Origin: Chryseobacterium rhizoplanae
GTDB lineage: Bacteria; Bacteroidota; Bacteroidia; Flavobacteriales; Weeksellaceae
Length of the DNA stretch: 64,000 nt
Direction: 5' to 3'
Assembly (NCBI RefSeq): GCF_900182655.1
Contig: NZ_FXTC01000004.1
Location: 62,001 to 126,000, forward strand
The notes under the pieces are model-generated. The model was not told where the DNA came from. It saw nothing but the letters and a program-made list of their open reading frames with translations, and ran no database searches. How positions within the stretch are numbered: position 1 is the stretch's first letter; each line of letters starts with the position of its first letter. A program made the position numbers and the translations under genes. This document shows, in pieces, positions 1-64,000 of the stretch.

Positions 1-1086
<1,086 letters not shown>

Positions 1087-1217
1087 TCATAAACCCGCAA
1101 TTGGTAAAAAAAAGATTTTTATCATGCTTTTGAGAATAGATTATTTTAGTATTATACGGATAAAACCATGAAGTAGTGCTGCAATAGTAAGGTTATAGGT
1201 ATTACGCCATTGTTATA

Positions 1218-1249
1218 TTGATACATTGGCACATTATTTCTATATTTGC
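1218..1249 (+). promoter_or_regulatory. Promoter of ribF (TTG ... TATATTTG)
   Basis: TTG at 1218-1220 and TATATTTG at 1241-1248 are 20 bp apart, as in Bacteroidetes -33/-7 promoters. Transcription would start near 1254, after the apparent TTG start at 1246. That decides the ribF start in favour of 1267. Confidence 0.6.
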
Positions 1250-1266
1250 AGTCAAATTTTTCCGTT

Positions 1267-2193
1267 TTGAAAGTTTTCAAGAATTTTACAGATTATTCCT
1301 CTCAGAAGCCTTTAGCATTGTCTTTAGGAATGTTTGACGGGGTACATCTCGGGCATAAGAGTATTATTGATGAACTGACTAAAGTAGGTACAGAGAACAA
1401 TCTGGAAACTGCTATCCTTACTTTCTGGCCGCATCCGAGGTTTGTTTTTAATCCTAATGAAGATTTAAAACTTCTGAATACATTAGAAGAAAAAAAGCAG
1501 CTGGTTGAGAAATATGGTGTTGATAATCTGTTCCTGAAGGAGTTTGATGAAGAATTCAGAAACTTAACCGGAGAAGAATTTGTGCGTCAGATTTTAATTG
1601 ATAAGCTCAACGTTAAATACCTTATTATAGGATACGATCATTCTTTCGGAAAAAATAAAAGCGGAAATTTTGAACTTCTTCAGAAATTATCCAAAGAGCT
1701 GGATTTTGATGTGGAACAAATGGAAGCAATCAATATTCACGAAAACAATATCAGTTCCACGAAAGTACGTAATGCACTTTTAACAGGAAATATCAAGGAG
1801 GCCAACGAAATGCTGGGATACTCCTACTCTGTTTCAGGAACGGTTGTTCATGGGAAGAAAATCGGGAGAACAATTGGCTATCCCACAGCTAATATTGATA
1901 CGGAATCTATTAAGCTTTTACCTAAAAAAGGAGCTTATATTGTAGAAGTATTTGTAAAAGGCAACCAATATAAAGGAATGCTGAGTGTGGGAACCAACCC
2001 CACGGTAAATGGAGAGAAGCTCACTGTGGAAGTTTATATTCTTGATTTTGACGGAGATATTTATGATGAAGAAATTACGGTAAGCTTCAGAGATTTTCTT
2101 CATGATGAAATTAAATTTGAAGGTCTTGAAAAACTGATTGAAAGGCTGGATGAGGATAAAAGATTAACACAGGCGTATGATTTCAAGGAGTAA
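1267..2193 (+). CDS. ribF: Bifunctional riboflavin kinase / FAD synthetase
   Basis: Converts riboflavin to FMN and FMN to FAD in the cytoplasm. The 308-residue protein has an N-terminal nucleotidyltransferase domain with the HxGH-type motif GMFDGVHLGH near residue 17 and GYDHSFGKNKSG near 120. The C-terminal flavokinase domain carries GRTIGYPTANI near residue 200. Length is normal. A longer frame opens at TTG 1246, but that codon sits inside the promoter -7 box, so I chose TTG 1267 (MKVFKNF), which is codon 8 of that frame. The next gene overlaps its last 17 bp, suggesting translational coupling. Confidence 0.95.
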   Translation: MKVFKNFTDYSSQKPLALSLGMFDGVHLGHKSIIDELTKVGTENNLETAILTFWPHPRFVFNPNEDLKLLNTLEEKKQLVEKYGVDNLFLKEFDEEFRNLTGEEFVRQILIDKLNVKYLIIGYDHSFGKNKSGNFELLQKLSKELDFDVEQMEAINIHENNISSTKVRNALLTGNIKEANEMLGYSYSVSGTVVHGKKIGRTIGYPTANIDTESIKLLPKKGAYIVEVFVKGNQYKGMLSVGTNPTVNGEKLTVEVYILDFDGDIYDEEITVSFRDFLHDEIKFEGLEKLIERLDEDKRLTQAYDFKE

Positions 2194-3220
2194 TAATTTT
2201 GATTTTCTAAGGCTTGTTTTTGCAAGTCTTGTTATTATTACCCACTCCTATGCTCTTTCCGGAGCTACTCAAGGCGATCCTTTATCACAACTTACCAACA
2301 GCCAGATGGAATTCTCTTATCTCGGAGTTCATGGTTTTTTTATTATCTCCGGATATTTAATTTTTAAAAGTCTGCTTCGCTGCAAAGGTCTGCTTGATTA
2401 TTACTGGAAAAGACTTTTAAGACTTTTTCCAGCTTTAATAGTGGTACTTTTAATTACTGTTTTGCTGGCACCTGCAGTGTATGAAAGTTCCGTTCCTTAT
2501 TTACAGAACAAATCCGTTTACACTTACATTCCTCAAAATTTAACCCTGTTTTTCCGTCAGAAAGGTATTGACGGTGTTTTTGAAAACAATCCTTACAAAC
2601 ATAGCATCAATGGAAGTTTATGGACTATATGCTACGAATTCAGTATGTATGTAATGGTCTCTTTGCTATTCTTTATCCGTAAAAAGGCTTTTATAAAAAC
2701 CGTTGTTATCCTGTTATTTGTATCAAGTTATGTCTTAAGCATCTACTATCCTTATTTTCTTTACGGATTATTTCACAAGTTGGCATTGGGAACTAATCAT
2801 TTTTATAATCTGATGTGTTTTTTTGCAGGAGGGATGGTACTGACCTACCTTAATGCCAGTAAAAGGACAGAAAACATACTTATTATAACATCTTTTATCA
2901 TTCTTATCATCAGTTTATATTTAAATGTCTTCAAATATACCTGCTATATTACGCTGCCTTTGCTGGTTATTCTTATTGGTGAGAGATCTACCCGATATCT
3001 CAATAAAGTAGGAGAAGTAATTGGAGACACCTCGTACGGAATTTATATTTATTCTTTTCCCATACAACAAGCGCTGATGTATTTTTTTAAGTTTGACACT
3101 GTTATGCTATTTATATTTTCACTGCCACTTTCAATTCTTTTGGGATATATTTCCTGGCATCTGATTGAAAAGAAAGCATTAGGATATAAAGATTTATTTG
3201 CTAAAAAGGCTATTCAGTGA
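2177..3220 (+). CDS. Acyltransferase 3 family membrane protein
   Basis: Integral membrane O-acyltransferase of the OatA/NodX/WecH type, which moves acyl groups onto cell-surface sugars; the substrate cannot be told from sequence. It is 347 aa with about ten hydrophobic segments. The family N-terminus FDFLRLVFASLVIITHS is present, followed by GVHGFFIISGYLI and NGSLWTICYEFSMY, all hallmarks of PF01757. The ATG lies inside the ribF end, in another frame, so the two form one unit. A bidirectional hairpin terminator begins before the stop codon. Confidence 0.88.
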   Translation: MISRSNNFDFLRLVFASLVIITHSYALSGATQGDPLSQLTNSQMEFSYLGVHGFFIISGYLIFKSLLRCKGLLDYYWKRLLRLFPALIVVLLITVLLAPAVYESSVPYLQNKSVYTYIPQNLTLFFRQKGIDGVFENNPYKHSINGSLWTICYEFSMYVMVSLLFFIRKKAFIKTVVILLFVSSYVLSIYYPYFLYGLFHKLALGTNHFYNLMCFFAGGMVLTYLNASKRTENILIITSFIILIISLYLNVFKYTCYITLPLLVILIGERSTRYLNKVGEVIGDTSYGIYIYSFPIQQALMYFFKFDTVMLFIFSLPLSILLGYISWHLIEKKALGYKDLFAKKAIQ

Positions 3221-3232
3221 TGAACAGCCTTT
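3205..3232. terminator. Bidirectional intrinsic terminator
   Basis: Stem AAAGGCT/AGCCTTT extended by TTCA/TGAA after one mismatch, loop GTGA, with T runs on both strands. It separates the convergent acyltransferase and lipoprotein genes and overlaps the acyltransferase stop codon. Confidence 0.75.
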
Positions 3233-3237
3233 TTTAT

Positions 3238-3723
3238 TTATTTTAGTATTTTTAGGTAAATTTTCTGAGTTTCATTATTCAGTTTCACAGTAGGAAACTG
3301 CTTATCATAATCAATAAATATATCTCCTTTTTCATCAGCTTTTCCGTTGCCATCAGAATCCCAGCTTATTGTTACATAATATTTTGCCGGTCCTGCAGGT
3401 TTTGGATTGATCTTGCTTTCAGCATCTTTAGGTATTGGCAGATTGATGGTGAAGGGTATCGACTTCTGCTCGTATTCTTTTTCTGTAATTAAAGTAGCGG
3501 GAGCATCAGCCAGTTTTTCATCCATTCCATACAAGCTTACTTTTAGCAATGCACTTTTTATGGTAAAATTATCTGTTCCTGAAAATTCTATTTTAATATT
3601 TTCGGGAAGTGTTTCTGAAGCTGAGACAGCAGCTGGATTTTCAGCAGTTTTCTTTACTGGTTTGGTGCAGCTTGACAGCATCAATGTACCTGCTGCTGCG
3701 AATAATAAAAGGTGATTTCTCAT
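3238..3723 (-). CDS. Hypothetical lipoprotein
   Basis: 161-aa predicted lipoprotein of unknown function. It begins MRNHLLLFAAAGTLMLSSC, a clear signal peptide with lipobox LSSC, so the mature protein is lipid-anchored at Cys19. The mature part is a compact domain with alternating polar and hydrophobic stretches and the segment YVTISWDSDGNGKADEKGDI, which resembles a calcium-type DxDxNG loop, though no family was recognised. It shares a convergent terminator with the upstream acyltransferase and stands alone as a transcription unit. Confidence 0.75.
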   Translation of the reverse strand: MRNHLLLFAAAGTLMLSSCTKPVKKTAENPAAVSASETLPENIKIEFSGTDNFTIKSALLKVSLYGMDEKLADAPATLITEKEYEQKSIPFTINLPIPKDAESKINPKPAGPAKYYVTISWDSDGNGKADEKGDIFIDYDKQFPTVKLNNETQKIYLKILK

Positions 3724-3806
3724 TTGTTCTTTATTTTGTTACTATGTAAAGTATATTTCACTGGTCATAGATAACAAATTTCATACCTCATTTTATTCTT
3801 ACTATA

Positions 3807-4160
3807 TTATAGAGAATTTACTGCATTCTGAGCCTTCTTTGTCAGGGATTTAAAAACCAAATCATAGGAATGGTCAATGAGTTTAAAGATCAGATCTCTT
3901 TTTAAACCCTCTGCTGTTACAGAGTTCCAGTGAGTTTTGTTCATGTGATAAGCCCCTGTGATCTGAGGATATTGTTCACGGAGTTCTGCACTCCATTCGG
4001 GATCTGTTTTTACATTTATCGATAACGGCTGTCTTTCAAGGCCCATCAGTAAAAACATTTTGGTGTCTACTTTTAACACAAGAGTCTCGTTATCAAACGG
4101 AAAGCTTTCCGTAACTCCTTTTTTGGTAAGACAGTAATCTAAAATTTCGTTGGCATCCAT
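3807..4160 (-). CDS. MmcQ/YjbR family protein
   Basis: 117-aa protein of the MmcQ/YjbR (DUF419) family, a small double-wing fold with a CyaY-like shape sometimes called DNA-binding; its role is not established. Family hallmarks are the N-terminal CLTKKGVTESFPFDNETLV, KVDTKMFLLMG, and the C-terminal HMNKTHWNSV followed by a helical LIDHSYDLV. Length is standard. It is a single gene, with the divergent Rossmann-fold gene beginning 118 bp upstream. Confidence 0.88.
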   Translation of the reverse strand: MDANEILDYCLTKKGVTESFPFDNETLVLKVDTKMFLLMGLERQPLSINVKTDPEWSAELREQYPQITGAYHMNKTHWNSVTAEGLKRDLIFKLIDHSYDLVFKSLTKKAQNAVNSL

Positions 4161-4278
4161 GCAATTATTAGTAATGGTTGATAAGCAATTAGTAATGATT
4201 AAATGATATAATTCTTTAATCTTTAATTCAAATTTAGTAAATTTAAGAAAGAAATAATCTCACAAAACCACAATTATT

Positions 4279-4935
4279 ATGAAAGCTTTGGTAATAGGTG
4301 CTACAGGTGCCACAGGAAAAGATCTGGTCAATCAGTTATTGAATGACAAAGAGTTTGATGAAGTGGATATCTTTGTAAGAAAGCCTGTTGATATTCAAAA
4401 TGATAAGCTAAAAGTTCATGTGGTGAATTTTGAAAAACCAGAGGAATGGAAAGATATGGTGAAAGGAGATGTGGCGTTTTCGTGTCTGGGAACAACTTTA
4501 AAGGATGCCGGAAGCAAAGAAGCCCAGAAAAAAGTAGACTTTGACTACCAATATGAATTTGCGAAAGCTGCGAAAGATAATGACGTAGAAGATTATATTC
4601 TGGTCTCGGCTTATGGAGCGAGTCCACAATCTAAGATTTTCTATTCCAAAATGAAAGGTGAACTGGAAGAAGCTGTAAAGCAGCTGCATTTCAATAAGAT
4701 CACTATTTTTAAGCCGGGAATGCTGGAACGAACAAATTCTGAGCGAACCGGAGAAGTTTTAGGCAGCCGGATTATAAAATTTGCCAATAAACTAGGGTTA
4801 TTACAAAGCCAAAAACCGCTACCCACCGATATTCTGGCAAAAGCAATGATCAAATCTTCAAAAATAAAAAGTAATGGATACTCCAGCATAAAGCTTGGAA
4901 ATATTTTCTGTTTTGCGGAGAAAACCAATGAATAA
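4279..4935 (+). CDS. NAD(P)-dependent oxidoreductase, TIP30/HTATIP2-like atypical SDR
   Basis: 218-aa single Rossmann domain protein of the NAD(P)H-binding atypical SDR group. The N-terminus MKALVIGATGATGKDLV holds the glycine-rich dinucleotide loop GATGATG. CLGTTLKDAGSKEAQKKVD and VSAYGASPQSKIFYSKMKGE are characteristic of the HTATIP2-like branch; YSKMK fits the YxxxK active-site motif. The substrate is unknown. It is a stand-alone plus-strand gene among minus-strand neighbours. Confidence 0.85.
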   Translation: MKALVIGATGATGKDLVNQLLNDKEFDEVDIFVRKPVDIQNDKLKVHVVNFEKPEEWKDMVKGDVAFSCLGTTLKDAGSKEAQKKVDFDYQYEFAKAAKDNDVEDYILVSAYGASPQSKIFYSKMKGELEEAVKQLHFNKITIFKPGMLERTNSERTGEVLGSRIIKFANKLGLLQSQKPLPTDILAKAMIKSSKIKSNGYSSIKLGNIFCFAEKTNE

Positions 4936-5037
4936 TTAAAAGATGCGGGGTTCGGGTTTCGGGGACATGTTAAAGTTGAAAATTTTCTTATTAATTTCCC
5001 TAAAAACTAAAACCTGCTGCCTCTCATCTATTACCTG

Positions 5038-5553
5038 CTATTTTGTGGTTTTACTTCCCATTTTTTGCCCTAGCTTTTCATATTCGATATCATTAGGTTC
5101 CCAAAGTTCTATTTTGTTTCCTTCTATATCCATAATATGAACAAATTTTCCGTATTCATAAGTCTCCATCTTATCAACAATAGTAACATTTTCTTTTTTA
5201 AGCTGCCCGATCAGTTTTTCAAGGTTTTCTACCCGGTAATTGATCATAAAATCTTTTTCTGAAGGCTGAAAATATTTTGTTTTTTCACTGAAAGGACTCC
5301 ATTGGCTGAATCCTTTTTTAGAATTATCCGCTCCCTGATACCACTCAAATACAGATCCGTATTCATTGGTGGCAAGTCCCAGATGGCCTTCGTACCATTC
5401 TCTCATCTTTTTAGGGTCTTTACATTTAAAAAAGATTCCACCAATGCCGGTTACTCTTTTCGTTTCATCAGATTTATTTTCTGTAACGGCTTTAAAAGCA
5501 AATCCTAACATAAAGGAAGCCAGGATACAAAGGGTAAAAATTATTTTCTTCAT
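5038..5553 (-). CDS. VOC family (glyoxalase-like) protein with signal peptide
   Basis: 171 aa. The first 24 residues (MKKIIFTLCILASFMLGFAF) look like a signal peptide or membrane anchor, placing the domain outside the cytoplasm, which is unusual for the mostly cytosolic VOC superfamily. The rest is one VOC unit: GGIFFKCKDPKKMREWYEGH at the first strand-helix, WSPFSEKTKYFQP in the middle, and HIMDIEGNKIELWEP at the C-terminus, where the last glutamate is the usual metal ligand. The function is unknown. Its downstream neighbour on the minus strand is the small NAD-binding gene in convergent orientation. Confidence 0.85.
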   Translation of the reverse strand: MKKIIFTLCILASFMLGFAFKAVTENKSDETKRVTGIGGIFFKCKDPKKMREWYEGHLGLATNEYGSVFEWYQGADNSKKGFSQWSPFSEKTKYFQPSEKDFMINYRVENLEKLIGQLKKENVTIVDKMETYEYGKFVHIMDIEGNKIELWEPNDIEYEKLGQKMGSKTTK

Positions 5554-5576
5554 AAGGAATCATTAATGGTTGTAAA

Positions 5577-5605
5577 ATAAAAAAAGTGGATGTAAACACC
5601 CACTT
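5577..5605 (-). terminator. Terminator of the glutathione peroxidase gene
   Basis: On the minus strand, stem AAGTGG/CCACTT is followed by a run of seven T and more T-rich sequence, 23 bp past the stop codon at 5628. Confidence 0.7.
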
Positions 5606-5627
5606 GTAAAAATATACTTTTTTCTCT

Positions 5628-6203
5628 TTATTTCAGATATTTTGTAATAGCCCCATCAGTAGGCTTTGTAGTACTTACAAAAGAATCGATCAGTTTTCCG
5701 TTTTCGTCAACAAGGAATTTGGTAAAGTTCCAAAGGATGGTTGTGTTCTTTACTCCGTTTAACTCCTTTTCTGTTAAGTACTTGAATATTGGAGCAGTAT
5801 CATCTCCTTTCACAGAAACTTTAGCAGCCAAAGGGAATGTCACCCCGTAATTTTTCTGACAGAAAGCGCCAATTTCAGTATTGGTTCCGGGTTCCTGTCC
5901 TCCAAAATTATTGGCAGGAAATCCTACAACAACCAATTTATCTTTATATTCCTCATATACTTTCTCGAGATCAGCATACTGAGGGGTAAACCCACATTCT
6001 GAAGCGGTATTGACGATCAGGATTTTTTTTCCTTTGAAATCTGCAAAATTGATTTCTTTCCCATCAAGACTTTCTACTTTGAAGTCGTATATTGTTTTTC
6101 CCATAAGTTCTGTGGTTTTGGCTTTAGAAATTTCACTTTTTTGGTTGGTGCAGCTTTGCAGGAATGCGATACAAGAAAGCATCATTAAAAAAATATTTTT
6201 CAT
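5628..6203 (-). CDS. Glutathione peroxidase family lipoprotein
   Basis: Thiol peroxidase of the GPx family, reducing peroxides with a cysteine rather than selenocysteine. The 191-aa protein has an N-terminal lipoprotein signal (MMLSCIAFLQSC, lipid Cys18), so it should face the periplasm. The catalytic site is NTASECGFTPQY near residue 72, followed by GFPANNFGGQEPG (conserved Gln) and WNFTKFLVDENG (conserved Trp and Asn), the full GPx set. Bacterial GPx of this kind normally draws electrons from thioredoxin-like proteins. It sits alone with a terminator, next to an exported VOC protein and a secreted LolA-like protein. Confidence 0.95.
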   Translation of the reverse strand: MKNIFLMMLSCIAFLQSCTNQKSEISKAKTTELMGKTIYDFKVESLDGKEINFADFKGKKILIVNTASECGFTPQYADLEKVYEEYKDKLVVVGFPANNFGGQEPGTNTEIGAFCQKNYGVTFPLAAKVSVKGDDTAPIFKYLTEKELNGVKNTTILWNFTKFLVDENGKLIDSFVSTTKPTDGAITKYLK

Positions 6204-6238
6204 TTTTTATCATTTTATGCAGGCGGACTGCAGTTGAA

Positions 6239-6901
6239 TTAAAATTTAAAAATGTTAGCCGGAAAAACTTTGTTGATTTCTACTTTGTTTAGTAACATCA
6301 CATAATCTCCGTCTTTTTTGGTACTGGAAGACTCAATTCTGAAAGGCATGATAATATTTCCAACTTTTTTAAAATCAGAATAGATCAGCGTTTCATCTTT
6401 TTTCACTTCTTTTAAAAGCATATAAGTCTTTGTATCAAAATAATACATGTTCTTATTGACATTTTTGGTAAGTTCCACTTTATGGCAGTAGATCTCTCCT
6501 ACTTTTTCTTTTCCAAGGTATTTGGCATCAAAACCTTTATTTTCCCAATCAATGAAGTCATTATCAAAACTTTCCGGTACATATTCAGGGTATTCCTGAA
6601 GCTTATTTGCGGCATAGTTCATTGCATATCCTTTTGTTCCATCAAAACCTTCAATTGCCGTTTCTTTTCCGCCGGTAGTAATTAATGTTTTAGTAAGATT
6701 CGGACGCTGCTGATAAATTTTTATCGGATATTCATCTTTGATTCCCAATACCACTTTTCCCTGAAGCAATACAGAATTTAAAAGTTTCCAATTGGTTAAC
6801 CCTCCGGATAATTCAATGTTTTTGTCTATAATTTCCTTTGCGGTCTGTGCCAATATCACATGCGAAAATATCAGTCCAAATACTAATAGTAACTTCTTCA
6901 T
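6239..6901 (-). CDS. Secreted LolA/LolB-fold-like protein
   Basis: 220 aa with signal peptide MKKLLLVFGLIFSHVILAQ. The mature sequence opens TAKEIIDKNIELSGGLTNWK and continues as repeated beta strands, the pattern of Bacteroidetes proteins annotated as outer-membrane lipoprotein-sorting-like (LolA/LppX superfamily, a half-barrel that binds lipid). The match is by pattern only; a lipid-carrier role is inferred. Stop is at 6239 and the next gene upstream is kdsB, separated by a strong terminator, so it has its own transcript. Confidence 0.7.
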   Translation of the reverse strand: MKKLLLVFGLIFSHVILAQTAKEIIDKNIELSGGLTNWKLLNSVLLQGKVVLGIKDEYPIKIYQQRPNLTKTLITTGGKETAIEGFDGTKGYAMNYAANKLQEYPEYVPESFDNDFIDWENKGFDAKYLGKEKVGEIYCHKVELTKNVNKNMYYFDTKTYMLLKEVKKDETLIYSDFKKVGNIIMPFRIESSSTKKDGDYVMLLNKVEINKVFPANIFKF

Positions 6902-6948
6902 TAATTTTATTTATAAATTCAAATATAGGGGGATTTATGTAAAATTGC

Positions 6949-6992
6949 AAAAAAAGGCGAAAGAGCAAATCTGTGCATCTGCTTTTTCGCCT
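6949..6992 (-). terminator. Terminator of kdsB
   Basis: Long hairpin of about 15 bp, GGCGAAA followed by AGCAGAT on the minus strand pairing across loop GCAC, then seven T. It lies just after the kdsB stop. Confidence 0.8.
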
Positions 6993-7001
6993 CAACATTT
7001 T

Positions 7002-7724
7002 TTAAATCAGCTTTCTGGCTTTTTCCAGATCTTCCGGTGTATCAATACCTACTCCTATAAAATTGGTTTCTATCATTTTGATTTTCATTCCATATTCCAG
7101 GTAACGGATACATTCAATTTTTTCGGATATTTCCAATGGTTTCATTTCCAGTTTTGAAAACTGCAACAGCGCTTCTTTCCTGAAAGCATAGACCCCAATA
7201 TGTTTAAAATAGCTTAAATCATAAGAAACTTCCCTGTGAAAAGGAATTACGGAACGGCTGAAATACAAAGCAAAATTATTATTATCAGTAATAACTTTTA
7301 CATTATTCGGGTTTTCAACTTCCTCTTTTTCATGCAGCTGTATTTTCAGAGATGCCAGGGAAATCTCCTGCTGATCATCGTGTTTAAAGACTTCTATCAG
7401 CTGCTGTAATGGTTCCAGTTTAAGAAAAGGTTCGTCTCCCTGAACATTAATCACAATATCGCAGTCTATATTCTGTACGGCTTCTGCAATACGGTCGCTT
7501 CCAGTCTCATGCTGTCCTGTCATAACGGCTTTTCCGCCATTCTGTTCGATTTCATCAAAAATAATTTCAGAATCTGTTGCTACAAATACTTCGTCAAACA
7601 GTCCGGTTTCCACTACATTCTGATAGGTGGTCGTAATAACGGTTTTTTCTCCTAAAATCTGCATTAGTTTCCCGGGAAAACGGCTTGCTTCGTAACGTGC
7701 AGGGATGACAGCAATTATTTTCAT
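7002..7724 (-). CDS. kdsB: 3-deoxy-manno-octulosonate cytidylyltransferase
   Basis: Activates Kdo with CTP to CMP-Kdo, the sugar donor for the inner core of lipopolysaccharide. The 240-aa protein starts [19 protein letters not shown], the nucleotide-binding signature of KdsB, and contains [26 protein letters not shown] and NVQGDEPF, which bind CTP and the metal. The C-terminal [14 protein letters not shown] is also standard. Length matches the family. A dedicated terminator follows. Confidence 0.97.
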
Positions 7725-7865
7725 TCAATAAAAATATTAAGTAATTCTCTTTAATTCAACAGGTTTCATTCCAGTACTTACAAAAGTTGAAATGTTCCTT
7801 TTATATTGAGATCAAATGTAGTGAAAAGTATCTTATTTACTCTACAAAACAGAGATTTCGACAGT

Positions 7866-8852
7866 TTAAAAAGAGAGTTTTACGCCTACCATATTATATT
7901 CCCATTGGCGGGATGCCGTAAAGTTGAGATTATATTTTGTTTTTCCGATGGTTCCCTCTGATGAAGTATATCGGCTTTTTGATATTGTTTTTCCTATAAA
8001 ATATCCCATTAATAAAGCTAGCGGGTAATCTGAAGCCCAGTGAACTTTACTTTGCATCATCTGAAAACATAAGGCTCCTGCTAAGGTGTATCCTACCGGT
8101 TTTATCCATTTTGCATCAGGATAATTGTCTGCTATCACAGTGATTCCAGCCATAAAGGTTGTTAAATGTCCGGACGGCATTGCATCGTAATTTGAGGTGT
8201 TCTTTCCAAATTCTGAAAAGCTTGGAAAAGGATTCCAGGCGCCTCCTTTATTACCGTTGATCTCTGCAATAAAAGGACTTTCTCTTCCGGTAATTCTTTT
8301 AATGGTTTGGGTGAAAACTCCGGAAAGAATTAAACTTTCCACCAAACCACTGGCTGTAGCCTGCGCCCTGTAATCATTTTTAATCAAACCATATGTTCCG
8401 AAACCAATTCCCAGCAAAACCAGCGTGGAACCATTTCCAATAAGATATAAAGTAGAGCCTATATCTTTAGGAATTTTAAAAACACCGCCTATTTTGTTGT
8501 AATTATTATCTTTATCCATTCCCCATCTTTCTCCCAACTCTCTTGAATTGTCAATCAGTTTCTGATCCACCGGCAAGAGGATCAGAGTAGCTGCAACAGC
8601 GCCTCCAAGATAATAAGCATGATCTTTGGCAACAAAATCTTTATTTGTATTGATAAAATTTCTGGGTAACTTCGTTACAAAATCCAATAATTTGGGCTTT
8701 GGGTAAGTTCTGACGGAACCATCTTTTAAGGTGTACGTCTGTACTTTTGGCAGCTCAGATTCCTTAGATAGTTCTTTTATTTTCAATGTATCAACTTCTT
8801 GTGAGCATACCAGTATTGAAACTGGTAAGAGTAGAAATCTCAGTTTTTTCAT
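7866..8852 (-). CDS. PAP2 superfamily phosphatase, membrane-bound
   Basis: 328 aa with an N-terminal signal sequence ending before SQEVDTLK, an outer segment of about 70 residues, then several membrane spans. The PAP2 (type 2 phosphatidic acid phosphatase) motifs are DAMPSGHLTTFMAG near residue 215 (motif 2, catalytic His) and KVHWASDYPLALLMGY near 265 (motif 3, His and Asp). Motif 1 is represented by TIKRITGRESPF. Likely substrates are undecaprenyl or lipid pyrophosphates or lipid A, but the sequence does not settle this. It has its own promoter. Confidence 0.88.
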   Translation of the reverse strand: MKKLRFLLLPVSILVCSQEVDTLKIKELSKESELPKVQTYTLKDGSVRTYPKPKLLDFVTKLPRNFINTNKDFVAKDHAYYLGGAVAATLILLPVDQKLIDNSRELGERWGMDKDNNYNKIGGVFKIPKDIGSTLYLIGNGSTLVLLGIGFGTYGLIKNDYRAQATASGLVESLILSGVFTQTIKRITGRESPFIAEINGNKGGAWNPFPSFSEFGKNTSNYDAMPSGHLTTFMAGITVIADNYPDAKWIKPVGYTLAGALCFQMMQSKVHWASDYPLALLMGYFIGKTISKSRYTSSEGTIGKTKYNLNFTASRQWEYNMVGVKLSF

Positions 8853-8895
8853 CGTGTAATTTTCGACTTTATTATATTCAGGTGTGTAAAAGTCT

Positions 8896-8903
8896 CAAAG
8901 ATA
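8896..8903 (-). promoter_or_regulatory. -7 box for PAP2 phosphatase gene
   Basis: Minus-strand TATCTTTG fits TAnnTTTG, 44 bp before the start codon. Confidence 0.5.
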
Positions 8904-9015
8904 ATTCCTAGATGAGTGTTGTACAAAGTGGTTGTTTAACTTTTAATGTTTATTTAATCTTTTACAGATAAACGCACATCTAATTCAAATACTTGATGTT
9001 TATATTGTATTTGAA

Positions 9016-9095
9016 ATGCTTCGACTCCGCTCAGCATGACACAATTAATACTCATTTGGGATTTAACGATGCCATGCCGGACAGAGTCGAAGCAT
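9016..9095. repeat. Intergenic inverted repeat (ATGCTTCGACTC / GAGTCGAAGCAT)
   Basis: Two perfect 12-bp arms at 9016-9027 and 9084-9095, with a further GCATG/CATGC pairing inside, enclose a 32-bp loop. The sequence is richer in GC than the surroundings and lies between the PAP2 promoter and the aminotransferase stop. It looks like an interspersed palindromic element; it may act as a terminator for the aminotransferase but lacks a T run. Confidence 0.6.
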
Positions 9096-9112
9096 ATATT
9101 TTTATGTAAAGA

Positions 9113-10366
9113 CTACTTTAAATTGTTCAAAGCACTTTCCAGTTTTGGAAGCATTACCTTGATCTCATCGGTAGCCAATCCACCTACAGAAGCACGGAAC
9201 CAAGGTTCAGATTTGTCTTCTCCGAAGGCTGAGAATGGTACTAAAGCCACTCCTGCTTCATTGATCAGATAAAATACAAGGTCTGAGGAGTTTTCAATCA
9301 CAGCTCCGTCCGGTTTTGTTTTTCCGATATAGTTTAACTTAATGGTAAGATAAAGAGCTCCCATTGGTTCGATACTGTCTACTGAAAGTCCTTTTCCTTT
9401 TAAATCCTGAACTCCGTTGTGAAGAACTTTTAAACTCTCTTCAAGCTTACCTTTAAAATCCTCAACGAAAGTGTCTACATTTTCTGAATTTTCATAGAAT
9501 TTAGCAGTGGCTTCCTGCTCTGGTTTTGGTGCCCATGCTCCAACGTGAGTAAGAAGCGCTTTCATTTTATCAAGGATATGCGAAGGCCCGAATCCCCATC
9601 CTACACGTACTCCTGTTGCTGCAAGGCATTTTGAAATACCGTCGATATAGATTGTGTAATCTTTCATTTCAGGGAAAAGAGAAACCGGATCTACATGCTC
9701 AGCTCCAAAAGTAAGACAGGAATAGATCTGGTCATACATTAAGTATAACGGTTTTTCATCTGCTCCTCTTTTTTTGTTTTCAGCGATTACCAATTCACAG
9801 ATTTCTGAAAGCTGCTCTCTTGTAAACATGGTTCCCGTAGGATTCAAAGGTGAACAAAGTGCCAATAACACAGCTCCATCCAAATGAGGTCTTAAATCAT
9901 CTGCTGTTGGAAGGAAGTTGGTTTCAGGTTTTGTTTTTACTTCTACAGCATTGGCAGAAGTAAGATAAGCATAGTGATTGTTGTTCCATGATGGTGTAGG
10001 ATACACTACTTTATCTCCTTCGTCTACGATAGTTTTGTATACGGCATAGATCAAAGGTCTTGATCCGGCAGTGATCAAAATATCCTCCGGAGAATAGTCC
10101 AGGTTCCATCTTTTTTTAAGGTCTTTGGAAACTTCTTTTCTTAAAGATAAAAGTCCGTTGGCAGGCGGATAATTCGTCAGATTATTCTGATATGCTTTCT
10201 GAATCTCTTCCTTCAGCAATGCCGGAATAGGATAGATATTAGAATTCAGATCACCAATAGTAAGATTGGCAATTTCCGCTCCTTTTGCTTTTAAATCATT
10301 TACTTCGTTACCAATTTTTACAATTTCAGAACCGATCAGGTTCGCTGCTAATTTTGAAACTTTCAC
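9113..10366 (-). CDS. Pyridoxal-phosphate aminotransferase, class I/II (aspartate aminotransferase-like)
   Basis: 417-aa fold-type I aminotransferase. PLP-binding features are visible in order: ITAGSRPLIYAVYKT (cofactor phosphate loop), LCSPLNPTGTMFT (Asn), YDQIYSCLTF (Asp and Tyr) and DGISKCLAATGVRVGWGF, where the Lys of GISK forms the Schiff base and the last Arg binds phosphate. The C-terminal RASVGG supplies the substrate carboxylate Arg. The amino donor is uncertain; aspartate or a related amino acid is likely. The start is GTG at 10366. The phosphoglucomutase gene lies 76 bp upstream in the same direction. Confidence 0.9.
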   Translation of the reverse strand: MKVSKLAANLIGSEIVKIGNEVNDLKAKGAEIANLTIGDLNSNIYPIPALLKEEIQKAYQNNLTNYPPANGLLSLRKEVSKDLKKRWNLDYSPEDILITAGSRPLIYAVYKTIVDEGDKVVYPTPSWNNNHYAYLTSANAVEVKTKPETNFLPTADDLRPHLDGAVLLALCSPLNPTGTMFTREQLSEICELVIAENKKRGADEKPLYLMYDQIYSCLTFGAEHVDPVSLFPEMKDYTIYIDGISKCLAATGVRVGWGFGPSHILDKMKALLTHVGAWAPKPEQEATAKFYENSENVDTFVEDFKGKLEESLKVLHNGVQDLKGKGLSVDSIEPMGALYLTIKLNYIGKTKPDGAVIENSSDLVFYLINEAGVALVPFSAFGEDKSEPWFRASVGGLATDEIKVMLPKLESALNNLK

Positions 10367-10442
10367 TTTTTCTTATTTTAAATTTATATTATCGTTCCCC
10401 ATGAATCTTCTCATATATTTGATCTACGGTGTTTTCAGAGCA

Positions 10443-12158
10443 TTAATCCAATTTCAAATCTGTTTTAACAGCTCCGATTTTAGCTTCCAATGATTTTAAT
10501 TTATCTCTGAAGTCTGCTTCTGAAGCAACAGAGTCTTTTACAGAAACATAAAACTTGATTTTTGGCTCTGTTCCTGAAGGTCTTACGCATACTTTGGTTC
10601 CATCCTGGGTGTAATAGATCAATACGTTAGATTTTGGAATATCATTCATTACTTTTTTCTCGTTGGTAGAAATGGTAAGGCTTGTCTGTTCTTTGAAATC
10701 CTTTACTTCTTCCACTAATGATCCAGCCAGTTCTTTTGGAGGGTTTTCACGGAAGTTTTTCATCATATTTTCAATCTCTTCAGCGCCTTCTTTTCCTTTT
10801 CTTACAATGTTGATTAATCCTTCGTAATACATTCCAAGGTCTTCATAGATCTCAATCATGTACTGATACATTGTTCTTCCGTTCGCTTTGCACCATGCGG
10901 CAATTTCACAGGCTAAAAGGATACTTCCACAAGAGTCTTTATCACGAACGAAATCTCCGGTCATAAATCCGAAACTTTCCTCACCACCACACACAAATTT
11001 CTGTGTTCCTTCTGCTTCACGGATCATTTTTCCGATCCATTTGAATCCGGTAAGACCTACTTTACATTCTACCCCGAACTTCTGTGCAATATCAAAGAAG
11101 ATATCTGAAGTTACGATCGTAGAACCGATAAATTCTTTTCCTGTAATTCTTTCCTGCTTTCTCCATTCATTCAGGATGTAATAAGTAAGGATCGTATTGG
11201 TCTGGTTCCCGTTCAACAGCTGCATTTCACTATCAAGATTTCTCACCGCAATTCCCAATCTGTCCCCGTCCGGATCTGTTCCGATTACAATATCTGCATT
11301 GGTAATTCTTGCAAGATCCATTGCCATTTCCAGTGCTGCAGGTTCTTCAGGGTTTGGAGAATCTACTGTAGGGAAATTTCCGCTCGGGATCATTTGTTCT
11401 CTCACAAGATCCACTTTCTTGAATCCTGCTTTTTTAAGAGCTTTAGGAACAGTTGTATAGGTTGTTCCGTGGATTGACGTGAAAACAATATTTAAATTTT
11501 CTTTTCCAACATTCTGATAGGTAGAGTTTTCAATACATGCATCGATATATACGTCATCCTGCTCCTCTCCGATCCACTCGATCAGATCATCATTTCCGTT
11601 GAATTTAATTTCTTCAAATTTCACAGAATATACTTCATTGATAATCGCTTCATCATTAGGCGGAACAATCTGTGCTCCGTCATTCCAGTATACTTTATAA
11701 CCGTTATATTCCGGTGGATTATGAGAAGCTGTCAGTACAATTCCTCCGTTACATTTTTTATCACGAACGGTGAAAGACAATTCCGGAGTGGGTCTGTGAT
11801 CTTTGAAAAGCAGTACTTTAATTCCGTTTGCAGTCAAAACATCAGCTACCAGCTTTCCGAATTCTTTTGAGTTATTACGAACATCATAAGCGATAGCCAC
11901 TTTAATCTCTTCACCTTTGAATTGCTGTAACATGTAGTTTGCCAATCCCTGTGTAGCCTGTCCTAATGTATATTTATTCAAGCGGTTGGTTCCTACTCCC
12001 ATTATTCCACGCATTCCTCCTGTCCCGAATTCCAGTTCTCTGTAGAAAGAATCTTCCAGATCTGGAGAATTGCTGTCGATCAACGTCTGTACAGCATCTC
12101 TTGTTTCTTTATCGAAGGTATCACTTAACCAAAGTTTCGCTTTTTCTAGTGTATTCAT
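10443..12158 (-). CDS. Phospho-sugar mutase (phosphoglucomutase/phosphomannomutase, PGM2-like)
   Basis: 571-aa alpha-D-phosphohexomutase, interconverting 1- and 6-phospho sugars. All four active-site loops are present: TASHNPPEYNGYKVY with the phosphoserine near residue 147, the metal loop GTDPDGDRLG near 305, the sugar loop GGEESFG near 405, and the phosphate loop RPSGTEPKIKFYV near 535. The length and the N-terminal KAKLWLSDTFD segment place it with the PGM2-type group. It supplies glucose-1-phosphate or mannose-1-phosphate for surface glycans and nucleotide sugars. The upstream region is occupied by a repeat element. Confidence 0.95.
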   Translation of the reverse strand: MNTLEKAKLWLSDTFDKETRDAVQTLIDSNSPDLEDSFYRELEFGTGGMRGIMGVGTNRLNKYTLGQATQGLANYMLQQFKGEEIKVAIAYDVRNNSKEFGKLVADVLTANGIKVLLFKDHRPTPELSFTVRDKKCNGGIVLTASHNPPEYNGYKVYWNDGAQIVPPNDEAIINEVYSVKFEEIKFNGNDDLIEWIGEEQDDVYIDACIENSTYQNVGKENLNIVFTSIHGTTYTTVPKALKKAGFKKVDLVREQMIPSGNFPTVDSPNPEEPAALEMAMDLARITNADIVIGTDPDGDRLGIAVRNLDSEMQLLNGNQTNTILTYYILNEWRKQERITGKEFIGSTIVTSDIFFDIAQKFGVECKVGLTGFKWIGKMIREAEGTQKFVCGGEESFGFMTGDFVRDKDSCGSILLACEIAAWCKANGRTMYQYMIEIYEDLGMYYEGLINIVRKGKEGAEEIENMMKNFRENPPKELAGSLVEEVKDFKEQTSLTISTNEKKVMNDIPKSNVLIYYTQDGTKVCVRPSGTEPKIKFYVSVKDSVASEADFRDKLKSLEAKIGAVKTDLKLD

Positions 12159-12177
12159 ATTTATGTCTAAGTTTTTT

Positions 12178-12356
12178 AAGCTGGAAGTGGGAAGCTGGAG
12201 GCAGGAAGTTATATTGTGCCTGGCTTCAAAATTCCGGCTTTGTTTTAATTTTTTCTATTTTTATTTCTAAATAAGTTTGGAAGTAAATTTCTAATCTGGA
12301 AAATAAGAAGTATGAAAAACTAACACTACTCCCAGCTTCCAGCTTCTTTCTTCCAA
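12178..12356. repeat. Inverted-repeat-ended element, copy 1
   Basis: About 180 bp, starting AAGCTGGAAGTGGGAAGCTG and ending with CTCCCAGCTTCCAGCTTC, so its ends are inverted copies of each other (AAGCTGGAAG...). Inside it reads GTGCCTGGCTTCAAAATTCC. A second copy, closely similar through most of its length, lies at 12731-12905. Together they bracket the four-helix-bundle gene. Confidence 0.85.
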
Positions 12357-12363
12357 CCTTATT

Positions 12364-12720
12364 CTATTCTTTTACCTGATTCCTAAAAGCCACAATCTGA
12401 TTCATCAAATTATAACTTTCATGATATAATTTATTAAATTCTTCTTCAGTAATATATTCTCTGTTTTTTGCTTTATATAAACAGGTGACTGTCTCTGCTA
12501 AAGATCGAATTGAGTATCCTAAAAATTTTTTAAATTCTAATTTTGACTGCAAAATACATCCCTCAGAAATATTCAGTGCAATCGAATCGGAAGCTCGTCT
12601 TATTTGTGAAGTTAAATTAAACATTTCATCCTTTGGAAATTTTTGAGACAATTTAAAAATAAACTCTCCAAATTCCATAGATTTCTGCCAAATTACTAAC
12701 TTTTCAAATTTAAAACTCAT
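12364..12720 (-). CDS. Four helix bundle protein (23S rRNA intervening-sequence protein family)
   Basis: 118-aa member of the PF05635/TIGR02436 family, whose relatives occur as ORFs inside 23S rRNA intervening sequences and, as Avd, beside reverse transcriptases of diversity-generating retroelements. Visible hallmarks are LVIWQKSMEFGEFIFKLSQK, the central QIRRASDSIALNISEGC and a C-terminal YNLMNQIVAFRNQV. Four amphipathic helices span the length. No rRNA or reverse transcriptase is nearby. The gene fits exactly between two copies of an inverted-repeat-ended element, leaving 7 and 10 bp on each side, which suggests it moved in with them. Function is unknown. Confidence 0.92.
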   Translation of the reverse strand: MSFKFEKLVIWQKSMEFGEFIFKLSQKFPKDEMFNLTSQIRRASDSIALNISEGCILQSKLEFKKFLGYSIRSLAETVTCLYKAKNREYITEEEFNKLYHESYNLMNQIVAFRNQVKE

Positions 12721-12730
12721 ATTCCTTTTT

Positions 12731-12905
12731 AAGCTGGAAGAGGGAAGCTGAAGGCAGGAAGTTATATTGTGCCTGGCTTCAAAATTCCGGCTTTGTTTTT
12801 ATTTATTTTATTTTTTATTTTTAAACTTGGGAAGCAAACTTCTAATCTGGATAGCAAGAAGTATGAAAACTAACATGACTCCCAGCTTCCAGCTTCAGGC
12901 TTCCA
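12731..12905. repeat. Inverted-repeat-ended element, copy 2
   Basis: Direct copy of the element at 12178, starting AAGCTGGAAGAGGGAAGCTG and ending CTCCCAGCTTCCAGCTTC, with a few substitutions and small indels in the AT-rich centre. It lies immediately upstream of the four-helix-bundle gene. Confidence 0.85.
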
Positions 12906-12912
12906 TCCCAAA

Positions 12913-13614
12913 TTACTCTAATTTCTTATTTTCAACTTTCGTCGTCTTATCAATCTTAAAAGCCCTGATCGGATCGTTATAGTAAACAAATTTTGCTGTA
13001 TTCTGGATATTTCCTTTCAAAGAATCTTTCACATTTACTTCTGCATAATTTCCGTTTTTAGAATCGATATTCAGATTGGTAATTTTCCAATACGGCGCAA
13101 TTAAACTTGCTGTATCTGAAATCTTTATAACGGCCTCTTTGGACAATCCAAGGAAATTGGCGCGGCTTCTGTTGTGCATTTCCACCTCTGCCCTTCTGGT
13201 ATTTACAGATCCCATGAAGCTTGCATTATTTTTCATATTAAGTCTGAAATTGTCGGTCTTTATTTCACTTGAAATATTCACTTCCACAGAGTCGGAAATA
13301 GCTACTTTTTCCAGATTATATTTTGAATAAATCGTTACGTTGTAAAAATCTACACCTTTTGTACCTCTTTTTTCTTTAATGAAAAGTGTTTTGTCTTTTA
13401 CATCTACATCCAGATTGCTCGCCACATTCGGATAGGTTTCAATTTCTACAAAATTCTTTGGCCCTTTGGCATAAAACACACGGAATTTCCCTTCCAGATC
13501 AAGATTGACAAACTCTGAAACATCCACATCCTTCTTTTCAATATTTCCTTTCGGAGAAACTTTTCCACAGGAAACTACTGCCATCAGCATCAATGTGTAT
13601 ACAACTTTTTTCAT
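12913..13614 (-). CDS. GIN-domain (DUF2807) lipoprotein
   Basis: 233 aa counted from MKKVVYTLMLMAVVSC, a lipoprotein signal with Cys16. The reading frame stays open to TTG 13782, but the extra 56 residues are not signal-like and the inner ATG gives a perfect lipobox, so I chose 13614. The body is a right-handed repeat of short beta strands (VEIETYPNVASNLDVDVKD, LFIKEKRGTKGV, VAISDSVEVNISSEIKTDNF), the pattern of the GIN/DUF2807 beta-helix of Bacteroidetes. Role unknown, likely adhesive or structural at the envelope. The preceding gene ends 164 bp upstream. Confidence 0.82.
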   Translation of the reverse strand: MKKVVYTLMLMAVVSCGKVSPKGNIEKKDVDVSEFVNLDLEGKFRVFYAKGPKNFVEIETYPNVASNLDVDVKDKTLFIKEKRGTKGVDFYNVTIYSKYNLEKVAISDSVEVNISSEIKTDNFRLNMKNNASFMGSVNTRRAEVEMHNRSRANFLGLSKEAVIKISDTASLIAPYWKITNLNIDSKNGNYAEVNVKDSLKGNIQNTAKFVYYNDPIRAFKIDKTTKVENKKLE

Positions 13615-13778
13615 ATTTAATTTTAAATATTCTATATTATAACCGTAAAGATATTTACTGAAAATCTTTGAAAGCATTTTCATAGCTCTCACTGGACTTT
13701 CAATATTACTTTTGAACAAAAATAGGATTAAAATTTCTAAAAATCTTTGTCTTTTGACAATAAAATACCTGATAATTT

Positions 13779-14186
13779 TCAATTTTTTGCTTTTCGGAAA
13801 AGACTATTTCTCTTTCCTTTTATTTTTTTATAAAACCAGGTTTTAGGGCTGCCAGCCAGTGAAAACAAAAGCAGATGATCTTTACTTATACCTGAAATTT
13901 TCATTGGAGTTGCTTCTTTATCATCATTATACTTCATTTTCAACAAATTATTTTCTATCTGATAAGTCCCGCTATTCCCCATCGAACTGAAAGTTTTATC
14001 CTTATAAAAAGTGAGAATTCCTGTTCCGTATCTGGAATTGTTTATCTTGGTTTTCAATGTATCTGTCTGATGGATTTCCCCATCATAAATATCAATAAAT
14101 TCCCAGGAGCCAGAAAGTTTATTTGATGAACATGAGGTTGTAAAAAGTAAAAGAAAATAACAATGAATAGGTTTGAGTTTAAACAT
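13779..14186 (-). CDS. Hypothetical small lipoprotein, lipocalin-like
   Basis: 135 aa beginning MFKLKPIHCYFLLLFTTSC, a lipoprotein signal with Cys19. The mature part starts SNKLSGSWEFIDIYDGE and runs through strands TGILTFYKDKTFSSMGNSGT and YQIENNLLKMKYND, the layout of lipocalin-like (DUF5004-type) Bacteroidetes lipoproteins. The ligand is unknown. It reads in the same direction as the GIN-domain gene that follows it. Confidence 0.7.
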   Translation of the reverse strand: MFKLKPIHCYFLLLFTTSCSSNKLSGSWEFIDIYDGEIHQTDTLKTKINNSRYGTGILTFYKDKTFSSMGNSGTYQIENNLLKMKYNDDKEATPMKISGISKDHLLLFSLAGSPKTWFYKKIKGKRNSLFRKAKN

Positions 14187-14213
14187 CCGGATTAAAAGTT
14201 TTTATAAAATTAC

Positions 14214-14243
14214 AAAAAGCACCCTGCTTACAGAGTGCTTTTT
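14214..14243. terminator. Intrinsic terminator
   Basis: Stem AAAAAGCAC with CTG/CAG extension pairing with GTGCTTTTT, T runs on both strands. It ends minus-strand transcription from the glycosyltransferase before the lipoprotein gene. Confidence 0.65.
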
Positions 14244-14275
14244 ATGTATTGAAATTGGAATGATTATTTAGCGTA

Positions 14276-14328
14276 ACCACCCCGTCAAAAATTCTTTGAA
14301 TTTTCGCCACCCCTCCAGAGGATGGGAA
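14276..14328. repeat. Candidate interspersed palindromic fragment
   Basis: GC-rich patch containing AAAATTC-TTT-GAATTTT at 14288-14304, then CCACCCCTCC-AGAGGATGGG. No coding potential. It resembles small palindromic intergenic repeats; I see only this one copy in the window, so repeat status is inferred. Confidence 0.35.
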
Positions 14329-14402
14329 TGGTCATACATCGACTAAAGATTTACATTAACAGATTATTTTCAGTATGTTTAACTGAATATACCCCTCTGA
14401 AT

Positions 14403-15353
14403 TTATATCACCTCATCAATATTATAATTCTTGTGCTCACGATTGGTTCTGATAATCATTTCTCCTAAGAATCCTGCTACAAACAGAAGGCTTCCCAAGA
14501 TCATCATTGTTAAAGCGATAAAGAACCAGGGATTATTGGTAATTAAATGTCCGTAAATCCCTCTTGCAACATCAATCAGTTTAGAAATTCCCAGCCAAAG
14601 TGCAGAAAGAAAACCAACAATAAACATTAACGTTCCTACTGCTCCGAAGAAATGCATTGGTCTTCCTCCAAAACGGCTTACAAACCAAAGCGTTATCAAA
14701 TCCAGAAAACCTCTTACAAATCTTTCTGTACCGAATTTTGAAGTTCCGTAAGGTCTCGCCTGATGCTGTACTTCTTTTTCGGTAATTCTTCTGAAACCTG
14801 CATTGGCAGCCAGTACCGGAATATAACGGTGCATATCTCCGTAAACATCAACAGATTTTACAACCTGCTTTTTGTACGCTTTCAAACCACAGTTGAAGTC
14901 ATGAAGATAAACTCCTGAAACTTTTCTTGCTGCTGCATTGAATAATTTTGACGGAATATTTTTCGTCATTACATTATCAAAACGTTTCTTTTTCCAACCG
15001 GAAACAATATCATAATTATCATGGATCACCATATTGTATAGTTCCGGAATTTCTTCAGGGAAATCCTGAAGATCGGCATCCATGGTAATTACCACATCTC
15101 CGTTTGTTCTTTCAAAGGCTGCATGAAGAGCCTGTGATTTTCCATAATTTCTGGAAAATTTAATAGCGTGGATCTGAGGATACTGAACTTTCATATTCTC
15201 AATAATACTCCACGACAAATCCGTACTTCCATCGTCTACAAACCAGATTTCATAAGATAAATCGCTGGTTTTGCATACTTTATCAATTCTTGAAAAAAGC
15301 TCTTCCAGAGAGTCTTCTTCGTTCAGTAACGGAATAACTATAGATAAATTCAT
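14403..15353 (-). CDS. Glycosyltransferase family 2, DPM1/ArnC/GtrB-like, membrane-anchored
   Basis: 316-aa GT-A fold enzyme that probably transfers a sugar to polyprenyl phosphate at the inner face of the membrane. The catalytic domain shows VIPLLNEEDSLEELF, FVDDGSTDLSW, KFSRNYGKSQAL and MDADLQDFPEEIPEL (DxD-type site near residue 96). Two hydrophobic hairpins follow at about 230-255 and 270-295, as in GtrB and ArnC. It lies directly downstream of the DUF4199 gene with a 16-bp gap, so the two are probably co-transcribed. Confidence 0.92.
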   Translation of the reverse strand: MNLSIVIPLLNEEDSLEELFSRIDKVCKTSDLSYEIWFVDDGSTDLSWSIIENMKVQYPQIHAIKFSRNYGKSQALHAAFERTNGDVVITMDADLQDFPEEIPELYNMVIHDNYDIVSGWKKKRFDNVMTKNIPSKLFNAAARKVSGVYLHDFNCGLKAYKKQVVKSVDVYGDMHRYIPVLAANAGFRRITEKEVQHQARPYGTSKFGTERFVRGFLDLITLWFVSRFGGRPMHFFGAVGTLMFIVGFLSALWLGISKLIDVARGIYGHLITNNPWFFIALTMMILGSLLFVAGFLGEMIIRTNREHKNYNIDEVI

Positions 15354-15369
15354 TTAATTTTAATAAAAA

Positions 15370-15972
15370 TTAGGCTTGATTTGTTTCTTCGGGCTGATGT
15401 ATTGTTCTGGTTCTGAAAAACGCTCCAAAAAACACCGACAAAACTACGTAAAATATAAGAATTGCTGCAAAATATCCTGAAAAATGACTTGCGGTAAGCA
15501 TATCTTTTCCTTTAACAGCTTCCGGAGTGAAGCTTTGTAGCCTTTCTTTGTACTTCTGATCCAGCTCATCAATATCTTTCTGATGCTTCAGAATTTTTCT
15601 TGCAGAGGTATATTCTGTATCCAGTTCTGATTTTTGTCTCTGAACATATTGGTAGTTCAGCAGCTTTTTAGCCGCCGGATCTACAAAGTTTAAAAAGGCA
15701 TAAATACTGAAAATGGAAAGAATTCCTCCGACAAACATCGGAACGAATGCTCTTTTGAAAGCGTCTTTGAATTTCACTACTCTATGGTTGTTCCAATAGG
15801 ATTTTACAGACCAGAAAGCAGCTCCTGCATAGAGAAGAGGCAAAACAAAAGCATTGGCTTTCAAAGAGATATCAAAATAATTGATTCCTGAGAAAAAAGT
15901 GTAAACTACAAAGAAAACGATCATTGTAGCGATAAAAAGTATAATTCCTAGTGTTGATGGACTTTTCGTCAT
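15370..15972 (-). CDS. DUF4199 domain-containing membrane protein
   Basis: 200 aa from MTKSPSTLGIILFIATMIV. A longer frame exists, but its first 26 residues are basic and unlike the family, while the inner ATG begins a normal DUF4199 protein. Four hydrophobic spans, at about 8-28, 38-58, 72-94 and 170-192, flank a charged, coiled-coil-like stretch (QKSELDTEYTSARKILKHQK). DUF4199 proteins are widespread in Bacteroidetes and uncharacterised; they often sit beside a glycosyltransferase, as here, so a role in the same envelope process is inferred. Confidence 0.85.
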   Translation of the reverse strand: MTKSPSTLGIILFIATMIVFFVVYTFFSGINYFDISLKANAFVLPLLYAGAAFWSVKSYWNNHRVVKFKDAFKRAFVPMFVGGILSIFSIYAFLNFVDPAAKKLLNYQYVQRQKSELDTEYTSARKILKHQKDIDELDQKYKERLQSFTPEAVKGKDMLTASHFSGYFAAILIFYVVLSVFFGAFFRTRTIHQPEETNQA

Positions 15973-16069
15973 ATTTAAATTTTTAGAAAAAAGTTGAAAA
16001 ATTTTCCCTCTAAATGTCAGGCGTTTAGCTTTACCACTGCATTTTTTCAACTAATTTTCTTTAATAAAG

Positions 16070-16100
16070 TTTTGAAGTTTATAAAATATTCCTACCTTTG
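16070..16100 (+). promoter_or_regulatory. Promoter of the SRP RNA gene
   Basis: TTTG at 16071-16074 and TACCTTTG at 16093-16100, 18 bp apart, match the Bacteroidetes -33/-7 consensus. The RNA would start at about 16105. Confidence 0.7.
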
Positions 16101-16104
16101 CAAC

Positions 16105-16197
16105 GGCAAGTCCTAAACAACCAGCTCCTGAGAATCCTCCAGGGTGGGAACGCAGCAAAGGTAATCGGTCGTAGCGGTGTGATTTAGGTAGCTTGCC
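16105..16197 (+). ncRNA. ffs: Signal recognition particle RNA (4.5S-like)
   Basis: About 93 nt. The ends GGCAAG and CTTGCC pair to close the rod. The centre carries the domain IV signature CCAGGGTGGGAACGCAGCAA, with GGAA-type apical and internal loops where Ffh binds, and the 3' arm reads GGTGTGATTTAGGTAGCTTG like the GTGTGCCGGG...GTAGCTGGC arm of E. coli 4.5S RNA. A run of ten T-rich bases (16199-16208) follows the closing stem as terminator, and a strong promoter precedes it. A 63-codon minus-strand reading frame across it is spurious. Confidence 0.9.
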
Positions 16198-16317
16198 ATT
16201 TTTTTTTGGTTTAAAGTGAGAAGAGAGGTAATTTGATAATTATCTTTTTTTGTTTTTAATACCTTACGCATCATTTTCATTTTTTCTAATTTTCTGATTA
16301 CCAACTCCCGTTATTGA

Positions 16318-17004
16318 TTAAAATTCGAACGTCTCTCCTAATTTTGGTAAAACAAGTTCTACATTTTTATCTGCAAAATGTTTTAATGCACTTTCATGAT
16401 TGATCTCAATGGCAGGGAATGTATCAAAGTGGCATCCGATTACTTTTGGAGTTTTCAATAGTTCTGCAGCGGCAAAAGAAGCTTTTCTAGGGCACATTGT
16501 GTAGTGGCTTCCGATCGGAAGTATTGAAAGATCAATATTTCCGTATAATCTCGGGAACAGTTCCATATCAGCCATTACTCCTGTATCTCCGGCCAAATAG
16601 ATGTTCTTACCTTCAGGAAGTCTGAAGATATACCCTACAGGAACGCCTCCATAGCTTCCATCCGGGAAAGAACTTGTATGATGAGCCGGAACCATGGAAA
16701 TTTTAAGATCATCGATTTTTGCTGATCCTCCGAGGTTCACATCGTCTTTGTTTTTTGCCTGCTGGAAATAACCGCATACTTCAGGAACTCCAATGACGGT
16801 AGCTTCAGGGTAATGCTGTAAAACTTCCGCTACATCAGCAATATGATCGCCATGTGCATGAGTCAGCAGGATGTAATCGATTTTTTGAGCAGTAATATCA
16901 AACCCTGATTCTGCTTTTTTGTAGTTGTAAAAAGGGTCGCTCAAAATTGTTTTATCCTTGTAAGTGAACAGGAAACAATTTTGCCCTAAGAATTGTATTT
17001 TCAT
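16318..17004 (-). CDS. Metal-dependent hydrolase, MBL fold (UPF0173 family)
   Basis: 228-aa metallo-beta-lactamase fold protein. It opens MKIQFLGQNCFLFTYKDKTI, has the zinc motif LTHAHGDHIADVAE near residue 55, then DTGVMADMELFPRLYG and the C-terminal HFDTFPAIEI. These fit the UPF0173 group of small MBL hydrolases, whose substrate is unknown. I chose the inner ATG at 17004 because the 14 residues upstream match nothing in the family. It is last in the run menB-menA-SRPBCC-MBL. Confidence 0.92.
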   Translation of the reverse strand: MKIQFLGQNCFLFTYKDKTILSDPFYNYKKAESGFDITAQKIDYILLTHAHGDHIADVAEVLQHYPEATVIGVPEVCGYFQQAKNKDDVNLGGSAKIDDLKISMVPAHHTSSFPDGSYGGVPVGYIFRLPEGKNIYLAGDTGVMADMELFPRLYGNIDLSILPIGSHYTMCPRKASFAAAELLKTPKVIGCHFDTFPAIEINHESALKHFADKNVELVLPKLGETFEF

Positions 17005-17122
17005 TTTAAATTTAGTTTCAATTGTTATTAAACACAAATGACTCAAATAATTTCACAAACAACACCATGAGATTAGTGATATTCGTGAAAGCATTCGTGC
17101 CATTCATGTTTTCTTTAATTTA

Positions 17123-17569
17123 TTATTTCGATGGGAATTTGTCTTCAATAAGTTTAAGATTAATCCCATGTTCCAAATATGCTTTACAGCCATCTAAAAC
17201 CGTCGTAAAACCTCCTGTATTGTCATTAATTACTTTTAACAGATCTTCGCCAGTCTGGCTGAATCCGTAGCTTTTAATGATAACAAGAGTTCCTTTTTCC
17301 ATGGTTTTGAATTCATAGTCTACATTTGTTGAAGGATCTCCCCACTCTGTTCTGATCAGTTGGTTCGGAATGATCTGATGTACATTTACTACGTTTTTCA
17401 CGCCATACATTTCCCATTCCCAGGTAATAGTTTTACCTTCTTCTAATTTTCCGGTAGATTTTGTGAACCAGAAATTCGTTGTTATTTCAGGATTGATAAA
17501 TGCTTCAAAAACATCTTCAACCGGTTTTCTGATAAGCATTTGAGCTTCAACATAGACATTAGAACTCAT
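17123..17569 (-). CDS. SRPBCC domain protein (AHSA1-like)
   Basis: 148 aa. SRPBCC/AHSA1-type helix-grip fold indicated by AQMLIRKPVEDVFEAFINPE at the start, FWFTKSTGKLEEGKTITWEW in the middle and a long C-terminal helix with GCKAYLEHGI. Such proteins bind hydrophobic ligands or act as stress co-factors; nothing here identifies the ligand. It begins 17 bp after the menA stop, so it is likely in the menaquinone operon. Confidence 0.85.
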   Translation of the reverse strand: MSSNVYVEAQMLIRKPVEDVFEAFINPEITTNFWFTKSTGKLEEGKTITWEWEMYGVKNVVNVHQIIPNQLIRTEWGDPSTNVDYEFKTMEKGTLVIIKSYGFSQTGEDLLKVINDNTGGFTTVLDGCKAYLEHGINLKLIEDKFPSK

Positions 17570-17586
17570 AATATAGTATTTTAGAT

Positions 17587-18516
17587 TTAGTTAAATAAAT
17601 TAAGTCCGGCTGCCGTAAGAATGGCCATTACAAACGTCATGATTCCTACCTGCTTTAAATATTGGTCTAATTCTTTTGGTTCTTTTACGGATAAAATCTT
17701 TCTTCTCAGTTTTGATAGTGGAAACAGCAGGATCATTACGATGAAAACGTAATAGTTTTGCTGCTGCATAAATCCGTTTATTCCCAAAAACGCAAGAATC
17801 AGTAATAAAGGAAGCTGTAACAGGACCATTTCATAAATCATTGCATTTCTGAATCCTATTCTCAATGCAAAGCTGTTTTTTCCTGATAGTTTATCGCTTT
17901 CAATATCTCTCATATTGTTCAGGTTAAGAACTGCCATACTCATCATTCCAACAGCTGTTCCAGGTAATAACATATCCCAGCTGAAAGTTTTTGTAAATAA
18001 GAAATAGCTTCCACACACAGAAACCAGTCCGAAGAAGATGAACACGAAGATATCTCCCAATCCCATGTATCCATATGGCTTTTTACCAACTGTATACCCA
18101 ATCGCTGCCAGAATACTTGCTACTCCCAATCCTATGAAAATATAAAATTCATTCATATAATTGGGAATGAAAGCAACATACAATAAAGCAATAGTAGCTA
18201 TGAAAGACAATGCTGCGAAAAGAATCACTGCATTTTTCATCTGTTTTGCCGTAATTTTTCCTGATGCTACGGCTCTTGCTTCAGCCTCATTGATTCTCTT
18301 GGCATCGGTACCTTTTACTCCATCACCGTAGTCATTGGCATAATTTGATAAAATCTGGTATAAAAGCGTTACCAAAAGAGCAAGTGCCAGAATCTTCCAG
18401 TCCCAGATTCCACCTTCTCCGTAAAGTCTCCATTTTGCAATGAAGGCTCCCATAATAATTCCGCTTAAGGAAAGCGGTAAAGTTCTTAGCCTTGCGGCTT
18501 TTATCCAATCAGTCAT
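17587..18516 (-). CDS. menA: 1,4-dihydroxy-2-naphthoate polyprenyltransferase
   Basis: Membrane UbiA-superfamily enzyme that prenylates 1,4-dihydroxy-2-naphthoate to demethylmenaquinone. The 309-aa protein begins MTDWIKAARLRTLPLSLSGI, the MenA N-terminus, and has the two aspartate-rich prenyl-diphosphate motifs NYANDYGDGVKGTD near residue 57 and LNNMRDIESDKLSGK near 185, set among eight or nine membrane spans. The in-frame extension to 18573 is rejected because the family start is the inner ATG. menB lies upstream, separated by a 73-bp gap that holds a perfect inverted repeat. Confidence 0.96.
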   Translation of the reverse strand: MTDWIKAARLRTLPLSLSGIIMGAFIAKWRLYGEGGIWDWKILALALLVTLLYQILSNYANDYGDGVKGTDAKRINEAEARAVASGKITAKQMKNAVILFAALSFIATIALLYVAFIPNYMNEFYIFIGLGVASILAAIGYTVGKKPYGYMGLGDIFVFIFFGLVSVCGSYFLFTKTFSWDMLLPGTAVGMMSMAVLNLNNMRDIESDKLSGKNSFALRIGFRNAMIYEMVLLQLPLLLILAFLGINGFMQQQNYYVFIVMILLFPLSKLRRKILSVKEPKELDQYLKQVGIMTFVMAILTAAGLNLFN

Positions 18517-18535
18517 ATAATTATAATTGATAAGC

Positions 18536-18578
18536 GATAATTGATAAATGATACATGAATTATCATTTATCAATTATC
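18536..18578. repeat. 18-bp perfect inverted repeat between menB and menA
   Basis: Arms GATAATTGATAAATGATA (18536-18553) and its exact complement (18561-18578) flank a 7-nt loop CATGAAT. AT-only arms without a following T run make it an unlikely terminator; it may be an interspersed repeat or an RNA-processing hairpin. Confidence 0.7.
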
Positions 18579-18588
18579 AGTTATATTT

Positions 18589-19425
18589 TTAGGATATCCA
18601 TTGATCTTCTCCGAAGTTTGGCTTTCTTTTTTCAAGGAAAGCATTTCTTCCTTCCTGCGCCTCTTCTGTCATATAAGCAAGACGGGTTGCTTCTCCTGCA
18701 AAAACCTGCTGCCCTACCATCCCATCGTCTGTAAGATTCATAGCGAATTTCAGCATTCTGATGGAAGTGGGAGATTTTGCTAATATTTCCTGAGCCCATT
18801 CATAAGCTGTATCTTCTAACTCAGCATGAGGAACTACTTTGTTTACCATTCCCATTTCGAAAGCTTCCTGCGCGGAATAGTTTCTTCCTAAAAAGAAAAT
18901 TTCACGGGCTTTTTTCTGGCCTACCATTTTAGCAAGATAAGCAGAACCATAACCACCGTCAAAGCTTGTAACATCAGCATCAGTCTGCTTGAAAATAGCG
19001 TGCTCTTCGCTTGCTAATGTTAAATCACATACAACATGAAGTGAGTGTCCTCCACCAACTGCCCATCCGGGAACTACTGCGATAACTACTTTCGGCATGA
19101 AACGGATTAAACGCTGAACTTCAAGGATGTTCAAACGGTGTCTTCCGTCTTCTCCTACATATCCCTGATGTCCTCTGGCTTTTTGATCTCCTCCACTACA
19201 AAAGGCCCATCCGCCGTCTTTAGGGCTTGGTCCTTCTCCTGACAGCAAAACAACACCTATTGAAGGGTCTTCATAGGCATCATAAAAAGCATCGTATAAT
19301 TCTGAAGTTGTTTTAGGCCTGAAAGCGTTACGTACCTCTGGTCTGTTGAAAGCAATTCTAGCTACTCCGTTAGATTTTTTATAGGTAATATCTTCGTATT
19401 CCTTGGCGGTTTTCCACTCGATCAT
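18589..19425 (-). CDS. menB: 1,4-dihydroxy-2-naphthoyl-CoA synthase
   Basis: Crotonase-fold enzyme that closes the naphthoquinone ring of menaquinone from o-succinylbenzoyl-CoA. The 278-aa protein has FNRPEVRNAFRPKTTSEL, the oxyanion-hole segment CSGGDQKARG, and VPGWAVGGGHSLHVVCDL, then DADVTSFDGGYGSAYLA with the catalytic Asp/Gly/Tyr set of MenB, and ends EKRKPNF. Length and motifs fit the enzyme exactly. It leads the menB-menA-SRPBCC-MBL unit from its own promoter. Confidence 0.98.
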   Translation of the reverse strand: MIEWKTAKEYEDITYKKSNGVARIAFNRPEVRNAFRPKTTSELYDAFYDAYEDPSIGVVLLSGEGPSPKDGGWAFCSGGDQKARGHQGYVGEDGRHRLNILEVQRLIRFMPKVVIAVVPGWAVGGGHSLHVVCDLTLASEEHAIFKQTDADVTSFDGGYGSAYLAKMVGQKKAREIFFLGRNYSAQEAFEMGMVNKVVPHAELEDTAYEWAQEILAKSPTSIRMLKFAMNLTDDGMVGQQVFAGEATRLAYMTEEAQEGRNAFLEKRKPNFGEDQWIS

Positions 19426-19442
19426 CTTATAAAAATTTTTCT

Positions 19443-19450
19443 CAAAGATA
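19443..19450 (-). promoter_or_regulatory. -7 box for menB operon
   Basis: Minus-strand TATCTTTG, 18 bp before the menB start codon, fits TAnnTTTG. Confidence 0.55.
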
Positions 19451-19592
19451 CGGAATTACAGAGAAATTCTCTGTGTGAAATTTACCCATCATTTCAATAA
19501 AGAAGAGAAATTTTTTATACAAAATTTTTGCTTACAGATATTAGGTAAGAATGTGTTTTGAGAATGAGTAATACCCTCTTTTTCTTAAAAAC

Positions 19593-19622
19593 AAAAGCCG
19601 GAACAGCAATGTTCCGGCTTTT
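19593..19622 (-). terminator. Terminator of the gyrA-TPR unit
   Basis: Perfect 12-bp stem AAAAGCCGGAAC with loop AGCAAT and T run on the minus strand, 22 bp past the TPR gene stop. Confidence 0.85.
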
Positions 19623-19643
19623 TATAATTGAGTTATCAAATGA

Positions 19644-20681
19644 CTACTTTGTCGCTGCAGCACTAAGCTCAGCTTCTTTAGCTTTCATTTCTTTAACTTT
19701 TTCAATGTTTTTAGTTACTACATAAATTTCTTTTAATGCAGAAACAGCATCAATGCTCTTAGGATTTGCTTTATACCATCCTTCAGCGTATGGTAATGCT
19801 TTTCCAAATCTTTCTCTTCTTGCATCGATCAATTTGGAAGCTTCATCCGGTTTGTCTTTTCTCAGTGCATTGATCTCTCCTACTACTTTAGCATCATCAC
19901 CAATAGTTGTATATACTAAGTTCTGGTATGCATCAGAGAAGTCAGGTTTAAGTTCAATTGCTTTTTTAAATGCTTCTAAAGCATCATTAACAGTCGCAGG
20001 ATTTTTAGCCTGCATTACCCCAAGGTTGTACCAGTTTGTTGCATCGTTAGGGTTCTTCGCTAGTTGTTCTTTCAATCCGGAAACGAATTTATCTGTATTT
20101 CCTGACTGAAGATATGCTGTAGTCTGAGCTTCTTTAAGCTTAGCACTGTTAGGGAATTTAACTAATCCTTTTTCAATAACAGCAAGAGCCTCAGGCGCTT
20201 TTTTTGCATTAAGAAGTAATGAAGCCAGAGTTTCATACAAATCTGGTTCTATACTTTTTGTCTGCTCTGTTTTAAAGTCAGAATAGTCAGAATTCTTCTT
20301 CATAAGCTCCCAGGTCGCTTTATCAAGATTCACTACCTGTCCCGTTTTCTTTTCTTTTGCAGTATAAGTTGTTTCTACTCCTGTAAATCCAGAATTAACA
20401 AGGTCTGTATATATTTTGATAGACTGGTCACTGTTATTCGCTAACGCGTGGCTAAGTCCTGCATAATACATATATATTTTGTTGTCTTGTCCATTAGCCT
20501 TCAATAGGTCATAAACTTCTATAAACTTAGGTGCTGCAGCTGCATAGTTTTTTGCATTATATGCATCCATTGCAACTTTATTAGCTTCCTGAAGCTGGGC
20601 ATTCAAAGCATTGGCATCTTTTTTCTGCCCAAAAGCAAAGGCAGACGCTACGATAGCCATTCCTAAAATTAGTTTCTTCAT
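19644..20681 (-). CDS. Secreted tetratricopeptide repeat protein
   Basis: 345 aa with signal peptide MKKLILGMAIVASAFAFGQ. The mature protein is all-helical with several TPR units, the clearest being DKIYMYYAGLSHALANNSDQ, LYETLASLLLNAKKAPEALA and NWYNLGVMQAKNPATVNDAL. TPR arrays are scaffolds for protein-protein contact, here in the periplasm. It starts 30 bp after the gyrA stop, so it is probably transcribed with gyrA, although a functional tie is not obvious. A strong terminator ends the unit. Confidence 0.88.
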   Translation of the reverse strand: MKKLILGMAIVASAFAFGQKKDANALNAQLQEANKVAMDAYNAKNYAAAAPKFIEVYDLLKANGQDNKIYMYYAGLSHALANNSDQSIKIYTDLVNSGFTGVETTYTAKEKKTGQVVNLDKATWELMKKNSDYSDFKTEQTKSIEPDLYETLASLLLNAKKAPEALAVIEKGLVKFPNSAKLKEAQTTAYLQSGNTDKFVSGLKEQLAKNPNDATNWYNLGVMQAKNPATVNDALEAFKKAIELKPDFSDAYQNLVYTTIGDDAKVVGEINALRKDKPDEASKLIDARRERFGKALPYAEGWYKANPKSIDAVSALKEIYVVTKNIEKVKEMKAKEAELSAAATK

Positions 20682-20711
20682 AATAACTATTTTATATTTA
20701 TATTGTACAAT

Positions 20712-23303
20712 TTATTCTTCAGAATCAGAATTCTCATTTTCCTCTGCTGGAGTTTCATTTTCAGCCTGAGTGATTGTATTGTCTTCCTGGTTATCAGCTA
20801 CAATGTCTGTTCCTTCTTCAGTTTCTTCAGAATCTTCTTCTACATCTTTGTCCATTGCTACTTTTGCGATGGCTGCAATTTCGTCATTTTTCTTAAGATT
20901 GATCAGTTTCACTCCCTGAGTATTTCTACCCATTACTCTCATTTCATCCATACCCATTCTGATCGCAACACCGGATTTATTGATAATCATCAATCCATCT
21001 TCGTCTGTTACGTTTTGAATAGCAATCAGATTTCCTGTTTTTTCAGTAATATTCAGGGTGATCACTCCTTTTCCTCCTCTGTTGGTAATTCTGTAGTCTT
21101 CTACTGCAGTTCTCTTTCCATATCCTTTTTCAGATACTACAAGTACTGTTTCATTTTCTACATCGTTCACAACAATCATACCAATAGCCTCATCATTGTC
21201 TTCCATCGCAATACCTCTTACCCCGATAGATCCTCTACCTACCTCTCTTACCTTTTCTTCAGGGAAACGGATACATTTACCATTTTTGGTAGCAATCATG
21301 ATCTGAGATGTTCCGTTGGTAAGATAAGCTCCTAATAACTGGTCATTATCTCTGATTTCAATAGCATTTACCCCGTTTACCCTTGGTCTTGAATAAGCTT
21401 CTAATGATGTTTTCTTGATTGTACCGTTTTTGGTAACCATCACAACGCTCATTTGATTTACATATTCTGAATCCTTCAGGTTGTTGGTTCTGATATAAGC
21501 TTTGATCTTATCATCCGGTTCAATGTTGATAAGGTTTTGTACTGCTCTTCCTTTTGCTGTTCTGGAGCCTTCCGGAATTTCAAATACTCTTAACCAGTAA
21601 CATCTTCCTTTTTCTGTAAAGAATAACATGTACTGGTGGTTGGTAGCAGAAACAATATATTCAAGGAAATCGGAATCCCTTGTTGTTGCCGCTTTGTTTC
21701 CTACACCTCCTCTGCTTTGAATTTTATATTCTGAAAGTGAAGTTCTCTTAACATATCCTGCGTGAGAAATGGTAAGAACTACAGCTTCATTCGGGATAAT
21801 ATCTTCAATAGACATTTCTCCTCCTGAGTAATCAATTTCAGTTCTTCTTTCGTCTCCGTATTTTTCTTTGATTTCGATCAATTCATCTTTAATGATCTGG
21901 AATCTTCTTGGCTCATTGGCTAAGATATCTTCCAGATTTTCAATTTCTTTCATGATCGCATCGTATTCATCACGGATCTTATCAAGCTCCATTCCTGTTA
22001 AACGAGCCAATCTAAGATCAAGAATCGCCTGAGCCTGAATGTCTGAAAGTTCAAATGCTTCGATCAAGCCTTCTTTTGCAGCCTGAGGGTTTGCACTGTG
22101 ACGGATAATAGAAATCGCTCTGTCTAAAGCATCCTGAGTTCCGATCACTTTCATGAACCCTTCAAGGATGTGTGCTCTTTCTTTTGCTTTCTTAAGCTCA
22201 AACTGAGTTCTTCTTACGATGACCTCGTGTCTGTGCTCTACAAAATGATGAATGATATCTTTAAGGTTCAGCTGCTCCGGTCTTCCGTGTACCAATGCAA
22301 TATTGTTTACACTAAAAGAAGTCTGAAGTGCTGTATATTTATATAATAGGTTAAGAACAACATTCGGAATAGCATCGTTTTTCAATTCGTAAACAATACG
22401 AAGCCCTTTTCTGTCCGATTCGTCTCTGATCTCGTGGATACCAGGGATTTTCTCATCTTTAACAAGCTCTGCTGTTCTGGCGATCATTTCCGCTTTGTTA
22501 ACCTGATAAGGAATTTCACTAACGATAATAGCGTTTCTGTTTCCGATTTCATCAAAGCTAACCTTAGCTCTTAAAACAACTCTACCTCTTCCTGTATGGA
22601 ATGCATCCCTTACTCCGTCATAACCGTAGATGATCCCTCCTGTAGGGAAATCCGGAGCAATGATGTGCTGCATCAGTTCATCAATCGTAATTTCTTTATT
22701 ATCGATATAAGCACAGATAGCATCTACAGACTCAGATAAGTTGTGTGGCGCCATATTAGTGGCCATCCCTACTGCAATACCAGAAGTTCCGTTTACCAAA
22801 AGGTTCGGGATTTTAGTTGGCATTACTGTCGGTTCCTGTAAACTGTCGTCGAAGTTATTCTGGAAGTCAACTGTTTCTTTGTCTAAGTCCGAAAGCACCT
22901 CATCAGAGATTTTTTTCAATCTTGCCTCAGTATAACGCATTGCTGCAGGCGGGTCACCATCCATCGAACCGAAGTTACCCTGCCCGTCTACCTGAGGATA
23001 ACGTAAGCTCCAGTCCTGGGCCATTCTTACCATAGCATCGTAAACAGAGGAATCTCCGTGCGGGTGATATTTACCCAAAACATCCCCAACAATTCTCGCA
23101 GATTTTAAATATTTTCTATTAGAAAACACCCCTAATCCATACATACCATAAAGTACTCTTCTATGAACAGGTTTCAAGCCGTCTCTTACATCCGGTAACG
23201 CTCTTGAAACGATAACGGACATCGAATAATCGATATAAGACGACTTCATTTCATCAACAATGTTGATAGGAATCAGTCTTTCTCCTTCTTTTTGCATAAA
23301 CAA
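20712..23303 (-). CDS. gyrA: DNA gyrase subunit A
   Basis: Breakage-reunion subunit of DNA gyrase, which introduces negative supercoils. 863 aa. The N-terminal winged-helix domain holds [20 protein letters not shown] and the catalytic Tyr in [10 protein letters not shown] near residue 125. The quinolone region [20 protein letters not shown] keeps Ser and Asp at the positions of E. coli Ser83 and Asp87, so no resistance change is visible there. The GyrA-box appears as QSRGGVG, which separates it from ParC. The C-terminus is an acidic tail rich in Glu and Asp. The start could be the third codon (23297). Confidence 0.98.
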
Positions 23304-23447
23304 ATTTTATTGTAATGATATTCAAACTCTTAGCTGTAAGTCTGAAAATTATTTATTTCCAATTTTTATTAACGGGCTAATTTACGAAAAAAATGCCGAT
23401 TTTTGCTGTAGAATTTATCCAAAAAAATCTTAAAAATTCATAAAAAT

Positions 23448-23762
23448 ATGGGAGTATTAAGTATAACTTTCCACTGTACGAAAGACAACCTGGAAGAATG
23501 GGAAAATTATATTGATGAAACACTGGTTTTAATGACTGAAAACCTGATGGATGTAGACAAATATATTCTTTCTGAAGTGCATAGTGATTATATTGAAGAT
23601 GGTAAAAATTACAATCTCTTATTAATCTTTGAAAATGATGAATTGCGGGAAGATTTTATTAAAAGCGAGCTTTTGAACATCTCTGAAAGAATTGAGAAAA
23701 AGTTTGGGCAGGAAGTAATGATCTTTAATACCTACCTGAATCCGAAAAAAACGAGATTATAA
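23448..23762 (+). CDS. DUF4286 family protein
   Basis: 104-aa cytoplasmic protein. The sequence GVLSITFHCTKDNLEEWENY followed by LLLIFENDELREDFIKSELL and QEVMIFNTYLNP has the ferredoxin-like alternating pattern of DUF4286, a small family in Bacteroidetes without a known role. It is divergent from gyrA and ends at a bidirectional terminator. Confidence 0.78.
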   Translation: MGVLSITFHCTKDNLEEWENYIDETLVLMTENLMDVDKYILSEVHSDYIEDGKNYNLLLIFENDELREDFIKSELLNISERIEKKFGQEVMIFNTYLNPKKTRL

Positions 23763-23772
23763 TGTATAATAA

Positions 23773-23800
23773 AAAAGCACTGAAAAAAATCAGTGCTTTT
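23773..23800. terminator. Bidirectional terminator
   Basis: 11-bp stem AAAAGCACTGA/TCAGTGCTTTT with A-rich loop and T runs on both strands, between the convergent DUF4286 and mini-lipoprotein genes. Confidence 0.8.
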
Positions 23801-23805
23801 ATTTT

Positions 23806-24027
23806 TTATCTGTGATGTCCATGACCACGGCCTCTGTGATGATGACCGCGCTCTTCATAAATATACACTTTCTGAACATGGCCAGGTGCATAATATCTTG
23901 CACTTCCTCCATAATACCTTTTGGCATGACCCGGCGGCATTCTTCTTCCATAAGGCTCACTCACCACACACGATGACAGCATTAGCAGAACGATGCCTAC
24001 CCCAGCAATTTTAAACAAACTTTTCAT
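23806..24027 (-). CDS. Mini-lipoprotein with His-rich tail (paralog 1)
   Basis: 73 aa from MKSLFKIAGVGIVLLMLSSC (lipid Cys20); the longer in-frame start at 24078 is rejected because the inner ATG gives a canonical lipobox. The mature part has PPGHAKRYYGGSARYYAPGH, then VQKVYIYEERGHHHRGRGHG and a final HHR. Ten of the last thirty or so residues are His or Arg, suggesting metal or polyanion binding. It is paralogous to the 59-aa gene just upstream. Relatives in Chryseobacterium are short envelope lipoproteins of unknown role. Confidence 0.78.
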   Translation of the reverse strand: MKSLFKIAGVGIVLLMLSSCVVSEPYGRRMPPGHAKRYYGGSARYYAPGHVQKVYIYEERGHHHRGRGHGHHR

Positions 24028-24142
24028 TATTTTCACTTTTTCAATCTCGATAGCGAAATATATCAATGTTAATGCCAAAAGAAATTGAAATAAAGCTAAT
24101 ATATGTTAAAACTGTTTCTAGTTTTTCATTTCACATCGCTGG

Positions 24143-24322
24143 TTAATGGCCTCTCCTTTTTTTCACCTGCCCAGGAGCATAATCTTTTGCGCTTCCTCCA
24201 TATATTTTCTTAGCTTGTCCGGGAGGAAGCGTTTTAGCCCGGTGTCCGTTATCATGAACAACGCAGGATGACAACATAAATGTCACAATAAGTACTCCGG
24301 TAATTTTAAACATATTTTTCAT
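24143..24322 (-). CDS. Mini-lipoprotein (paralog 2, 59 aa)
   Basis: Short gene beginning MKNMFKITGVLIVTFMLSSC, a lipoprotein signal with Cys20. The mature 39 residues contain TLPPGQAKKIYGGSAKDYAP and GQVKKRRGH, aligning position by position with PPGHAKRYYGGSARYYAPGH of the neighbouring gene, but without its His-rich tail. The motif PPG[QH]AK is echoed by APG[QH]VK, suggesting an internal duplication. The two genes read in the same direction, 115 bp apart, and probably arose by tandem duplication. Function unknown. Confidence 0.8.
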   Translation of the reverse strand: MKNMFKITGVLIVTFMLSSCVVHDNGHRAKTLPPGQAKKIYGGSAKDYAPGQVKKRRGH

Positions 24323-24453
24323 TATTCCTATTTTTCAGTTAATATTACAATGGTAATGCCAAAAAATAAAATTCAAAGTTCAAGGTTTAGAGTTATGGAG
24401 CTATCATAAATTGGTTGCCAATTCATAACCCATCATTTATACTTTATAATTCT

Positions 24454-24945
24454 TTAAATGATTTCGCTTCTTTTTTCCATCAATACAAGATCTTTCCACG
24501 CTCCATTAAGCTTTCCGATTTTTTTACGAACACCAACTACTCTGAACCCGTTTTTCTGATGAGACTTGATGGCCATTTCATTTTCGGAGAAGATGTTGGT
24601 CTGTAATGTCCAGAATCCGTGGTCCTCGCTGTCCAGAATTATCTTTTTAAGCAATATGGAACCCAATCCCCTTCCCTGGTATTCGTTATCAAAATAAATG
24701 CTTACTTCTGCAACTCCTTTAAAACTTTCTCTTTTGCTGATTGGTTTCAGGGCGCACCATCCTATTACTTCATTATTTTCATTTTCCAGCACCCAGCGGC
24801 AGTCATTGAAATATTCCATACTCCAGGCTTCAGCGGTAGGAACTTCTGTTTCCAGAGTGGCAATTCCACCATCTACTCCCTGACGGAAGATCTCCAGCAC
24901 ACGGGTTTCATCACTGGGAAGCATTTCTCTTAATTCGTAATTCAT
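24454..24945 (-). CDS. GNAT family N-acetyltransferase (phosphinothricin acetyltransferase-like)
   Basis: 163-aa acetyl-CoA-dependent acetyltransferase. It shows IFRQGVDGGIATLETEVPTA, GWCALKPIS, VSIYFDNEYQGRGLGSILLK with the acetyl-CoA pyrophosphate loop QGRGLG near residue 98, and MAIKSHQKNGFRVVGVRKKI, all typical of the PAT/YncA branch that acetylates phosphinothricin-like amino compounds. The actual substrate is not known. It starts 5 bp after the DUF421 gene would end, i.e. the two form one unit with DUF421 first. Confidence 0.88.
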   Translation of the reverse strand: MNYELREMLPSDETRVLEIFRQGVDGGIATLETEVPTAEAWSMEYFNDCRWVLENENNEVIGWCALKPISKRESFKGVAEVSIYFDNEYQGRGLGSILLKKIILDSEDHGFWTLQTNIFSENEMAIKSHQKNGFRVVGVRKKIGKLNGAWKDLVLMEKRSEII

Positions 24946-24950
24946 CTTAT

Positions 24951-25463
24951 TTAATGGTATTTTCTTTTTATTTTCCTTTTAATTCTTGAATAGTGGGTCT
25001 GTTTGCTTTTCTCATCCTGAGAAACCACACTGATATTCCCATCCACTTCCAGAACGGAAAGTTTTACATTGTCTATGTTTTCAATTCCATGTTCTCTTAT
25101 TGCTTCTTCCAATTCACTTTCTGTAATTTTCACACGGTTCAGCGCAGCCTGATCTGCAACACCATCTCTAATAAGAATTACCGGCTCATCTTCCATAAAG
25201 GTCTGAAAGGAACGGCTGGAAAACATGATCCTTTTTAAAATAAAGTTAGCGACAAACAAAACCAATGCCGCAATAATTCCTCCCTGAAGAGAGGTATCAG
25301 GACCAACCATCGCATTCTGGACAGCATTTGAAATCAGCAGCAACAATACTACATCTCCTGCATTGAGCTGAGAAAGCTGATTTTTACCAAATAAACGAAT
25401 AGCAATTACCATGAAAAGGTAAACGCAGAGGGAACGGACAGCAACATTAAGAATAGGATCCAC
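24951..25463 (-). CDS. DUF421 (YetF-like) membrane protein
   Basis: 170 aa. Three N-terminal membrane spans include LCVYLFMVIAIRLFGKNQLS and VLLLLISNAVQNAMVG, then a soluble C-terminal domain with EPVILIRDGVADQAALNRVK and ELEEAIREHGIENIDNVKLS. The GKNQLSQLNAGDVVLLLLIS stretch is the DUF421/YetF signature. Function is not established. Immediately upstream of the GNAT gene with only 5 bp between, so co-expressed. Confidence 0.88.
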   Translation of the reverse strand: MDPILNVAVRSLCVYLFMVIAIRLFGKNQLSQLNAGDVVLLLLISNAVQNAMVGPDTSLQGGIIAALVLFVANFILKRIMFSSRSFQTFMEDEPVILIRDGVADQAALNRVKITESELEEAIREHGIENIDNVKLSVLEVDGNISVVSQDEKSKQTHYSRIKRKIKRKYH

Positions 25464-25616
25464 AATTTTTTTATCTACTCAAATGTATTGATTTTTTGTT
25501 ATTGTATGAATGCTACGGAATAAATATGCTGTTAATTACCGGATCGTGATTGATTGTTTACAGAAAGAGATTATTGGTATAAGATTTGACAGCCTTCATA
25601 ACATTATAATTCAAAG

Positions 25617-26156
25617 ATGAAAAAACAATTATTTTTATATCTGGCCATTTTCCTGATTTTTACTGCCTGTAAAAAAAATGACATTCAGCCTGCAGATAAA
25701 GCGATCAATGAAAAAGTGAATGCGCTTTATACTCAATATGGTAAATCTAATGAAGCTGTCTATAATCAGGCAATCTCCGGGGACTTATTTTCTAAGGATT
25801 TAAAGAAGGTTTTGGAAGATGCCATACAAGCTTCAAAAGCAGATATTGAGAAAGTAAAAAACAGTAATCATCCTGATGAGAAACCCCTGATCTTTGAGGG
25901 TGCAATGTTTTCAAGTTTATACGAAGGCTATACCAGTTATACAATTAAATCTGTTACAGTACATGATAAGACAGCAGAAGCGCTGGTAGAGTTTGAATAC
26001 AATATGGCTACCCCCAAAGTGACGTGGACCGATACCATACACCTCATCAATACTGAGAAAGGATGGAGAATAGACGATATTACTTTTGACAAAATTGGAA
26101 ATTCCAAAGATCTTAAAACGAGATTAACACAGTTTGTTCAAAGTACACAGCAATAG
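25617..26156 (+). CDS. Hypothetical lipoprotein (DUF3828-like)
   Basis: 179 aa starting MKKQLFLYLAIFLIFTAC (lipid Cys18). The mature region has NEKVNALYTQYGKSNEAVYN, KDLKKVLEDAIQASKADIEK and the C-terminal IHLINTEKGWRIDDITFDK, where the W-x-IDDI pattern resembles DUF3828/NTF2-like lipoproteins. Family assignment is tentative. It is a single plus-strand gene closed by a perfect hairpin. Confidence 0.7.
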   Translation: MKKQLFLYLAIFLIFTACKKNDIQPADKAINEKVNALYTQYGKSNEAVYNQAISGDLFSKDLKKVLEDAIQASKADIEKVKNSNHPDEKPLIFEGAMFSSLYEGYTSYTIKSVTVHDKTAEALVEFEYNMATPKVTWTDTIHLINTEKGWRIDDITFDKIGNSKDLKTRLTQFVQSTQQ

Positions 26157-26157
26157 A

Positions 26158-26180
26158 AAAGCCGCTTATAAAGCGGCTTT
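26158..26180. terminator. Terminator shared by lipoprotein gene and the GG-leader peptide gene
   Basis: 10-bp perfect stem AAAGCCGCTT/AAGCGGCTTT with loop ATA, followed on the plus strand by ATTTTTTT and on the minus strand by a shorter TTTTC run. Confidence 0.8.
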
Positions 26181-26186
26181 ATTTTT

Positions 26187-26321
26187 TTACGGACATTGAA
26201 CGATTGGAACATCACTGCAAATTACTTTATTTGCCCATTCGCAAAACGTACAGTATTTTTTAGGCTCTCCTCCGTACACTGACTTCAAATCTGACTTCGT
26301 CAGCTTCTTTAAATTTTTCAT
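26187..26321 (-). CDS. Bacteriocin-like peptide precursor with double-glycine leader
   Basis: 44-aa peptide, shorter than most ORF cut-offs. The leader MKNLKKLTKSDLKSVYGG ends in Gly-Gly, the cleavage site used by C39-peptidase ABC exporters, and its KLTKSDLKSVYGG form is common in Chryseobacterium bacteriocin-like precursors. The 26-residue core EPKKYCTFCEWANKVICSDV ends IVQCP and has four cysteines (24, 27, 35, 43), enough for two disulfides. A -7 box TAATTTTGC lies 23 bp upstream and the gene ends at a terminator. No exporter, immunity or modification gene is nearby, so the partner machinery must be elsewhere; antimicrobial activity is only inferred. Confidence 0.8.
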   Translation of the reverse strand: MKNLKKLTKSDLKSVYGGEPKKYCTFCEWANKVICSDVPIVQCP

Positions 26322-26343
26322 ATAGTTTTAATTTTATGGTAGA

Positions 26344-26352
26344 GCAAAATTA
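26344..26352 (-). promoter_or_regulatory. -7 box for the GG-leader peptide gene
   Basis: Minus-strand TAATTTTGC matches TAnnTTTG, 23 bp before the start codon. Confidence 0.55.
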
Positions 26353-26435
26353 AAATCTATCTGATTATTCTTTATTACAACTTACTCTGATAAGTTTTCA
26401 TTATTCACACTTTTATGAATAATATGTAATGAATA

Positions 26436-26840
26436 TTATCTGCTGTGGATCTCTACGGTTACAGGCATTACGTAAGTGTAGGCAACCATATTATCAGTCA
26501 GTTTATTGCGGTCTACTCTATAATCAAGATCGCTTAATACTGTTTCAATTTCTTTGCTTACGGTTTTACAGTCTCCTGTAGAATGAACATTTACAATTTT
26601 ACCATTTTTTGCAATATCAAATTTCACCACTGAATTTACGGTTCCCTGCTTGTAATCAGGATTGGTAAGGTCAAAATTGGCTTCCAGTTTATTTCTTATA
26701 TCTGTAAAAGTCTCACTCTTATTCAGCTGAATAGGCTCAATGGTATTATGATTGGTAGTTTGGGCTTTGGCAGTGTTCAAAATGGCAGCAAATCCGCAAA
26801 CGAAAAGTGAAGCAAACAATATTTGAATTCGATTTTTCAT
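26436..26840 (-). CDS. Secreted TonB C-terminal-domain-like protein
   Basis: 134 aa with signal peptide MKNRIQILFASLFVCGFAAI ending near AQTT. The mature part resembles the TonB C-terminal beta-alpha-beta fold as found in Bacteroidetes energy-transducer-like proteins: NSVVKFDIAKNGKIVNVHST, then KTVSKEIETVLSDLDYRVDR and a final strand VMPVTVEIHS. There is no transmembrane anchor or proline-rich spacer, so it is not a working TonB. Role unknown. It has its own promoter. Confidence 0.65.
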   Translation of the reverse strand: MKNRIQILFASLFVCGFAAILNTAKAQTTNHNTIEPIQLNKSETFTDIRNKLEANFDLTNPDYKQGTVNSVVKFDIAKNGKIVNVHSTGDCKTVSKEIETVLSDLDYRVDRNKLTDNMVAYTYVMPVTVEIHSR

Positions 26841-26889
26841 AACTAATTGGTTTTAAATATTATACTAACCTTTTTTTGTATCTCTTATC

Positions 26890-26897
26890 CAAAGTTA
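26890..26897 (-). promoter_or_regulatory. -7 box for the TonB-domain-like gene
   Basis: Minus-strand TAACTTTG matches TAnnTTTG, 50 bp before the start codon. The rest of 26841-27138 is AT-rich, without a convincing gene. Confidence 0.5.
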
Positions 26898-27138
26898 TTA
26901 AAAATAATTCATATTAATTTTACATTGAGTTAACATTTAGTTAACATTAAAATATAATTAATTGATTACCAGATGAATAAATTTAAAAAAATAATTGAAA
27001 ATTTAATATTGGAAGATAAATTATAGCGCAAATCAGTATATTTTTTGGTTAGAATATTGATTTCAGAAGGTTAGATACAAAAAAAAAGAACCTGCTTTCA
27101 CAAATTCTTTTTTAAATTATTTATATTTTTTGGACCCT

Positions 27139-27814
27139 TTATAATCCTTTAATTATTCTTTGGGTTTCAAGCTCGTCAATTATAAATTGGGCATCACTTT
27201 CTGAAATAAATTTGTTTTCATAAAGCCAGTGAATCCTAGCAATCTGTGTCTGGATAGGAATCAGATTATCAACTCTATAATACTCCTTCAGATAGTAATC
27301 TTTTCTACACTTCTTAATTTCGGCAATAAAAGCGTCCACGTCTTCCATTTCTTTTTTTGAGTAGGAGAAGTTAATTGGTTTTGCAGCGGCAAGACCTTTA
27401 GAACTCATTGCTTTGAATTCACTATTACACAATCCGGTTACAATAAGAGACGGAAATAAAGCAATCACAAAAACAATCATACCTGAGGATGCAGAGAGCT
27501 GTACACAATCCGGTTACAATAAGAGACGGAAATAAAGCAATCACAAAAACAATCATACCTGAGGATGCAGAGAGCTGATAAGTTTGATTGATCACAATTG
27601 TAAGCAATATGGAATTGAATACAACCGATATGGCAATTGCCAAAAGCACCCAATCTTTTGTCTTTCTAAAGACAGTCTCATCATCATAAATATCTGCAAA
27701 ATGAACTTTATATTCATGCAACTCTTTGGTAAAACTATTCTTTACAAAGACACCATCTTCTTTGATCTCAAAATAGCTTGAATTTCTTCCGTTCTTTTGC
27801 GCCAGTGTTTTCAT
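27139..27814 (-). pseudogene. Membrane protein gene split by a 76-bp tandem duplication
   Basis: Two overlapping frames (27425-27814 and 27139-27480) both encode MIVFVIALFPSLIVTGLC because the underlying 76 bp occurs twice in tandem. As 76 is not a multiple of three, the frame shifts after the first copy. Removing one copy gives one 199-aa protein: an N-terminal soluble part (YFEIKEDGVFVKNSFTKEL, PH-like strands), two membrane spans (VLLAIAISVVFNSILLTIVI and MIVFVIALFPSLIVTGLC) and a helical C-terminal part (RIHWLYENKFISESDAQFII). No family recognised. Either a fresh loss of function, a reversible switch, or an assembly error. Confidence 0.85.
27426..27577. repeat. Perfect 76-bp tandem duplication
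   Basis: Copy 1 at 27426-27501 and copy 2 at 27502-27577 look identical base for base, each beginning TACACAATCCGG and ending GCAGAGAGCTG. It lies inside a coding region and shifts its frame. Confidence 0.95.
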
Positions 27815-27822
27815 ATAAAATT

Positions 27823-30654
27823 TTACTCGAGTTCCCTCTTCAAAAACTTCCCTGTCAGGCTTTTCTTGGACTTCACAATTTCTTCTGGAGTACCCTGTGC
27901 TACGATCTGTCCGCCATGCTTTCCTCCTTCTGGTCCAACGTCGATGATATGATCTGCTAATTTGATTACATCCATATTATGTTCGATGATAATGAACGAG
28001 TTTCCAAGTTCCACCAATTGATTGATGGCTTCCATCAGAATTTTTACATCTTCAAAGTGTAATCCCGTGGTGGGTTCATCAAGGATATAAAGGGTGTTTC
28101 CGGTTTGTCTTTTTGCCAATTCGGTTGCTAACTTGATACGCTGTGCTTCACCTCCTGAAAGGGTTGTTGACTGTTGCCCCAGGGTAATATATCCTAATCC
28201 TACATCCTGCAGCGTTTTTACTTTGGCAAAAATCTTAGGAATCGGCTGGAAGAAATCTACCGCTTCATCAATGGTCATATCCAGAACATCAGAGATTGAT
28301 TTTCCTTTGTAACGAACTTCAAGGGTTTCCCTGTTGAAACGTTTTCCGTTACAAGTTTCGCAATGAACGTATACATCCGGAAGAAAATTCATTTCAATCA
28401 CTTTCAATCCACCACCCTGGCAGGTTTCACATCTTCCGCCCTTTACGTTGAAAGAGAATCTTCCAGGCTTATAACCACGGATCTTACTTTCCGGAAGTTC
28501 AGCAAAAAGATTTCTGATATCGGTAAACATTCCTGTGTAGGTAGCAGGATTAGATCGCGGCGTTCTTCCGATTGGCGTCTGGTCTACGTCTACAATTTTA
28601 TCAATATTCTCTAACCCTTCAATTTTTTTGTAAGGCAAAGGTTCCTGAACTGCTCTGTAGAAATGTTTGTTAAGGATCGGGTATAATGTCCCATTAATCA
28701 AAGAGGATTTTCCGCTTCCTGAAATTCCGGTTACTACTACCAGTTTTCCAAGGGGAACATCAAGGGTTACATTTTTAAGGTTGTTTCCTGTAGCTCCTTT
28801 TAAAACAATATTTTTACCGCTTCCTGCTCTTCTTTCTTCAGGAATTGCAATTTTTCTTTTTCCATTGATGTATTGAGCCGTGATCGTATCTGCTTTCAAC
28901 AAATCTTTTGGTTTTCCCTGCCAAAGGATTTCTCCACCGAATTTTCCGGCTCTCGGGCCAATATCCAATACCTCATCGGCTTCAAGAATCATGTCTTTAT
29001 CATGTTCTACCACCAATACAGAGTTTCCGATGTCTCTAAGATTTTTCAGGGAATGAATCAGTCTTTCGTTATCTCTCTGGTGAAGGCCAATACTCGGTTC
29101 ATCAAGAATATACAGGACATTCACCAACTGGGATCCGATCTGTGTTGCCAGACGGATTCTCTGTGATTCTCCTCCTGAAAGGGTTTTTGAACTTCTGCTC
29201 AAACTTAAATAATCCAATCCTACATCCAGCAAAAACTGAAGTCTGGTTTCAATTTCTTTTAAGATCTCATGAGCAATGATTTTATTTTTTTCTGAAAATT
29301 TATCTCTTACATCAGCTAACCAGTCTTTTAAGTCTGATAAGCTTAAACCATTAATCTCAGCAATATTTTTACCGTCAATTTTAAAACTTAAGCTTGAAGG
29401 CTGAAGACGTGTTCCATTACATTCCGGGCAGGTTTCTTCTGTGGTGAAGTGTCTTTCCAGCAAAATAGCTTCGTAAGATTCTCTTTCCTCAATGATTTCT
29501 TCCATGAAAGCAATCAAACCGTCAAAACCAATCTTAATTTTCTTGGTAATTCCTGCGTATTTCAGGTCTTTATTGAATTCTTTATGACATCCGTTGTAGA
29601 TATAATCCAATGCTTCTTCAGGAATATCCTGCAAAGGCGTTGTTAATCCCAGTCCGAAAATCTCAAGAATATTTTTGATCTGCGAAAGAATCCATTTATT
29701 GGACTTGATATCTTCCAATGGTAATAATCCTCCCTGATTAATTGATAATTTAGGATTGTCTATGAAATAATCGGTATTGATCTTTTTAATGGTTCCCAAT
29801 CCTTTACAGTTCGGGCAGCTTCCTTTCGGAGAGTTGAATGAAAAAGTATTCGGTTCCGGCAGAGCAAGGGAGTGTCCTGTTTCCGCATCCATCAGGTTTT
29901 TGGAAAAGTATTCGATGTCTTTACTTCCCAACTTCTGAATTCCGATAATTCCTTCTCCCATTTCCATCGCAGTGCGCAATGATTTTTCCATTCTGCCTTC
30001 CGAAGCATTCTCCCCGATAATCCAACGATCGATAACGATATCAATATCGTGGGTTTTATAACGATCAAGCTTTAAATCATATTCAATATCCTGCAATTCG
30101 CCATCAATTCTTGCCTGTCCGTAGCCTTTTTTAGCCATCTGTACAAAGAGTTCATGATAATGTCCTTTTCTGGAACGCACTACGGGTGCCAAAAGCATGA
30201 TTTTCTCTTTTTTATAATTTTCTTTGATGGTCTCCAGAATCTGATCTTCCGTATAGCTCACCAATTTCTGTCCGGTAGATAAAGAGTATGCATCCGAAAC
30301 TCTTGCATATAAAAGACGAAGAAAATCGTAAAGCTCAGTCACAGTTCCTACGGTAGAACGAGGATTTTTGTTGGTTGTTTTCTGCTCGATCGCAATAACG
30401 GGTGAAAGTCCTTCAATTTTATCTACATCAGGACGCTCCAATCCGCCTAAAAACTGACGTGCATAGGCAGAGAATGTTTCGATATAACGACGCTGGCCTT
30501 CTGCAAAAATGGTATCAAAAGCCAATGAGGATTTTCCACTTCCGGAAAGGCCGGTAATAACGACCAATTCGTTGCGTGGAATTTTAACATTAATATTTTT
30601 AAGGTTGTGTTCACGTGCTCCGTAAACTTCTATATATTCTGTTGATTTGCTCAT
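27823..30654 (-). CDS. uvrA: Excinuclease ABC subunit A
   Basis: DNA damage sensor of nucleotide excision repair, an ABC-type ATPase dimer that loads UvrB. 943 aa. First Walker A is [20 protein letters not shown] near residue 33, the second [19 protein letters not shown] near 640. Signature motifs [16 protein letters not shown] and [17 protein letters not shown] are both present. Zinc-binding cysteines appear as [16 protein letters not shown], and CETCQGGG with CETCNGKR. Length and order match canonical UvrA. It is followed 8 bp downstream by the disrupted membrane-protein gene, and has its own promoter. Confidence 0.99.
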
Positions 30655-30688
30655 AATTCGGAGTGACTTTGCCTGAAAATCACAACGT

Positions 30689-30697
30689 GCAAAAATA
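30689..30697 (-). promoter_or_regulatory. -7 box for uvrA
   Basis: Minus-strand TATTTTTGC matches TAnnTTTG, 35 bp before the start codon. Confidence 0.55.
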
Positions 30698-30792
30698 CGA
30701 AATTTTATAGACTTTTTTTGAATATAAAATGTATAAAAATTTCATAAATTCATAGAGGTTTGTATAGTAATGTTGTGAGGTGATAATATAAA

Positions 30793-30856
30793 TTTTGGCT
30801 AAAGCCTATGAATATATTCTTTTTGTTAAACGGGCTAAAGCCCATTCCTATTGAAT
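30793..30856. repeat. REP-like palindrome doublet, copy A
   Basis: 64 bp holding two short hairpins, TTGGCTAAAGCCTA and GGGCTAAAGCCC, separated by AT-rich spacer and ending ATTCCTATTGAAT. A closely similar unit lies at 35538-35601. It occupies the 300-bp gap between uvrA and tssF, together with the uvrA promoter and the tssF terminator. Confidence 0.8.
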
Positions 30857-30896
30857 GCTTTGGTTCACGTATATTTTTCAATTCAACAAAATAAAA

Positions 30897-30921
30897 AAAT
30901 GCCGTAATTGATACGGCATTT
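30897..30921 (-). terminator. Terminator of tssE-tssF
   Basis: 10-bp perfect stem AAATGCCGTA/TACGGCATTT, loop of 5, with seven T on the minus strand, 35 bp past the tssF stop. Confidence 0.8.
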
Positions 30922-30955
30922 ATATTTTAAACTAATTTTAATTTTCTTTTAAGAT

Positions 30956-32839
30956 TTACATGTCCTGGAAATCGACATCTTCATTGTTTATTCTTACCAC
31001 ATATTCAATCCCATCAATAGCTTTGGCAATGATCTGATTTCTGATAATATTAGCCATGTTTTCCCAATAAGCTCTTCCATAGAAAGAATAGTTCTGCGGA
31101 ATAATTTCTACCTCAACGGTTCTTACAAAACCTTCTTTAGGTTTGTTGCTGATCATGGTTCCCCTTCTTACCCTCACTTCTCTTACCTCATCTTTCAGAA
31201 TCATACGGCAAAAGTTTTTAACATCTTCTAAAGAAATGATCTTATCTCTTGTCGTAAGTGCATATTTATAAGCCTGAATACTGTCTGTTCCTTTCTGCTC
31301 TTCAGCACCACCCAATGTTTCGGTAAGCAATACAACTGTCTGCGACTTCAACTGATTGGATAGTTCAGTTCCCGGACGCATATGATTGGCCAAAGTACAA
31401 TGGGTAACCCAGAAAGAAGCGTAGGTATGATCGGTTTTTTCTACAGGTTCCATGATGACATAATTCAGTTCCTGTCTGATATTCCTTTTGGCATTGTTTA
31501 CTTTCTGCACCATGGTTTTCATCTTATCGGACATTTCGCTGAGAACTCCTTTTACGTTATCTCTGTTCAAAAGGGAAAATGCTGCAATTTCGTCTCTTGT
31601 CAATTCAAGAACATTGGCAATCATGTCAACGGCATTTCTGCTTGTGAAACGCTCCATTCCTCCTTTTCTTACAGTATATAAGCCTTTCTTAAGATCATCG
31701 GCTGGTGTGAAAGGGATTTCGGTATACTTTCTCCCGTCACCGTCCTGTACCTCATCTACATACAGGAAATGTTCTCCTTCATCTGTTACCAAAGGAATAT
31801 TATTTCCCATGATATCAAGGCTGTATTCTGTTTTTTTCCAGCCTCTGTTGTAGATTGGGAATGCATTTAATACAAACGAGAAGTTATCAAGGATTTCCGC
31901 TGAAAACTGTGGTGGGAATTCAAAAGTAAGCCATAAGAAAGTTTTATTATCCAGGAACTTTGTAATTTCTTCTTTTCCTGCCAGGAAATCAAGATTCTGA
32001 GGAAGCTGTCCGGGTTCTGAAAACAGGCTTTGAGAAATTCCAGTTACTTCAATAAATTTATGGCGGTAAATGCTTTTAATATCATTAATCACCTTATTTC
32101 TGATGGACTGCTCTTTGAACATCTGTTCGTAACCGTCCGTATGACTTTCTGTAAGATAGCTTAATCCTTCTCTTACAAATAAAGGATTTCCATTGCTGGA
32201 CACCGAAATGTACGGCAATAGTTTATAAACGAAATCAAGGTGTTCAAAAGCCGGATTGGAGCAGAATATGCTCAGGTATTTAGGAAAGTTTTCACTTATA
32301 TATTTGCTTACATCTACTCCTATTGTAATTTTTCTGTAATCTTCAGGTCTTCCCTGAAATCTTGCAATAGGAATTTTATTAAACCGGTCATCTATGCTGT
32401 AGCAGGTATTTCCTACAAACATAACGGAGGTATGAACTTTATTGATTCTTACATTTCCTACCGGTGTAAAAGGAATATTCAGCTGCTTATCGGATTCTGA
32501 CTTTACTGTGGAAGTCATCTGTTTACGGAAGAAAAACTCTGTGTGTTCCAATAAAACCTCTGAAGAATCATAAGGCTGTGTAAAAGCCACGGAATGTGCG
32601 GGAATAGGATGTGTGTAAATGGATGGTGTAAGAAGTTTTGCCAGTTTCTCTAATATACGGGCATTTACCGTCTGTATTTCATTATTCGCTTTAAAAACTT
32701 CTGTACTGAACGCATCTATCAACAGTTTTACAAAAGGATCTAAAGACTGTGGACTTCTGAGTCCCCATACTTTAGTTGCATTTTGAAGCATCCTTGCTTT
32801 TACAGATTCTTTGGAATAAATATTCTGATCTAAATTCAT
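30956..32839 (-). CDS. tssF: Type VI secretion system baseplate subunit TssF
   Basis: 627-aa TssF/VasA-family baseplate protein of the Bacteroidetes-type T6SS (subtype iii). The N-terminus has SKESVKARMLQNATKVWGLR and FVKLLIDAFSTEVFKANNEI, then ARILEKLAKLLTPSIYTHPI, which matches the start of TssF with its LAxLLTPxxxxPxPAHS segment. FEFPPQFSAEILDNFSFVLN and FPIYNRGWKKTEYSLD follow the family's central region. TssF pairs with TssG and TssK to form the baseplate wedge. Here it stands directly after tssE with no other tss gene in the 64 kb. Confidence 0.88.
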   Translation of the reverse strand: MNLDQNIYSKESVKARMLQNATKVWGLRSPQSLDPFVKLLIDAFSTEVFKANNEIQTVNARILEKLAKLLTPSIYTHPIPAHSVAFTQPYDSSEVLLEHTEFFFRKQMTSTVKSESDKQLNIPFTPVGNVRINKVHTSVMFVGNTCYSIDDRFNKIPIARFQGRPEDYRKITIGVDVSKYISENFPKYLSIFCSNPAFEHLDFVYKLLPYISVSSNGNPLFVREGLSYLTESHTDGYEQMFKEQSIRNKVINDIKSIYRHKFIEVTGISQSLFSEPGQLPQNLDFLAGKEEITKFLDNKTFLWLTFEFPPQFSAEILDNFSFVLNAFPIYNRGWKKTEYSLDIMGNNIPLVTDEGEHFLYVDEVQDGDGRKYTEIPFTPADDLKKGLYTVRKGGMERFTSRNAVDMIANVLELTRDEIAAFSLLNRDNVKGVLSEMSDKMKTMVQKVNNAKRNIRQELNYVIMEPVEKTDHTYASFWVTHCTLANHMRPGTELSNQLKSQTVVLLTETLGGAEEQKGTDSIQAYKYALTTRDKIISLEDVKNFCRMILKDEVREVRVRRGTMISNKPKEGFVRTVEVEIIPQNYSFYGRAYWENMANIIRNQIIAKAIDGIEYVVRINNEDVDFQDM

Positions 32840-32863
32840 AATTTTCTTTCGCTGTTAAAAATA

Positions 32864-33304
32864 TTAATCAATAGACATCGGGCTTAGAAACAATTCTGTT
32901 GAAAAACTGAAACGTTCTCCTGTTTCTTCCATTTTTGCATTGATGGCAATTCTTACTTTCTTTTTAATTTCGGTGTGTTCTTTAGTATCGTAGCTGTGCT
33001 CTACAAATTGTATATGGGCATCGATCTGCGGGCTTACAATTCTTGGCTCATATTCCTGGATTTGTCTTCTCAGGCTTTTAACAAAAACGTTTTCCCAGAT
33101 GGCACTTGTTACTCCATTATCGAATTCAAGGTTCCAAACATCGTTTCCATAGTTTTCATCATATCTGTTCTCCCCTTTTTTGGTGGTGATCAGCAGCATA
33201 ATATTGTGAGCAATACTTTCCCCCATATCGCAGGTATCGATACTTCCGCCTTCGGTCATTAAAGTAGACGGTACAAAAGGCATTCTGTAATTTGGTGTAT
33301 CCAT
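32864..33304 (-). CDS. tssE: Type VI secretion system baseplate subunit TssE (gp25-like)
   Basis: 146-aa GPW/gp25-family protein. MGESIAHNIMLLITTKKGEN followed by RYDENYGNDVWNLEFDNGVT is the gp25 lysozyme-like core, including the conserved E/R-rich region (SLRRQIQEYEPRIVSPQIDA) that nucleates sheath assembly. TssE links the baseplate to the contractile sheath. tssF begins 24 bp downstream, and the two form one operon ending in a good terminator. Sequence style fits Bacteroidetes T6SSiii, not phage tails, because TssF is beside it. Confidence 0.88.
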   Translation of the reverse strand: MDTPNYRMPFVPSTLMTEGGSIDTCDMGESIAHNIMLLITTKKGENRYDENYGNDVWNLEFDNGVTSAIWENVFVKSLRRQIQEYEPRIVSPQIDAHIQFVEHSYDTKEHTEIKKKVRIAINAKMEETGERFSFSTELFLSPMSID

Positions 33305-33410
33305 AACTTATAGTTTTTACTTCATGGTCCGCTTATTTAAAAACGGAATACCAAAATACGCATTTTCACCAAATAATTGTTACAATACCTTAAAATATTA
33401 TTCAAAAAGA

Positions 33411-33438
33411 AGGGCCTTCAAACTAAATTGAAAGCCCT
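33411..33438 (-). terminator. Terminator of the permease gene
   Basis: Stem AGGGC-TTCAA pairing with TTGAA-GCCCT around loop TTTAGT on the minus strand, then TCTTTTT. Confidence 0.75.
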
Positions 33439-33463
33439 GAATCTTTTATATCTTTTATTTTAT

Positions 33464-34876
33464 TTAAGCATCTGCCTTTTTTCGGTTGATAAAATAATAT
33501 ACCGGAAGTCCCAGCAATACCAATACAAAGCCCGGCCATGTATACTGCTGTTTGTAAATTAACAGTAAAATACAGAAACACGTTCCTATGAGAAGGTAAA
33601 TAACAGGGGTTACCGGATAAAGCCATGTCTTATAAGGTCTTTCCAGTTCCGGCTGTTTCATTCTTAAATAAATCACTCCAAAAACCGTAATCATATAGAA
33701 CAGAACAATCACGAAAGAAATCATATCCAATAAATTCCCGTACTGTCCGCTCAGGCACAAAATAGAAGCCCAAACTCCCTGCATCCATAAAGCATTTTCA
33801 GGAACTTCATTTTTATTGTTTTTAACTGCCGATTTAAAGAACATTCCGTCTTTTGCCATGGTCTGGAAAACCCTCGCTCCAGCCAGAATTAATCCGTTAT
33901 TACATCCAAATGTAGAGATCATAACCAATAAAGCGATGATAATAGTTCCTGCACTTCCAAAAATATTCTGAGATGCAGCAACCGCTACCCTGTCATTGGC
34001 TGCAAATGCAATCCCGTCTCTGTCCAGAGCATTTAAGTATACATAGTTTACTGCTATATAAAGAATCATTACAGCAGAAGTACCGTAAATCATCGATTTT
34101 ACTACATTTTTTTTAGGATTTTCAATTTCACCGGAAACAAAGGTTACACTTTCCCAGGCAACAGAACTGAAAACAGAACCTACCATGGCAGCAGCAATTC
34201 CACCTAACAAAGTCATTCCTCCAATCGGTTCCCAGCCTTCTTTAAGGAAATTACCACTCAAATCTTTTTTAAGATTATTAAAAGAATCTGTTCCCCAGCT
34301 AAAGTTTTCTGATAAATGAGAAATATCTACCAATATAAATCCGGCTGCTATTAAGCCTAATAATGCAATGATTTTAGAACCCGTGAAGATATTCTGAAGG
34401 ATTTTACCACTCTCTACCCCTCTGGTATTAATATAAGTAAGCAAAACAATAACGGCAATCGCCAGAATCTGTATCCAGGTGATCTTAAACTCACCACTTT
34501 GAAAAATTGGAGCAGCATCGTTGAGTGATGGAATAAGATAAGCCGTAAATTTACCAAAAGCCATCGCTACTGCAGCAATTGTTCCGGTTTGTATTACGGT
34601 AAACAATCCCCAGCCATAAAGGAATCCCATCCTTTTACCGAAAATTTCTTTCAGATAGGTATATTGTCCGCCGGCTTTCGGAAACAGTGCAGAAAGCTCT
34701 CCGTAGCTTATTGCTGCTGCTACGGTCATTATCCCTGTAATAACCCACACCACAATCAGCCAAAACCCTGATCCCAGGTTTCGCGTCATATCAGCACTTA
34801 CAATAAAGATCCCGCTTCCGATCATAGAACCCATCACCAGCATAATGGCGTCCCATAGTTTCAGTTTTTTTTGCAT
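33464..34876 (-). CDS. APC family amino acid permease
   Basis: 470-aa, about twelve-span amino acid transporter of the APC superfamily. The first span has the substrate-site signature MLVMGSMIGSGIFIVSADM; SYGELSALFPKAGGQYTYLK follows in span 2-3, and AWESVTFVSGEIENPKKNV precedes span 7. The pattern resembles the LAT/YfnA-type group, so neutral amino acids are plausible substrates, but that is inference. A TTG six bases upstream extends the frame; the ATG at 34876 is preferred. The -7 box is 17 bp before it. Confidence 0.93.
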   Translation of the reverse strand: MQKKLKLWDAIMLVMGSMIGSGIFIVSADMTRNLGSGFWLIVVWVITGIMTVAAAISYGELSALFPKAGGQYTYLKEIFGKRMGFLYGWGLFTVIQTGTIAAVAMAFGKFTAYLIPSLNDAAPIFQSGEFKITWIQILAIAVIVLLTYINTRGVESGKILQNIFTGSKIIALLGLIAAGFILVDISHLSENFSWGTDSFNNLKKDLSGNFLKEGWEPIGGMTLLGGIAAAMVGSVFSSVAWESVTFVSGEIENPKKNVVKSMIYGTSAVMILYIAVNYVYLNALDRDGIAFAANDRVAVAASQNIFGSAGTIIIALLVMISTFGCNNGLILAGARVFQTMAKDGMFFKSAVKNNKNEVPENALWMQGVWASILCLSGQYGNLLDMISFVIVLFYMITVFGVIYLRMKQPELERPYKTWLYPVTPVIYLLIGTCFCILLLIYKQQYTWPGFVLVLLGLPVYYFINRKKADA

Positions 34877-34892
34877 AGTCAAGTATAGGGGT

Positions 34893-34900
34893 CAAATATA
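34893..34900 (-). promoter_or_regulatory. -7 box for the permease gene
   Basis: Minus-strand TATATTTG matches TAnnTTTG, 17 bp before the ATG at 34876; leader would be about 10 nt. Confidence 0.55.
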
Positions 34901-34995
34901 ATCAAATCTCTCTTTGATTTTGAATTTTATTAAAAAATCCTTGAAACAGCTGTTTTTTATCATTTTTAAATCGGTTATGATTCGATATTAATTAG

Positions 34996-35003
34996 TATTT
35001 TTG
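34996..35003 (+). promoter_or_regulatory. -7 box for the DUF4920 gene
   Basis: TATTTTTG matches TAnnTTTG. It covers the TTG at 35001, which therefore cannot be the start codon; the ATG at 35019 is used. Confidence 0.55.
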
Positions 35004-35018
35004 GGAAAAATATTAAAC

Positions 35019-35516
35019 ATGAAATTTAAATCAATACTATTAGGTGCAGGTTTAATGGCTTCTTCATTAGCATTTGCTCAATCTGGTCCACCCGAGGGAA
35101 AGGCTTTGGTAGGTGATACTTACGGAGATCAGGTAGCTTCATCTGCTGAATCTAAAGCGATCACCGTAGATAAATTGAATAAACAGCTTAAAAAAGACAA
35201 TAAAAAAGTTGAAAATGTAGCTGTTAAAGGAAAAGTAACTGATGTTTGCGATAAAAAAGGATGCTGGCTTACGATTCAGACGGAGGACAATTCTAAGTTT
35301 TTTGTAAAAATGAAAGACTATGCTTTCTTTGTTCCTACAGCTTTAAAGGGTAAAAACGTGGTATTGGAAGGTAACGCAGAAAGAAAAGTAACTTCTGTGA
35401 ATGAGCAGAAACATTATGCGGAAGATGCTAAGAAACCGCAAGCTGAAATTGATGCGATTACTCAGCCTAAAGAAGAAATCAGGTTTGTAGCTAATGGAAT
35501 TAAAGTAGTTAACTAA
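35019..35516 (+). CDS. DUF4920 domain-containing secreted protein
   Basis: 165 aa from MKFKSILLGAGLMASSLAFA, a clean signal peptide ending AFAQ. The mature domain contains VAVKGKVTDVCDKKGCWLTI, with two cysteines that could bind metal, then FFVKMKDYAFFVPTALKGKN and VVLEGNAERK, the OB-fold-like pattern of DUF4920. Its role is unknown; relatives are periplasmic and sometimes near metal-handling genes. A long bidirectional terminator lies 130 bp downstream, after a REP-like unit. Confidence 0.82.
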   Translation: MKFKSILLGAGLMASSLAFAQSGPPEGKALVGDTYGDQVASSAESKAITVDKLNKQLKKDNKKVENVAVKGKVTDVCDKKGCWLTIQTEDNSKFFVKMKDYAFFVPTALKGKNVVLEGNAERKVTSVNEQKHYAEDAKKPQAEIDAITQPKEEIRFVANGIKVVN

Positions 35517-35537
35517 ACTTTATAGTCTGAAATTAAG

Positions 35538-35601
35538 TTTTGGCTGAAGCCAGATGAATTTTTATTTAATGTAAATGGGCTAAAGCCCATCCCTATTGAA
35601 T
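35538..35601. repeat. REP-like palindrome doublet, copy B
   Basis: Same layout as 30793-30856: TTGGCTGAAGCCAG, an AT-rich spacer, GGGCTAAAGCCC and ATCCCTATTGAAT. It sits in the 3' region of the DUF4920 gene. Confidence 0.8.
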
Positions 35602-35643
35602 ATGAATTTTAATATCCCAATTTTGGAACTTAGTTATAAAAAT

Positions 35644-35681
35644 AAAATCTCCGGCAGCCCTGAAGGGCTGCCGGAGATTTT
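35644..35681. terminator. Strong bidirectional terminator
   Basis: 17-bp perfect stem AAAATCTCCGGCAGCCC with loop TGAA and T runs on both strands, between the convergent DUF4920 and M14 peptidase genes. Confidence 0.9.
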
Positions 35682-35704
35682 TTATGAGATTATTTAAAAT
35701 TCTT

Positions 35705-36814
35705 TTAATCTTCAATTTTAAAATCCACTACAGAATCCAGTTTCGGATATTTAGTAGCAGAAATAAATTTCTTTCCGGTACAGTCTATTTCCAGCCAGCC
35801 TTTTCTCTTCTTCACGTCCCCGGCCTCCATTACAAAAGGAATAAAAGAGATTTCATCTTTCCCTTCTTCTTTGATCTCTCTGTACTGAACTGCTATATCC
35901 AAAATACATTCATGGTCTGTATTCAGTCTTACATTTCTGTAAACGATATCATAATGCGTTTCTTGATTTTCAGGGATATCAAGGTAAGTTTCCCAGCCTG
36001 TAATATCAGAGTTCAGTTCACTGATAGCCTTCAGCGCATAATAAAGAGCGATGGTATAATATTTTCTAGTCCCTTTTCTGGTATAATCATCCACAAAGTG
36101 TCCGCCTTCAAATAAGATCGTAGGCATTCCGGCTTTGATGAAATTATCTCCTGTGGAAGTAGGATAAAATTCGTCAGAATATCTTCCGATCTGGTTCGGG
36201 ATCATTTCCTTCAAGTGGTTATACACACTTGCAATCACTGCCATGCATTTTCTCCTGTTTTCAGTAACAGTACGTTCTATATTTTCGGAAGGTGCCAGGA
36301 AGGAAAGCGTAGCGGGATGAATACCGTCGGTGGTAAAAATAGTTCTCTGCTCATGAAGGTTTAATGCATAATCATACTTTTTTGAAGCGGCAGCATGTTT
36401 TAGAAACTTAATCTCTTTACTGGCCTCGTTATGAAAATCTCTGTTTAGATCAATATCGGCTGCATTCAGTCTCGTCCATCTCTCAGATCCATCCGGATTC
36501 AGCATGAATATAAAATCAAGCTGTATTTTACTGAACAACTCCTCTTTCATTTCAGGTGCTTTATCAAGGCTCACTAAAAGGTCCAGCATCGCATGGGTAG
36601 CGTTGGATTCATTTCCGTGCATTTGTGACCAGGCTAGTACCTGAATCTTTCCGGTCCCTATAGTTAACCGATAAATAGGCTTATCCAAATACGATGTTCC
36701 GATCTCCTGAATATAATCGCTGAGATTCGCCTGTAGGTAAGAAAATAATTTTTCAGGGGAAATATAGCGATTTGAGAAATCGGGTGTCTGAGAATAGATC
36801 TGTTCAAAATTCAT
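35705..36814 (-). CDS. M14 family zinc carboxypeptidase
   Basis: 369 aa from MNFEQIYSQTPDF; the 12 extra in-frame residues upstream look unrelated. Zinc ligands appear in SQMHGNESNATHAML (H-x-x-E near residue 73-76) and in YDALNL-type segment YALNLHEQRT (third His). NPDGSERWTRLNAADIDLNR holds the substrate Arg and Asn-Arg pair. No signal peptide is visible, so the enzyme is probably cytoplasmic. Substrate could be peptides or murein peptides. It is divergent from the XRE regulator across a 970-bp region filled with palindromic sites, one of them 57 bp before its start. Confidence 0.88.
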   Translation of the reverse strand: MNFEQIYSQTPDFSNRYISPEKLFSYLQANLSDYIQEIGTSYLDKPIYRLTIGTGKIQVLAWSQMHGNESNATHAMLDLLVSLDKAPEMKEELFSKIQLDFIFMLNPDGSERWTRLNAADIDLNRDFHNEASKEIKFLKHAAASKKYDYALNLHEQRTIFTTDGIHPATLSFLAPSENIERTVTENRRKCMAVIASVYNHLKEMIPNQIGRYSDEFYPTSTGDNFIKAGMPTILFEGGHFVDDYTRKGTRKYYTIALYYALKAISELNSDITGWETYLDIPENQETHYDIVYRNVRLNTDHECILDIAVQYREIKEEGKDEISFIPFVMEAGDVKKRKGWLEIDCTGKKFISATKYPKLDSVVDFKIED

Positions 36815-37784
36815 CTTGAGAAATAATTTACAAGAATCAAATTTAGCCATTTTTAGGTAAAAACTTTAATTAACATTTGTAAAAATAGTGAAAATACAGG
36901 AATTTACATTTGACATGTGTTTTTGGAATAATTTACAAGTATTAAATATCGTTGTTTTTATCTGATAGAACACAGTTAACATCTGTAATATTGCTAAACA
37001 GCCTGTAGTGACATATTGTCTGTTGATAAAATTGTGGATTGCGAATAATTTAATTCGTATAATTTAATTAACATTAAATCAATAAGTTATAAAGTTTATC
37101 TAAATTACATTTAGAATATTACTTGAAGTATAAAAAGGGCTGTTTTAGCTGCTTTGAGGGTTATTTTATCAAACATAACAATTGTGGAAAACTTTGTTAT
37201 TGACCTTATTATACAAATGTAAACGAGCTGAAAAATAGAAATCTTGTCTGGAATTCTACCAAATTTATATTTCTGGAGATCAATTTAGCAAACAATAAAA
37301 ATAGTTGTTTAGCATAAGCTCAATCTTTCTTTAATAAGGAGCTATATCGATTAAAATGAAGGCATTTACATTAGTAATTTACTGCTGTAACACCTGTAAT
37401 ATAGTCATTATATCGCTTAAAATGGACATTTATCAGTATCTTAACTCCCGAAGAAGTAATTCGGTTGATTAGTTATGTAAACAGTAAAAAGACCTATTTT
37501 AAGAGACTAAATTCGCTTTGGAGACATCATAATTTACATTTATAAACATGTATAAGAGGTAAATATTGGAATAATATTGCCTCTTCATACTAGCATAAGA
37601 TTTACTCCAAGAGGTTAATATTATTATTAAATACAATTGTAATCTATCTATAATTAATTGATTTAAAATGCCTTATTAATAAGTTACAAATGTATATAGA
37701 TAATTATTCCAATTATTTACATTTGTATTTTGCATTTGTAAATTATATGAGTTACATTTGTAAAATAATTAAAGGCTTATTTTT
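36815..37784. promoter_or_regulatory. Operator-rich intergenic region between M14 peptidase and XRE regulator
   Basis: 970 bp, very AT-rich, with no coding frame. It carries at least nine 12-mers that match the palindrome TTACAWWTGTAA with zero or one mismatch, starting at 36871, 37211, 37366, 37534, 37631, 37684, 37717, 37730 and 37752 (the last perfect), plus weaker ones at 36904, 36977 and 37105. Four crowd the last 100 bp before the regulator. An imperfect direct repeat TATATCGNTTAAAATG occurs at 37344 and 37409. Confidence 0.75.
37729..37760 (+). promoter_or_regulatory. Promoter of the XRE gene overlapping operators
   Basis: TTTG at 37729-37732 and TACATTTG at 37753-37760, 20 bp apart, form a Bacteroidetes-type promoter. 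The -7 box lies within the perfect palindrome TTACATTTGTAA (37752-37763), so binding there would block transcription. Confidence 0.55.
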
Positions 37785-38321
37785 ATGAGTTTAAATGAAA
37801 GAATTTCCAAAATTATAGAGTATTCTAATCTTACTCCTTCTGAGTTTGCTGATGAGATTGATGTGCAGCGTTCTTCCATTTCCCATATTACGTCGGGAAG
37901 AAACAAACCGTCTCTTGAATTTATCATAAAAATAAAATCCCGTTTCCCGGAACTTCTGTGGGATTGGCTGGTTACGGGTGAAGGTGAGATGCTGAAATCC
38001 CAGCTACCCGAATCTGAAATTACCGAAGAACATACCGAAGAGGAGAAAATAAAAACGACTCCACTACCCGATCTTTTTACGATGATGAATGACGATGATG
38101 AATTCGGAAGTGATGAAACAGAGATGGAAGTTCCAAAATCAAGTGCTGGAGAATCGTTTATACAAGCCCAGGATAAAGCTCAGGAAAAAATATCCGATTC
38201 TCAGCGATTAGAAAATTCCGGTGATCAAATATTAGGGCAAATACTTGGTAATCAAACTAATAAGATAAAACGTATTGTTTTGTTCTATGAAAATGGAAAA
38301 TTTGAAAGTTTTGAGCCTTAA
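37785..38321 (+). CDS. XRE-family helix-turn-helix transcriptional regulator
   Basis: 178 aa. Residues 1-65 form a Cro/CI-type HTH: SLNERISKIIEYSNLTPSEF, then ADEIDVQRSSISHITSGRNK as recognition helix region, and PSLEFIIKIKSRFPELLWDW with LVTGEGEML, the usual tail of single-domain Bacteroidetes XRE proteins. The remaining 110 residues are acidic and low in complexity (EEHTEEEKIKTT, MNDDDEFGSDETEMEVP), probably disordered, ending in a short conserved-looking KIKRIVLFYENGKFESFEP. Its promoter overlaps a palindromic site, so autoregulation is likely. There are no phage genes around it, so it looks like a chromosomal regulator. Confidence 0.88.
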   Translation: MSLNERISKIIEYSNLTPSEFADEIDVQRSSISHITSGRNKPSLEFIIKIKSRFPELLWDWLVTGEGEMLKSQLPESEITEEHTEEEKIKTTPLPDLFTMMNDDDEFGSDETEMEVPKSSAGESFIQAQDKAQEKISDSQRLENSGDQILGQILGNQTNKIKRIVLFYENGKFESFEP

Positions 38322-38328
38322 AAATAAA

Positions 38329-38355
38329 AACCTGATCAAAGAAAATGATCAGGTT
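38329..38355 (-). terminator. Hairpin oriented as a minus-strand terminator
   Basis: 10-bp stem AACCTGATCA/TGATCAGGTT with a 7-nt loop. On the minus strand it is followed by TTTATTTTT; on the plus strand by a weak TTAAAAAAT. No annotated minus-strand gene precedes it within 450 bp, so it belongs to an orphan unit. Confidence 0.65.
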
Positions 38356-38605
38356 AAAAAATATTTGAAGAAGAAAACTAAAGCTATTGCTTTATTTTGT
38401 TTTTGAAATTGGATGGGATATCCAGCTGATGGAATTTTATCTTATTAAGATCATCTATCCACACTCAATATATTTTTATAATTTCGGCTGTTTATAAGAG
38501 TACTACTTTGCTTATGTATTTGGAGAAATTCTGTCACAGGACAGTATCCTGATGGTAAATGAAAACATTTTCATGCATTGGTTTTTTATGACTCTATCAA
38601 ATATA
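38356..38605 (-). other. Orphan promoter-to-terminator unit: candidate small RNA or decayed gene
   Basis: A -7 box TATATTTG (minus strand, 38598-38605) with TTG 20 bp upstream precedes, and the hairpin at 38329-38355 ends, a transcript of about 265 nt. It has no full reading frame: ATG 38578 gives 14 codons, and 27 codons at 38384-38464 (VWIDDLNKIKFHQLDI...) look coding-like after stop codons in between. Either a small RNA or a decayed gene. It fills most of the 487-bp gap 38322-38808. Confidence 0.45.
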
Positions 38606-38756
38606 AAAATTTAAAATCAAATCAGCAATGAAAATACTATTATTTTAACATATAATTAATGTAAGTAATAATTATGTCGATTATTATTAATTTGATTTAA
38701 ATTCAAAAATCTCATTCCTCAGGAATAGCTGAGCTCTGTATTGAGGTTGATTGCAA

Positions 38757-38783
38757 TAAAAAGACCCGCAAATCTGCAGGCCT
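38757..38783 (-). terminator. Terminator of the proline dehydrogenase gene
   Basis: 8-bp stem AGGCCTGC/GCGGGTCT (two GU pairs) with T run on the minus strand, 26 bp past the stop. Confidence 0.6.
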
Positions 38784-38808
38784 GATAGGTATAGTAAGAA
38801 TAATACTA

Positions 38809-39975
38809 TTATTTCTTTCTTCTTTCCAGTTCTTTTTTGATAAGTCCCAGCTCTCTTCCGGTTTGTCCGGCTACAGAAGTGTTTTCTCTGGCTCTTCTCG
38901 TCAGATATGGCACAACATCCTTCACAGGTCCATATGGAAGATATTTAGCCACATTATAGCCTTTATCAGACAGATAGAAGGTAATATTATCACTCATTCC
39001 GTAAAGCTGCCCGAAATAAACGTGTGGATTGTCTGTGTCAAGAGATTTTGCTTTCATTTTATCCATAATCAGCTCTGAAGAGATTTCGTTATGGGTTCCG
39101 AAGAAGGCAGAAACTTTATCCAGATGATTCATAACAAAATCGATTCCTGCGTTGTAGTTCTTATCTGAAGCATCTTTGCTTGGCTGGATAGGATCTGCAT
39201 ACCCTTTTTCTGCTGCTCTGGCTCTTTCTTTTTCCATGTAAGCACCACGAACAATTTTGTACCCAATGAAGTAATTTTTCTCTCTTGCTCTCTGAAGATT
39301 AGCTTCCATATATTCCAGTCTTCCTGTTCTGTACATCTGGATGGTATTCCAAACGATAGGTTTTTGCTGGTTGTACTTCTCCATCATTTCTTCGCAAAGG
39401 TGGTCTGCTGCATCCTGCATCCAGGTTTCTTCAGCATCTACCATTACTTTTTTATCATTTTCGTGGCAAAGACTGCATACTTCATCAAATCTTTTTACCA
39501 CTCTTTCCCATTCTTCTTTCTGGCTGGTAGTAAGCTCCGCTCCTTTTCCAACGGCTTCATAAAGATCAATTCTTCCGAAAGCCGTAGGTTTGAATACGAT
39601 AAAAGGAATGGCCGGATTTCCCACTGAGAATCTAACAATATCCTTAATTTCTTTACAAACCGCATCAAAAGTTTCTTCATCTTCTTTCCCTTCAATAGAG
39701 TAATCGAAAATACTTCCAACTCCTCTTTTGAAAAGCTGTTTCACAGCCTTCATACTTTCTTCACGCGTTTCACCACCACAGAATTGCTCAAATAAGGTAT
39801 TTTTTACAATTCCGTTAACGAAAGGAAAATTGTTGTGTACTGTAAAATTCAGGATAGATGTTCCAAGGCTTGTAAGAGTGGGCTGTTCAATCATTTTAAA
39901 CATCCAGTAAGCCTTTCTCAATTGTGCATCAGACTTGTCTGCAAATGCAACTTTAGTATCATTAAAAATGGGCAT
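38809..39975 (-). CDS. Proline dehydrogenase
   Basis: FAD-dependent first enzyme of proline catabolism, oxidising proline to pyrroline-5-carboxylate and passing electrons to quinone. 388 aa, monofunctional. The TIM-barrel core shows FDYSIEGKEDEETFDAVCKE, VMVDAEETWMQDAADHL (catalytic Asp/Glu strand), YKIVRGAYMEKERARAAEKG (FAD/substrate Arg-Gly-Ala-Tyr) and RRARENTSVAGQTGREL, where RRxxEN binds the proline carboxylate. There is no aldehyde dehydrogenase domain or gene beside it. It has its own promoter and terminator. Confidence 0.95.
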   Translation of the reverse strand: MPIFNDTKVAFADKSDAQLRKAYWMFKMIEQPTLTSLGTSILNFTVHNNFPFVNGIVKNTLFEQFCGGETREESMKAVKQLFKRGVGSIFDYSIEGKEDEETFDAVCKEIKDIVRFSVGNPAIPFIVFKPTAFGRIDLYEAVGKGAELTTSQKEEWERVVKRFDEVCSLCHENDKKVMVDAEETWMQDAADHLCEEMMEKYNQQKPIVWNTIQMYRTGRLEYMEANLQRAREKNYFIGYKIVRGAYMEKERARAAEKGYADPIQPSKDASDKNYNAGIDFVMNHLDKVSAFFGTHNEISSELIMDKMKAKSLDTDNPHVYFGQLYGMSDNITFYLSDKGYNVAKYLPYGPVKDVVPYLTRRARENTSVAGQTGRELGLIKKELERRKK

Positions 39976-39998
39976 TCCTATTTATTAAATTTAGTTAT

Positions 39999-40007
39999 GC
40001 AAAGGTA
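39999..40007 (-). promoter_or_regulatory. -7 box for proline dehydrogenase
   Basis: Minus-strand TACCTTTGC matches TAnnTTTG, 24 bp before the start codon. Confidence 0.6.
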
Positions 40008-40038
40008 ATAATAACCTCAGTTTATTTAAAGATTTTTT

Positions 40039-40968
40039 TTATAATTTATGCTCTATCCCGTTTAAAAGCATTGCAATAATTCCTACGAAAACCCAGAATC
40101 GTAATATATTCAAAGTAAAGAAGTTACTCCTCCGGGAATCATTGATAAGAAGATAAATACATACTATCATGATAAAAAGTCCTCCGGCAAAATAATAGGC
40201 CATGAATCCGGTAACCCCTGTTTTGGTAATAAGTTTCATAGAAACGGCCATGGTAACTATGAGTAAAGACATCAGGATCAATTTTGTATTTCTGCTTTTA
40301 AAATAATTAGGAATTGTAGTATACCCAAATGTTTTGTCTACACTTCTGGTAAGGGTATCTTTCACAATATCAATGCAAAGTAAAATAAGGAAAAGAAAAA
40401 CCGCCATCAGGAATACCTTTTTCGAAAAGGTTTCGTAATACACCATCATTCCAAAGAACGGATACAGGGTAAGGCTGACAAAGGTAAGATTATTTACAAT
40501 GAGTATTCTGCTCAATTTATGGCTGTAAAACCACATAAAGAACTGATAAACCACAAAAAAAACAAAAACATTATGGGAAATCATCCAGGCCACTCCCAAA
40601 GAAATAGCGCTGAGTGCGAGATAGGCATATAGAAAATATTTCTGCTTGATGAAACTCTGAACCCTTGTTCTGAAAGGTTTTACAATGTGGTCTTTCTCCA
40701 GATCATAAAACTGATTGATGATGCCGCCGGCGAGAATCGTTAGGACTGTACAGAAAATAATACCGTGTACTTTGAAATCAAACACGAATTTTCTGAAAGA
40801 TTCATCCTGATTGAACAAGAAAAAAGTGGAAACATAAAGGGCAAATGTCAGCAGAGCTGCTACAAAAAAACGTGCTCCGAGCAAAAAGCCCACGAATTGT
40901 GAAAATCTGTACAATAAAGATTTTGATACATAATTTTTAGATTGGAAAGTTTCTTTTTCAGAATTCAT
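40039..40968 (-). CDS. UbiA superfamily prenyltransferase
   Basis: 309-aa membrane protein with eight or nine spans. The two aspartate motifs of UbiA enzymes are present as NQFYDLEKDHIVKPFRTR near residue 85 and DIVKDTLTRSVDKTFGYTTI near 200. The second motif and the KPFRTR continuation resemble the branch containing geranylgeranylglycerol-phosphate and related prenyltransferases rather than MenA, which is elsewhere in this window. The acceptor is unknown. It begins 10 bp after mevalonate kinase ends, so isoprenoid supply and transfer are co-expressed. Confidence 0.85.
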   Translation of the reverse strand: MNSEKETFQSKNYVSKSLLYRFSQFVGFLLGARFFVAALLTFALYVSTFFLFNQDESFRKFVFDFKVHGIIFCTVLTILAGGIINQFYDLEKDHIVKPFRTRVQSFIKQKYFLYAYLALSAISLGVAWMISHNVFVFFVVYQFFMWFYSHKLSRILIVNNLTFVSLTLYPFFGMMVYYETFSKKVFLMAVFLFLILLCIDIVKDTLTRSVDKTFGYTTIPNYFKSRNTKLILMSLLIVTMAVSMKLITKTGVTGFMAYYFAGGLFIMIVCIYLLINDSRRSNFFTLNILRFWVFVGIIAMLLNGIEHKL

Positions 40969-40978
40969 TCCAACCTGT

Positions 40979-41905
40979 TTAAAATCTGTAAATCACTTCT
41001 TTTTGGAAGCCTTCAAGCATTTTTTCTGCTTTTGCATAGTCTTTGGTGAACCCTAAGATATAGCCGCCTCCACCGCTTCCGCAGAGTTTAAGATAATAAG
41101 CGTTAGAATCCAGACCTTTTTTCCAGATATTAAAAATACTTTCAGGAATCATTGGACGGAAATGTTCATACGCCCAGTAAGAAAGTTTTTTCAGGTTTCT
41201 GAAGAAAGGATTCATATCTTTTTTAAGGAAAGATTCAATACATGCGTTGTTGTAACGGATAAATTCTTCTTTCAGGGTTTTGCGGAAGCCTTCAGTCTTC
41301 ATTTTTTCAAAGAAAATCTGAATCATAGGACCTGTTTCCCCTGTTATCCCGGAATCAATAAGGAAAATAGCTCCTTTCCCTTTTTCTCCTTCTGGAATAT
41401 TTACCCTGTCTAAATTTTCTTTATTTTCGATAAGGATTGGCAGATTCATGTAGCAGATCAAAGGATCCATTCCTGAACTTTTCCCATGGAAATAGCTTTC
41501 CATTTCACCGAAAACAGCTTTTAGTTTTTTAAGATTATCTTTTGAGATGTTCTCAGGATTGAGTTTGCTGATTGAATATTTTTCAAAAATAGCTGCAACC
41601 AAAGCTCCGGAACTTCCCACTCCATATCCCTGAGGAATATTGGAATCAAAGAAAAGTCCGTTAGAAATATCATTTTTGAAGCTCTCGATATCCAACTTAA
41701 AATCGTCGGAAAGATCAAGTACTGTAAGAAATTCAGAATATTTCTGCAGATGCCTGTTGGAGTTCAATTCAAATTCTGAACTCAAATCTGAAAATTTCAA
41801 AGTTCCTTTGTAGAAGCTGTAAGGTACTACAAGCCCCTGGGAATCTTCAATCATTCCGTATTCTCCAAACAGGATTATTTTTGCATAAAATAAAGGGTTG
41901 GTCAT
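40979..41905 (-). CDS. Mevalonate kinase (GHMP kinase)
   Basis: Phosphorylates mevalonate in the mevalonate route to isoprenoids. 308 aa from MTNPLFYAKIILFGEYGMIE, where KIILFGEY is the usual mevalonate-kinase N-terminus. The GHMP ATP loop is DSNIPQGYGVGSSGALVAAI near residue 92, GKSSGMDPLICYMNLPILI holds the catalytic Asp, and the C-terminal glycine motif is LKLCGSGGGGYILGF. The start at 41905 is supported by a -7 box 20 bp upstream; the longer frame would start above that promoter. First gene of a two-gene unit with the UbiA prenyltransferase. Confidence 0.92.
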   Translation of the reverse strand: MTNPLFYAKIILFGEYGMIEDSQGLVVPYSFYKGTLKFSDLSSEFELNSNRHLQKYSEFLTVLDLSDDFKLDIESFKNDISNGLFFDSNIPQGYGVGSSGALVAAIFEKYSISKLNPENISKDNLKKLKAVFGEMESYFHGKSSGMDPLICYMNLPILIENKENLDRVNIPEGEKGKGAIFLIDSGITGETGPMIQIFFEKMKTEGFRKTLKEEFIRYNNACIESFLKKDMNPFFRNLKKLSYWAYEHFRPMIPESIFNIWKKGLDSNAYYLKLCGSGGGGYILGFTKDYAKAEKMLEGFQKEVIYRF

Positions 41906-41924
41906 ATTGACAATAAATCTTTTT

Positions 41925-41933
41925 GCAAAGTTA
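41925..41933 (-). promoter_or_regulatory. -7 box for the mevalonate kinase operon
   Basis: Minus-strand TAACTTTGC matches TAnnTTTG, 20 bp before the start at 41905, and excludes the longer reading frame. Confidence 0.6.
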
Positions 41934-41995
41934 AAAATTATTCCGTTGAATATAAGCAAATCTCAGGCCGAATTTTTTCTATATAAATATACGAA

Positions 41996-42020
41996 AAAAG
42001 CCTGATGTTATCAGGCTTTT
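41996..42020 (-). terminator. Terminator of the reprolysin-like protease gene
   Basis: 11-bp stem AAAAGCCTGAT/ATCAGGCTTTT with a 3-nt loop, T run on the minus strand, 20 bp past the stop. Confidence 0.8.
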
Positions 42021-42039
42021 ACAAAGTTTTATTTAAAAA

Positions 42040-44202
42040 TTACTGTTTGATCAGTTTTTTATTAATGGTCTGCTTCTCTGTTTCTACAGTAATCACATAG
42101 TTTCCTGTCTGAATTGAGGAAAGATTGATTTCCTGTTTATTTCCTTTCAGGGAAGAATCAGAAGCTACCAGTCTTCCTGCTTCATCGTAAATTTTATACC
42201 CTTTTAATTTTTCTTTTGAAGAGAGAGTTATCATATTTTTGGCTGGATTCGGATAAATATCTATTGAATTATTTTTGATATTGATATCTTCTACTGCTAA
42301 AACATTGCAAGAGAAATTCGCATTCCAGCCGTTTCCTGTAACGCCTCCATCTGAAACAAATCTTACTGTTATAGCACCTGAAGGATCTGTTGACGTAAAG
42401 GGACCGGGCAGAGTACTTCCACTCAGATTATTTCCATTGGCGAATAATGGAGAAGCTGTAGAAGGACCATTATACACATACATAAAATCATAGCCCTGTT
42501 CAAGATCGAATGCTGTAAATGTCATTGTCATAGATGAGCCCGGAGTAGGATAAAATGTTTTTACAAGGTCTTCATTATCTTTATACTGCCCCGTGGAACC
42601 TCCTGTATCTAAGAACTGAGTTCCATCACACCATGCTCCGTCAGTCAGGAAAAGTTTTGATAACTGGAATGCATTTGGCCCGCTGCAATCTGTTCCTACA
42701 CTTAATCTGTAATAAGATGCCGGTTGTAGATTTGAAAAATTAAAAGACTGTGTATTAACATTTCCTGAAGATACTGCTGCTCCGTTTGCTGTTGTAAGCT
42801 TATATTTCCATGCTGTTGAAAGAGCATCCGTAAAAGTGGCATTTGCAGAAGTCTGTGTGATATTGTTAATGTTAAAATTCGTGATGGACGTAGGGCAAGA
42901 TGCAGTACAGTTGGTACCAAGACATCCTTTTGAATCTATTGTATTTCTGATCAATGTTCCAGGCTGTACACCAAAACCATTCGCAAAATTAATCCCTACG
43001 CTGCTTACCAAATGGCAGTAACTCATAATAGTTCCTCCACCTGCAGGAGGAAGTGCAGCCGTACAACCTTCGTTATTTCCTGAAGCAGGTCCGCAGCCAT
43101 CAATAGCTGTATTATTTCCGTTCCAGAAGCATGCGTGAGTATGCGGTGAACCTAAATTATGCCCAAGTTCATGCGTCATAGCCTCTATATTCCATGAATA
43201 GGTTGGCACATTTTGATAGGTGAAATTTGTACCACAATAAGAATATCTGTAATCAGTACATAATGAATTTACATAGGCGATACTTGTTGTAGCAGGGTTT
43301 CTTAATAATTGTGCCACATCCCCGTTAAAAGAGGTTCTGGTGGTTCTAAACTGGCTCAGAATTGTGCTTGGTGAGCCTGCATAGGGATCAGTAGTAGTCC
43401 AAACAAAAACTTCGCTTAAAGCCACATTAATATTCTCGTTCGCATACAGTGTCGAAACATTATTATGCATAGCAGTTACCCAATTGGTTGTAGTTGTGGT
43501 ATTGCTTCCATTTTGGGTATAAGGGCCGAAACCTGCTTCATAGTATATTCTTACGCAGTTGTCTGTTTTCTTTTTGCTGGTATTATTAGGGTTGAAAACC
43601 GGTCTCTGAACCTGATTTTCTTTCAATCCGTCTACATCACAGGCAAATGGATTAGATCCTGTTAATTTAGAATCTGAATAGCTTACAAAATCTTCGGAAT
43701 TTTTAACTTTTCCTACAACTATATTTCCTAATTCAGGGGTAGAAGCAACTCCTACAATATCATCGTTGAAAAAACTAAAAGCCACGATAGAAGCATTATC
43801 CCCTTTCACAATTCCCTGATAATACACTCCTGGTGTATACTCTACTGCTTTTCCTTTTTCTGTTACAACTTTAAAATCGTTGGTTAAGATCTGATGTCTG
43901 TACATTTCAACAGTGATTTGTCTGCCACCATCAAAGGGAAAAGAGATTTCAAGAAAATCAGGTTTATCCTGGATTAATCTTTTTAATTCTGCAGGCTTCA
44001 AAGACATCACCGTAATATCTGTTGCTGCTTTTTTGTATTCACCTATTTTATCTGCAGATTTATCTGCCTCAAATAAAGCATAGGTTTTAAGTTCTGATTT
44101 TTGATTATGAAATTCCAAAACTTTTTGAGCAACGGGTTTTAAATTTTGAGAAAAACAAAGAATACAACATTGCAAAAAACAAATTAATAGAAACTTTTTC
44201 AT
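42040..44202 (-). CDS. Reprolysin-like zinc metallopeptidase with CUB-like domain and T9SS sorting signal
   Basis: 720-aa secreted protease. It starts MKKFLLICFLQCCILCFSQN (signal peptide), followed by a propeptide of about 200 residues. The catalytic domain carries MTHELGHNLGSPHTHACFW near residue 360 (HExxHxxGxxH zinc site) and the Met-turn GGGTIMSYCHLV. A fibronectin III-like domain follows (SITNFNINNITQTSANATF), then a CUB-like domain (TFTAFDLEQGYDFMYVYNG). The end is a type A T9SS sorting domain (IYPNPAKNMITLSSKEK to INKKLIKQ). It is exported through the T9SS. The upstream 12 in-frame residues are not part of the signal peptide. Confidence 0.95.
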   Translation of the reverse strand: MKKFLLICFLQCCILCFSQNLKPVAQKVLEFHNQKSELKTYALFEADKSADKIGEYKKAATDITVMSLKPAELKRLIQDKPDFLEISFPFDGGRQITVEMYRHQILTNDFKVVTEKGKAVEYTPGVYYQGIVKGDNASIVAFSFFNDDIVGVASTPELGNIVVGKVKNSEDFVSYSDSKLTGSNPFACDVDGLKENQVQRPVFNPNNTSKKKTDNCVRIYYEAGFGPYTQNGSNTTTTTNWVTAMHNNVSTLYANENINVALSEVFVWTTTDPYAGSPSTILSQFRTTRTSFNGDVAQLLRNPATTSIAYVNSLCTDYRYSYCGTNFTYQNVPTYSWNIEAMTHELGHNLGSPHTHACFWNGNNTAIDGCGPASGNNEGCTAALPPAGGGTIMSYCHLVSSVGINFANGFGVQPGTLIRNTIDSKGCLGTNCTASCPTSITNFNINNITQTSANATFTDALSTAWKYKLTTANGAAVSSGNVNTQSFNFSNLQPASYYRLSVGTDCSGPNAFQLSKLFLTDGAWCDGTQFLDTGGSTGQYKDNEDLVKTFYPTPGSSMTMTFTAFDLEQGYDFMYVYNGPSTASPLFANGNNLSGSTLPGPFTSTDPSGAITVRFVSDGGVTGNGWNANFSCNVLAVEDINIKNNSIDIYPNPAKNMITLSSKEKLKGYKIYDEAGRLVASDSSLKGNKQEINLSSIQTGNYVITVETEKQTINKKLIKQ

Positions 44203-44351
44203 GATTTTGATAATTTTATCGTTTTTACAAATAAACAAAAAATATCAACACACAGTGAAAAATTATAGCTATATTCTACTATTAATGGTAATTCTATAAA
44301 TAAATCAAATCAATTAATCAAATAAATGTTTTTTATTCTTTAAAATAAAAA

Positions 44352-44375
44352 AAAGACGTTAAAAATAACGTCTTT
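44352..44375 (-). terminator. Terminator of the UMF1-type MFS gene
   Basis: 10-bp stem AAAGACGTTA/TAACGTCTTT with loop AAAA, eight T on the minus strand, just past the stop at 44380. Confidence 0.8.
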
Positions 44376-44379
44376 CAAT

Positions 44380-45870
44380 TTATAAAGTTTCTCTGTCGGT
44401 TCTCATTTTAACCTTCAGGAATCGTATTAAAATTAATCCTGCCGCAAAGAATATGGTCATGGACAATGCCGCGATACGCATATTATTAAAATGCTCAATC
44501 AACGTTGCAAAGATGAATGTCCCGATGATGATGGCAATTTTCTCCAATACGTCATAGAAACTGAAATACGTTGTATTTTCCATTGAGTTTTCAGGAAGCA
44601 ATTTTGAATAGGTAGATCTGGACATCGCCTGAAGACCACCCATTACCAAACCTACTACTGCAGCTACTCCATAAAACTGGTATTCTACTGTTGGACTTTC
44701 TTTCTTCAGGAAGTAAGCCCATATACAAGCCGCTATCCATAAGATAATTGCAATGGAAATAACATTTCTGTTTCCGATTCTTTTGGATAGTCTTGAGAAA
44801 ATAATAGCCCCAATAATAGCTTCAATCTGAATTACCAAAAGGGTTCCGATAAGTTTATCCTGAGCCAGATTGATCTCACTTTTTCCGAATAAAGTTGCCA
44901 TAAGGAAGATCGTCTGCATTCCCACACTGTAAAAGAAGAAACTTGACAAAAAGAACTTCAGGTTTCTGTCTTTGAAAAGATCTCTTCCTACTTTAAAAAG
45001 TTCATGAAAGCTTTCTTTAGCAATATCTTTATAGAAACTCATATTATCTTTTAATACTTCAAAAAAGCCTCCCTGCTCTTCATGTTTTTTGAAAATATTT
45101 TTATAGTTCAATAATACAAGATCTTTAGGAAGTTTATCTTTCACATCCCCAAACTGAGGAAGGTGTTTGAATGTATACTGAGAGAAACCAAACCACCAGG
45201 CTCCTGTCAATAGGAAACTGATTCTTGTAAATAGCAGCTGCTGTGCTGCTCCTTTAGCAAAAACCTGAATAAGGACTAAACAGATCACCACTAAAACTAC
45301 AGACCCAATATACCCGTACACATATCCTCTGGAAGAAAGTGCATCCTGCCTGTCCGGTGTGGCAATATCCGGAAGAAAGGAGTTATAAAATACCAGACTC
45401 CCCCAAAAACCAACACTGGCTGTAATACTGAAGAGAAGCCCCAGAAATACATTATGCATCCCCGTAAACATGGCTAATCCCATACATGATGTAGCTCCTA
45501 AATAACAAAAGAACTGTAAAAAGGATTTTTTGTTTCCGATTGTATCTGCCAAGGAAGATAAAAACGGTGAAAGTAATACAACAATAAGGAAGGATATTGT
45601 TAATGAATATCCGTACACGGTATCCGGTTTGTATTCTTCTCCAAAAATTTTGATCATATGTCTTACCGGGACATCAATCCATGTTTTGGTTTCTGCTACG
45701 TATTCCTTTTTCTCATACGCTGTGGTAAGTATAGAGTAATAAATGGGGAAAATAGTAGAGGTAATCACCAGGGAATACACGGAATTTGCCCAGTCATATA
45801 CAGCCCAGGCTTTCATAATCTTCGGATTATTCTTTATGTTTTTAGGCTGTCGATTCTCAGTTTCAGACAT
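44380..45870 (-). CDS. MFS transporter, UMF1/Atg22-like family
   Basis: 496 aa, about twelve membrane spans. The N-terminus KIMKAWAVYDWANSVYSLVI (DWANSxY) is the hallmark of the UMF1/Atg22-like branch of the major facilitator superfamily; yeast Atg22 exports vacuolar amino acids. GSLVFYNSFLPDIATPDRQD and VMGGLQAMSRSTYSKLLPEN are further family stretches. The bacterial substrate is unknown. A -7 box 22 bp upstream marks its promoter, which overlaps the T run of the thiolase terminator. Confidence 0.9.
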   Translation of the reverse strand: MSETENRQPKNIKNNPKIMKAWAVYDWANSVYSLVITSTIFPIYYSILTTAYEKKEYVAETKTWIDVPVRHMIKIFGEEYKPDTVYGYSLTISFLIVVLLSPFLSSLADTIGNKKSFLQFFCYLGATSCMGLAMFTGMHNVFLGLLFSITASVGFWGSLVFYNSFLPDIATPDRQDALSSRGYVYGYIGSVVLVVICLVLIQVFAKGAAQQLLFTRISFLLTGAWWFGFSQYTFKHLPQFGDVKDKLPKDLVLLNYKNIFKKHEEQGGFFEVLKDNMSFYKDIAKESFHELFKVGRDLFKDRNLKFFLSSFFFYSVGMQTIFLMATLFGKSEINLAQDKLIGTLLVIQIEAIIGAIIFSRLSKRIGNRNVISIAIILWIAACIWAYFLKKESPTVEYQFYGVAAVVGLVMGGLQAMSRSTYSKLLPENSMENTTYFSFYDVLEKIAIIIGTFIFATLIEHFNNMRIAALSMTIFFAAGLILIRFLKVKMRTDRETL

Positions 45871-45891
45871 TTCAAATATATATTAGTAGCA

Positions 45892-45899
45892 CAAAAATA
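45892..45899 (-). promoter_or_regulatory. -7 box for the UMF1-type MFS gene
   Basis: Minus-strand TATTTTTG matches TAnnTTTG, 22 bp before the start codon. Confidence 0.5.
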
Positions 45900-45905
45900 G
45901 AAAAA

Positions 45906-45954
45906 CCATTAAGAAATGGATAAGTTTTTAAAAAAATTATCCATTCCTTAATGG
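45906..45954 (-). terminator. Long hairpin terminator of the thiolase gene
   Basis: 18-bp stem CCATTAAGAAATGGATAA pairing with its complement (one mismatch) across 13 nt, followed by TTTTTCTATTTTT on the minus strand, 23 bp past the thiolase stop. Confidence 0.8.
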
Positions 45955-45976
45955 TAATATATTCGTAAACAGAATA

Positions 45977-47155
45977 TTAGATATTTTCAATCACGATAGC
46001 AGAAGCTCCGCCACCTCCGTTACAGATTGCTGCTGCACCGTATTTAGCGTTATTTTGCTTTAAAACGTTAATCAATGTAACGATGATTCTTGAACCTGAA
46101 CTTCCCAGTGGGTGTCCCAATGCAACAGCTCCTCCGTTTACATTTACTTTAGCAGCATCTAATCCTAAGATTTTGTTGTTAGCCAATCCTACTACTGAAA
46201 AAGCTTCGTTGAATTCGAAGAAATCAATATCAGAAACTTCTAATCCTGCTTTTTTAAGAGCGATAGGTAATGCTTTTGCCGGAGCAGTTGTAAAGTTTTC
46301 AGGCTCATGTGCTGCATCAGCATAAGAAACGATTTTTGCAAGAGGCTTCAATCCAAGTTCTTCCATTTTTTCTTTGGAAACAAGGATCAATGCCGAAGCA
46401 CCGTCATTCAAAGTAGATGCGTTAGCTGCGGTTACTGTTCCTTCTTCTTTTTTGAATACGGTAGGAAGCGTTGAAATTCTGTCGAAGTTTACTGCTTTGT
46501 ATTCTTCATCTTCAGCAAAAATTACAGGCTCACCTTTTCTCTGAGGAATAGAAACCGGTACAATTTCTTCACTGAATTTTCCTTCGCTCCAAGCTTTTGC
46601 AGATCTTTTGTAAGATTCTACAGCGAAGTTATCCTGATCTTCTCTTGTGATATTATAGTCTGCTGCACATTTTTCTGCACATACTCCCATATGCACTTTG
46701 TTGTATACGTCTGTAAGACCGTCAAGCACCATCCCATCAAGCATTTTGATATCGCCTAATTTTGTAGCCACTCTTGCATTGTAATAATGAGGAACTAAAG
46801 ACATATTTTCCATACCTCCGGCAACAATTACGTCTGCATCACCAGCTTTGATTGCCTGAGCAGCCATTGTTACAGCCTTCATTCCTGAAGCACAAACTTT
46901 ATTAACTGTAGTAGAAGGTGTATTGATTGAAAGACCTGCTCCTAAAGCTACCTGACGAGCCGGCGCCTGGCCTTCTCCTGCCTGCAGAACATTGCCCATA
47001 TAAATTTCCTGAACAGCATTAGGATCTAAACCAATTTTATCCAGTGCTCCTTTTACAGCAGTTGCTCCCAGTTTTGTAGCCGGAACTGTTGACAAGCTTC
47101 CCATAAAACTCCCCATAGGTGTTCTTACTGCGGAAACGATGAATACTTCTTTCAT
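45977..47155 (-). CDS. Acetyl-CoA C-acetyltransferase (thiolase)
   Basis: 392-aa thiolase that condenses two acetyl-CoA or cleaves acetoacetyl-CoA. Start MKEVFIVSAVRTPMGSFMG; nucleophile Cys in NKVCASGMKAVTMAAQAI near residue 88; NEAFSVVGLAN with catalytic His region GGAVALGHPLGSSGSRI; second Cys in AAICNGGGGASAIVIENI. These fit the biosynthetic/degradative acetyl-CoA acetyltransferase group. In this organism it could feed the mevalonate route or finish fatty acid or amino-acid breakdown. Single-gene unit. Confidence 0.96.
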   Translation of the reverse strand: MKEVFIVSAVRTPMGSFMGSLSTVPATKLGATAVKGALDKIGLDPNAVQEIYMGNVLQAGEGQAPARQVALGAGLSINTPSTTVNKVCASGMKAVTMAAQAIKAGDADVIVAGGMENMSLVPHYYNARVATKLGDIKMLDGMVLDGLTDVYNKVHMGVCAEKCAADYNITREDQDNFAVESYKRSAKAWSEGKFSEEIVPVSIPQRKGEPVIFAEDEEYKAVNFDRISTLPTVFKKEEGTVTAANASTLNDGASALILVSKEKMEELGLKPLAKIVSYADAAHEPENFTTAPAKALPIALKKAGLEVSDIDFFEFNEAFSVVGLANNKILGLDAAKVNVNGGAVALGHPLGSSGSRIIVTLINVLKQNNAKYGAAAICNGGGGASAIVIENI

Positions 47156-47178
47156 GTATATAATTTTTATTTTTAGCT

Positions 47179-47200
47179 AAACGGAACAAAGATTCCGTTT
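47179..47200 (-). terminator. Hairpin after the small secreted protein gene
   Basis: 8-bp stem AAACGGAA/TTCCGTTT with 6-nt loop. The T run on the minus strand is poor, so termination is tentative; it lies in the thiolase leader. Confidence 0.45.
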
Positions 47201-47213
47201 TATTAGGTTGAAT

Positions 47214-47624
47214 TTATTTCACTTTTACATAAACCACATCAAACTGAGTCCCTTCAATTTTAGTATTAACTTTCAGAAGGTTATCCTGAGTTGCTATAAT
47301 CTTATTATTGAAGACATCTCCTATCTGTACTGGATTATCTTTATCAGATTTCTCCATAATGATTGCTTTGTAGTTGCAGTCATCCACAAAAACCAATGTT
47401 GATTTGATATAGTCTTTTCCATTATTGAAATATTCAGTCTGAACATTATCTTTAATGGTCATATGCCATATTCCTTCCGGGTAATTGGGTCTCACAAATT
47501 TACCTTCTTTTATATTGGCACATTTAGGTGGATTATCCGGTTTTTTCTGATTTGCAGTCTGCGCGTTAATCTGTGTAGCTGCCAACAACAAAATTCCTGC
47601 GGAAAATATTTTTAAGAAGTTCAT
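47214..47624 (-). CDS. Hypothetical secreted protein
   Basis: 136 aa with signal peptide MNFLKIFSAGILLLAATQIN followed by AQTANQKK. The mature part is about 115 residues, beta-rich, with CANIKEGKFVRPNYPEGIWH, VQTEYFNNGKDYIKSTLVFV and DDCNYKAIIMEKSDKDNPVQ; it looks like a small lipocalin-like or NTF2-like exported domain but was not assigned. It begins 2 bp after the upstream membrane-protein gene, so the two are one unit. Confidence 0.7.
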   Translation of the reverse strand: MNFLKIFSAGILLLAATQINAQTANQKKPDNPPKCANIKEGKFVRPNYPEGIWHMTIKDNVQTEYFNNGKDYIKSTLVFVDDCNYKAIIMEKSDKDNPVQIGDVFNNKIIATQDNLLKVNTKIEGTQFDVVYVKVK

Positions 47625-47626
47625 CT

Positions 47627-48031
47627 TTATAGTTGTGTTCGATTATTTACTTTTTTGCTTCCTCCTGCAAAAACCAAAAGGAAAGCTCCTAAAAATTCTA
47701 CAGCCCAGCCCCATTTCAGTTTAACAATTCCGGCAAAAGTTTCCTGCCATGATTTGAATGGTAAAAAGCTAAAGTATTGCAAAGACTGCATTTTCACAGC
47801 GAATAAGGTAAACGCAAATAAAAGGATAAGCAGGATACCAAAAAATCTCACGATTTTTACGCTGTTATTAACAATTCCAAAAACTGCACATGCAGCAAAT
47901 ATCCAGCATGCAATAGCCAGATAATGATCAAGTTTCCAATAGTTCCAGTTCCCAATAACAGGTACATGCACCAAGGGTAAAAAACTGCCTGCTACAACTA
48001 ACAGTAATCCTAATAACTGAATATTTTTCAT
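47627..48031 (-). CDS. Hypothetical four-span membrane protein
   Basis: 134 aa from MKNIQLLGLLLVVAGSFLPL; the extra 27 in-frame residues upstream run through a terminator hairpin and are rejected. Four hydrophobic spans: 5-22, 38-55, 62-80 and 112-128. A short loop includes HVPVIGNWNYWKLDHYL. No family recognised. It is followed after 2 bp by the small secreted protein gene. Confidence 0.7.
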   Translation of the reverse strand: MKNIQLLGLLLVVAGSFLPLVHVPVIGNWNYWKLDHYLAIACWIFAACAVFGIVNNSVKIVRFFGILLILLFAFTLFAVKMQSLQYFSFLPFKSWQETFAGIVKLKWGWAVEFLGAFLLVFAGGSKKVNNRTQL

Positions 48032-48058
48032 ATTTACTAAAGTGCCAAAATACAAAAA

Positions 48059-48085
48059 AAAACACACTTTTAAATAGTGTGTTTT
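48059..48085 (-). terminator. Minus-strand terminator upstream of the membrane-protein gene
   Basis: 10-bp stem AAAACACACT/AGTGTGTTTT with 7-nt loop, then nine T on the minus strand. It is the third hairpin in the 327-bp gap and insulates the following gene. Confidence 0.75.
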
Positions 48086-48123
48086 AAAAATAGGATTTCT
48101 GTACCCGAACACTTGTTAGTTAC

Positions 48124-48167
48124 AAAAAAGCCTTACTATTATTATTTATTACACAAAGAAAAAGGCT
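48124..48167 (-). terminator. Terminator behind the gene remnant
   Basis: Stem AGCCTT/AAGGCT with a long AT loop and six T on the minus strand, 14 bp past the stop codon of the remnant at 48181. Confidence 0.5.
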
Positions 48168-48180
48168 ATTTATTATTAAA

Positions 48181-48294
48181 TTAAAAATTAACATTTACGA
48201 TCTCTATCCCGATCTGAAGTCCATATTTTTTCTTCAGCAAAGCATTGTCATTGAAAGTGGATGTAAAGTCTTTACGAAAAGTAACATTTAGGTC
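48181..48294 (-). pseudogene. 3' remnant of a lost gene (37 codons plus stop)
   Basis: In the gap between the nucleoside permease and the four-span protein, one frame reads without interruption from an upstream stop codon: it starts DLNVTFRKDFTSTFNDN, continues DNALLKKKYGLQIGIEIVN and ends VNF-stop. There is no start codon, and composition is protein-like (beta-strand C-terminus ending in Phe, as in outer-membrane proteins). A terminator follows it. I read it as the tail of a deleted gene; the family was not recognised. Confidence 0.5.
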
Positions 48295-48304
48295 TTAAAA
48301 TAAA

Positions 48305-48332
48305 AAATTGCATTTTAAAAAAAATGCAATTT
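48305..48332 (-). terminator. Terminator of the nucleoside permease gene
   Basis: 12-bp perfect stem AAATTGCATTTT with loop AAAA, followed by TTTATTTT on the minus strand. Confidence 0.75.
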
Positions 48333-48357
48333 AATATCTTAAGAATGTTAGTTTTAA

Positions 48358-49740
48358 TTAATGTTTTACGGATGAAACATCTTCCGGGTTGTGTTTATGT
48401 TTAAACAATACAGCAAAGAATATAGCCAGCACCAGTGAATAAATGGCAAATGAAAGCCATATCTGCTGCCAGTCTTTTACCATTACCACAGATGAAAGCG
48501 TTCCGTCTGAATTAACCGCTGCATTGAAACTATTTTTTAGAATTTCAAGGAAAGTAGGATTATCAGGTGTAGTTTGCAGATAAGTGGATAAATCTGAAAC
48601 GGTTGTAAATTTGTGGGTAAAGAATTTATCAATAGCCCAGCCTGCAATATAACTTCCAAAAACAGCTCCGAAACCGTTGGTCATCATCATAAATAACCCC
48701 TGAGCTGAAGAACGTATTTTTTTATCTGTAGTTGTTTCTACGAAAAGTGATCCTGAAATATTAAAGAAATCAAATGCCATTCCGTATACAATACATGAAA
48801 GGATGATCAGGGAAAGTCCAAATCCGTCCGGAACGCCATATGCAAAGAATCCGAATCTTAAAACCCAAGCCAGCATAGACATCAGCATTACTTTTTTAAT
48901 TCCGAATTTCTTCAGAAAGAAAGGAATCGCCAGAATAAACAAGGTTTCTGATACCTGAGAAATAGACATGATAATGGTAGATCTTTGTACTACAAATGAG
49001 TCCGCGTATTTAGGAAAATGTGAAAATTCACTTAAGAAAACATCTCCATATGCATTGGTAAGCTGAAGTGCAGCTCCTAAAAGCATTGAAAATAAAAAGA
49101 ACAAAGCCATTTTATAATTTCCAAAAAGCTTGAATGCATTCAATCCTAATTGTTCAGACAGCGGCGAGTTTTTATCAATCAGCTTTTGTGGCGGGCATTT
49201 TGGTAAAGTAAGAGCATAAATTCCTAAGAATATAGCTACAGCACCTCCAATATAAAACTGTCCTTCTGTAGCTTTGTTTCCACTAAGGTTAGTAATCCAC
49301 ATGGCTACAATAAAACCAATGGTACCCCATACACGAATAGGCGGAAAATCTTTCACTACATCCATATTGTTATTTTTCAGGATCGTATAAGAAATAGAGT
49401 TTGCCAGTGCAATGGTAGGCATATAAAAACACATCGCCACAAGCATCACCGAAAAGAAAGAATTCGGGTCTGCAGAATGAGGCAATACGAAAAGAATAAC
49501 CCCATAAAGGATGTGTAATACTGAAAATATACGCTCCGCATTAACCCAGCGGTCAGCAATAATTCCAGTAATGGTTGGCATAAAAATGGAAGCAATTCCC
49601 ATGGTTCCGAACACAGCTCCAAACTGAGTTCCTTCCCAATGTTTTGTGCCAAACCAGAAGTTTGCCATCGTAATCAGCCATGCTCCCCAAACAAAAAATT
49701 GAAGGAAACTGAGGATGGTCAGTCGTAATTTTAAATTCAT
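48358..49740 (-). CDS. Nucleoside permease, NupG/NHS family MFS
   Basis: 460-aa, twelve-span nucleoside:H+ symporter-like protein. The start MNLKLRLTILSFLQFFVWGA and NFWFGTKHWEGTQFGAVFGT are the NupG N-terminal signature; GIIADRWVNAERIFSVLHIL and LANSISYTILKNNNMDVVKD follow, and PIRVWGTIGFIVAMWI lies in span 4-5. It imports purine or pyrimidine nucleosides with protons. It reads in the same direction as, and begins 21 bp after, the bifunctional nuclease gene. Confidence 0.92.
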   Translation of the reverse strand: MNLKLRLTILSFLQFFVWGAWLITMANFWFGTKHWEGTQFGAVFGTMGIASIFMPTITGIIADRWVNAERIFSVLHILYGVILFVLPHSADPNSFFSVMLVAMCFYMPTIALANSISYTILKNNNMDVVKDFPPIRVWGTIGFIVAMWITNLSGNKATEGQFYIGGAVAIFLGIYALTLPKCPPQKLIDKNSPLSEQLGLNAFKLFGNYKMALFFLFSMLLGAALQLTNAYGDVFLSEFSHFPKYADSFVVQRSTIIMSISQVSETLFILAIPFFLKKFGIKKVMLMSMLAWVLRFGFFAYGVPDGFGLSLIILSCIVYGMAFDFFNISGSLFVETTTDKKIRSSAQGLFMMMTNGFGAVFGSYIAGWAIDKFFTHKFTTVSDLSTYLQTTPDNPTFLEILKNSFNAAVNSDGTLSSVVMVKDWQQIWLSFAIYSLVLAIFFAVLFKHKHNPEDVSSVKH

Positions 49741-49761
49741 AGTTTATATAAAAAGTATCTC

Positions 49762-50361
49762 TTAGTCAATTGTCTTTTTCCTTCTCTTGATTTCTTCCTG
49801 GATTTCAAGAGCAGTATCATAGTCTTCTTCTTTAACGGCATCCTCCAGTAATTTCTGAAGTTCTTCCATAGAAAGAGATTTTAAGTTGTCTTCTGTCTGT
49901 ACAGTTTCTGAGAAAGACTGGTCTTCTTTGGCAACATCTTCCAGTTCTAATAAAATTCCGGCTTCATTCAGAACCTGCTGTGTGGTAAATATGGGTGCAT
50001 CAAATCTTACCGCCATTGCAACAGCATCGGAAGTTCTGGCATCAAGGATCAATTCTTCATCGTTCACTTTATTTTTAAAGTTGATATTCGAGAAGAATAC
50101 TCCGTCTACAATCTGATAAATAATCACAGAGATCAATTCATAGTTGGCAGAGACTATAAATTTTGTAAATAAATCATGAGTAAGAGGACGCGGCGGATGA
50201 ATATCTTTTTCCAATCCGAGAGAGATAGACTGGGCTTCGAAATTTCCTATAACAACAGGTAATTTTATGTGTGTTTCTTCATGCTCCAGTAACAATGCGT
50301 ACGCCCCTGATTGTGTCTGGCTGTACGATATTCCGCGAATAATTAGCTGCTTATAATCCAT
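49762..50361 (-). CDS. Bifunctional nuclease (DUF151) with UVR domain
   Basis: 199 aa. Residues 1-135 are a BFN/DUF151 domain: SQTQSGAYALLLEHEETHIK, LPVVIGNFEAQSISLGLEKD, and RTSDAVAMAVRFDAPIFTTQ. Residues 160-195 form a UvrB/UvrC-type motif (SMEELQKLLEDAVKEEDYDT, then ALEIQEEIKRRK). Related domains have RNase and DNase activity or bind nucleic acid; the exact role here is unknown. The -7 box ends only 6 bp before the ATG, so the mRNA may be leaderless. Confidence 0.92.
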   Translation of the reverse strand: MDYKQLIIRGISYSQTQSGAYALLLEHEETHIKLPVVIGNFEAQSISLGLEKDIHPPRPLTHDLFTKFIVSANYELISVIIYQIVDGVFFSNINFKNKVNDEELILDARTSDAVAMAVRFDAPIFTTQQVLNEAGILLELEDVAKEDQSFSETVQTEDNLKSLSMEELQKLLEDAVKEEDYDTALEIQEEIKRRKKTID

Positions 50362-50366
50362 AGCTA

Positions 50367-50374
50367 CAAATATA
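50367..50374 (-). promoter_or_regulatory. -7 box for the bifunctional nuclease gene (possibly leaderless mRNA)
   Basis: Minus-strand TATATTTG matches TAnnTTTG. Its 3' end is 6 bp from the start codon, so transcription should begin at or next to the ATG. Confidence 0.55.
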
Positions 50375-50415
50375 GATTAATTTTTTATTGTGATTTTACT
50401 TTTTTACGCAAAAAT

Positions 50416-50439
50416 AAAAGCCCGGAAAGCCGAGCTTTT
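50416..50439 (-). terminator. Terminator of etfBA
   Basis: Stem AAAAGC-CGG/CCG-GCTTTT with one mismatch, T run on the minus strand, about 107 bp past the etfA stop. Confidence 0.65.
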
Positions 50440-50471
50440 ATCTGTATTGTTGATGATTGTCAAACGTAAAT

Positions 50472-50542
50472 AGTGAATTTTGCTTCGCAGGTAAATGTTT
50501 AAAAATTGACACGCAAAACGAATTGACTATTCACAATTCACT
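50472..50542. repeat. Interspersed palindromic repeat, copy with TGCTTCGCA core
   Basis: Ends AGTGAATT/AATTCACT form an inverted repeat; inside are TTTTGCTTCGCAGG and CGCAAAACG. A related core, TGAATTCTGCTTCGCAAGTG, occurs at 62579. Confidence 0.5.
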
Positions 50543-50545
50543 TTC

Positions 50546-51493
50546 TTATCCTTTTATTGCTTTAATTTTCTCTGTTAATGCAGGAATAATCTGGAAAGCA
50601 TCTCCTACTACTCCATAATCAGCAGACTTGAAGAATGGTGCTTCAGGATCGCTGTTGATTACTACGATAGTTTTTGAAGAGTTTACTCCGGCAAGGTGCT
50701 GAATTGCCCCTGAAATCCCTACAGCAATGTAAAGATTCGGAGAAATTGCCTTACCTGTTTGTCCTACGTGCTCTGTGTGAGGTCTCCATCCGATATCAGA
50801 AACCGGTTTAGAACATGCTGTAGCTGCTCCTAAAACGTTTGCTAAATCTTCAATCATTCCCCAGTTTTCAGGTCCTTTCATTCCTCTACCGGCAGAAACA
50901 ACAACTTCAGCTTCTTTAAGGTCTAATTTACCTGAGCTCTGCTCGTGAGAAATCACTTTAGTATCTTCATTAGCTACTGATAGGTTTTTCACTTCTTCTG
51001 AACCTGATACTGCATTTTCTTTAACACCGAAAGCGTTTTGAGAAACCGTAACGATTACTCCGTTTCCTTCAGCTTTTGCATGCATAAAACCTTTTCCGGA
51101 GAATGCTCTTCTCTTTACCTGGAAAGGAGAAAGGCTTTCAGGAGCTTCCAAAGCGTTAGTAATTAAAGAATAGTTCTTCATTACAGAAAGCATCGGAGCA
51201 ATTGAAGAAGCATCAGTTGTGTGAGGGAAAACGATAATGTTTCCGTCCGCTACTTCACTTACAGCCTGTGCGAATGCTTTTGCTGAGAAATTTTTAAGAC
51301 CTTCGTCTTTGATATTGATAACGTTTGATGCTCCATATTTGTATAATAAATCTGAAGAATCTGTTGGGTTTACAGAGATTGCCGTAACGGTATCTCCTGC
51401 TTTGTCAGCAATAGCTTTAGCGTAAGAAACTGCTTCAAAAGCTGCTTTTTTGTAAACTCCGTTTATATTTTCTGCGTATACGAATACTGCCAT
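50546..51493 (-). CDS. etfA: Electron transfer flavoprotein subunit alpha
   Basis: FAD-binding subunit of ETF, which collects electrons from acyl-CoA and other dehydrogenases and passes them to the quinone pool. 315 aa. The FAD domain has VSAGRGMKGPENWGMIEDLA near residue 208 and the signature VGQTGKAISPNLYIAVGISG near 253, then AIQHLAGVNSSKTIVVINSD and PIFKSADYG-type stretch EAPFFKSADYGVVGDAFQII. It is the second gene of etfB-etfA, with a 128-bp intergenic gap that has no convincing gene. Confidence 0.97.
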   Translation of the reverse strand: MAVFVYAENINGVYKKAAFEAVSYAKAIADKAGDTVTAISVNPTDSSDLLYKYGASNVINIKDEGLKNFSAKAFAQAVSEVADGNIIVFPHTTDASSIAPMLSVMKNYSLITNALEAPESLSPFQVKRRAFSGKGFMHAKAEGNGVIVTVSQNAFGVKENAVSGSEEVKNLSVANEDTKVISHEQSSGKLDLKEAEVVVSAGRGMKGPENWGMIEDLANVLGAATACSKPVSDIGWRPHTEHVGQTGKAISPNLYIAVGISGAIQHLAGVNSSKTIVVINSDPEAPFFKSADYGVVGDAFQIIPALTEKIKAIKG

Positions 51494-51621
51494 TTGAAAT
51501 TTGTTTAGGGTTTAATGTTTAAGATTCAGGGTTGCCCAATGCTTTGAATAGTAATGAAACTGAGTAATTCCCTATTTGCATCAATGTCATCTGAATCTTT
51601 TTACTTTTTACTTGGTTCTTA

Positions 51622-52368
51622 TTAAATTACTTTAGCTTCTTCGTGAAGTAATCTTACCAATTCATCCAGGTTGTCAGGAGAAACCATTTTCACAGCTGCT
51701 CTTGGGGGAACGCTGTCATAAGATACTCCCTGAACTTTTACTTCTGAAGAAGCAGGCTCTACTACCTGTAGAGGTTTTGTTCTTGCAGACATAATTCCTC
51801 TCATATTCGGGATGATAAGGTCTTTTTCATCTACCAAACCTTTCTGACCAGCAATGATAGCCGGTAATTTTACAGAAATAGTTTCTTTTCCTCCTTCAAT
51901 TTCTCTTACTGCAGTAGCTTCACTTCCGTTTACATCTAATCCTACTGAAGCGTTTACGAAAGGATGGTTCAATAGCTGAGCCACCATTCCCGGAACAGAA
52001 CCTCCGTTATAGTCGATAGATTCTTTTCCGCAAAGGATAAGATCATATCCTCCGTTTTGAGCTACAGCTGCAATTTCTTTTGCTGTAGAATAGCTGTCTT
52101 TAGGATCAAGATTTACTCTTACTGCATCATTAGCACCAATTGCTAATGCTTTTCTGATCACAGGTTCTGTACCAGCATCTCCTACGTTGATTACTGTTAC
52201 TGTTGCTCCCTGAGATTCCTGAAGTTTAACCGCTTTTGTCAATGCAAATTCGTCTAGCGGGTTGATCACCCACTGAATTCCGTTTTTGTCGAAAGCAGAT
52301 TTATCTGCTGTAAAGTTAATTTTGGAAGTAGTATCCGGAACACTACTAATACAAACTAATATTTTCAT
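51622..52368 (-). CDS. etfB: Electron transfer flavoprotein subunit beta
   Basis: 248-aa AMP-binding partner of EtfA. It opens MKILVCISSVPDTTSKINF and has NPLDEFALTKAVKLQESQGA near residue 36, then VNVGDAGTEPVIRKALAIGA and LCGKESIDYNGGSVPGMVAQ (family signature near 115-130), and ends with a helical arm that contacts the alpha subunit. The pair couples beta-oxidation and amino-acid breakdown to the respiratory chain. A perfect palindrome lies 141 bp upstream. Confidence 0.97.
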   Translation of the reverse strand: MKILVCISSVPDTTSKINFTADKSAFDKNGIQWVINPLDEFALTKAVKLQESQGATVTVINVGDAGTEPVIRKALAIGANDAVRVNLDPKDSYSTAKEIAAVAQNGGYDLILCGKESIDYNGGSVPGMVAQLLNHPFVNASVGLDVNGSEATAVREIEGGKETISVKLPAIIAGQKGLVDEKDLIIPNMRGIMSARTKPLQVVEPASSEVKVQGVSYDSVPPRAAVKMVSPDNLDELVRLLHEEAKVI

Positions 52369-52508
52369 ATGTTGCTTATTGTTTTTATTGTCATATGTAA
52401 TCTTACGATTTCATGTGTACTATTTTATTTTTTCCCTTTAATGCATCAACCCATGATGATTTTTGCAGAGATTTTGTTTGAATTAATTTTTGCTAATATA
52501 AGCAAAAA

Positions 52509-52532
52509 ATATATTATGCATGCATAATATAT
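52509..52532. promoter_or_regulatory. 24-bp perfect palindrome upstream of etfB
   Basis: ATATATTATGCA directly abuts its complement TGCATAATATAT with no spacer. Next to it, at 52487-52508, is a second inverted repeat (TTTTTGCT/AGCAAAAA). Placed 141 bp before etfB, it could be an operator for the electron-transfer flavoprotein genes or a cruciform-forming site; no regulator is encoded close by. Confidence 0.45.
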
Positions 52533-52564
52533 ATTGATTTGTTATTCAGCGCATTAAAATTAAC

Positions 52565-52589
52565 AAAACGCCCTAATACAGAGCGTTTT
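52565..52589 (-). terminator. Terminator of T9SS cargo gene at 52615
   Basis: Stem AAAACGC/GCGTTTT extended past one mismatch, T run on the minus strand, 25 bp past the stop. Confidence 0.65.
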
Positions 52590-52614
52590 CGTGTTATCAG
52601 AAGTAAGATTCAGA

Positions 52615-53631
52615 TTATTTTTTAATGATTTTTTTAGAAAATTTATTTCCCTTTATTTCAATGTTGACGGTATAAATTCCCGGGGTAAGATTGCGAATAT
52701 CTATTTTGTTATGATCTAACTGAACCTGCACTTTTCTTCCTGCCATATTGGTAACTTCAACTTGAGTGATTGGTGCTTCTGATTGTATATTCAGAAAGTC
52801 AGTTGCAGGATTCGGGTAGACTGAAATCCTGTTTTCTTCTGCAACAGCTTCTTTAGTTCCCAATGTTGCAACATTTGTAGCGGTTACCATATAATCATCA
52901 AAAGAAGTAATATTGGCTACGGTATTTCCTGAGCTGGCTACTGAAACGAAATCCATTTCGAAAGGATCTACGCCTGCCGCTGCAGGAGTATGCGTTGATG
53001 CGGGGCTATAAGTACTGCCACCAGGAGTTGTCCATGTAACTACTCCAGTCGTTTTATTGAATGTACAGCTCAAAGTAATCCAGGTATTGGGTGGATATGT
53101 AGTCGTAGCAGGTTCCAGATAAAATAAGTAATTCCCGGTTACCCCTGATGATATTTTGGTGTAGTATGCAATTCCGACAATTCGCTGTGTATTGTATTCA
53201 TATCCGGCTCCGAGTAGTGTTTTATGAGTTGTACCATCATAAATCAGTACAGTTCCCCGTCCTACACCTCCTGTAGAACTTCCTGTATAAAGATTAAAAC
53301 TCAGTTTAAGGATATCATTTCCGGAGGTTCTTCCTGCCCAGGCCGTTCCCAGTCCATTTTTCCACATATATTTTGTCACCGGACCACCAGCACTTCCTGT
53401 AAATTGTAAAGATTTTCCATGGGAAGCATCTATATTTACAATCTGTGCTTCCGAATTGGATCCTCCTGCAAAATCTGTATAAAACCCGCCTTGTCCGGGA
53501 GTAGCTGCAGTAATGTCTGTTCCCACATTTCCTACAGTGTACGTATTAAAATTGTCACTTTCCAGTGTCTGGGCATTCAATGTTTGAAATAAAATCAACA
53601 AAAATGCATTAATTGATAGAAAATTTTTCAT
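52615..53631 (-). CDS. T9SS type A sorting domain-containing secreted protein
   Basis: 338 aa. Signal peptide MKNFLSINAFLLILFQTLNA, then a beta-sandwich of about 235 residues (DNFNTYTVGNVGTDITAATP near the start; SLQFTGSAGGPVTKYMWKNG; ITLSCTFNKTTGVVTWTTPG), resembling LamG-like or PEP-CTERM-type carbohydrate-binding jelly rolls. The last 80 residues are a type A sorting domain (VYPNPATDFLNIQSEAPITQ to KFSKKIIKK). Exported and probably surface-attached. Third member of a group with the two paralogs at 54644 and 55778. Confidence 0.9.
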   Translation of the reverse strand: MKNFLSINAFLLILFQTLNAQTLESDNFNTYTVGNVGTDITAATPGQGGFYTDFAGGSNSEAQIVNIDASHGKSLQFTGSAGGPVTKYMWKNGLGTAWAGRTSGNDILKLSFNLYTGSSTGGVGRGTVLIYDGTTHKTLLGAGYEYNTQRIVGIAYYTKISSGVTGNYLFYLEPATTTYPPNTWITLSCTFNKTTGVVTWTTPGGSTYSPASTHTPAAAGVDPFEMDFVSVASSGNTVANITSFDDYMVTATNVATLGTKEAVAEENRISVYPNPATDFLNIQSEAPITQVEVTNMAGRKVQVQLDHNKIDIRNLTPGIYTVNIEIKGNKFSKKIIKK

Positions 53632-53858
53632 ATTTTTATTTTAATTCAGTACCAAACTTACTTCAGTTTAAAAATAGAATCAATACCAGTTAATAGGTAG
53701 ATTTTAACTACTATTTATTAGTGATTAAATGAAGAAAGAACGGTTTCTGCTCATAAGACAACAAAAGTTTTAAAAGGTTGCCTGTGAAATAAAAACATCT
53801 ATCAATTAATGTATTCTTATTGAATCAGTTATCTTAAAAAGATATTAAGGATCAAACA

Positions 53859-54563
53859 TTATGATGGTTTAGTAGCTCTAAACTCTATTTTACTTGGCAA
53901 AACTCTTGGATTCATCTTTAAAATATCCAATATGAGGTTGCCCATATCTTCAGGCTGAATCTTCCAACTGTCTTTTTCTGACGGAATATTTCCGTTAAAA
54001 TGAGTGGCCACCGACCCCGGCATAATAACTGTAGACTTGATATTATATTTCCTTAAATCAATCATTGCAGCCTGTGTGAAACCCACCACTCCGAATTTTG
54101 AAGCATTATATCCTGTTCCGTTTTCAAAGAAGTTGGCACCTGCGAGACTTGAGATGGTAATATAATAACCTTCTGTCTTCTTCAGTTCTTCTACAGAAGC
54201 TTTTAAGGTATAGAAAACACCTGTGAGATTGGTTTCTATCATATCATTCCACTCTTCCGCGGTGAGTTCGTCTACGGGTTTAAATATTCCCAATCCTGCA
54301 TTAGCAATGATATAATCCAGTCTTCCGAACTTTTCAACGGTATATTTTACCGCTTCCTGCTCGCTTTCCAGACTTCTTACGTCAGAAACAATTCCCAAAA
54401 CATTTTCTGAGTATTGTTTAAGTTCTTCTTCCGCCCTCATGACATCTTCTCTTTTTCTTCCTGAAAATGCTACTGATATTCCGTTTTCAAGTAAAATTTT
54501 AGCAATTCCGAAACCAATACCTTTGGTTCCTCCTGTTATATAAGCTGTTTTATTTTCTCCCAT
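53859..54563 (-). CDS. SDR family oxidoreductase
   Basis: 234-aa classical short-chain dehydrogenase/reductase, NAD(P)-dependent. It has the cofactor loop TGGTKGIGFGIAK near residue 11, NAGLGIF near 90, catalytic Ser in ISSLAGANFFENG and the YxxxK pair in GYNASKFGVVGFTQAAMIDL near 151-155, then MPGSVATHF. It resembles 3-oxoacyl-ACP reductase-like general SDRs; the substrate is unknown. It lies between two T9SS cargo genes but has its own direction-matched spacing of 80 bp. Confidence 0.92.
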   Translation of the reverse strand: MGENKTAYITGGTKGIGFGIAKILLENGISVAFSGRKREDVMRAEEELKQYSENVLGIVSDVRSLESEQEAVKYTVEKFGRLDYIIANAGLGIFKPVDELTAEEWNDMIETNLTGVFYTLKASVEELKKTEGYYITISSLAGANFFENGTGYNASKFGVVGFTQAAMIDLRKYNIKSTVIMPGSVATHFNGNIPSEKDSWKIQPEDMGNLILDILKMNPRVLPSKIEFRATKPS

Positions 54564-54595
54564 TGATTCTCGAATTTTAATTCTCTAAAATAACA

Positions 54596-54619
54596 AAAAC
54601 GCTCCAATTGGAGCGTTTT
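54596..54619. terminator. Terminator of T9SS cargo gene at 54644
   Basis: Perfect 24-nt palindrome with stem AAAACGCTCC, loop AATT and GGAGCGTTTT; T run on the minus strand. Confidence 0.8.
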
Positions 54620-54643
54620 ACTGATACTAAGATTTATCAGAAA

Positions 54644-55567
54644 TTATTTTTTTATAAATTTCTCTGTGAAATTTTTCCCCTCCGTTTCTACATTCAGTAA
54701 ATAGGCTCCGGAAGAAAGGTTTCTTACATTCACCTGATCACCGTTTAATGTTACCTCTATTCTTTTTCCTGACATGTCATATACTTCAACATGTTTTACC
54801 TTGTTAGGAGTTGTAATTTTTATCACATCAGTAGCAGGATTTGGATAAATGGATAGCTTCACATCATTTTTAACGGCATCTCTTGTAGATAGTGATGCTT
54901 CATTATTGATTTTGATATTATCAATATAGGCAGAACCTCCATAGTTATCATGCACAAAATCCATTCTGTTAATATTATTGTTACTGAATGGCTGTCCTGT
55001 ATAGATAAGAGCATCATTCACGAAATATTGGATACCTGTAGCAGTAGACACTATTTTCACTCTGTACCATGTGTTGGCATTCCAAATCTGGTTGGTATCT
55101 ACTAAATTATTGGATCCGGCTGTTGCAATTAAAATTTTCCCGTCGTAAGAAAAATCAATATAAGTAACAATTCCTCCAGCCCCAGTTGTACTCACTGTTC
55201 TGAACACAAAATCTGAGCTTGATGAATTTTTTTGGGTAAGTCTTACATCAAATGACTGTGTAAAGCTATTATAGGTTAATGGTGTTGCAAAAGTATAAAA
55301 TCCACCCATAACAGGACTTTGCTGTGGACCATAAGGCAGGTCCGGAGTTATTTTAAAGCTATTTGAACCCTGGCTTGCCATTTCAGCTGATACCAACTGA
55401 CTTGTCAAATATACTGGCGGTACAGCTCCATTATTGGTAGTCACCCAACCTTGCTGGCCATTAATGTTTCCTGCAGTATATCCTTCACTGGCTTCAAAAG
55501 AGATGGTCTGCTGGGCAAAAGATGATATGGAAATCAACGAAATTGCGAAAATGTAAAGTTTCTTCAT
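54644..55567 (-). CDS. T9SS type A sorting domain-containing secreted protein (paralog A)
   Basis: 307 aa from MKKLYIFAISLISISSFAQQ (signal peptide); seven further upstream residues in frame are not needed. The mature N-terminus TISFEASEGYTAGNINGQQG is followed by a jelly-roll domain with VMGGFYTFATPLTYNSFTQS, NTWYRVKIVSTATGIQYFVN and GGSAYIDNIKINNEASLSTR, then a sorting domain (SIYPNPATDVIKITTPNKVK to NFTEKFIKK). It is closely similar to the next gene upstream, so a tandem duplicate. Confidence 0.92.
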   Translation of the reverse strand: MKKLYIFAISLISISSFAQQTISFEASEGYTAGNINGQQGWVTTNNGAVPPVYLTSQLVSAEMASQGSNSFKITPDLPYGPQQSPVMGGFYTFATPLTYNSFTQSFDVRLTQKNSSSSDFVFRTVSTTGAGGIVTYIDFSYDGKILIATAGSNNLVDTNQIWNANTWYRVKIVSTATGIQYFVNDALIYTGQPFSNNNINRMDFVHDNYGGSAYIDNIKINNEASLSTRDAVKNDVKLSIYPNPATDVIKITTPNKVKHVEVYDMSGKRIEVTLNGDQVNVRNLSSGAYLLNVETEGKNFTEKFIKK

Positions 55568-55777
55568 GATATTTTTAGTTTTGAGCAAATATATGTATTT
55601 TAATCAAAAAGGCAAAATCAGCGAATATTTTAAATATAATCAATAATTTAACATAATATATTTTAGCTAAAACAAATAAAGATATTAAACCTAAAGAAAA
55701 GTATCATTTCAAAAAAATCATCCATAAATATGACAGCAGACTTAAAAGATTACAGGTTTTGGGAATCAATGAATAAT

Positions 55778-56698
55778 TTATCTGATGAGTACTTTTTCTG
55801 TAAAATTCTTTTTTTCAGTTGTGATATTAACCATATATACACCTGAAGGCAGCCCTTTTACATCCATTTCACTACTGTTTGTTTCGGTTTTTATTATCCT
55901 TCCTGATTCATCATAGATCTCAATCTTTTTTATTGCACCAGGAAAATTAATATGTATAAAATCACTTGCAGGATTAGGATAAATGGATACTTCTTTTGCA
56001 GTAAACCTAGAATCTTGAATCCCTAAAACCCATAGTTCACTATTCAATTTAATATTATCAATGTAGGCTGTTCCCAACGCATTATTATGCACAAAACGCA
56101 GCTGATCTATATTCACTGAACTTGCGGCAACACCTGTGTAAATAAGAATATTATTAAGGTAATATCTGACATCTGTGGCTGTTCCTACAACTTTTATTCT
56201 ATACCAGATATTAGGCAGCCAGTTTGAAGATATTGGAATCAAATCCTGTATACCGGATATTGTATTAAGGATCTTGAACAGACCGGTTTTATCAAAATCC
56301 AATCTCACTACAAACTGATCATCAACGCTATTTACTCCCTGAAAACCAAAATCAGAGCCGTTGAGCTGCGACATGTTGATATCAAATGATACGGAGAAAT
56401 TGTTGTAAGCAAGAGGAGCCGGCAGGTTATAAAAACCTCCGATAATAGGATCAGACTGGGTTCCGTAGGTGGTTTCTTTGACAATTTTGAGGGAACTGCT
56501 TCCGTCGCTGGCTTTATCTGCACTGATGCTCTGATGGATTACATTTGCAGGAATTCCTCCTGTAGGAGTGCTGATCCATCCTGCCTGGCCATTGATATTT
56601 CCAACGTTGAATCCTTCATTGGACTCAAAGGACACAGTCTGTTGTGCAAAAATACACGCTGATAATAGTAAAAATGCAATTGAGTAGTATTTTTTCAT
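55778..56698 (-). CDS. T9SS type A sorting domain-containing secreted protein (paralog B)
   Basis: 306 aa with signal peptide MKKYYSIAFLLLSACIFAQQ. The domain order is that of paralog A: SFESNEGFNVGNINGQAGWI, IIGGFYNLPAPLAYNNFSVS, NIWYRIKVVGTATDVRYYLN, GTAYIDNIKLNSELWVLGIQ and a sorting domain SIYPNPASDFIHINFPGAIK ending KNFTEKVLIR. The two share length, motif order and spacing, so they stem from a duplication. Probably cell-surface or secreted carbohydrate- or matrix-binding proteins; ligand unknown. Confidence 0.92.
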   Translation of the reverse strand: MKKYYSIAFLLLSACIFAQQTVSFESNEGFNVGNINGQAGWISTPTGGIPANVIHQSISADKASDGSSSLKIVKETTYGTQSDPIIGGFYNLPAPLAYNNFSVSFDINMSQLNGSDFGFQGVNSVDDQFVVRLDFDKTGLFKILNTISGIQDLIPISSNWLPNIWYRIKVVGTATDVRYYLNNILIYTGVAASSVNIDQLRFVHNNALGTAYIDNIKLNSELWVLGIQDSRFTAKEVSIYPNPASDFIHINFPGAIKKIEIYDESGRIIKTETNSSEMDVKGLPSGVYMVNITTEKKNFTEKVLIR

Positions 56699-56860
56699 AG
56701 TAAATCAAGTTTTGTATTAAAAATATAAACTTTCCACGAATGGTGAAATAACTTATTGCAAATAAAAAATAACGCTTTTATTCTCAGTGAATTTAATTTT
56801 TAAAGCTATTAAAAACATCTCTCCACACAGATAAAACAGCTCAATTTTGAGCAAAAAAAT

Positions 56861-56886
56861 AAGGTATCTCTTTCCAGAAATACCTT
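56861..56886 (-). terminator. Terminator of the M20 dipeptidase gene
   Basis: 10-bp stem AAGGTAT-TC/GA-ATACCTT with a 6-nt loop (one mismatch), then ATTTTTTT on the minus strand, 22 bp past the stop. Confidence 0.75.
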
Positions 56887-56908
56887 ACCTTATCTTATTT
56901 TCGTTGAA

Positions 56909-58288
56909 TTACTTTGAATAATTTTCAAAGAACAACGGAATACTTTCAATTCCTTTATAGAAATTAAATAATCCATAATGCTCGTTTGGAGAGTGGATCG
57001 CATCAGAATCCAACCCGAAGCCCATCAATACGGACTTAGCTCCTAAAACCTGCTCAAACATCGCTGTAATTGGAATACTTCCTCCTCCTCTGTAAGGAAG
57101 AACTTCTTTTCCAAATGCAGATTCCATCGCCTGTTTTGCTGCTGCAAATTCTTTGGTATTGGTTGGTAAAACATAAGGCATTCCTCCATGGTGAGGCGTT
57201 ACTTTAATTTTTACGGTATCCGGAGCGATTTTTTCAAAATATTTCGTGAATTTTTCTGTAATTTCCTGAGGAGTCTGGTAAGGAACCAAACGCATTGAAA
57301 TTTTAGCAAAAGCTTTGGAAGGAATGACAGTTTTTGCACCCTCTCCGGTATAACCACCCCAGATTCCGTTGCAGTCTAAAGTAGGACGTATAGATGTTCT
57401 TTCTAAAGTTGTATATCCTTTTTCTCCTTCTATATTGCTTAATCCAATTGATTTTTTGAATTCTTCAGGGTTGTCTTTCAATTTGTTCATATCAGCTCTG
57501 TCTGCATCTGAAACCGTTTCTACGTTGTCATAGAACCCGTCAATTGTAATATGACCATTTTCATCAATCAGATTAGCAATCATTCTTGAAAGAACGTGAA
57601 TAGGGTTTGGAACTGCTCCACCGTAAAGACCTGAGTGCAAATCTCTGTTTGGACCTTCCACTTCTACTTCTACATAGCTTAAACCTCTTAATCCTGTTGT
57701 AACTGTTGGCTGCTCGTTGCTGTAAATATGAGTATCGGAAATTAAGATACAGTCACAAGTTAGTTTCTCTTTATTTTCATTCACCCAGTCTCCCAAGCTT
57801 ACAGAACCCACCTCTTCTTCTCCTTCTAAAATAAATTTAACGTTACAAGGAAGAGCATTGGTTTTCATCATAGCTTCAAAAGCTTTCAGGTGCATGAAGA
57901 ACTGTCCTTTATCATCCGCAGAACCTCTTGCAAAAATAGCTCCTTCAGGATGTAGTTCCGTTTTTTCAATATAAGGTTCAAAAGGAGGTTTTGTCCATAG
58001 TTCCAATGGATCTGCCGGCTGAACATCATAATGTCCATATACCAATACTGTAGGTAAACTTTTATCTAAAATTTTCTCTCCGAAAACAATTGGATAGCCC
58101 TTGGTCTGGCAAACTTCAACATTATCAGCTCCTGCATTTTTAAGGTGTGCCGCCACAACATCTGCACATTTCAAAACGTCATCTTTATACGCCGGATCCG
58201 CAGAAATAGAAGGAATTCTCAATAACTCAAATAATTCATCCACGAAACGCTGTTTGTTTTCGTTAATGTAATTTAATGTCTCTTGCAT
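56909..58288 (-). CDS. M20 family dipeptidase (CNDP-like)
   Basis: 459-aa dinuclear zinc peptidase that probably cleaves dipeptides in the cytoplasm. Zinc ligands are visible as VYGHYDVQPADPLELW near residue 83-98 (His, Asp), GSADDKGQFFMHLKAFEAM (bridging Asp), EGEEEVGSVSLGDW (general base Glu and ligand Glu), SDTHIYSNEQP (Asp), and the final His in DAIHSPNEHYGLFN. The order fits the CNDP/PepV-like group. The 157-bp leader between it and the upstream lipoprotein terminator contains a GC-rich patch (CCCGGCAGGG) but no clear known riboswitch. Confidence 0.94.
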   Translation of the reverse strand: MQETLNYINENKQRFVDELFELLRIPSISADPAYKDDVLKCADVVAAHLKNAGADNVEVCQTKGYPIVFGEKILDKSLPTVLVYGHYDVQPADPLELWTKPPFEPYIEKTELHPEGAIFARGSADDKGQFFMHLKAFEAMMKTNALPCNVKFILEGEEEVGSVSLGDWVNENKEKLTCDCILISDTHIYSNEQPTVTTGLRGLSYVEVEVEGPNRDLHSGLYGGAVPNPIHVLSRMIANLIDENGHITIDGFYDNVETVSDADRADMNKLKDNPEEFKKSIGLSNIEGEKGYTTLERTSIRPTLDCNGIWGGYTGEGAKTVIPSKAFAKISMRLVPYQTPQEITEKFTKYFEKIAPDTVKIKVTPHHGGMPYVLPTNTKEFAAAKQAMESAFGKEVLPYRGGGSIPITAMFEQVLGAKSVLMGFGLDSDAIHSPNEHYGLFNFYKGIESIPLFFENYSK

Positions 58289-58403
58289 TGTAAAAATTTA
58301 TTTTGTTAAAATTAAAAAAAATGCCCGGCAGGGACAAACAAAAAGGCAGGATTTTCCCAACCTTATGCTAATGAGCTTTATAGCCCTCTTTTTTAATAAA
58401 AAA

Positions 58404-58423
58404 TGCCCTGCAAAAACAGGGCA
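58404..58423 (-). terminator. Terminator of the Ala/Glu-rich lipoprotein gene
   Basis: 7-bp stem TGCCCTG/CAGGGCA, 6-nt A-rich loop, T run on the minus strand, 22 bp past the stop. Confidence 0.75.
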
Positions 58424-58445
58424 CTTGTATATTTTGTACTTCTAA

Positions 58446-58715
58446 TTAGTGTTCAGCTTTTGGAGCCTTTTCAGCTTCAGCAGGTTTTGCAGCAGCAGTA
58501 CTGTCTGTTTTAGGAGCTTCAGCTTCTGGTTTTGCAGCAACTTCTTCCTTATGTTCTGCAGCAGCTGCATGTCCGTGACCTTCTCCCTGTGCAGCATCAG
58601 AATATCTTTCTACTCCTTCTTCCAGTTTCAAAGTCCCTTTATTTCCACCAGCTGATACTTTTTTACAACTTACCGCTACTGTTGCAATTGCTAAACATAT
58701 AACTAATTTTTTCAT
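58446..58715 (-). CDS. Hypothetical Ala/Glu/Lys-rich lipoprotein
   Basis: 89 aa starting MKKLVICLAIATVAVSC, lipoprotein signal with Cys17. The mature part begins KKVSAGGNKGTLKLEEGVER and turns into a low-complexity run of Ala, Glu, Lys, His and Pro (GHGHAAAAEHKEEVAAKPEA). It is probably an extended, disordered tether from a lipid anchor. Its codon usage shifts to GC-rich Ala codons compared with neighbours because of composition. No family; single gene with terminator. Confidence 0.7.
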   Translation of the reverse strand: MKKLVICLAIATVAVSCKKVSAGGNKGTLKLEEGVERYSDAAQGEGHGHAAAAEHKEEVAAKPEAEAPKTDSTAAAKPAEAEKAPKAEH

Positions 58716-58851
58716 ATGTAAAATTATTTTTTTAAGATCATATGAAACCGCACTATTTTAATCTATACTGATGTATCCAAACAGCGGCGATTTCATGTTT
58801 AAATTTTTGATTGCCCAAAAGTAAGAAATCCTGCTTTTTTCGGCAACATTT

Positions 58852-59997
58852 TTATACTGATTTTAATATTATTTTCCCTTTTTTGGATTGTGTAAAAATA
58901 AGGTAATGATCTCCCCCATCTTTCAAGCCATATTTCTTCTTGATTTCATCAGGTTTTAAAGGGTAATTTTTTGAAATAATATTAAACTGTTCTTTTTTCT
59001 TAATATTTTTAGAGTCAACCGGTTCCACTTCCAGAATTCTCCCGGGAAAGTCTTTCTTCTTTTCACCGGAGGTATAAAAATGACTGTTAGGATGAAGTTT
59101 TTTCAATCCGAATTTCTGTGAAATTAAATTAAAGATTCCTGCTTTCAAAATAGAGTTATTGGGAATGTAAATGTATTTTTCAGGCTCAGAATATTCTGAT
59201 TCTGCCCTTTCTTCTTCTCCAAATATGAAGGTGAAGCCAGATTCTCCACTCTCAAGGTTCACACAGCTGCAGATGATCTCCTCTGTATTTTTGTTGGATA
59301 AAAAAACAACCACTTCTTTTACATCATTTTTCAGGGCAATAATTTCTATCCTTGAAATATCCGGCAGCACTGATACAAGATATTTAAGATCAATAAGCGG
59401 AGAGAGTTTAATGACTACCTTATCGGAAATAGAAAGTAATGTTTCCTGAATTTCCAAAATATCAGGTGACAGGTCCTCTAAAAGGAAAACTTTGTTTTTT
59501 TGCTGATCTCTTCTGGCGGGATCAAGGTAAATAACATCAAAATGTTCCTGATTTTGTTTCAGGAAATCTTCAAGTTTTTTATTGATAAAATTTGCCTGAA
59601 GGCCTAAAGTATTCCAATTATGCTCAACGATTTCTAAAAGTTCTGTATTCTGCTCTACCAAAGTGACATGATCAAAGTTTTGGGACAGATAGTAGGCATC
59701 AATACCAAAACCGCTCGTGAGATCAATAAATATATTTCCTTTTAAAATTCCAGATTTATATAAAGCTGTTTTTTCGGATGATGACTGTTCCAGATTAAGC
59801 TGTGGCGGGAAAATGATTCCTTCTTTCAAGAGAAAAGGAAATTTTCTCTCTGCCACCTGTTTTCCTTTGATCTGCTGTACAATTTCCTGCATAGAAACCT
59901 CCGGAAATGGTGATTTTTTCAACAGCAAACTATGTAAATCTGTATTTAGATTTGCATTGATATAGTCTTGAATGTCTTTGTTTAATAATTTAACCAC
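58852..59997 (-). CDS. Class I SAM-dependent methyltransferase, THUMP-like
   Basis: 381-aa methyltransferase. A helical N-terminal region (about 80 residues) precedes the Rossmann core with motif I FIDLTSGFGIDAYYLSQNF near residue 90, VTLVEQNTELLEIVEHNW and IYLDPARRDQQK (DPAR catalytic loop). The C-terminal 120 residues with HPNSHFYTSGEKKKDF and KIILKSV are THUMP-like, so an RNA target is likely. The start is unclear: the frame opens at GTG 60006 and GTG 59997, both inside the edge of the 132-bp repeat array. I use 59997; the native start may have been lost to the repeat. Confidence 0.88.
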   Translation of the reverse strand: MVKLLNKDIQDYINANLNTDLHSLLLKKSPFPEVSMQEIVQQIKGKQVAERKFPFLLKEGIIFPPQLNLEQSSSEKTALYKSGILKGNIFIDLTSGFGIDAYYLSQNFDHVTLVEQNTELLEIVEHNWNTLGLQANFINKKLEDFLKQNQEHFDVIYLDPARRDQQKNKVFLLEDLSPDILEIQETLLSISDKVVIKLSPLIDLKYLVSVLPDISRIEIIALKNDVKEVVVFLSNKNTEEIICSCVNLESGESGFTFIFGEEERAESEYSEPEKYIYIPNNSILKAGIFNLISQKFGLKKLHPNSHFYTSGEKKKDFPGRILEVEPVDSKNIKKKEQFNIISKNYPLKPDEIKKKYGLKDGGDHYLIFTQSKKGKIILKSV

Positions 59998-60485
59998 AGA
60001 TGACACAGATTTTCACAGATGTTTATGTTTATATTTCTTTGCATTCAAATGCAGATACATTTCTTTAATTGCCATTCTAAAATTTTACAATTCAGCTGTT
60101 TGAATTGATAAAAACTTATTTTTTATCACAGATGACACAGATTTTCACAGATGTTTATGTTTATATTTCTTTGCATTCAAATGCAGATACATTTCTTTAA
60201 TTGCCATTCTAAAATTTTACAATTCAACTGTTTGAATTGATAAAAACTTATTTTTTATCACAGATGTCACGGATTTTCACAGATGTTTATGTTTATATTT
60301 CTTTGCATTCAAATGCAGATACATTTCTTTAATTGCCATTCTAAAATTTTACAATTCAGCTGTTTGAATTGATAAAAACTTATTTTTTATCACAGATGTC
60401 ACGGATTTTCACAGATGTTTATTTTTTTCTTATCAACTAAAAAATATGCGCAATCATCTACGAAAATCTGCGTCATCTGTGGTTT
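59992..60485. repeat. 132-bp tandem repeat array with terminal inverted repeats
   Basis: Three full units start at 59995, 60127 and 60259, each CACAGATGACACAGATTTTC or CACAGATGTCACGGATTTTC and 132 bp long, and a partial fourth at 60391. Each unit contains GCATTCAAATGC and CAATTCA-gctgtt-TGAATTG hairpins. The far right end (60460-60483) is an inverted copy of the start of the array (GAAAATCTGCGTCATCTGTGG), so the whole 490-bp block has terminal inverted repeats of over 20 bp with two mismatches. The gap has no gene. Confidence 0.9.
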
Positions 60486-60496
60486 TCTTTAGAAAG

Positions 60497-60880
60497 CTAA
60501 TCTAAATTTCCTCTTACTTTCCGAAAAATACTTTTGCTAATATAATCAGTATTAAAGTTAACCAGAATACCTAATTTCAATCCTGTTAGCTTTAGATAGG
60601 TTAATAACTGCTGGTGATGAACGTTTGCTATTTCCGTTACCGCTTTCACTTCTATGATAATTTTATCTTCAACAATTATATCAGCAACAAAACTAGAATC
60701 AATAATGGTATCTCTGAATTTAATTTTCATTGGGACCTGAGTATTCACTTTTAAACCATTATTCTCCAGCTCGCAAGCTAAAACTTTTTCATAAACTTTT
60801 TCCAACAGACCTGGGCCAAGTTCATTATAAACAGAAAATATGAATTTCCTTATATAAAAACTTATCTCATTTTCTTTCAT
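60497..60880 (-). CDS. GxxExxY protein (PD-(D/E)XK_3-like)
   Basis: 127-aa member of the GxxExxY (TIGR04256/PF13366) family, related to PD-(D/E)XK nucleases. The defining motif is GLLEKVY at residues 24-30. Nuclease-like residues are visible: Asp67 in FVADIIV, then Glu77-Val-Lys79 in IIIEVKAV, and the RecB-type QxxxY as Gln91-Tyr95. Function in vivo is unknown; genes of this family are often near short repeats in Bacteroidetes. Here it lies 12 bp from an array with terminal inverted repeats. Confidence in the family is high, in nuclease activity low. Confidence 0.9.
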   Translation of the reverse strand: MKENEISFYIRKFIFSVYNELGPGLLEKVYEKVLACELENNGLKVNTQVPMKIKFRDTIIDSSFVADIIVEDKIIIEVKAVTEIANVHHQQLLTYLKLTGLKLGILVNFNTDYISKSIFRKVRGNLD

Positions 60881-60945
60881 ACCATTTGTATTTTGTGTTT
60901 CATAAATCTACACAAAATCTCATTTGAAATGATTATTCTATCAAA

Positions 60946-61386
60946 TTATCTTTTGTAAAAAATATAATCCGTCAATACCGGAGTTATTCCATTTTGCTTA
61001 AGCAAAGAATTGATTTGTCCTCTGTGATAGGTAGAGTGATTGACTGCATGAAAAAGCATTTCAAAAATACTGTTTTCAAATTTTGTTCCTCTTGAATTCT
61101 GATATTCTATTCTTTTGTCCAGATCAAAACTTCTTATAATATCAATGCTTTTAAGAAAATTTTCATGGTTAATTTCCTCAAGAGATTCAAAAAGATTGAT
61201 CTGCCAGACTTCAAAAGTAGTTTCTCCCAGAATCCGGGCATTCCAGATCTGTTGTGCATTAAGAGTATGATTAATCAGACTGATGGTTTTATCATCAACA
61301 AGTTCTCTGTTTTCAGAAATAACTTTAATCATCTCAACATTGAAATGATAGGTATATTCAAATAAATCAATCAGTTTTTCTTTCAT
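60946..61386 (-). CDS. DinB-like four-helix protein
   Basis: 146 aa, DinB/YfiT-like four-helix bundle, usually metal-binding and found in thiol-dependent enzymes. The first helix is EKLIDLFEYTYHFNVEMIKV; the three-histidine site is spread over the helices, with INHTLNAQQIWNARILGETT near residue 38 and MLFHAVNHSTYHRGQINSLL near 111-120 (the HAVxHxxxHR part is typical). The enzyme activity is unknown. Its start overlaps the stop of the MutA-like gene (TAATG), so it is translationally coupled to it. Confidence 0.9.
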   Translation of the reverse strand: MKEKLIDLFEYTYHFNVEMIKVISENRELVDDKTISLINHTLNAQQIWNARILGETTFEVWQINLFESLEEINHENFLKSIDIIRSFDLDKRIEYQNSRGTKFENSIFEMLFHAVNHSTYHRGQINSLLKQNGITPVLTDYIFYKR

Positions 61387-62549
61387 TATTCAAACATTTC
61401 AGCCCAGCGAACGGCTTTTATCTCCTTTTCGTTGTAAAGATCTCCGATAGACTTTTTAACTTCTAATTTAGGGTATAAATTCACTCCAATCAGCTTTATT
61501 TTCCCTTCTTCAATCCATTGCTGTTCTTCAACAGCATGAGCATAGATCTTTTTCTGAATAACGCCTTGTTTTATCAATTCAAGATACCCTCCTGCTTCTT
61601 CAATTTCAACAAATAATGCCCAGGATTTTTCTGCAAACTGCTTTGTAATATCTTCAATATAATAACTTCCGTTCGCTGCATCTTCAAATACATTGATGAT
61701 ACTCTCGTAGGCCAGCACAATCTGTTGTTTGAACGAAATTTCTTCCGAATTATCCGTACTTCTGTTGACAAGATAATTATTGGTAAAAACAGCATCTGCC
61801 CCTCCAATCATGGCGGAAGCAAGTTCTAATGTAGAACGGATCAGGTTGTTTTCATTGTCAGAAACGGCCTTATTTCTCAGTGAAGTCTCTGCAAAGATGT
61901 ATGGAACTTCGTCCATCCCATATTCCTTGGAAAGCTGGTTGAAAACGATTTTAAATGCTCTCAGTTTTGCCATTTCAAAGAAATAATTTCCTCCTACGGC
62001 TATTCTGAAGATCAGTTTATTCAAAATTTCTGCACCATAAGCTTCTACCAGCTCCTTAGTTTTTGCGAGCGCAATACCAAGCTGTTGATAAATAGCTGCT
62101 CCGGCATTCTGATGAAGTGAAATATCAACACAGATATTTCTTTTAAAGTCTTTAGCCAGTAATTCTTTAGCCAGCTGGTCGTCTATACTTCCTTCTTTTT
62201 CATTAAAAATGTCAATCAGTGAAAAATACTGGTCTTCTTCTTTGGGACTGATGTGTCCTGCAAGTTCTTTGTTGTTGACAAAGAGAGTTTTCTGGTCAAG
62301 ATTTTCTACATTATGATCAAGGATAAATGCAAATACTTCTTCTTCTAAACTTTCATGGTATTTTGCTACCAAATGGGTACTTTCTTCAACTCTGGGCAGA
62401 TTCACCAAAGGCTTCTGAACCTCTGTGTAAAAAGGTTTCACCTCTATTCCTTCCAAATTCTGCTTTTCTAAAATAGGGTAAATATCTTCTGTCTTAAGTT
62501 GTTTTTTGACTAAATTTTCCCAGTTTGAAAATATATCTGTATTTGACAT
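61386..62549 (-). CDS. Methylmalonyl-CoA mutase small subunit-like protein (MutA)
   Basis: 387-aa protein of the methylmalonyl-CoA mutase TIM-barrel family but too short for the catalytic MutB chain (usually above 700). It lacks the B12-binding domain (no DxHxxG). Features are NICVDISLHQNAGAAIYQQL, KLIFRIAVGGNYFFEMAKLR and YIFAETSLRNKAVSDNENNL. In heterodimeric mutases this is the beta chain supporting MutB, which interconverts methylmalonyl- and succinyl-CoA. No mutB is visible in the window; the mate is expected elsewhere. DinB follows directly by overlap. Confidence 0.85.
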   Translation of the reverse strand: MSNTDIFSNWENLVKKQLKTEDIYPILEKQNLEGIEVKPFYTEVQKPLVNLPRVEESTHLVAKYHESLEEEVFAFILDHNVENLDQKTLFVNNKELAGHISPKEEDQYFSLIDIFNEKEGSIDDQLAKELLAKDFKRNICVDISLHQNAGAAIYQQLGIALAKTKELVEAYGAEILNKLIFRIAVGGNYFFEMAKLRAFKIVFNQLSKEYGMDEVPYIFAETSLRNKAVSDNENNLIRSTLELASAMIGGADAVFTNNYLVNRSTDNSEEISFKQQIVLAYESIINVFEDAANGSYYIEDITKQFAEKSWALFVEIEEAGGYLELIKQGVIQKKIYAHAVEEQQWIEEGKIKLIGVNLYPKLEVKKSIGDLYNEKEIKAVRWAEMFE

Positions 62550-62560
62550 TAGTTTCTTTA

Positions 62561-62630
62561 TTTGTGAATGGTCAATGCTGAATTCTGCTTCGCAAGTGAA
62601 TTTTAAAAACTAAAAATTCATTCATCATTA
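62561..62630. repeat. Interspersed palindromic repeat, second TGCTTCGCA core
   Basis: Starts TTTGTGAATGGTCAATGCTG; TGAATTCTGCTTCGCAAGTG at 62579 matches the repeat at 50474, then AGTGAATTTT and AAAATTCATT form an inverted pair. Fills the gap between the FtsB-like and MutA-like genes. Confidence 0.5.
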
Positions 62631-62652
62631 ACGTAATTCTATTCAACTTTTA

Positions 62653-63009
62653 TTACTTTTTAGCAACTTTTGTGCTGTCCACCACCAGAATGAAGATCTC
62701 TTCATTCGGTTTTTTCATAAAATAATTTTCTCTTGCGTATTTTTCTTTCTCTGATTTGTTGTTCATCAGTTTTTTATAAAAAGCATCATTTTTTTCGTAT
62801 TCTTTTTTGTAGAAGTCCAGCTGCTCTTCATATTTTCTGATCTCACCATTGAGTTCATTAATTACAAGAAATGAGGTTTTATCGAAAAAAACCATCCATA
62901 CCAAAAACATACAGATCGTAATGGTATACTTGTTCAAAACATATTTCTGTATAAGTTTGAATGTTTCAGATTTCGGCTGAATGTCTTTGATAAGGTTGTT
63001 TTCTTCCAT
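62653..63009 (-). CDS. FtsB/DivIC-like septum formation initiator
   Basis: 118-aa bitopic cell-division protein. One transmembrane helix (residues about 30-47, TITICMFLVWMVFFDKTSFL) follows a short cytoplasmic tail, then a coiled coil (NELNGEIRKYEEQLDFYKKE) and a C-terminal KEKYARENYFMKKPNEEIFI, the classical FtsB/DivIC pattern with the KPxE-type ending. It forms part of the FtsQBL-like divisome core. It begins 5 bp after uridine kinase, so it is in one unit with it. Confidence 0.85.
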   Translation of the reverse strand: MEENNLIKDIQPKSETFKLIQKYVLNKYTITICMFLVWMVFFDKTSFLVINELNGEIRKYEEQLDFYKKEYEKNDAFYKKLMNNKSEKEKYARENYFMKKPNEEIFILVVDSTKVAKK

Positions 63010-63014
63010 TTTTT

Positions 63015-63629
63015 TTAATGTTTTTTCAACGAGTTTTTAATAACGGTAGTTAAAAAATCAATCGCTACGGAATTCTGCTTCATATTAGGGATAATAAGAT
63101 CGGCATCATTTTTAGACGGTTCTATGAATTCCTGGTGCATTGGTTTCAATGTAGTCTGATAACGGTGTAATACTTCGCTCAGATCTCTTCCCCTTTCCTG
63201 GGTATCTCTCCTGATCCTCCTGATCAGTCTTTCGTCAGAATCTGCATGAACAAATACTTTCAAATCAAATTCTTTCAGTAATTCTTTGTTGGTAAGAACC
63301 AGAATTCCTTCTACTACCAATACGTTTTTAGGTTCTACAGTCACATGATCTCCTGTTCTGGAATGAGTAACAAAGCTGTAAATGGGCTGTTCAATAGATT
63401 CATTATTCTTTAAAGCTTTTACATGTTTTATCAGTAGGTCAAAGTCTATTGATTTCGGGTGGTCATAATTCAGCGCTTCTCTTTCCGTCAATGTAAGACC
63501 TTGGTTGTCGTGATAATAATTATCCTGAGAAAGGATATTCATTCCTTCAATATCAAGCTGCTGAAGTATTTTATCAACAACTGTAGTTTTGCCGGATCCT
63601 GTACCACCGGCAATTCCTATTACAAGCAT
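63015..63629 (-). CDS. udk: Uridine kinase
   Basis: Phosphorylates uridine and cytidine in the pyrimidine salvage route. 204 aa. Walker A is IAGGTGSGKTTVVDKILQQL near residue 6; LSQDNYYHDNQGLTLTERE, NYDHPKSIDFDLLIKHVKAL and RRIRRDTQERGRDLSEVLHR are the family segments that bind nucleoside and feed back to CTP/UTP. Length is standard. Its -7 box lies 27 bp upstream, and the FtsB-like gene follows after 5 bp. Confidence 0.97.
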   Translation of the reverse strand: MLVIGIAGGTGSGKTTVVDKILQQLDIEGMNILSQDNYYHDNQGLTLTEREALNYDHPKSIDFDLLIKHVKALKNNESIEQPIYSFVTHSRTGDHVTVEPKNVLVVEGILVLTNKELLKEFDLKVFVHADSDERLIRRIRRDTQERGRDLSEVLHRYQTTLKPMHQEFIEPSKNDADLIIPNMKQNSVAIDFLTTVIKNSLKKH

Positions 63630-63655
63630 TCTTTTTTGTTTCTTTATAGTTGGTA

Positions 63656-63663
63656 CAAATATA
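63656..63663 (-). promoter_or_regulatory. -7 box for udk
   Basis: Minus-strand TATATTTG matches TAnnTTTG, 27 bp before the start codon. Confidence 0.55.
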
Positions 63664-63804
63664 CTATTTTAGATAAAATATGACAATGTAAGAATATTGA
63701 GAAATTAAAAGATTAAAGCATTTAAAAATTAAAAGATTTTCCTGAAGCCTTCTACTCTTTGCCATTTATTGTTATTCCTCAACTTTCCCCTTAGGATTCA
63801 ATAA

Positions 63805-63834
63805 AAAAACCGGCAAAATTTATTGCCGGTTTTT
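63805..63834. terminator. Terminator of the truncated right-edge gene
   Basis: 12-bp perfect stem AAAAACCGGCAA/TTGCCGGTTTTT with loop AATTTA, T runs on both strands, 4 bp past the stop at 63838. Confidence 0.85.
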
Positions 63835-63837
63835 ATT

Positions 63838-64000
63838 TTATACGATTTCGCTTGTTAATTCGCGCGAAATTAATTTTTCATGCATAGGTTTCAATACATC
63901 CATTGAGCCTGTTTTTACGGTACATTTGCCTTTGTAGTGGACAAGAATCGTACATTGCTCAGCCTGCTCCAGGGTATGTTTGCATATTTCGATCAGACAG
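63838..64000 (-). CDS. Hypothetical protein, C-terminal part only (5' end outside window)
   Basis: 54 codons are visible in a frame that stays open to the window edge: it reads CLIEICKHTLEQAEQCTILV, then HYKGKCTVKTGSMDVLKPMH and ends EKLISRELTSEIV-stop. The visible part is charged, with three cysteines, and shows no transmembrane segment. I did not recognise a family from this fragment. A strong hairpin follows 4 bp after the stop, confirming the 3' end. Confidence 0.6.
   Translation of the reverse strand, partial: CLIEICKHTLEQAEQCTILVHYKGKCTVKTGSMDVLKPMHEKLISRELTSEIV

Follow-up and report, generated by a model that had tools for sequence, protein, structure and literature searches.

A predicted operator array of an XRE regulator between divergent M14 and XRE genes in Chryseobacterium and other Flavobacteriales

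Introduction

The repressors of phages 434 and P22 are associated with a common layout, in which short palindromic operators stand in a row over the repressor's own promoter, beside a divergent gene. The operators of 434 carry ACA...TGT half-sites, which are read by a glutamine that opens the recognition helix. Controller (C) proteins and regulators of the HigA and RstR types, which are likewise XRE proteins of small size, bind operators in the promoters of their own genes. Proteins with DNA sites near the replication terminus offer a second kind of comparison: MatP has 23 matS sites over 800 kb in E. coli (PMC3330122), and for ZapT of Caulobacter 10 ChIP positions are reported, mostly inside genes and with no consensus (PMC7188993).

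Here we describe an array of palindromes in the window, that is, the whole stretch of 64 kb of a Chryseobacterium genome (5.18 Mb, 24 contigs) that was analysed. The array fills the spacer between an XRE regulator gene and a divergent gene for an M14 zinc carboxypeptidase-like protein; among the papers listed by our literature search, judged by title and abstract opening, there was none on this regulator or its motif. Judging from sequence comparison, it is very probable that an autoregulated Cro/C1-type XRE repressor uses the palindromes as operators to which it binds cooperatively, that they also act on the divergent M14 gene, that the regulon is about this locus, and that the spacer owes its length to the loss of a terC gene. 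The predicted pair of regulator and operator, with a binding site kept across several families of one order, makes a compact target for tests.

Results

The M14–XRE spacer (36815–37784, unstranded) consists of 970 bp of noncoding DNA with a GC content of 25–27%. The M14 gene lies to its left on the minus strand (35705–36814; PF00246, 38.4 bits against a cut-off of 21.6), and the XRE gene to its right on the plus strand (37785–38321), encoding 178 residues with a Cro/C1-type HTH at about residues 1–70 and a conserved C-terminal tail, KIKRIVLFYENGKFESFE. The initial annotation had counted one perfect and eight single-mismatch copies of TTACAWWTGTAA in the spacer, and our search returned the same nine at the same positions; its estimate of about 0.1 chance matches was equally sound, as 1000 dinucleotide shuffles of the 970 bp gave a mean of 0.12 and a maximum of 2 against the 9 observed. 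The window as a whole holds 13 matches with at most one mismatch, where 1.98 are expected (sd 1.41, maximum 5 in 100 shuffles), and nine of the 13 fall within 36871–37763. Among the 1024 palindromes of the form NNNNNWWNNNNN, TTACAWWTGTAA (TTACAW) ranks first both in the window, with 9 copies, and in the 80 loci of the genus set, with 497; the runner-up, ATACAW (183 copies), is an overlapping variant.

Four sites on the plus strand crowd into the final 101 bp upstream of the ATG at 37785, as had been annotated: the predicted operators TTACAAATGTAT (37684–37695), TTACATTTGTAT (37717–37728) and TTGCATTTGTAA (37730–37741), and the perfect operator TTACATTTGTAA (37752–37763), which overlaps the −7 box of XRE and all 12 columns of which are at least 98% conserved in an 81-row alignment. 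Upstream of these, ATACAATTGTAA (37631–37642, plus strand) is moderately conserved, TTACATTTATAA (37534–37545) and TTACATTAGTAA (37366–37377), also on the plus strand, lie in the poorly conserved middle of the spacer, and the well-conserved ATACAAATGTAA (37211–37222, minus strand) forms the right border of a conserved block on the M14 side. The left border of this block is a plus-strand site with two mismatches, TAACATCTGTAA (36977–36988; genus consensus AACATTTGTAA), and the spacer holds four such two-mismatch sites besides the nine (36904, 36977, 37105 and 37469). The ninth match, TAACATTTGTAA (36871–36882, plus strand), belongs to a lineage-specific extra segment. It lies 57 bp before M14, as had been stated, if M14 starts at 36814; we prefer this start to that of a longer ORF at 36850 because strong conservation among the 81 sequences stops at about 36814. 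Beside M14 there is a partial tandem duplication (36822–36960, plus strand) with copies at 36822–36855 and 36927–36960 that are 79% alike; in the window's lineage this duplication of about 105 bp adds one further site. Counted from the longer M14 start, the spacers of L001–L031 measure 901–945 bp and those of the remaining loci mostly 737–828 bp.

The genus set comprised 79 Chryseobacterium genomes and one Weeksellaceae MAG (loci up to 10.5 kb); as the best 80 of 145 confirmed relatives were taken, the set is biased to near kin, and the locus counts given throughout share ancestry and are not independent events. All 80 loci keep the order of an upstream and divergent M14, the spacer and XRE, and each of their spacers (737–945 bp from the longer, 36850-type M14 start) holds at least one perfect site. 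The alignment of 81 sequences resolves two conserved blocks separated by a diverged middle: one beside M14 (about 36930–37225), the other in the 110 bp next to XRE. The palindrome is clearly rarer in other AT-rich intergenic DNA of the same loci: 497 sites in 68.4 kb of spacer (7.27 per kb) compare with 4 in 80.2 kb of other noncoding DNA (0.05 per kb), a 146-fold difference. Chance in AT-rich DNA, the explanation that the low GC content of the spacer would favour, is of negligible probability against 0.12 matches expected and 9 found, and against a perfect site in every one of the 80 loci.

In the whole target genome, TTACAWWTGTAA with at most one mismatch occurs at 175 places, six of them perfect, and the reversed control pattern at 174. 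The motif is thus not generally enriched but concentrated at the XRE locus, where nine copies sit in less than 1 kb. A wider regulon was rejected on the same counts; additional targets may exist elsewhere among the 175 matches. On a rough estimate, six perfect sites are about the number predicted from the one-mismatch count. The five perfect sites outside the spacer were viewed in the 4 kb around each: one lies inside an ORF of at least 80 aa and four lie outside such ORFs; for one of the five (L083) the nearest further copy, with one mismatch, is about 1.1 kb off, and the others have no companion in their 4 kb. Among the matches listed (50 of 175; those of contigs C1–C2 plus the perfect ones), the closest pair is 632 bp apart.

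The XRE protein matches PF01381 (HTH_3) with 29.8 bits (cut-off 23) and no other Pfam domain above cut-off. An AlphaFold model built from an alignment of 15 sequences shows a five-helix N-terminal domain with a pLDDT of 87–91 in residues 1–70 and low values beyond. A Foldseek search with the HTH model placed 434 Cro, the 434 repressor and P22 c2 among the best matches (target TM about 0.8, every E above 0.001). No curated NCBIfam model reaches its cut-off for this protein, the weak matches being RstR (30.4 bits, cut-off 80) and HigA (17.8 bits, cut-off 47.7). We take the segment VQRSSIS to stand at the start of the recognition helix.

The initial annotation had called the regulator solitary, which does not quite hold: XRE is accompanied by a divergent M14 gene in all 80 genus loci and in 16 of 20 loci sampled across the order. 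With this constant partner, which speaks against recent mobility, and with no phage structural gene among the nine window proteins searched in Pfam, the tail-like baseplate genes of a T6SS excepted, we rejected a phage immunity repressor. The T6SS genes (TssF, gp25-like) occupy 30956–33304 on the minus strand, a few kb to the left of the array.

XRE homologues are present in 187 of 197 family genomes and in 186 of 296 order genomes (E up to 0.001, at which remote HTH matches may be counted). From these we drew a family set of 40 loci, 37 from other genera and three (L146–L148) from the own genus, with two of the loci from one genome, G006; and an order set of 20 loci, 18 from outside the family, representing seven further families, and two (L246, L247) from inside it. 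Across eight families, 138 of the 140 loci (80/80 in the genus set, 40/40 in the family set and 18/20 in the order set) have a site with at most one mismatch no farther than 150 bp from the start of XRE. The two order-set loci with no site within that distance are L239, which has two-mismatch copies only, and L247, whose nearest site is more than 200 bp off. M14 is divergent in 16 of the 20 order-set loci, at 226–364 bp in 12 of them, and was not detected in the sequenced stretch around XRE in L233, L239, L243 and L244. The sites stay with XRE in L119, L233, L243 and L244, where the neighbouring DNA shows no M14. In all 12 genomes examined (of 14) of g21, a genus without a clear XRE orthologue, M14 has no site with at most one mismatch in the 600 bp upstream; eight of these genomes have no XRE match and four have weak ones (E 6.5e-9 to 1.9e-4), and their M14 homologues, at 40–42% identity, may not be strict orthologues. 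One g21 locus (L253) has a single site farther upstream, at −1118; G100, also of g21, has no M14 match; and L248, from a genome (G008) that is 79% complete and with 96 bp of upstream sequence, has one site. The counts of 138 of 140 XRE genes and 0 of 12 g21 M14 upstream regions support the view that the sites track the XRE gene and not M14, and the predicted XRE–operator module is, on this comparison, old, real and specific.

The genome G006 has three XRE matches, and each of the two examined (L118 and L119) has a perfect site. The XRE copy of L119 adjoins a gene that we take to resemble RNase H.

As the binding of XRE is itself predicted, the palindromes might belong to another factor, a second HTH or nucleoid protein, for which XRE would be just one target. 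We regard this as highly improbable: the sites remain with XRE copies that lack a nearby M14, and a general factor would have no visible regulon, because the motif shows no genome-wide enrichment.

The −7 consensus of F. psychrophilum sigma-A is TAnnTTTG (PMC9723704). The −7 box that had been claimed for XRE, TACATTTG (37753–37760), matches it and has TTTTG (37728–37732) 20 nt upstream, the two together forming a candidate XRE promoter on the plus strand (37728–37760). In 131 of 138 loci (80/80 genus, 38/40 family, 13/18 order), TAnnTTTG is found in the site nearest the ATG and in the direction of XRE, so the −7 box and the palindrome coincide. Since TTACATTTGTAA contains TACATTTG and the proximal site points to XRE in these loci, the repeats could be read as −7 boxes of several sigma-A promoters with no regulator bound, a build-up that the initial annotation had allowed as a partial alternative. 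The coincidence of box and motif stands, and taken alone the build-up is very unlikely, because the mirror half beyond the −7 box (the outer T and GTAA), for which such a box has no need, is conserved too at the last site in the 81-row alignment, and because the sites are helically phased. A further comparison agrees on the conservation of the mirror half, at a site picked by best match and hence with a bias. Moreover, many sites are reversed or lack TAnnTTTG, the 68 non-proximal sites of 40 loci dividing into 38 forward, 11 reverse and 19 neither; and other noncoding DNA, where promoters are expected too, contains only 0.05 sites per kb.

In a count without shuffle control, 99 of 109 pair spacings in the 40 loci fall at 12–13, 20–23, 32–35, 45–47, 55–57 or 65–68 bp, in steps of about one helical turn (about 11 bp); the spacings recur in different genera, and shared ancestry contributes to this recurrence. 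Such phasing favours operators, because cooperative binding on one face of the DNA needs it and unrelated promoters do not. The autoregulated XRE repressor with several operators that had been proposed from the window is thus supported by comparison, because the sites follow XRE across families, cover the −7 box, are phased and are missing before M14 in g21; its binding is a prediction.

In L229, L230, L234 and L236 (inferred starts), a near-operator, TTTACAATGGTAAAC, apparently straddles the XRE start codon. In L133, L124, L142, L150 and others, 1–2 bp separate the ATG from the end of the operator with the −7 box, and a leaderless XRE mRNA is therefore possible in these loci.

The initial annotation had also described a long multi-operator region; the several operators are supported, and the length is better explained by a lost gene. 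In 9 of the 11 family loci viewed for this, M14 and XRE are separated by an ORF of 347–375 aa, and PF03741 (TerC) matches at that position in G104, G029 and G051; in the target genome (G000), both TerC matches lie elsewhere, on contigs C12 and C13. A tblastn search with the L133 protein found terC in 32 of 56 loci; L136 (g31), where a plus-strand ORF precedes XRE, was scored as lacking terC on tblastn. An M14 tree was built for 50 of the 56 rows, the other 6 having an incomplete M14 or none. On this tree, 29 of 34 family rows outside Chryseobacterium, 0 of 8 rows on the Chryseobacterium side and 0 of 8 rows from other families have terC, a pattern that takes five changes to explain. By parsimony, this distribution fits one gain between M14 and XRE at the base of the Weeksellaceae, with losses in Chryseobacterium, g30/g31, g32 and part of g9. 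On this history of early gain in the family and loss in Chryseobacterium, the most likely origin of the long spacer is a scar that terC left when it was lost and the operators of both ends were retained, a case in which gene loss with retention of operators would account for the length of a spacer.

The conserved block on the M14 side (36977–37225; TTAAACA, then TGNCANNNTGTCTGTTGATAAAATTGTGGATTG) occurs in 33 of 40 family loci and in all 21 genus sequences compared (the window and 20 of the 80). It is single-copy in 8 of 12 genomes searched and was not found in the other 4; its core, a conserved single-copy DNA element, is TGACATATTGTCTGTTGATAAAATTGTGGATTGC (37009–37042, unstranded). Neither strand of the block shows consensus pairs in 54 sequences, and an Rfam search over five loci gave two matches only, both far under their gathering scores. 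A structured RNA leader, riboswitch or sRNA was rejected, with no fold on either strand and no Rfam family in the five loci.

Repeats resembling DnaA boxes (TTWTCCACA and variants) lie at differing places in the spacer across Weeksellaceae genera: in the window at 37009–37042 and, as TTTTCCACA on the minus strand, at 37183–37191, and further in L135, L141, L149, L153 and L154. TTWTCCACA has 107 copies in 68.3 kb of spacer against 18 in 751 kb of remaining locus DNA, many copies being shared by descent; the looser TTWTNCACA has 117 and 115. TTATCCACA alone occurs 64 times in the spacer against at most 4 for 200 letter permutations, again with common descent behind many of the copies. In the 40 family loci, the XRE side has 7 in 12.5 kb (permutations: mean 0.13, maximum 2), and in 7.0 kb of the order set there are none. 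A DnaA link may exist, though only within Weeksellaceae. An oriC at the locus, considered on account of these repeats, was rejected: the skew is negative on both sides, and rRNA orientation and GC skew place the origin elsewhere. Clustered perfect DnaA-box pairs occur in the own genome at C13:48494–48663 and C6:83525–83555, with look-alikes in G162, G160 and G063 and none for the reversed control; they are candidate origin or DnaA-binding loci.

We take TATAATTTATATTATGTTAA to be dif from its likeness to Xer sites. Each of 12 Weeksellaceae genomes has a single copy of it, alongside further matches to a looser pattern, and in the own genome it lies outside the window, on contig C4:15120–15139; a dif inside the spacer was rejected, this dif-like site being 84.7 kb away. 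The GC skew flips sign across TATAATTTATATTATGTTAA in G162, G160 and G029; the samples of G011 and G035 are unclear. A dif has been predicted in 19 of 19 Bacteroidetes (PMC3025954); the main text of that paper contains neither "flavobacteri" nor TTATGTTAA. The distance from XRE to the dif-like site in Weeksellaceae is 2.5 kb in G011, 78 in G178, 83 in G182, 84 in G094, 84.7 in G000, 85 in G162, 87 in G063, 96 in G166, 105 in G029, 134 in G046, 177 in G035 and 241 in G160. For the order genomes, with the best dif match of each, it is 4 kb in G302, 7 in G227, 36 in G202, 50 in G309, 54 in G328, 55 in G379, 76 in G320, 93 in G271, 97 in G340, 100 in G435, 114 in G285 and 207 in G297. XRE orthology in G271, G297, G328, G379 and G435 was assigned by best match alone, and the distance in G285 counts little because three dif candidates tie there at three mismatches (we chose the best Xer-like end, nearest but one; another tie is 239 kb off and the third far). 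With G252 and G293 left out, all 24 genomes that could be evaluated thus have XRE at 2.5–241 kb from a dif-like site, a distance below 5.5% of genome length in each and below 3% in 19.

Of 100 ORFs of at least 120 aa on 121 kb of the own contig, M14 is the only one found near XRE in all eight other genomes compared. Each genome shares 1–10 ORFs near XRE, in stretches of 20–80 kb that do not all reach dif; XRE itself passed an E of 1e-15 in 4 of the 8. How far a gene lies from the terminus tends to be conserved, and symmetric inversions preserve this distance. The closeness of XRE to dif despite largely shuffled surroundings, with distances taken for XRE alone, is suggestive only.

These observations bear on a further reading, in which XRE, bound to its array close to dif, would serve chromosome architecture or segregation, in a role like that of MatP/matS or ZapT, and autoregulation would be a by-product. 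It can draw on the proximity to dif in 24 of 24 genomes amid surroundings largely shuffled in the eight genomes compared, on the conserved, single-copy and unstructured block and the DnaA-box-like repeats in the Weeksellaceae spacer, and on the lack of motif enrichment elsewhere in the genome. We nevertheless consider it unlikely: MatP sites are dispersed over the terminus, whereas the XRE sites cluster at one place; symmetric inversions would keep the terminus distance of any gene; the block and the DnaA-like boxes were not found in the 20 order-set loci; and a gene-regulatory layout accounts for the sites unaided. A more specific form, to which we likewise give a low probability, would have XRE and its phased array mark the terminus in Flavobacteriales: the nucleoprotein complex, compact, autoregulated and close to dif, would couple replication or segregation of the terminus to cell-wall division via the M14 partner. 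No terminus-binding system of Flavobacteria appeared among the papers listed by our literature search, and the closeness to dif raises the testable question of what holds or organises the terminus in Bacteroidota.

Discussion

In the operator model that we prefer, a dimer of the Cro/C1-type HTH of XRE would bind TTACAWWTGTAA; over the XRE promoter, dimers would assemble cooperatively on sites whose phasing follows steps of about 11 bp; and the assembled dimers would cover the −7 box TACATTTG, by which XRE would repress its own transcription. The sites at the far end of the spacer would probably make the divergent M14 subject to this regulation as well; where relatives have terC between M14 and XRE, terC too is preceded by a site. 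The predicted regulon probably comprises little more than the M14–XRE locus. In Chryseobacterium, terC would have been lost while the operators of both ends stayed, leaving the long spacer. The regulator, which may answer to a signal, may activate rather than repress.

The array resembles MatP/matS of enterics and ZapT of Caulobacter in position only, as terminus-proximal DNA sites with a DNA-binding protein: a dif-like site is close by in all 24 genomes, yet the XRE sites cluster at one place. Like the C proteins and the HigA and RstR autoregulators, XRE is a small protein with predicted operators at its own promoter, and it has weak matches, below cut-off, to the HigA and RstR models; unlike them, XRE has an M14 carboxypeptidase-like gene as its conserved partner. 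With the lambdoid 434 repressor and Cro and P22 c2, XRE appears to share the Cro/C1-type HTH fold, on Foldseek matches of low significance, and with the phage layout it shares short palindromes in a row over its own promoter beside a divergent gene, here M14: four of them crowd the final 101 bp, and one of these four covers the −7 box. In contrast to the lambdoid switches, the protein has no further Pfam domain beyond the HTH, its remainder being modelled with low confidence; its locus is chromosomal, has a non-phage partner and is kept through much of an order; and its array in the window extends to 9–13 sites over 900 bp.
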